DNA of 16,637 nt from Oscillospiraceae bacterium (GTDB lineage: Bacteria > Bacillota > Clostridia > Oscillospirales > Oscillospiraceae), in the NCBI GenBank assembly GCA_017405545.1, contig JAFRAF010000239.1, positions 1 through 16,637 on the forward strand, read 5' to 3'. The notes beneath the pieces are model-generated. The model saw only the letters and a list, made by a program, of their open reading frames with translations. It searched no databases and was not told where the DNA came from. Made by a program: the position numbers and the translations under genes. Of this stretch, positions 1 to 16,637 are shown one piece after another (the first letter of the stretch is position 1; each line of letters opens with the position of its first letter).

Positions 1-1892
1 AGCTTTTCAACTATAAACTGCACGTTTATCTCGTCCAGGCTCCTGGCCGAGATACTCACAGTGCTGGCCGTCTCCGGGAAAACCACAAAGGACGCCCTGA
101 CGCCGGAGATATTCAGCAGCTCATCCGCCGCCTGGGCGGCGATTATCCTGCTCTGCATGGTCTCCGGCACGGAGATGGCTATGCCCGCCTTGTAGAGCTT
201 TGCTTTCTGTATGATGCCGTAGCGGGTCTTGGCCGTCTCCATATCGCTCTGGAGCATGCGCTTTACGTCCGCCGTGTCGGCCCCGGCCCTTCTCAGGAAG
301 GCCGCCGCCTCAAAGGTGCGGCTGCCGGTGCGCATGGCAAAGCTCTTTGTATCCAGTATGATGCCGGCCATAAGGGCCTCGGCCTCCACCTTCTGTATGT
401 CCTCGGTCTCCAGCATGTACTGCAGGAGCTCCGCCACCAGCTCGCAGGTGGATGAGGCGTAGGGCTCATGGAAGCTCAGAGCCGTATTCTGTATGAATGA
501 GGCCGCCCGTCTGTGGTGGTCGATTATGGCCACCCGGTTGCAGGACTCAAGGAGACTGTTGGACTCCACCTGTTCGGGCCTGTTGGTATCCACCACTATG
601 AGCAGGCTCTGGCCGTCCGCCTCCAAAAGGGCGTCCTGGGGCGAAATGAAGGCCCCTGTATAATCCGCGGAGGTCAAGAGCCTGTCTATTAGGCTCTTTG
701 ACACCTGGGTGCTCATGTCTATGACGATCTTTGCCTTTTTGCCGCATTTTCTGGCCGCGCAGCACAGTCCGGCGGCTGCGCCCACGGCGTCCAGATCCGC
801 GTACTTGTGGCCCATGATGTATATCTTGGACGACTCGCTCATGAGCTCGCTCAGGGAGTTGGCCATGACTCTGGACTTCACCTTCGTGCGCTTTTCCAGC
901 TCGGAGGAGCGCCCGCCGAAGAAGTCGAAATTATACCTGTTCTTTATGACGGTCTGGTCTCCGCCACGGGACAGGGCCATGTCTATAGACAGAGAGGCGA
1001 ACTGATAGGCCTCCTCAAAGTTTCTGGCGTCCTTGCCTATGCCTATGCTCACCGTGGCCGGCACGCCACGGACGCTGACCTGACGCACGCTGTCCATCAG
1101 GGAGAACTTGTCGTCGATGAACTGCTGCAGGGCCCGTTCCTCGAAGATGAAGACATATCTGTCGCGGTCATATTTGCAGAGATAGCCGTCGCATATGGCG
1201 GTCCAGTCGCTGACCCTGTCGTCTATCTGGGACATGGTGAGGGACTTCTCTTTCTCCGATGTGTTCTTGAGCAGCTCCTCGTAGTTGTCTATCACTATCA
1301 GGGCGAACACGGGGCGTGAATCCATGTACTCCGCCTCCAGAGTGGAGTAATAGGTCACGTCCATCCAGTATGTGGTTGCGATCCAGGCGGGGTCGCTGCC
1401 CTTCAGTCCCGTGCGCACCAGGCTGCCGTAGATGCGGAAGAGCTTGTCATCCAGCTCCACCAGCTCCGGGCACTCGCTCTTCCCCTCGGCGAGCCACTTG
1501 GTGTTGAAGTCCGGCACAAGGTCCGTGATGTCCTTCTCAAACGTGCGGTCGCCCGCGCCGGTGAGCTTGCCGAAGGCCTCGTTGGCCCGGATGATCTTGT
1601 TGTCCTCGACCCCGAACACCACCATGGGCATGGGGAAATTCGCCAGGGAATTCGTGGCAGCGGTGTCCAGATTGTATATCACCGACTCAAGCTCCCGGAC
1701 TATCTCCCGGCTGCGCCTGCGGTTTTGTATGCGGGAGTAGATGAACAGGATTATGATCACGCAGCCCTGTGCGATGACCAGCTCTTTTACGTATCTGCCG
1801 TCGAGGAAATAGGTGGCCGCTGTAAATATCAGGAGTATGATAAAAAACGATCTGGTATTCAGTTCAAAAAGATGTTTGATCTTTTTATTCAA
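1..1892 (-). CDS. gdpP: GdpP, cyclic-di-AMP phosphodiesterase (partial; C-terminus beyond the left edge)
   Basis: 630 codons are present and the frame is open to the edge. Known role: this membrane-anchored family hydrolyses the second messenger c-di-AMP to pApA, affecting potassium and wall homeostasis. Seen in order: two membrane segments near residues 14-31 and 36-53; a PAS-like region about 70-165; a degenerate GGDEF-like region about 190-320; a DHH domain with GHKYADLD at 361-368, VVDTNRP near 433 and IDHH at 457-460. The last visible residues (SARSLDEINVQF) begin the DHHA1 subdomain, so the expected glycine-rich GGGH motif is probably just outside. The start is TTG at 1892: a TAA lies six codons upstream in frame, TTG is the only usable start between, and GAGGGGG sits 7 nt before it. 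It is divergent from the exported protein gene at 2163. Confidence 0.95.
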   Translation of the reverse strand, partial: MNKKIKHLFELNTRSFFIILLIFTAATYFLDGRYVKELVIAQGCVIIILFIYSRIQNRRRSREIVRELESVIYNLDTAATNSLANFPMPMVVFGVEDNKIIRANEAFGKLTGAGDRTFEKDITDLVPDFNTKWLAEGKSECPELVELDDKLFRIYGSLVRTGLKGSDPAWIATTYWMDVTYYSTLEAEYMDSRPVFALIVIDNYEELLKNTSEKEKSLTMSQIDDRVSDWTAICDGYLCKYDRDRYVFIFEERALQQFIDDKFSLMDSVRQVSVRGVPATVSIGIGKDARNFEEAYQFASLSIDMALSRGGDQTVIKNRYNFDFFGGRSSELEKRTKVKSRVMANSLSELMSESSKIYIMGHKYADLDAVGAAAGLCCAARKCGKKAKIVIDMSTQVSKSLIDRLLTSADYTGAFISPQDALLEADGQSLLIVVDTNRPEQVESNSLLESCNRVAIIDHHRRAASFIQNTALSFHEPYASSTCELVAELLQYMLETEDIQKVEAEALMAGIILDTKSFAMRTGSRTFEAAAFLRRAGADTADVKRMLQSDMETAKTRYGIIQKAKLYKAGIAISVPETMQSRIIAAQAADELLNISGVRASFVVFPETASTVSISARSLDEINVQFIVEK

Positions 1893-1938
1893 CTCACTGC
1901 CCCCTCGTTACAGCCGTATAAACAATAACTCAAATTAC

Positions 1939-1967
1939 ATTATAACACATAGCGCAGTAATATTCAA
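1939..1967 (-). promoter_or_regulatory. Sigma-A-type promoter of gdpP
   Basis: On the minus strand TTGAAT (1967-1962) is followed by a 17-bp spacer and TATAAT (1944-1939). A TG one base before the -10 makes it an extended -10. The predicted start of transcription is near 1932, giving a leader of about 40 nt to the TTG start codon of gdpP. The same pair of hexamers with the same spacing precedes the importer operon. Confidence 0.75.
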
Positions 1968-1998
1968 GCTGGTGGACGCCATATATATTTAGCTGAAA

Positions 1999-2020
1999 GA
2001 AAGCCCCCCGGGGCCCTTTC
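1999..2020. repeat. Imperfect palindrome between two divergent promoters
   Basis: GAAAG and CTTTC arms flank a CCCCGGGG core, with two mismatched positions on each side. It lies between the gdpP promoter and the promoter of the gene at 2163. No T-run follows on either strand, so it is not a normal terminator. It could be a protein-binding site or have no role. Confidence 0.4.
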
Positions 2021-2069
2021 GTTGATTTTAACAAATACCGCGGCTTCGCGTCCTTTCGCCCTGTTTATC

Positions 2070-2098
2070 TTGCGCCGGCGTTAAAAATATGCTATGCT
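2070..2098 (+). promoter_or_regulatory. Probable promoter of the exported CuAO-N-domain protein
   Basis: TTGCGC (2070-2075), a 17-bp spacer, then TATGCT (2093-2098). The hexamers match the sigma-A consensus at about four of six positions each. Transcription would start near 2105, leaving a leader of roughly 58 nt before the ATG at 2163. Confidence 0.55.
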
Positions 2099-2162
2099 CG
2101 GGGTAAAACATGGCATATAAGTGCAGAAAACGGAAAAATCTATCGAAACAAGGAGGATAAAT

Positions 2163-3005
2163 ATGAAAAAGCGACTTCTCGGCGCTCTGCTCGCGCTGGC
2201 ACTTCTGTTGTCCATGGCGCTGGCGGTTCCGGCCATGGCGGCAAACGCAAGCGACTACCCGCTCATTTATTCAAACTTCAACACCTCCGCCGTTCAGAAC
2301 GGCCCGGAGTATTATCCTGACTTCACGGTGGGCAGCAGCGACATTCTGGTCCAGGCCATCACCACCTACCACTGGAACTACGGCAGCGGCGCCACGCCCG
2401 GCACCATAAGCATCTACGACTGGGACGATAATCTGATAGGCAAATGGAACGCCTCGGGCCGCAGCAGCTCCGGCGCAAGCAATGTGAACTGGGACGTATT
2501 CCCCAATGTTGTGCTTAAAGCCAACTCGAGATATTACATCGTGGACTCCGATGTCTCCACCTGGAGCTGCAACAGCCAGTCCGAACAATCCGGATTTGCC
2601 GAGGTCCGCGGCAGGGTGAACACCCCCTCATCATCGGGCATCACCGTGACCGTAAACGGTCAGGCCGTGAAGTGGACCGACGCCGCGCCCTTCATCGATC
2701 AGAACAGCCGTACCATGGTCCCCCTGCGCGCCGTGGCCGAGGCCCTGGGTCTGGGCGTGTTCTGGAACGACCAATACAAGGAGGCCTCGTTTACCAGCGC
2801 GAACAAGTCCATTACTTTCCCCATCAACAGCAATTTCTACAGAACAGAGAGCGGCGACTACGGCTCCATGGACACGGCGGCGGTCATAGTGAACAGCCGC
2901 ACCTACGCCCCCATACGCTATCTGGCCGAGTATTTCGGCTATAACGTGGGCTGGGACGGCGCCACAAAGACCGTTATCATCACCGGCGGCCCCGCCATGG
3001 GCTGA
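2163..3005 (+). CDS. Exported protein with C-terminal copper-amine-oxidase-N-like domain
   Basis: 280 residues. The start is ATG at 2163, with AGGAGG at 2151-2156 just upstream; the frame stays open back to a GTG at 2121 but that has no ribosome site. Residues 1-26 are a classic signal peptide (KKR, a long Leu/Ala core, cleavage probably after AMA). Residues about 30-150 are rich in aromatic and beta-strand residues (many Tyr, Trp, Ser, Asn) and I do not recognise them. Residues about 160-275 match the copper amine oxidase N-terminal-like domain of Firmicute surface proteins: VTVNGQAV, a TMVPLRAVAEALG block at 184-196, then RTYAPIRYLAEYFG at 246-259 and VGWD. This domain is not catalytic and usually occurs in wall-associated proteins. 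No sortase motif or second membrane span is visible, so secretion or loose wall association is inferred. Function unknown. Confidence 0.87.
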   Translation: MKKRLLGALLALALLLSMALAVPAMAANASDYPLIYSNFNTSAVQNGPEYYPDFTVGSSDILVQAITTYHWNYGSGATPGTISIYDWDDNLIGKWNASGRSSSGASNVNWDVFPNVVLKANSRYYIVDSDVSTWSCNSQSEQSGFAEVRGRVNTPSSSGITVTVNGQAVKWTDAAPFIDQNSRTMVPLRAVAEALGLGVFWNDQYKEASFTSANKSITFPINSNFYRTESGDYGSMDTAAVIVNSRTYAPIRYLAEYFGYNVGWDGATKTVIITGGPAMG

Positions 3006-3075
3006 TGCCCGTACACAAGGGAAACGGGCCCGGCACGGCCCTAAACACAATAAAACATACAATACAAGTCATACA

Positions 3076-3110
3076 GGGCGGCTGCAGAAACAGCAGCCGC
3101 CCGTTTTTAT
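3076..3110 (+). terminator. Rho-independent terminator of the exported-protein gene
   Basis: A perfect 10-bp stem GGGCGGCTGC (3076-3085) / GCAGCCGCCC (3093-3102) with a 7-nt loop, followed by G and five T at 3104-3108. It lies 70 nt after the stop codon at 3005. Confidence 0.9.
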
Positions 3111-3159
3111 GCCTGCGCCCGCGTTCCCGCGTCAAAGGCCGGCGGCAGGAGAATACACA

Positions 3160-3188
3160 ACGCCCCGGGAAACTGCATCCCGGGGCGT
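3160..3188 (-). terminator. Stem-loop terminator of the mltG-gntR transcript
   Basis: An 11-bp stem ACGCCCCGGGA / TCCCGGGGCGT with a 7-nt loop, beginning 25 nt past the GntR stop. On the minus strand the following bases are TGTGTATTCT, a weak T-rich tail, so termination may be partial. Confidence 0.65.
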
Positions 3189-3212
3189 ATTATCGCTTTG
3201 GCTATGTATGCT

Positions 3213-3944
3213 TTATACCTCGAAGGGCACCAGCTTCTGCCAGGCCTCATCCACCCTGTCAATAAGGGCGGGTATGGCGTTCCCGTCGCCCGACTCCAGC
3301 ACATCTACAATGTCGCTGTAGAGCTCCACCAGCACAAAGCGGTCGAGGTTCGGACAGTCCATGGCGGCGTTCACGGCCATGTTACGGGAATTATGGGACA
3401 GTCTCAAAACCACCTCATTGAGCTGGATGAGCATGGGGTTTTCCGAGGCAATGCCCAGATATTCATAGAACTCCACCGTAGTCATGTAAAGCTTATCCCT
3501 GTCTATGTCGTCCTGTGAGAAGCCTTCTCTCACGTGCTCTATGAGTTGACGCAGATGGCTGACCTTTTCCGGCGTCATCCGCTTTATGGCCGCCCAGAGG
3601 ACGGCGTTGAGGTTCGCAAGCTTGAACTCCAGCAGCTGCTCCTTTGACCTGCGGACCAGTATGAGTCCGTACACCATCGGGTCGAGAAGCTTATGTGAAA
3701 ACTCTTCTACTACAAATGTGCCGTCAGCTCTGCGTATCTCAAGCACTCCGAAGGCCACAAGCACTTTTATGGCCTCTCTGACAGAGTTTCTTCCGACTCC
3801 CAGCTTTTCGGAAAACTCCATCTCGGTAGGCAGCTTGTCGCCGGGCTTTAATCTGCCATCGACCAGCGCCTCCGTTATACGCTGTATTATCTCTTCAGAT
3901 ACAGGTCCTCTCGGTAATTCGTCAAACATGCTGTCATATGCCAT
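3213..3944 (-). CDS. FadR-subfamily GntR transcriptional regulator
   Basis: 243 residues, the usual length for this family. The N-terminal winged helix-turn-helix spans about 15-78 and shows the family signature: LKPGDKLPTEMEFSEKLGV (32-50), GRNSVREAIKVL (51-62), then the wing GVLEIRRADGTFV (66-78). The remaining all-helical part (about 95-235) is the FCD-type ligand-binding region, which in characterised members binds small carboxylates, sometimes through a metal. No ligand can be named here. The start ATG at 3944 has GGGAG a short distance upstream. It begins 21 nt after the mltG stop on the same strand with no terminator between, so the two are probably co-transcribed. Unlike many FadR regulators, no metabolic gene is next to it. 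Confidence 0.92.
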   Translation of the reverse strand: MAYDSMFDELPRGPVSEEIIQRITEALVDGRLKPGDKLPTEMEFSEKLGVGRNSVREAIKVLVAFGVLEIRRADGTFVVEEFSHKLLDPMVYGLILVRRSKEQLLEFKLANLNAVLWAAIKRMTPEKVSHLRQLIEHVREGFSQDDIDRDKLYMTTVEFYEYLGIASENPMLIQLNEVVLRLSHNSRNMAVNAAMDCPNLDRFVLVELYSDIVDVLESGDGNAIPALIDRVDEAWQKLVPFEV

Positions 3945-3965
3945 TTTCTTCTTCTCCCGCGTTTT

Positions 3966-5816
3966 TTATTCTGCATTTCCAATATATTCGCTGCTGTTGA
4001 GGAAATTGACGAAGGAATCATAGCTTCTGAAGAACTTATGCGTTCCCTCTGTGCTGAGTCCGTAGTAGAAATAATTGGTATCCTCAGGCCACAAAGCAGC
4101 TTTTATTGAGGCCGCGCCCGGGTTGGATATGGGCCCCGGCGTCAGGCCCTTGTACATATAGGTGTTGTACGGATCATCCATGGAGGTGGACACTTCCTGT
4201 CCGGTCCTGGACGCCGCGTAGTACAGGCAGGCGTCGATCTGGAGATATCCGGCGGTCTTTGCGCCGGGGTTGTTCAGTCTGTTGAAGATAACAGACGAAA
4301 TGGTGGCGCGTTCGCTGTCGCTTCCGGCCTCTTTTTCTATCATGGAGGCCACTGTGATGATCTGTTTCATGGTCAGGCCGCGGTTTGAAGCGCGTTCTGT
4401 GTACTCCTCGGGCCACTTCGACTCAAAGTTGGACAGGAATTTCCCCAGTACTCTGGAAGCCGTGTCATTCACATAGAATTTATAGGTATCCGGGAAGAGG
4501 TAGCCCTCCAGCCGGTACTTATCCCCAATATCGTCCGTGGGCAGGAAATCGAATTCCTCGAAGTTGTAATTGGCGGCCGCATCCCACAGTTCGTCGCTGC
4601 TGCAGACCTTGTTCTCCTCCAGCAGCTCTATTATCTGGGCCAGCGTATAGCCCTCGGGCACGGTGACCGAGACCTCCACTCTCGTGCCGCCGGTGGAGGT
4701 CATGCCGTTTACCAGCGCTCTGTAGTCATAGGAGCCGTCCAGCACATAGGTGCCGCCGGAGACCTTGTCCTCCGCGTGGGACATGCCCGCGTAGAACACA
4801 AAGAGCTTTTTATAGCGTATCAGGTCCGCGTCGAAAAGGGCGTCGGCCATCTCCTCGGCGGTGGCCTTGTCGGGTATGGTGACCTCGGCCTCGCCGGGCG
4901 ATCTCCCCAGGGCCAGCACGTCGCTGGCGGCGAGCCAGAGTATGGCTGCCAGAGCCGCGCTGACACAGAGCACAAAGATGAAGTACAGAAGTCCGCCGAC
5001 TATGCCGGTGGTCCTGGCCTTGTGCCTCACCACGGGGCGGAAATCCTCATCCAGATCCTCTTCATCGGACTCTTCGGCCTTTTTATTCTTCTTCTCGCGC
5101 TTCTTGAGCTTTTCGGCGAACTTCGGGCCCGCCTCCTCGGCGGCCTCGGAGTCACCGTCGTATCCGTCTTCGTCGCCGGCGTACTCCATGTCCTCTTCAT
5201 CGGACTCATAATCGTAGTCCCCGGCATTTTCCCCGGCGTCCTCGGCGGGGATCGCCCTGTCAAGGCCGGGCGCGGGGGCAAGGGGAACCTCCTCAAACGC
5301 CCCTGCCTCGGGGACAAAGCGGGTAGCGTCGGCGGCGTCAGCCGGAGCTTCGTTCTCCATGGCTATCTGGCGCTTGTGCTCCTCCATTATCTCATCAAAG
5401 GTGGGCAGGTCTATTCCGCCCGGCAGGATGGGCGCGCTTTCATCCTCGGGCGCATCCTCATACGCGCTCTCCTCGGCCACGTCCGCATGCCGGGCCCGGC
5501 GGGCGGCTTTTGCGGCCCGTTTTTCGGCCATGCGCCTCTCCCTGCGGGTCAGCGCGGCCTCAACGGCGGAGTCATCCTCCGCGTAGGCGGCGTCCGGCGC
5601 GTCAGCGTCGGCAAAGGCGCTCTGCTCCGTGACGTCCCTCTCACCGTTCGTGCCCGGTACGGAGTCCAGATCCACAAAGCTGCCCACGTTCGGATGGCGG
5701 GTCTTGCTGTACTCCTCCCAGATGTCGCTGCTGACATCGGCGGAGCCGCTGTTTTCCGTCTCCACATTGAGTATATCGTCATGAAATTCTTTCCAGAAGC
5801 TGTTTTTCTTTGGCAT
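3966..5816 (-). CDS. mltG: MltG-type endolytic murein transglycosylase with long acidic cytoplasmic extension
   Basis: 616 residues against roughly 340-380 for typical MltG. Residues 1-270 are hydrophilic and low-complexity: Asp/Glu/Ala-rich, with a basic Arg/Lys/Ala patch (91-108) and a Lys-rich stretch (232-248). One membrane span lies at about 271-297. The extracytoplasmic part has a LysM-like subdomain (about 385-415, VTVPEGYTLAQI) and the YceG/MltG catalytic domain: LEGYLFPDTY (437-446), SMIEKEAGSDSERA (491-504) with the catalytic Glu, NRLNNPG, and LTPGPISNPG (558-567). Known role: cleaves nascent glycan strands to set chain length. The start ATG at 5816 is the first possible one, because a TAG lies two codons upstream. 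The best ribosome site, GGGAGG, is 15 nt away, which is long. It heads a transcript with the GntR gene. Confidence 0.93.
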   Translation of the reverse strand: MPKKNSFWKEFHDDILNVETENSGSADVSSDIWEEYSKTRHPNVGSFVDLDSVPGTNGERDVTEQSAFADADAPDAAYAEDDSAVEAALTRRERRMAEKRAAKAARRARHADVAEESAYEDAPEDESAPILPGGIDLPTFDEIMEEHKRQIAMENEAPADAADATRFVPEAGAFEEVPLAPAPGLDRAIPAEDAGENAGDYDYESDEEDMEYAGDEDGYDGDSEAAEEAGPKFAEKLKKREKKNKKAEESDEEDLDEDFRPVVRHKARTTGIVGGLLYFIFVLCVSAALAAILWLAASDVLALGRSPGEAEVTIPDKATAEEMADALFDADLIRYKKLFVFYAGMSHAEDKVSGGTYVLDGSYDYRALVNGMTSTGGTRVEVSVTVPEGYTLAQIIELLEENKVCSSDELWDAAANYNFEEFDFLPTDDIGDKYRLEGYLFPDTYKFYVNDTASRVLGKFLSNFESKWPEEYTERASNRGLTMKQIITVASMIEKEAGSDSERATISSVIFNRLNNPGAKTAGYLQIDACLYYAASRTGQEVSTSMDDPYNTYMYKGLTPGPISNPGAASIKAALWPEDTNYFYYGLSTEGTHKFFRSYDSFVNFLNSSEYIGNAE

Positions 5817-5841
5817 AAGCTAAATAACCGTCCTCCCAATT

Positions 5842-5880
5842 CGGCGGCAGTAACCCGCCGGGCACCCGCGGCATAGTATA
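5842..5880 (-). promoter_or_regulatory. Tentative mltG promoter and leader hairpin
   Basis: On the minus strand TATACT (5880-5875) is a reasonable -10, but nothing near the -35 position resembles the consensus. Just downstream in the leader, CGGCGG (5842-5847) and CCGCCG (5855-5860) can pair around a 7-nt loop. Offered as a weak prediction. Confidence 0.3.
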
Positions 5881-6000
5881 AACCGGACGGCGGCCAAAAG
5901 GCGGTCGGGGCGCGGATAGTGCCTCTTACTCAGACTGCGCGGCATAGACAGCCAACAATAATCAACAGCCGGCGCGCAGCGGCGGAATGGAGTTTTTCAT

Positions 6001-6135
6001 ATGTGCGGAAATAATTACGGCGGTAATTCCTGTATCTGGATCATCCTTATCCTCATAATCATCTTCGGATGCGGAGGATACGGCGGCAGCTGCGGCGGCT
6101 GCGGCTGTGACAACAACTGCGGCCCCTGCTGCTGA
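6001..6135 (+). CDS. Small Cys/Gly-rich single-span membrane peptide (44 aa)
   Basis: 44 codons, ATG at 6001 and TGA at 6133-6135. GGAG (5989-5992) lies 8 nt upstream, and a strong terminator follows 16 nt after the stop, so the unit looks real and autonomous. Residues 1-11 are MCGNNYGGNSC; 12-22 are almost purely Ile/Leu with one Trp, a membrane span extending to about residue 24; 23-44 are Gly, Cys, Asn and Tyr with eight Cys, ending in GPCC. There are ten cysteines in all (2, 11, 24, 31, 34, 36, 40, 43, 44 and the one at the span boundary counted once each as read from the codons). The plan of short Gly-rich ends around one hydrophobic stretch resembles small sporulation or membrane proteins of the YjcZ type, but the Cys richness is different and I do not assign it. 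Metal binding or disulfide crosslinking is possible. Confidence 0.7.
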   Translation: MCGNNYGGNSCIWIILILIIIFGCGGYGGSCGGCGCDNNCGPCC

Positions 6136-6151
6136 TAACAGAAGGGCGTCA

Positions 6152-6183
6152 GGCGGGGCTGGGAACAGTCCCGCCGCCTTTTT
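6152..6183 (+). terminator. Terminator of the 44-aa peptide gene
   Basis: Stem GGCGGGGCTG (6152-6161) / CAGTCCCGCC (6166-6175), 10 bp including one G-T pair, with a GGAA tetraloop, then GCC and five T (6179-6183). Confidence 0.88.
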
Positions 6184-6234
6184 AAAGCTGAATCTATTCT
6201 GCTCAGGAGCGCTTCGCGCTTCTGTTTTTTCTTA

Positions 6235-6795
6235 TCAGGTCCGGGGCTGCTGTCTGTCCCAGACCATCTTCCCGGCGATCTCAGCCGCCGCATCGTCGCC
6301 CCTCAGGGCGGCCAGCAGCTCAAAGCCGTAGTCCAGGGACGCGCCGGCCCCCTTGCCGGTTATGATGTTTCCGTCCCTCACGGCGTAGGGTCCGTCCAGC
6401 ACCCGGGACGCCTGCATGTACTGCACATGGGCGGGATGGCACACGCAGCGCTTTCCCTCCATAAGTCCTGCCTCCTTCAGCACTCTGGGCGCGGCGCATA
6501 TGGCGGCCAGCAGAAGTCCCCGCTCATTGGCCCGCTTCAAAAGCTCCAGCACGGGCTGGGTCTTCTCCAGCGTCTCCGTGCCCTTGAGCCCTCCGGGAAT
6601 CACTATCATCTCGGCCCTGTCCAGCTCCACGTCTTCCAGCAGGCAATCTGCCTTCACCTGTACGCCGTGGCCGCCCGTGACCTCCGTACCGAAGGCTCCG
6701 GCGGTGCGCACCTCTACGCCGCCCCGCCTGAGTATATCCACAGGGGCCAGGGCCTCGATCTCCTCAAATCCGTCTGCAAGAATGACATAAACCAT
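6235..6795 (-). CDS. DJ-1/PfpI family protein (class I glutamine amidotransferase-like)
   Basis: 186 residues. It opens with MVYVILADGFEEIEALAPVD, the DJ-1 subgroup hallmark with the conserved Glu in GFEEIEA. The nucleophile-elbow Cys is in AAICAAPRVL (about 94-103), and the usual GxGAS segment near the C-terminus is present (TGKGAGASLDYGFELL). Known family activities include deglycase, chaperone and thiol-sensing roles; the substrate cannot be told from sequence. The start is ATG 6795 with GGAG 6 nt upstream; a TTG at 6807 would remove that site. It begins 29 nt after the glycosyltransferase stop and is probably translated from the same transcript. No clear minus-strand terminator was found after it. 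Confidence 0.92.
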   Translation of the reverse strand: MVYVILADGFEEIEALAPVDILRRGGVEVRTAGAFGTEVTGGHGVQVKADCLLEDVELDRAEMIVIPGGLKGTETLEKTQPVLELLKRANERGLLLAAICAAPRVLKEAGLMEGKRCVCHPAHVQYMQASRVLDGPYAVRDGNIITGKGAGASLDYGFELLAALRGDDAAAEIAGKMVWDRQQPRT

Positions 6796-6824
6796 AGCCG
6801 TCTCCAATTTTCGCGCCGCGGGCG

Positions 6825-7568
6825 TCAGCGGCTTCGGGCCGCCCTTCTCTCACGGCGGCGCTGTCTGAACACATCCATCATAAAGGCGGGCAGGGTCCTT
6901 GCCATGCGCTTGAAGCGCCAGGGCTCCGTGAGCAGTCTGTACAGCCACTCAAGGCCCAGCTTCTGCCAGCCCTTGGGCGCCCGCTGTACCTGTCCGGCGT
7001 ACACGTCCATGGAGCCGCCCAGTCCGGCCATAAGGCCCACGCTCAGCTTCTCCCGGTTGCGGCCCATCCAGTGCTCCTGGGCCGATGCGCCCAAGCACAC
7101 CAGCAGCAGATCCGGGGACACGGCGTTTATCTTTTCTATCACGGGGCCGTCGTCGCTGAAATAGCCGTTGTTGATACCGGCAATCCTCAGTCCGGGACAA
7201 CGTCTGCACAGATTCTCTGCGGCCTCCTCGGCCACGCCGGGCTTCGCGCCCAGCAGGAAAACCGTACCGCCCCGCTTGCCCAGCTCCTGCATGACAGACA
7301 GGCCGAAGTCAATACCGGCCACCTTTTCCTTAAGCGGCCGCCCCAGCAGCCTGGCGCCGTATATCACGCCAATGCCGTCCGGAAGGACCATCTCCGCCGA
7401 GTTGACAATCTCCTTGAGGGAGGGGTCGGCGCCGCACATGGAGACTATCTCCGCGTTCGGGGTGACAACTATTGCGGACGATCTGCTCTCCGTCAGCTCC
7501 ATGCCGCGGGAGACAGCCTCATCCATGCTGATGCTGTCAAAGCTTATGCCCAAAACGTCGATTTTCAT
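6825..7568 (-). CDS. WecG/TagA/CpsF family glycosyltransferase (GT26)
   Basis: 247 residues, the usual length. Characterised members transfer ManNAc or ManNAcA from UDP-sugars to lipid-linked GlcNAc in making wall teichoic acid linkage units or surface polysaccharides. Motifs read: VVTPNAEIV (34-42) with Thr36, LPDGIGVIYGARLLG (62-76) with Asp64 as the likely catalytic base by analogy with TagA, FLLGAKPGVAEEAA, GYF, LLLVCLGASAQEHWM, and GLGGSMDVYAGQVQRAP. The C-terminus (about 200-247) is rich in Arg and aromatic residues (WLYRLL, PWRFKRMAR, RQRRRERRAARSR), fitting the membrane-docking appendage of this family. The ATG at 7568 has GGAG 6 nt upstream; the ATG at 7580 has no such site. Whether it serves teichoic acid or another glycan here is unknown. 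Confidence 0.92.
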   Translation of the reverse strand: MKIDVLGISFDSISMDEAVSRGMELTESRSSAIVVTPNAEIVSMCGADPSLKEIVNSAEMVLPDGIGVIYGARLLGRPLKEKVAGIDFGLSVMQELGKRGGTVFLLGAKPGVAEEAAENLCRRCPGLRIAGINNGYFSDDGPVIEKINAVSPDLLLVCLGASAQEHWMGRNREKLSVGLMAGLGGSMDVYAGQVQRAPKGWQKLGLEWLYRLLTEPWRFKRMARTLPAFMMDVFRQRRRERRAARSR

Positions 7569-7651
7569 AAGGATCTCCATTCTACCGACTCTGTGTCATG
7601 CCAAGTGAGCCGGAAGCGGTTTTGAATGATCAGGTCCCGGTTCCGAGCATC

Positions 7652-7674
7652 AAAAAACCGAGCTGAAAACCAGC
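7652..7674 (-). promoter_or_regulatory. Small hairpin with T-run in the glycosyltransferase leader
   Basis: On the minus strand GCTG-GTTTT-CAGC (7674-7662) is followed by TCGG and six T (7657-7652), within the roughly 120-nt leader of the gene starting at 7568. The stem is only 4 bp. It could be a weak attenuator, or chance. Confidence 0.25.
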
Positions 7675-7694
7675 CCATTTAAATGATAAACTAT

Positions 7695-7724
7695 ATTATA
7701 ACACTTCTATTTCTATTTTGTCTA
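7695..7724 (-). promoter_or_regulatory. Promoter of the glycosyltransferase/DJ-1 transcript
   Basis: On the minus strand TAGACA (7724-7719), an 18-bp spacer, and TATAAT (7700-7695) preceded by TG one base away (extended -10). Transcription would start near 7688, giving a leader of about 120 nt. Confidence 0.65.
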
Positions 7725-7850
7725 TATGTATTTCACTATAGAATTTAACAATTTAATGAAATTAACGCATCAGCCATTACTTGAAATCACCCAAAAATCC
7801 GGGGCGGGCCATTATTCACCCCGCTCCGCAAACCGCTCCCCCGCGCGAAC

Positions 7851-7910
7851 GCGCATTTATAGAAATAATCTATAATACATGCGCGTCTATAGAAAACATC
7901 TATTTTACAC
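7851..7910. repeat. Two tandem 30-bp repeats with ATAGA-N5-TCTAT dyads (putative operator)
   Basis: Units 7851-7880 and 7881-7910 agree at 23 of 30 positions. Each holds an inverted repeat with a 5-nt spacer: TATAGA-AATAA-TCTATA (7858-7874) and TATAGA-AAACA-TCTATT (7888-7904). The two dyads are exactly 30 bp apart, about three helical turns, as expected for cooperative binding by a dimeric regulator on one DNA face. The second dyad ends on the first base of the -35 hexamer of yedF. A partial third copy starts at 7920. Further TCTAT motifs lie at 7706, 7712 and 7721, and a TCTATA-N10-TATAGA pair spans 7721-7742. The regulator is not identified. Confidence 0.6.
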
Positions 7911-7932
7911 CCTTTTGCGGCACGTCTATAAT
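7904..7932 (+). promoter_or_regulatory. Sigma-A promoter of yedF
   Basis: TTTACA (7904-7909), a 17-bp spacer, TATAAT (7927-7932): five of six and six of six matches to consensus. Transcription would start near 7939, leaving a leader of about 40 nt with AGGAGG at 7965-7970, 8 nt before the ATG. Confidence 0.8.
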
Positions 7933-7978
7933 GAAATAAATGCTTTTATAAAATCAAAGTGTACAGGAGGGCTTTATT

Positions 7979-8572
7979 ATGTTTCTTGACGCAATGGGCA
8001 AAGCATGTCCCATGCCCGTTATCATGGCAAAGAAAGAGCTTGACGCCGGATGCGGTGATCTTATAATAGCTGTGGACAACCCCACGGCGGTACAGAACCT
8101 CACAAGGCTGGCAAACGACAAGGGCCTGAGCGTGGAGACCGAACAGAACGGCGGCGAATACCGCGTCCACATCGTCGGCGACCCCTCTGCCGCTCCGGCT
8201 GAGGATGCTCCCGCTCCCGCCGCCCCCAAGGGCAACGGCTACGCGGTGTTCTTCGGCAAGGACCATGTGGGCGAGGGCGAAGGCGAGCTGGGCTACAATC
8301 TGGCCAAGATGGCCATCTACACCCTCAGCCAGTCCGACGAGCTGCCCGCCTCCATGCTCTTCATGAACAGCGGCGTAAAGCTGGTCACCGGGGACGAGCC
8401 CCAGATCATCGACAGCCTCAACGATATGATCGCTCAGGGCGTGCAGGTCCTGGTATGCGGCACCTGCCTGAATTTCTACGGCATCGCCGATCAGCTCAAG
8501 GTGGGCGTGGTCAGCAACATGTACGACATTCTGGGCAAAATGCAGAGCGCCGACAAGGTCATCACTCTGTAA
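7979..8572 (+). CDS. yedF: YedF, TusA/DsrE-like selenium-metabolism-associated protein
   Basis: 197 residues in two domains. Residues 1-68 are a TusA/SirA-like fold with the family CPMP motif: Cys10 in KACPMPVIMAKKEL. A Pro/Ala linker follows (68-84). Residues 85-197 are a DsrE/F-like domain ending in LVCGTCLNFYGI (Cys160, Cys163) and VGVVSNMYDIL. This two-domain arrangement is the sulfurtransferase-like YedF family, which is known from comparative genomics to co-occur with selenium donor (SelD) systems, although its biochemical role is not settled. The start has an ideal AGGAGG 8 nt upstream. No selD or other selenium gene is visible in the window, and no UGA-recoded gene was noticed. The promoter is flanked by a repeat array, suggesting specific regulation. 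Confidence 0.93.
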   Translation: MFLDAMGKACPMPVIMAKKELDAGCGDLIIAVDNPTAVQNLTRLANDKGLSVETEQNGGEYRVHIVGDPSAAPAEDAPAPAAPKGNGYAVFFGKDHVGEGEGELGYNLAKMAIYTLSQSDELPASMLFMNSGVKLVTGDEPQIIDSLNDMIAQGVQVLVCGTCLNFYGIADQLKVGVVSNMYDILGKMQSADKVITL

Positions 8573-8604
8573 ACAAATCAGACAATTCAAATCAACTCCT
8601 CTCT

Positions 8605-8646
8605 TTCCCCGGCGGGGCAAAAAGTCCTGCCGGGGAATAATTTGTC
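8605..8646 (+). terminator. Probable terminator of yedF
   Basis: A 9-bp perfect outer stem TTCCCCGGC (8605-8613) / GCCGGGGAA (8629-8637), with further imperfect pairing inside, followed by the weakly T-rich ATAATTTGT. Confidence 0.6.
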
Positions 8647-8710
8647 CCGGAGCCCCCTTATCCTTGAAAAGTGCGCGGCAGCCTGCCCCTCATGCCGGAA
8701 AAGAAAATGT

Positions 8711-8739
8711 TTCTCTTTTGTCCCGATTTATGTTATTAT
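8711..8739 (+). promoter_or_regulatory. Extended -10 promoter of the DUF6506-like gene
   Basis: TG, one base, then TATTAT (8734-8739), with a poor -35 candidate TTCTCT (8711-8716) 17 bp upstream. The leader (about 8746-8813) contains a small hairpin formed by CGGGG and CCCCG near 8753-8772. Confidence 0.5.
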
Positions 8740-8813
8740 ATCCATAAGGGGTCGGGGGAGCTCAAATCCCCGGCCGAAACACGATAGAATTTTTAAAACG
8801 GGAGGATCCGATC

Positions 8814-9119
8814 ATGAAATTTGAATGTGCCTTTATCTACGTGGGCCCCGACTGCGATCCGGCCAAGGACCGAGCCGTGATTGAGGGCGAGAAAGTCAAC
8901 ATGAACGTCATCGGCTGCACCAACTACGCCCAGGCCGAGGAGATCGCCAAGGAAATGGCGGCCAAGGGCTGCTCCGCGGTGGAGCTCTGCGCCGGCTTCG
9001 GCAACGACGGCATAGCGCGCATCAAGAAGGCCGTGGGCCCCGGCGTGGCTGTCGGCGCTGTGAAATTCGATTTCCACCCCGCCTTCGGCTTCAAGAGCGG
9101 CGACGAGCTCTTCGGATAA
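8814..9119 (+). CDS. DUF6506-like small protein
   Basis: 101 residues. The start ATG at 8814 has GGGAGG ending 8 nt upstream. The pattern resembles what I recall as DUF6506: an opening strand (MKFECAFIYVG), DPAKDRAVIE, NVIGCTNYAQAEEIAKEMAAKGCSAVELCAGFG (34-63), then VGAVKFDF. The centre suggests an alpha/beta fold with a conserved ELCxGFG loop at 57-63. There are five Cys (5, 14, 35, 53, 59). No catalytic function is known. It follows yedF on the same strand after a terminator-like stem, with its own promoter, so it is a neighbour and not clearly an operon partner. Confidence 0.8.
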   Translation: MKFECAFIYVGPDCDPAKDRAVIEGEKVNMNVIGCTNYAQAEEIAKEMAAKGCSAVELCAGFGNDGIARIKKAVGPGVAVGAVKFDFHPAFGFKSGDELFG

Positions 9120-9173
9120 GCAGGACGCATAAACCGGCGGCGGCCGCAATGGCCGCAAATAACAGACAAAGGC

Positions 9174-9215
9174 GGCCTCCGCTTTCCCCGACGGCACATG
9201 CGGGGACCGGAGGCC
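9174..9215 (+). other. Stem-loop covering the ribosome-binding region of the HAD gene
   Basis: GGCCTCCG (9174-9181) pairs with CGGAGGCC (9208-9215), and inside it CCCCG (9186-9190) with CGGGG (9201-9205). It lacks a T-run. The only Shine-Dalgarno-like bases of the next gene (GGAGG at 9209-9213) lie in the 3' arm, 13-20 nt before the ATG at 9229. It may be a terminator of the DUF6506-like gene lacking a tail, or it may restrain translation of the HAD gene. Confidence 0.5.
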
Positions 9216-9228
9216 GGGTCATATATCT

Positions 9229-10089
9229 ATGGAAAACAATCACAAGCTGAAAGCCGAAACCCGGCTGCTGGCTCTGGATCTGGACGGGACCCTTCTGACG
9301 GATGAAAAGCAGCTCACCCCCCGGGGGGCCGAGTCCGTACACCGGGCGGTGGAGTCGGGCATAACGGTCGCCCTCGTGACTGGCCGCCCTCTGTCCGGGA
9401 TACCTGAGCCTGTCATGGCCCTGCCGGGCATACGCTACGTCATCACCTCAAACGGGGCGATCACCACCGACCTGCAAAGCGGCAAAAAGCTGCGCACGGC
9501 CTGCATCGACCGGGCCGCCGCGCGGGAGATAGCCCGCATACCCATGGAGCGAGACCTGGTCCACAGCGCATTCATCGACGGGGCAGGCTACTGCGAGCCG
9601 CACTATTTCGAGCTCCAGTGGCAGTTCTTCGCCGGAAAGCCCCAGGAGTCCTACATCAGGGCCAGCAGGAGGCGGACCGACGACCTCATATCCCTTATGG
9701 ACGGCAGCGAGGCCGGTGTGGAAAACATCTGGTTCATCACCCGCAGCCGGTCTGAGCGCAACGAGCTGGCCGAAATGATAAACAGCCGCTGGGACGTGAA
9801 GACCGTGCTGACCACCCCCACGGACGTGGAGGTGGGCGACCCCGGGGCGGACAAGGGCCTGGCCCTCAGGGAGCTAAGCGAATCTCTGGGCATCGACCGG
9901 AACGGCATCGTGGCCATCGGCGACAACGACAACGATCTGGGCATGCTGAAGGCCGCGGGCACCGCCGTTGCCATGGGCAACGCCCTGAAAAGAGTCAAGG
10001 AGATAGCGGATATCATCACGGACTCCAACGACGAGGACGGGGCCGCGAAGGTCATAGAGTGGCTGGCGGAGGAGAAGCTGCGCCGCTGA
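9229..10089 (+). CDS. Cof-type HAD-IIB family phosphatase
   Basis: 286 residues, the normal length. The four HAD motifs are present: LALDLDGTLL with nucleophile Asp17 and Asp19 (motif I), VALVTGRP near 47-54 (motif II), ADKGLAL with Lys near 209 (motif III), and IGDNDND near 230-236 (motif IV). The middle region (about 85-195) is the C2-type cap of the Cof/YbiV group, whose members dephosphorylate sugar phosphates, FMN or pyridoxal phosphate; the substrate is not predictable. ATG 9229 is the only nearby start. Its ribosome site is poor: GGAGG is 15 nt away and inside a stem-loop. It ends convergent to the importer operon. Confidence 0.93.
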   Translation: MENNHKLKAETRLLALDLDGTLLTDEKQLTPRGAESVHRAVESGITVALVTGRPLSGIPEPVMALPGIRYVITSNGAITTDLQSGKKLRTACIDRAAAREIARIPMERDLVHSAFIDGAGYCEPHYFELQWQFFAGKPQESYIRASRRRTDDLISLMDGSEAGVENIWFITRSRSERNELAEMINSRWDVKTVLTTPTDVEVGDPGADKGLALRELSESLGIDRNGIVAIGDNDNDLGMLKAAGTAVAMGNALKRVKEIADIITDSNDEDGAAKVIEWLAEEKLRR

Positions 10090-10249
10090 GAGGGAAAACA
10101 ACAGAAGCAAATACACAACCGGACGCATAAATGGCGCGCTGCGAAAGCGGCGCGCCTGATTGCAGACAAAGCCATGCGGAAGAGTTTAAATCTGCTTGGG
10201 GGATTGTGAAGGGGGGCCGCCGGTCCCCCCTTCACGTTTGATCCCATGT

Positions 10250-10283
10250 AAAAATGGGGGCTTATCAATAAGTCCCCATTTTT
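10250..10283. terminator. Bidirectional terminator between HAD gene and livF
   Basis: AAAAATGGGG (10250-10259) pairs with CCCCATTTTT (10274-10283), continued by an inner G-T pair and CTTA/TAAG around a TCAA loop. The A-run and T-run let it act on both strands, fitting its place between converging genes. Confidence 0.88.
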
Positions 10284-10311
10284 GCGCTCAAGCTGTTAAC
10301 AGCTTGAACGC
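10284..10311. repeat. Near-perfect 28-nt palindrome beside the bidirectional terminator
   Basis: The core CAAGCTGTTAACAGCTTG (10289-10306) is a perfect 18-bp palindrome, extended by a T-A pair and by GCG/CGC after one mismatch. As RNA it would be a tight hairpin next to the terminator; as DNA it would be a symmetric protein site. Confidence 0.6.
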
Positions 10312-10364
10312 GCCGCTTTCGCGTCGCGCCTGATTATTATTGTATTTTTTGACGGATACGGGTA

Positions 10365-11078
10365 TCAGTGCTTGCCCAGATAGGCGGCCTTCACGGAGTC
10401 GTCGGCCAGCAGCTGGCTGCCGGGCCCGCTCATGGTGATGCGGCCCGTCTCCATGACGTAGCCCGTGTGGGCGGTTTTAAGGGCCATGTTGGCGTTCTGC
10501 TCGATCAGCAGGATGGTGACGCCCTGCTTGTTTATCTCCCTTATGATGTCGAATATGCCCCTTACTATGATGGGGGCGAGGCCCAGGCTGGGCTCGTCCA
10601 TCATGATGACCTTGGGGCGGCTCATAAGAGCCCGGCCTACGGCCAGCATCTGCTGCTCGCCGCCGGAGAGCGTGCCGCCCGCCTGCCAGGAGCGCTCCTT
10701 TAAGCGGGGGAACAGGTCATAGACCCAGTTCAAGTCGTCGGTGATATTGTCGTTTCGGAGGTAAGCGCCCATTTTCAGGTTCTCCAGCACGGTCAGGTCC
10801 GGGAAAATGCGCCGTCCCTCGGGCACCATGGTGATGCCCTTTTTCACTATGTTGGTGGGATTTTCGCCGGTGATGTCCTCACCCTGCAGGATGATGCTGC
10901 CTCCGGCCGGCTTTACAAGTCCGGCGATGGTGCGCAGGGTGCTGCTCTTTCCCGCTCCGTTGGCGCCGATAAGGGTGACTATGTCCCCCTCGTTCACGTC
11001 AAAGGAGATGCCCTTGACGGCCTCTATGCCTCCGTAATTGACCTTAAGGTCCTTGATGCTGAGAATAGTATTACTCAT
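10365..11078 (-). CDS. livF: Branched-chain amino acid-type ABC transporter ATPase LivF
   Basis: 237 residues. One of two ATPases powering a high-affinity hydrophobic or branched-chain amino acid (or amide/urea) importer. Walker A GANGAGKS (38-45), MVPEGRRIFPDLTVLENL (the LivF-type Q-loop region), signature LSGGEQQ (137-143), Walker B VIMMDEPSLGL (157-167) and LLIEQNANMALK, where Gln stands at the H-loop position as is usual in LivF. It ends with the family YLGKH-like tail. Its ATG overlaps the natural stop of livG by 8 nt (ATGAGTAA, 11078-11071), implying translational coupling; the amber codon in livG could therefore reduce livF translation. It is the last gene of the operon, before the bidirectional terminator. 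Confidence 0.96.
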   Translation of the reverse strand: MSNTILSIKDLKVNYGGIEAVKGISFDVNEGDIVTLIGANGAGKSSTLRTIAGLVKPAGGSIILQGEDITGENPTNIVKKGITMVPEGRRIFPDLTVLENLKMGAYLRNDNITDDLNWVYDLFPRLKERSWQAGGTLSGGEQQMLAVGRALMSRPKVIMMDEPSLGLAPIIVRGIFDIIREINKQGVTILLIEQNANMALKTAHTGYVMETGRITMSGPGSQLLADDSVKAAYLGKH

Positions 11079-11253
11079 CCTCGACCACCCCCAGATACGC
11101 GTCTATAACGTGCGGATTCGCCTGTACCTCCTCAGGCGTGCCTGTGGCAATCAGCTTGCCGAAGTCTATGACGTAGATTCGGTCTGAGAACTGCATGACC
11201 AGGTCCAGATGGTGCTCTAGCATGAATATGGTCAGGTCGTACTCGTCCGTGAT
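11071..11253 (-). pseudogene. livG: C-terminal 60 codons of livG downstream of the in-frame amber codon
   Basis: Continuing in the same frame past TAG at 11256-11254 gives 60 codons before TAA at 11073-11071. They read as a well-preserved LivG end: ITDEYDLTIFMLEHHLDLVM contains the H-loop region, followed by QFSDRIYVIDFGKLIATG, TPEEVQANPHVIDAYLG and VVEDE. No further stop, frameshift or decay is visible. The stretch has no start codon with a ribosome site of its own, so it would only be made by readthrough or from an unmutated allele. Confidence 0.85.
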
Positions 11254-11955
11254 CTACACGATGAACTCGCCCAGCTCCTGGGTCTCCTGGGGGTTCATGC
11301 CCGCCGCCGGCTCGTCAAGGAGCAGAAGGGTGGGGTCGGTGGCCAGAGCTCTGGCTATCTCAAGGCGGCGCTGCAGGCCGTAGGGCAGGCTGGTGGCCAG
11401 CTCGTCCTTGAAGCGGGCGAGGCCCTGCTCCTCCAGAAGCGCCAGGGTCTCCTCACGCATGCGCCGCTCCTCCGCGGCGGAAATGCGCAGGGTGGCCGAG
11501 AACACGTTGTGCTTTGCCCGCACATGCTTGGCGGTCAGCACGTTGTCGAACACGGTCATGGACTTCCACAGACGGATGTTCTGGAAGGTCCTGGCTATGC
11601 CCAGTTGGGTTATCTTGTCCGGGGTGGGGCTGACGACGGTCTCGTGTATGTATTTCTCGGCGTTTTCGCCCTTGTAGCCCTTTTTCATTTTGCCGTTCGG
11701 CTTGTTGGCCACGATGACCTTGCCGTTGAAGCTTATGCGGCCGTTGGTGGGCTCGTAAACTCCGGTGATGCAGTTGAAGGCGGTGGTCTTTCCCGCGCCG
11801 TTGGGGCCGATAAGGGCCACTATCTCGCCCTTGTTGACCTCAAGGGACAGGTTGTTCACGGCCACGACTCCGCCGAACTGCATGGTCACATCCTCAAGGC
11901 GAAGGACATTGGGTGCGGTTTTCTCACTTGTTTTGGGTGTGTTGTTATCACTCAT
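11254..11955 (-). CDS. livG: Branched-chain amino acid-type ABC transporter ATPase LivG, interrupted by an amber stop
   Basis: 233 residues up to TAG at 11256-11254; 294 positions if that codon is read through. Walker A GPNGAGKTT (50-58), GIARTFQNIRLWKSMTVFDNV (119-139), signature-type LPYGLQRRLEIARAL (190-204), Walker B LLLLDEPAAGMNPQET (210-224). The frame stops after GEFIV, before the H-loop His and the LivG tail, which follow in frame. The truncated protein would be expected to have poor ATPase coupling. Residues about 80-117 hold an extra Lys-rich segment of some 25-30 residues relative to usual LivG. The start is ATG 11955, within ATGAGTGA overlapping the livM stop; GGGGGTG lies just upstream, and the GTG at 11964 is too close to that site. 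Confidence 0.9.
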   Translation of the reverse strand: MSDNNTPKTSEKTAPNVLRLEDVTMQFGGVVAVNNLSLEVNKGEIVALIGPNGAGKTTAFNCITGVYEPTNGRISFNGKVIVANKPNGKMKKGYKGENAEKYIHETVVSPTPDKITQLGIARTFQNIRLWKSMTVFDNVLTAKHVRAKHNVFSATLRISAAEERRMREETLALLEEQGLARFKDELATSLPYGLQRRLEIARALATDPTLLLLDEPAAGMNPQETQELGEFIV

Positions 11956-13186
11956 TTCCTTCACCCCCTTCCGCCGCAGCGGCAGCGGCGACAGCTTTTT
12001 TCGCTTTTCGCCGCTTTGCCCCGAATGGATCTTTCAGGAATCCTCCTATGCCCTTGAAGCTGATCTCCTTGTCGCCCATGATGCCCTTTGAGAAGAAGAG
12101 CACGATGACCATGATGACCACGGAGAAGACGACCTTGCGGAAGCCGTCGCGGAAGAAGGGCACCGGCACGATTCCGAAGAGGGAGCCGCTGTCCAGAAAA
12201 CGCAGCCACCACTCGTTGCAGGCGATGAACAGGAAGGAGGCTATGCAACTGCCCGAGATGGAGCCTATTCCGCCTATTACCACGATGAGCAGTATCTCAT
12301 AGGTCATGGCCGTCTTGAAGGCCATGGCCTGTATGGTGGTCTGGTACATGGCCAGCAGGGCACCGCCCGCTCCCGCGAAGAAGGAGCTGATTATGAAGGA
12401 CATCTGCTTGTGCTTGAACAGGTTGATGCCCATAGCCTCGGCCGCTATCTCGTCGTCGCGTATGGCCTTGAAGGCCCGGCCGTAGGAGGAGTTTATCAGC
12501 AGTATGATAAACAGTATACACAGCATGGCTATGAACACCGGGAAAATGCTGGTGAACTTTATCACGTTTCCGCCGATGTTGATGTTCATGTCGGTGAAGG
12601 CCGTGTATTTGCGCAACTGGTATGAGCCGTTGGTTATCTTGCCCAGCTTGTCCCACTGGAACACGGCGCGGATTATCTCCGCGAAGCCCAGGGTGGCTAT
12701 GGCCAGATAGTCGGATTTAAGTCTGAGTACCGGTATGCCTATCAGGGCGGCGAATATGCCCGCGATGATGCCGGCGATGATTATGCATATTATGGCGCCG
12801 AAGAAGCTGCCCGCGCTCTGCCCGATGACGCCCTGGAGCATCTCGGGTATGGAGAAATGTATGTTGGTGCCGCCGGAATACTGGTACACGGCCTCTCTGT
12901 ACTCATCGGGTATGCTGAGCATGGCGTACACATACGCGCCGATGAGCATGAAGCCCGCCTGACCCAGGCTGAACAGACCGGTGAAGCCGTTCAGCAGGTT
13001 CATGGACACGCAGACCAGCGCGAAGATGGAGCTCTTCTGCAGGACGGGTATCAGCATGGTGGTAAAGGAATTGCGGGGCAGATAGTTGTCAAGAAGAAAC
13101 AGCAGCACATAAAATGCCACAAGGCAGATGATCGCTATAAAATTCTCCGTCTTCTTTTCGGAGCGTGGTTTCAAAGTTTTTTCCAT
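11948..13186 (-). CDS. livM: Branched-chain amino acid-type ABC transporter permease LivM
   Basis: 412 residues. One of two membrane subunits of the importer. Many membrane spans are visible, beginning with NFIAIICLVAFYVLLFLL (about 15-32). Family motifs: NLLNGFTGLFSLGQAGFMLIGAYVYA, GIPVLRLKSDYLAIATLGFAEI, and the EAA-type cytoplasmic loop GRAFKAIRDDEIAAEAMGIN that contacts the ATPases, followed by FFAGAGGALLAM and IGGIGSISGS. The C-terminus is unusual: after the last span comes a basic then Ala-rich tail (KRRKAKKA, eight or so Ala, GGEGNE). The start ATG 13186 has GAGGTG about 6 nt upstream and follows the livH stop by 10 nt; an earlier frame extension to 13222 lies inside livH. The stop overlaps the livG start. 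Confidence 0.95.
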   Translation of the reverse strand: MEKTLKPRSEKKTENFIAIICLVAFYVLLFLLDNYLPRNSFTTMLIPVLQKSSIFALVCVSMNLLNGFTGLFSLGQAGFMLIGAYVYAMLSIPDEYREAVYQYSGGTNIHFSIPEMLQGVIGQSAGSFFGAIICIIIAGIIAGIFAALIGIPVLRLKSDYLAIATLGFAEIIRAVFQWDKLGKITNGSYQLRKYTAFTDMNINIGGNVIKFTSIFPVFIAMLCILFIILLINSSYGRAFKAIRDDEIAAEAMGINLFKHKQMSFIISSFFAGAGGALLAMYQTTIQAMAFKTAMTYEILLIVVIGGIGSISGSCIASFLFIACNEWWLRFLDSGSLFGIVPVPFFRDGFRKVVFSVVIMVIVLFFSKGIMGDKEISFKGIGGFLKDPFGAKRRKAKKAVAAAAAAEGGEGNE

Positions 13187-13196
13187 AGCCTTCACC

Positions 13197-14084
13197 TCAT
13201 ACCTTATCCGTGGCCTTCTCACCGAATATACCGGTGGGCTTGACCATGAGAATGACTATCAGCAGAGCGAACGAGAAGGCGTCGGAAAAAGTGGTCCAGC
13301 CGAGTCCCTTTATAATGTTCTCGCAGATACCGATGATGAACGCGCCGATCACCGCGCCGGGGATGGAGCCTATGCCGCCGAACACCGCGGCGACGAAGGC
13401 CTTGAGTCCGGGCATGGCGCCGGAGGTCGGTATGACCGAGGAGTAGTTGGTAAAGTACAGCAGCGAACCCACGGCCGCAAGGAAGCAGCCGATGACGAAG
13501 GTGGCGCTTATGACCATGTCTATCTTTATGCCCATAAGCTGGCTCGCCTCAAAGTCCTTGGAGACCGCGCGCATAGCCATGCCGATCTTGGTGTATTTCA
13601 GGAGAAGAACAAGTATTATTACCAGCACAAGGGTGAGTATCGGCGTAACTATGGTGACCATTTTTGTGGTGGCTCCCCATATCGTCACAGACTCGGAGAG
13701 GAAGGGGATGGAGGGGTATACCTGGGGCAGACCGCCGGTGAAGTACAGGGCGCAGTTCTGCAGCAGGTAGGATACGCCGATGGCGCTTATCATTACCGAC
13801 ATGCGGGGGGCGGAACGCAGGGGCCTGTATGCCGCGCGCTCAATGAGAAAGCCCAGCACAACGGTCGCAACAAGCACCAGCGGGATGGATATGTACATGG
13901 GCATGGCCGTGGTGGCGTATATCATCACAAGACCCGCTACCATGAAAACATCGCCATGGGCGAAGTTTATAAGTCGCAACACGCCGTAAACCATGGTGTA
14001 TCCTATGGCGATCAGCGCGTACTGACCGCCCACGGATATACCGTTGAGCAAATACGCCATGTTTGTATGCAAAAATTCTATCAT
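13197..14084 (-). CDS. livH: Branched-chain amino acid-type ABC transporter permease LivH
   Basis: 295 residues, typical. It partners LivM to form the translocation channel. Motifs read: YLLNGISVGGQYALIAIGYTMVYGVLRLINFAHGDVFM near the N-terminus, a very characteristic LivH block; ERAAYRPLRSAPRMSVMISAIGVSYLLQN; the cytoplasmic coupling loop KIGMAMRAVSKDFEASQLMGI; and GLKAFVAAVFGGIGSIPGAVIGAFIIG. About eight hydrophobic segments. The start ATG 14084 has GAGGAG about 9 nt upstream. It follows the receptor gene by 108 nt, a gap with a stem-loop but no U-tract, so it is expected to be transcribed with it at a lower level. Confidence 0.96.
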   Translation of the reverse strand: MIEFLHTNMAYLLNGISVGGQYALIAIGYTMVYGVLRLINFAHGDVFMVAGLVMIYATTAMPMYISIPLVLVATVVLGFLIERAAYRPLRSAPRMSVMISAIGVSYLLQNCALYFTGGLPQVYPSIPFLSESVTIWGATTKMVTIVTPILTLVLVIILVLLLKYTKIGMAMRAVSKDFEASQLMGIKIDMVISATFVIGCFLAAVGSLLYFTNYSSVIPTSGAMPGLKAFVAAVFGGIGSIPGAVIGAFIIGICENIIKGLGWTTFSDAFSFALLIVILMVKPTGIFGEKATDKV

Positions 14085-14121
14085 TAGGTGGCGCTCCTCT
14101 GTTACTTAACCCAATACAGTC

Positions 14122-14148
14122 ATGGCGGGGGTAATGTCCCCCCGCCAT
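14122..14148 (-). other. Intercistronic stem-loop between receptor and permease genes
   Basis: ATGGCGGGGG (14122-14131) pairs with CCCCCGCCAT (14139-14148) around a 7-nt loop, 44 nt past the receptor stop codon. No T-run follows on the minus strand. In comparable operons such structures stabilise the upstream receptor mRNA or slow the polymerase, giving more receptor than permease. That role is inferred here. Confidence 0.6.
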
Positions 14149-14192
14149 AACGGTAAAAGGCATATTTCTGTTAAATAACGCTGCCGCAGGGC

Positions 14193-15413
14193 TTAGAACT
14201 CGATGAGGTCATAGAAGACCAGAGTGCCGGACTCGGCGTCGAAGTTCTTGATGAAGGCCTGGTGACGGTCTGCGTCGCCGGTGTCGTTGAAGGCGATGTT
14301 GCCGGTTACGCCGTCATAGGTCACGCCGGGGAGAGCTTCCCAAACAGCGGCGGGATCGGTGCTGCCGGCGGCCTTGAGCGCCTCAAGAGCCACATAGTAG
14401 GCGTCGTAGCCGAGAACGGTGGTGGCAGCCAGCTCGTCGGTGCCGCCGTTGTTGGCCAGGTTGGTGGAGTCGCCGTTGATCCACTCGCGGATGCCGTCCT
14501 CGAACTCGGGGTTGCTTCCGTTGGCGTAGAAGGTGGAGCAGTAGACCTCGTTAGCGCCGTTAGCGGCTACGCAGGCGTCGGAGATAACACCGGAATCCCA
14601 GGTGTCGCCCGCTACGAGAGGAACAGTCAGACCCTGCGCGGCGGCCTGCTGGATGATCAGCTGTGCGTAACCGGTGGAGCAGGGAGCGAAGATGACCTCA
14701 GCGCCGGCGTTCTTGGCGTTGGTGAGGTAAGAGGTGAAGTCGGAGTTGCCCTCGGGGAACTGATCCTGGGTCACGGTCATGCCCAGATCCTCAGCCGCGG
14801 CCACGAAGTAGTTTACAAGGCCCTGGCCGTAGTCCTCACCCAGCATAGCCAGGCAGTAGACATTGTTGTAGCCCATGCTGTGTACCAGGTTGGCGTCGAT
14901 GGTGCCCTGGTCGGGATCGGTGAAGCAGATACGATAGTAAATCTCGTTGCCGTCGGTGACCAGCACGTTGGTGCAGGATACGCCGATGATGGGGATACCG
15001 GCAGCCTCAAAGGTGTCGGCAGCTGCCATGGACACGCCGGAGCCGTAGGAGCCCAGGCAGACGGAGCAGCCGGCGGAGATGAGCTTGTTGGCCGCGGAAA
15101 CAGCCTTGTCGTTAGCGGACTCGTTGTCAGCATAGACCAGCTCAACATTGTAGGTGGTGCCGCCGATGTCCACGGTGGGGGTCAGGGAGTTGGCATACTG
15201 CATGCCGAGAATCTCCTGCTTACCGCCGGAGCCGTTGTCACCGGACTGGGGCTCGTACACACCGATGTAAACGGTGTCGCCCGCGGGGGCGCCTGCAGAA
15301 TCGCCGCCCTCGGCAGTGTCGCCGCCGTTGTCGGCGGGAGCGGTGCCGCAGCCGCACAGGCCGAAGGCCATGAGCATCGCGAGCACGAGGATGAGTGCCA
15401 AGAATTTTTTCAC
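14193..15413 (-). CDS. livK: Extracellular solute-binding lipoprotein of a branched-chain amino acid-type ABC importer
   Basis: 406 residues. Captures ligand outside the membrane and delivers it to LivHM. The start is GTG at 15413 with AGGAGG 8 nt upstream. Residues 1-21 form a lipoprotein signal (MKKFLALILVLAMLMAFGLCG) with Cys22 as the probable lipidated residue, then a Gly/Asp/Ala-rich linker (23-46). The mature part is the periplasmic-binding fold type I: VYIGVYEPQSGDNGSGGKQEILGMQYA, VELVYADNESANDKAVSAANKLI, GSYGSGVSMAAADTFEAAGIPIIG, the DPDQG turn, and DFTSYLTNAKNAGAEVIFAPC. Ligand specificity (Leu/Ile/Val, amides, urea or other) cannot be read from sequence. It heads the livHMGF operon. 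Confidence 0.94.
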   Translation of the reverse strand: MKKFLALILVLAMLMAFGLCGCGTAPADNGGDTAEGGDSAGAPAGDTVYIGVYEPQSGDNGSGGKQEILGMQYANSLTPTVDIGGTTYNVELVYADNESANDKAVSAANKLISAGCSVCLGSYGSGVSMAAADTFEAAGIPIIGVSCTNVLVTDGNEIYYRICFTDPDQGTIDANLVHSMGYNNVYCLAMLGEDYGQGLVNYFVAAAEDLGMTVTQDQFPEGNSDFTSYLTNAKNAGAEVIFAPCSTGYAQLIIQQAAAQGLTVPLVAGDTWDSGVISDACVAANGANEVYCSTFYANGSNPEFEDGIREWINGDSTNLANNGGTDELAATTVLGYDAYYVALEALKAAGSTDPAAVWEALPGVTYDGVTGNIAFNDTGDADRHQAFIKNFDAESGTLVFYDLIEF

Positions 15414-15449
15414 GTGTTTTTCCTCCTAAATTTTTTTGCTTTACGCAAC

Positions 15450-15481
15450 GGTAAACCGCCCTCGGTAACAGGGGCTTTACC
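15450..15481 (-). other. Leader stem-loop of the importer operon mRNA
   Basis: GGTAAA (15450-15455) pairs with TTTACC (15476-15481) and GCCC (15458-15461) with GGGC (15472-15475), with a 2-nt bulge. On the minus strand it sits between the promoter and the ribosome site of the receptor gene and has no T-run after it. A regulatory role is only a possibility. Confidence 0.4.
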
Positions 15482-15503
15482 GACTGCATGAAAACTAAAA
15501 CAT

Positions 15504-15532
15504 ATTATACAACGCTTTAATGCATTATTCAA
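15504..15532 (-). promoter_or_regulatory. Sigma-A promoter of the importer operon
   Basis: On the minus strand TTGAAT (15532-15527), a 17-bp spacer, and consensus TATAAT (15509-15504). Transcription would start near 15497, giving a leader of about 84 nt to the GTG start of the receptor gene. Confidence 0.8.
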
Positions 15533-15801
15533 CAGTTAATTCCTAAATCGACCGTATATTTTTACTGTATTCTTTTATTTGCCTGCCTTAATTCCGCTGC
15601 GGCCGCCGCGCAGCGGGATGCGCGAGCTCTTATTTCGGCTCTTTTGCGCTGAATATTTTTCCTTTTCCCGCAAATCCTAACGCCGTAAGCACAGCCCCGG
15701 ATATCTGTATCCCGGGGCTGTATCCGGGGCCTCCATCCGCCGCTTATGGGCGGCCCCTCTCTGTGTTTTCATCAAAAGCGGCAGACAGGAGATACGCATA
15801 C
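15533..15801. other. Hairpin-rich intergenic region upstream of rubrerythrin
   Basis: No open frame of note. CCGCTGCG (15594-15601) pairs with CGCAGCGG (15609-15616). A longer stem of 13-14 bp with one bulged G joins 15691-15703 to 15708-15721 (ACAGCCCCGG / CCGGGGCTGT arms). A third fold uses CCGCC and GGGCGG near 15738-15752. None is followed by a T-run on either strand. I found no convincing sigma-A promoter for rubrerythrin here, so its promoter may be weak or of another type. Confidence 0.45.
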
Positions 15802-16422
15802 ATGATTTTATCCGAAAGCGCCACAGGCACAAACCTCATGCTGGCCTTCGCCGGAGAGAGTCAGGCCGGGACCCGCTACAGGCTGGCCGCTGCCGCCGCG
15901 AAGGCGGAAACGCTCCCCTGCATCGCGAAGGTATTTCAGTACACCGCCGGACAGGAGCTGGCCCACAGCGCCGTATTCCGGAACCGGCTCAAAGGCATAA
16001 AGGCCGACAGTCTGTCCGTCTGCGCCGACTTCCCCGCTGCGGACGGGGACGATGTGCAGGCTCTTTTGAACAGCGCCGCAAAATTCGAGACCGATGAGGC
16101 GGAGCTCATCTACCCCGCATTTGCGGACAAGGCCCGGCAGGAGGGCTTCAGTCAGATTGCGGACAGCTTCGCCGCCATAGCCGAAATCGAAAGAATACAC
16201 GCCCGCCGCTTTAAAATGCTGGCGGAGCTCATGGCAAAGGGGCAGCTCTTCTCCTCCCCCGAGGACACGGATTGGCTGTGTCTCAACTGCGGACACCTAT
16301 ATCACGGCGCCGCGGCCCCGGGAAGCTGTCCCGTCTGCGGGCACCCACAGGGCTTCTTTATCAGGGCCGACCTGTCCTTTGCCTTCCCCTTTGAGGGGAA
16401 AATGAGTCGAAGGGGCGGATGA
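15802..16422 (+). CDS. Rubrerythrin (diiron peroxidase with C-terminal rubredoxin domain)
   Basis: 206 residues. Known role: in anaerobes it reduces hydrogen peroxide to water using electrons from NADH through rubredoxin. The ferritin-like diiron domain (1-148) shows the expected ligands: Glu19 in GESQAGTRY, Glu52 and His55 in QELAH, Glu96 and Glu99 in FETDEAELIYP, and Glu130 and His133 in IERIHARRF. The C-terminal rubredoxin-like domain binds one iron through Cys160, Cys163, Cys176 and Cys179 (CLNCG and CPVCGH), with a 12-residue spacer between pairs. The tail (SFAFPFEGKMSRRGG) is slightly longer than usual. The start ATG 15802 has AGGAG 9-10 nt upstream; an in-frame ATG at 15763 lacks a site. 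It is divergent from the importer operon. Confidence 0.95.
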   Translation: MILSESATGTNLMLAFAGESQAGTRYRLAAAAAKAETLPCIAKVFQYTAGQELAHSAVFRNRLKGIKADSLSVCADFPAADGDDVQALLNSAAKFETDEAELIYPAFADKARQEGFSQIADSFAAIAEIERIHARRFKMLAELMAKGQLFSSPEDTDWLCLNCGHLYHGAAAPGSCPVCGHPQGFFIRADLSFAFPFEGKMSRRGG

Positions 16423-16637
16423 GGCGGAATTGCTTGCCGCAAGCATGTATCGTCATTCGGTGAATGGTATCAAGTCATTGCCAAGGACGGGGCCATGCGA
16501 TTAGCAACGGTAAAAAAGAACCTCAACGCTGTCGCAGATTTTCAGCTTCGATCCCTCCAGGGGCGCCATTTTCTCTGTTGAGAGAAAATAGCGGAAAAGA
16601 GCGAGAAAAGGGGGCCTGGCCCCCTTTTCAAACCCCC
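16423..16637. other. Intergenic tail with hairpins, probably repetitive
   Basis: No gene seen. TGCTTG-CCG-CAAGCA (16431-16445) follows the rubrerythrin stop but has no T-run. ATTTTCTCT-GTTG-AGAGAAAAT at about 16569-16590 is a 9-bp stem. GAAAAGGGGGCC-T-GGCCCCCTTTTC near 16605-16629 is a nearly perfect palindrome ending in TTTTC. The last hairpin and the trailing CCCCC resemble, in reverse orientation, the G-tract hairpin at 10198-10235, suggesting a shared repeat family. Confidence 0.5.

Follow-up and report, generated by a model that had tools for sequence, protein, structure and literature searches.

An in-frame TAG in livG of a draft Oscillospiraceae genome: probable consensus error, or else a nonsense mutation, with little sign of recoding

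LivG is the ATPase of the branched-chain amino-acid ABC importer and combines an ABC core (PF00005) with a C-terminal domain (PF12399). The livG gene described here is like other members of the family in its operon setting and C-terminal domain, but differs from them by a TAG at codon 237 and by a score under the curated cut-off. Specifically, the best NCBIfam model for the whole frame is LivG (NF008449/PRK11300), with 278.6 bits against a curated cut-off of 362 bits. Bacterial pseudogenes with a single nonsense codon are similar in that one ordinary stop interrupts a frame kept on both sides, a likeness read from the assembled consensus base alone. Consensus errors of metagenome-type drafts offer another parallel, as otherwise well-kept genes of this assembly show isolated stops, departures that cluster, and a frameshift that is compensated; livG itself is likened to them by way of these other genes. 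Pyrrolysine decoding of UAG also involves in-frame UAG codons with coding sequence behind them in several genes. Different from that system, neither PylS, a CTA-anticodon tRNA, nor MttB was found here, TAG is a common gene end, and the interrupted sites share no residue. The portions of the literature available to our search hold nothing on this gene.

The window, by which we mean the whole analysed stretch of 16,637 nucleotides, forms contig C1 of a 374-contig draft, which totals 1,782,791 bases and is 68.6% complete. The fragmentation and completeness suggest that the genome is metagenome-derived. A wrongly binned contig was considered and rejected, as the codon usage of the window ranks 21st among the 57 contigs in which 1000 or more codons were called. 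The CTA on the plus strand at 11254-11256 reads as TAG on the minus strand. The start of livG on that strand is at about 11964, which leaves 236 codons ahead of the stop (Table 1). Behind it come 60 open codons, closed by a TAA (11073-11071) that falls within the ATGAGTAA overlap of livG and livF. An earlier note, made from the letters of the window, had claimed both the TAG within the LivG frame and the in-frame tail ending in the livF overlap, and both are borne out. The ABC core lies before the stop and the BCA_ABC_TP_C domain after it, the 60-residue tail matching PF12399 by itself. The coding score of the 20 codons behind this stop is the highest among 453 stops in 81 contigs; hence, the open tail is not due to chance. 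Per codon, the score is 0.37 for the tail and 0.45 for the head, with a mean of 0.28 for 60-codon stretches. The interruption of livG by a TAG with a coding-like tail is confirmed. The neighbouring genes of the operon are open frames, and we take the two permeases at 11948-13222 and 13197-14084 to be LivM and LivH, respectively. Among named records, the closest livF is 77% identical, in a collection that may omit records very close to the window.

Table 1. Features of the liv operon in the window and of the other interrupted genes in the assembly. Positions without a handle are those of the window.
Feature	Location	Strand	Evidence or remark
livG upstream part, 236 codons and TAG; ABC ATPase core	11254..11964	-	PF00005, residues 36-220, E 1.4e-30
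In-frame TAG, livG codon 237	11254..11256	-	Sense codon at 108/108 other aligned loci
livG tail, 60 codons and TAA; H-loop region and LivG C-terminal domain	11071..11253	-	PF12399, E 1e-13
livG codons 249-253	11206..11220	-	Both livG departures from invariant columns (85 in all) lie here
livF, open frame	10365..11078	-	ATG at 11078-11076 overlaps livG end
Permease, open frame from furthest GTG start	11948..13222	-	PF02653, E 4e-45
Permease, open frame	13197..14084	-	PF02653, E 5.6e-41
Substrate-binding protein (livK/livJ type), open frame	14193..15413	-	PF13458, E 3.5e-37
feoA-feoB frame cut by TAG	L179:2-2191, G000:C27	-	
5'-nucleotidase cut by TAG	L194:1518-3248, G000:C201	+	Compensated frameshift upstream
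SpoIIE-like protein cut by TAG	L162:5996-7441	-	
Nitroreductase cut by TAG	L169:15611-16345	+	
hisIE cut by TAA	L212:3149-3799	-	

The comparison across relatives that the earlier note had proposed gives a sense codon at the livG site in every other aligned locus. Among these 108 loci, the residue is Lys in 28, Arg in 21, Gln in 13, Glu in 12, and Phe in 10, with others making up the rest; Tyr does not occur. The alignment left out 10 of 119 loci, nine from the genome itself plus L028. Gln had been thought to fit the position, and the two closest relatives, at 81% and 76% identity, do carry it. Across the whole set, however, the site varies, and both Lys and Arg are more frequent. A TGA in the relative L090 was rejected as a parallel, as it lies near the N-terminal edge of the alignment (query position 13); for 19 of the 27 near relatives, the alignment begins no earlier than that position. 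Two distant ABC ATPase matches in other genomes (G056:C67:29595-30326 and G035:C201:138-824) have one inner TAG each as listed.

Stop-codon use was tallied in the window plus 80 contigs, amounting to 511,367 bases with 24,226 N, with genes called by a codon-usage script. This sample is non-random and consists, aside from the window, of C2-C13, C20, 47 contigs picked for their matches (ABC, tRNA, release factor, or PylS-like), and 20 tenth contigs between C30 and C230. Within the window, 15 gene ends (nine TGA and six TAA, never TAG) had been claimed. The six TAA stand, that of livG counted, whereas the true ends number 14 with eight TGA. The ninth TGA end, given by the scripted caller, belongs to a gene at 807-1319 (+) that is probably spurious because it is antisense to the gene at 3-1892 (-). 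The absence of TAG holds for the window only, TAG being common in the rest of the sampled contigs: the 458 called genes end in 182 TGA, 172 TAA, and 104 TAG, the last number including livG and the later-proven interruptions that lie in the same 81 contigs. Called genes of at least 200 residues give 127 TGA, 123 TAA, and 69 TAG. This tally, which had been suggested on a genome-wide scale, speaks against recoding in the 81 sampled contigs. The lack of any other TAG end in the window (0/14, p = 0.025) is a point in favour of recoding; TAG ends are likewise absent from the sampled contigs L193 (0/13) and L205 (0/10). With the probably spurious gene counted, the stop usage of the window differs marginally from that of the sample (p = 0.047). 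A window of 16 kb is too small for inferring stop-codon use.

TAG was found to be followed directly by a different gene in three cases (L172, L187, and L168). The gene pairs are a Mur ligase and a methionine gamma-lyase-like protein, a GntR regulator and an ABC ATPase, and a permease and a second complete permease. TAG therefore truly ends genes there. The second SpoIIE match of the genome was inspected as a further interruption and rejected, its TAG proving to be the true end of the gene. RF1 is present, scoring 473.2 bits against a cut-off of 423.25 with its gene start lost at a contig end, and RF2 is present as well. The genome search gave 25 tRNA matches above the cut-off; ARAGORN reads a CTA anticodon in none of them, and a 26th match, partial and cut by a contig end, has the anticodon GTG (His) as judged by eye. 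When ARAGORN was run directly on the 81 contigs, it likewise reported 25 tRNAs, again without a CTA anticodon; tRNA-Pyl could escape such a scan. The best PylS score in this 68.6% complete genome is 19.7 bits against a cut-off of 178.15. Over that cut-off, PylS was found in none of the 101 family genomes, 66 of which have a completeness of 90% or more and a contamination of 5% or less, and in one of 14 control genomes; matches to the model at E <= 0.001 occur in 73 of the 101 and 13 of the 14, respectively. The MttB model gave no match in the search. Hence the pylS gene and amber suppressor tRNA that the earlier note had thought worth searching for did not turn up in the incomplete genome.

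Six interrupted genes including livG were found in 121 contigs, five by TAG and one, hisIE, by TAA. As the scans were not exhaustive, this is a lower bound of at least five besides livG. A coding-like continuation was seen behind 22 of the 453 stops in the 81 contigs (seven TAG, eight TAA, and seven TGA), with that of livG being the strongest, and each was judged by Pfam matches on both sides, reading of the flanks, or relatives. Four of the seven TAG stops cut a gene, namely livG, feoB, a 5'-nucleotidase gene, and a gene for a SpoIIE-like protein. None of the 15 TAA and TGA stops looked like a cut gene; they face neighbouring genes or antisense-looking frames. The second scan covered all 121 contigs (697,896 bases including 55,464 N) and added the nitroreductase and hisIE, but missed the feoB, nucleotidase, and SpoIIE-like cases that the first scan of 81 contigs had flagged. 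The 40 later contigs are C14-C19, C21, C24-C26, C28, C29, C31-C37, and C39, the match-bearing C174, C176, C188, C233, C347, and C361, and the tenth contigs from C240 to C370, of which C310 also matched. In feoB, the PF02421 profile reaches position 24 before the stop and resumes at position 28 after it, and the gene is a single uninterrupted frame in the ten closest relatives. Relatives' matches cross the nucleotidase site without a stop, 19 of 19 cut-out relatives span the SpoIIE-like site, and 14 of 15 nitroreductase matches in other genomes are stop-free. The hisIE cut was judged from the sequence ahead of the stop and from a Pfam match that opens, at profile position 17, just behind it. 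Internal stops are absent from all 49 PF00005 and all 21 PF00528 matches, a count that is blind to stops outside the matched stretch. Possible further interruptions with coding-like flanks are a TAG ahead of an LRR protein (L192:1304-1306, +) and a TGA past a tautomerase-like protein (L156:398-400, +).

Taken by itself, the predominance of TAG among the interruptions counts in favour of recoding: in the 81 contigs, 4 of 103 TAG stops are interruptions versus 0 of 350 other stops (p = 0.0026), although the later count stands at five TAG and one TAA. We calculated what single base changes would do to the codons of this genome. TAG makes up 55% of the nonsense outcomes when every change has the same weight and 73% when transitions alone are allowed, and at least five TAG among six interruptions then have p = 0.16 and p = 0.49, respectively. 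Thus, codon usage alone is enough to explain the TAG excess. The residues of relatives differ from site to site. The feoB site has Tyr in all ten close relatives and His in 14, Tyr in 13, Ser in one, and Phe in one of 29 relatives. At the nucleotidase site, 22 relatives have Val (5), Phe (5), Ile (4), Arg (2), Lys (2), and one each of Met, Glu, Leu, and Tyr, while the 19 relatives at the SpoIIE-like site have Glu (4), Pro (4), Ser (3), Lys (2), and six others, with neither Phe nor Tyr. Phe is the sole residue common to the livG, feoB, and nucleotidase sites, and it never occurs at the SpoIIE-like one. As no residue fits all four compared sites, a single reassigned meaning of TAG is unsupported.

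We then inspected conserved columns around the interruptions. In feoB, 289 columns are invariant among ten close relatives, and this genome departs from 16 of them. Of the 11 invariant columns within codons 150-163, 6 depart (p = 4e-6; 4e-5 if the stop is left out). These departures include the P-loop threonine, which is identical in 29 of 29 relatives. Such a local pattern would not be expected from drift of a dead gene. The nucleotidase shows, as read by eye, a conserved stretch ahead of the site that is in a different frame, after which the original frame returns. Judged from these patterns, the feoB and nucleotidase interruptions are likely local sequence errors. The livG gene has two departures in 85 invariant columns, at codons 249 and 253, which are 12 and 16 codons past the stop. 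That both fall within 16 codons of it has p = 0.02, for a range picked after seeing them, and that both fall in the tail has p = 0.048. The neighbours have 0 of 77 (livF), 1 of 75 (livM), and 1 of 58 (livH) invariant columns departing; livK was excluded from this comparison, having no column invariant in enough relatives. Across 109 other loci, codon 249 is Ile or Val in 109 and codon 253 is Met or Val in 107. Since the two livG changes are conservative, they could also fit an early relaxation of constraint following a real stop.

On this evidence, we lean towards the view that the livG TAG is a local consensus error and that livG is normal in the living strain. The fragmented draft would carry short runs of wrong bases; such a run inside a gene would create a stop which, given the codon usage of this genome, would usually be TAG, and the livG stop would share its origin with those of feoB and the nucleotidase. 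An error is favoured over a mutation because other interrupted genes in the assembly bear error signs, namely the feoB cluster and the nucleotidase frameshift, among five further interrupted genes. The surroundings of the livG stop count against it, being much cleaner than those of feoB, with two conservative residues and no frameshift. The stop-free PF00005 and PF00528 matches, within the stretches matched, also count against it, and a decaying population could likewise hold several real nonsense mutations. The earlier note had fallen back on a recent mutation or a sequence error; both are kept here, and the evidence leans to the error through the feoB and nucleotidase signs.

A real nonsense mutation is a plausible second choice, to which we give appreciable but lesser credence. 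UAG would then terminate a LivG of 236 residues that keeps the nucleotide-binding core and lacks the H-loop region and the C-terminal domain. By the known ABC mechanism, the importer should then fail; translation of livF may also drop, as ribosomes would halt 60 codons early. TAG serving as a normal stop in the presence of RF1, the sense codons of all aligned homologues, and the two tail departures, which could mark early relaxed constraint, agree with a mutation. So does the next-best match of the same genome, which among the matches listed is only 30% identical, in an incomplete assembly. The error signs at the other interruptions argue against it, and aside from the p = 0.048 for the tail, further tests for relaxed constraint on livG are weak (p = 0.12, 0.13, and 0.42). 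The livG stop is ordinary under the error and the mutation readings alike.

Partial readthrough of UAG, by which some full-length LivG would be made, is very unlikely. The tail is in frame and coding-like, as such readthrough would have it, but no other locus has a stop at the site and RF1 is present. An RNA readthrough element behind the TAG was rejected, since the fold there is ordinary (z = -0.98, with 34 of 200 shuffles equally folded). About as doubtful is a variant in which the third of the genome missing from the assembly encodes a tRNA that makes UAG leaky or suppressed, TAG then both ending genes and being tolerated inside at least five. Such an ambiguity of UAG in a bacterium would, if true, be of genuine interest; the aligned residues speak against it. 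Recoding of TAG by pyrrolysine, a suppressor tRNA, or a reassigned code, which the earlier note had raised, is scarcely credible and unsupported, as the TAG-free window ends, the excess of TAG interruptions, and the incompleteness of the assembly are set against true TAG gene ends, the codon-usage prediction, the differing residues, RF1, and a search without PylS, MttB, or a CTA tRNA. Single stops in this assembly should not be taken as evidence of broken pathways or of an unusual code.

Elsewhere in the window, the gene at 7979-8572 (+) encodes YedF, a sulfurtransferase-like selenium metabolism protein (TIGR03527, 180.8 bits, over the cut-off). Between yedF and the gene of a Cof-type HAD hydrolase, positions 8814-9119 (+) encode a 101-residue protein with no NCBIfam match at E <= 0.001. 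The gene at 3966-5816 (-) encodes an MltG-type transglycosylase, whose match begins only at residue 277, after a long acidic N-terminal part.
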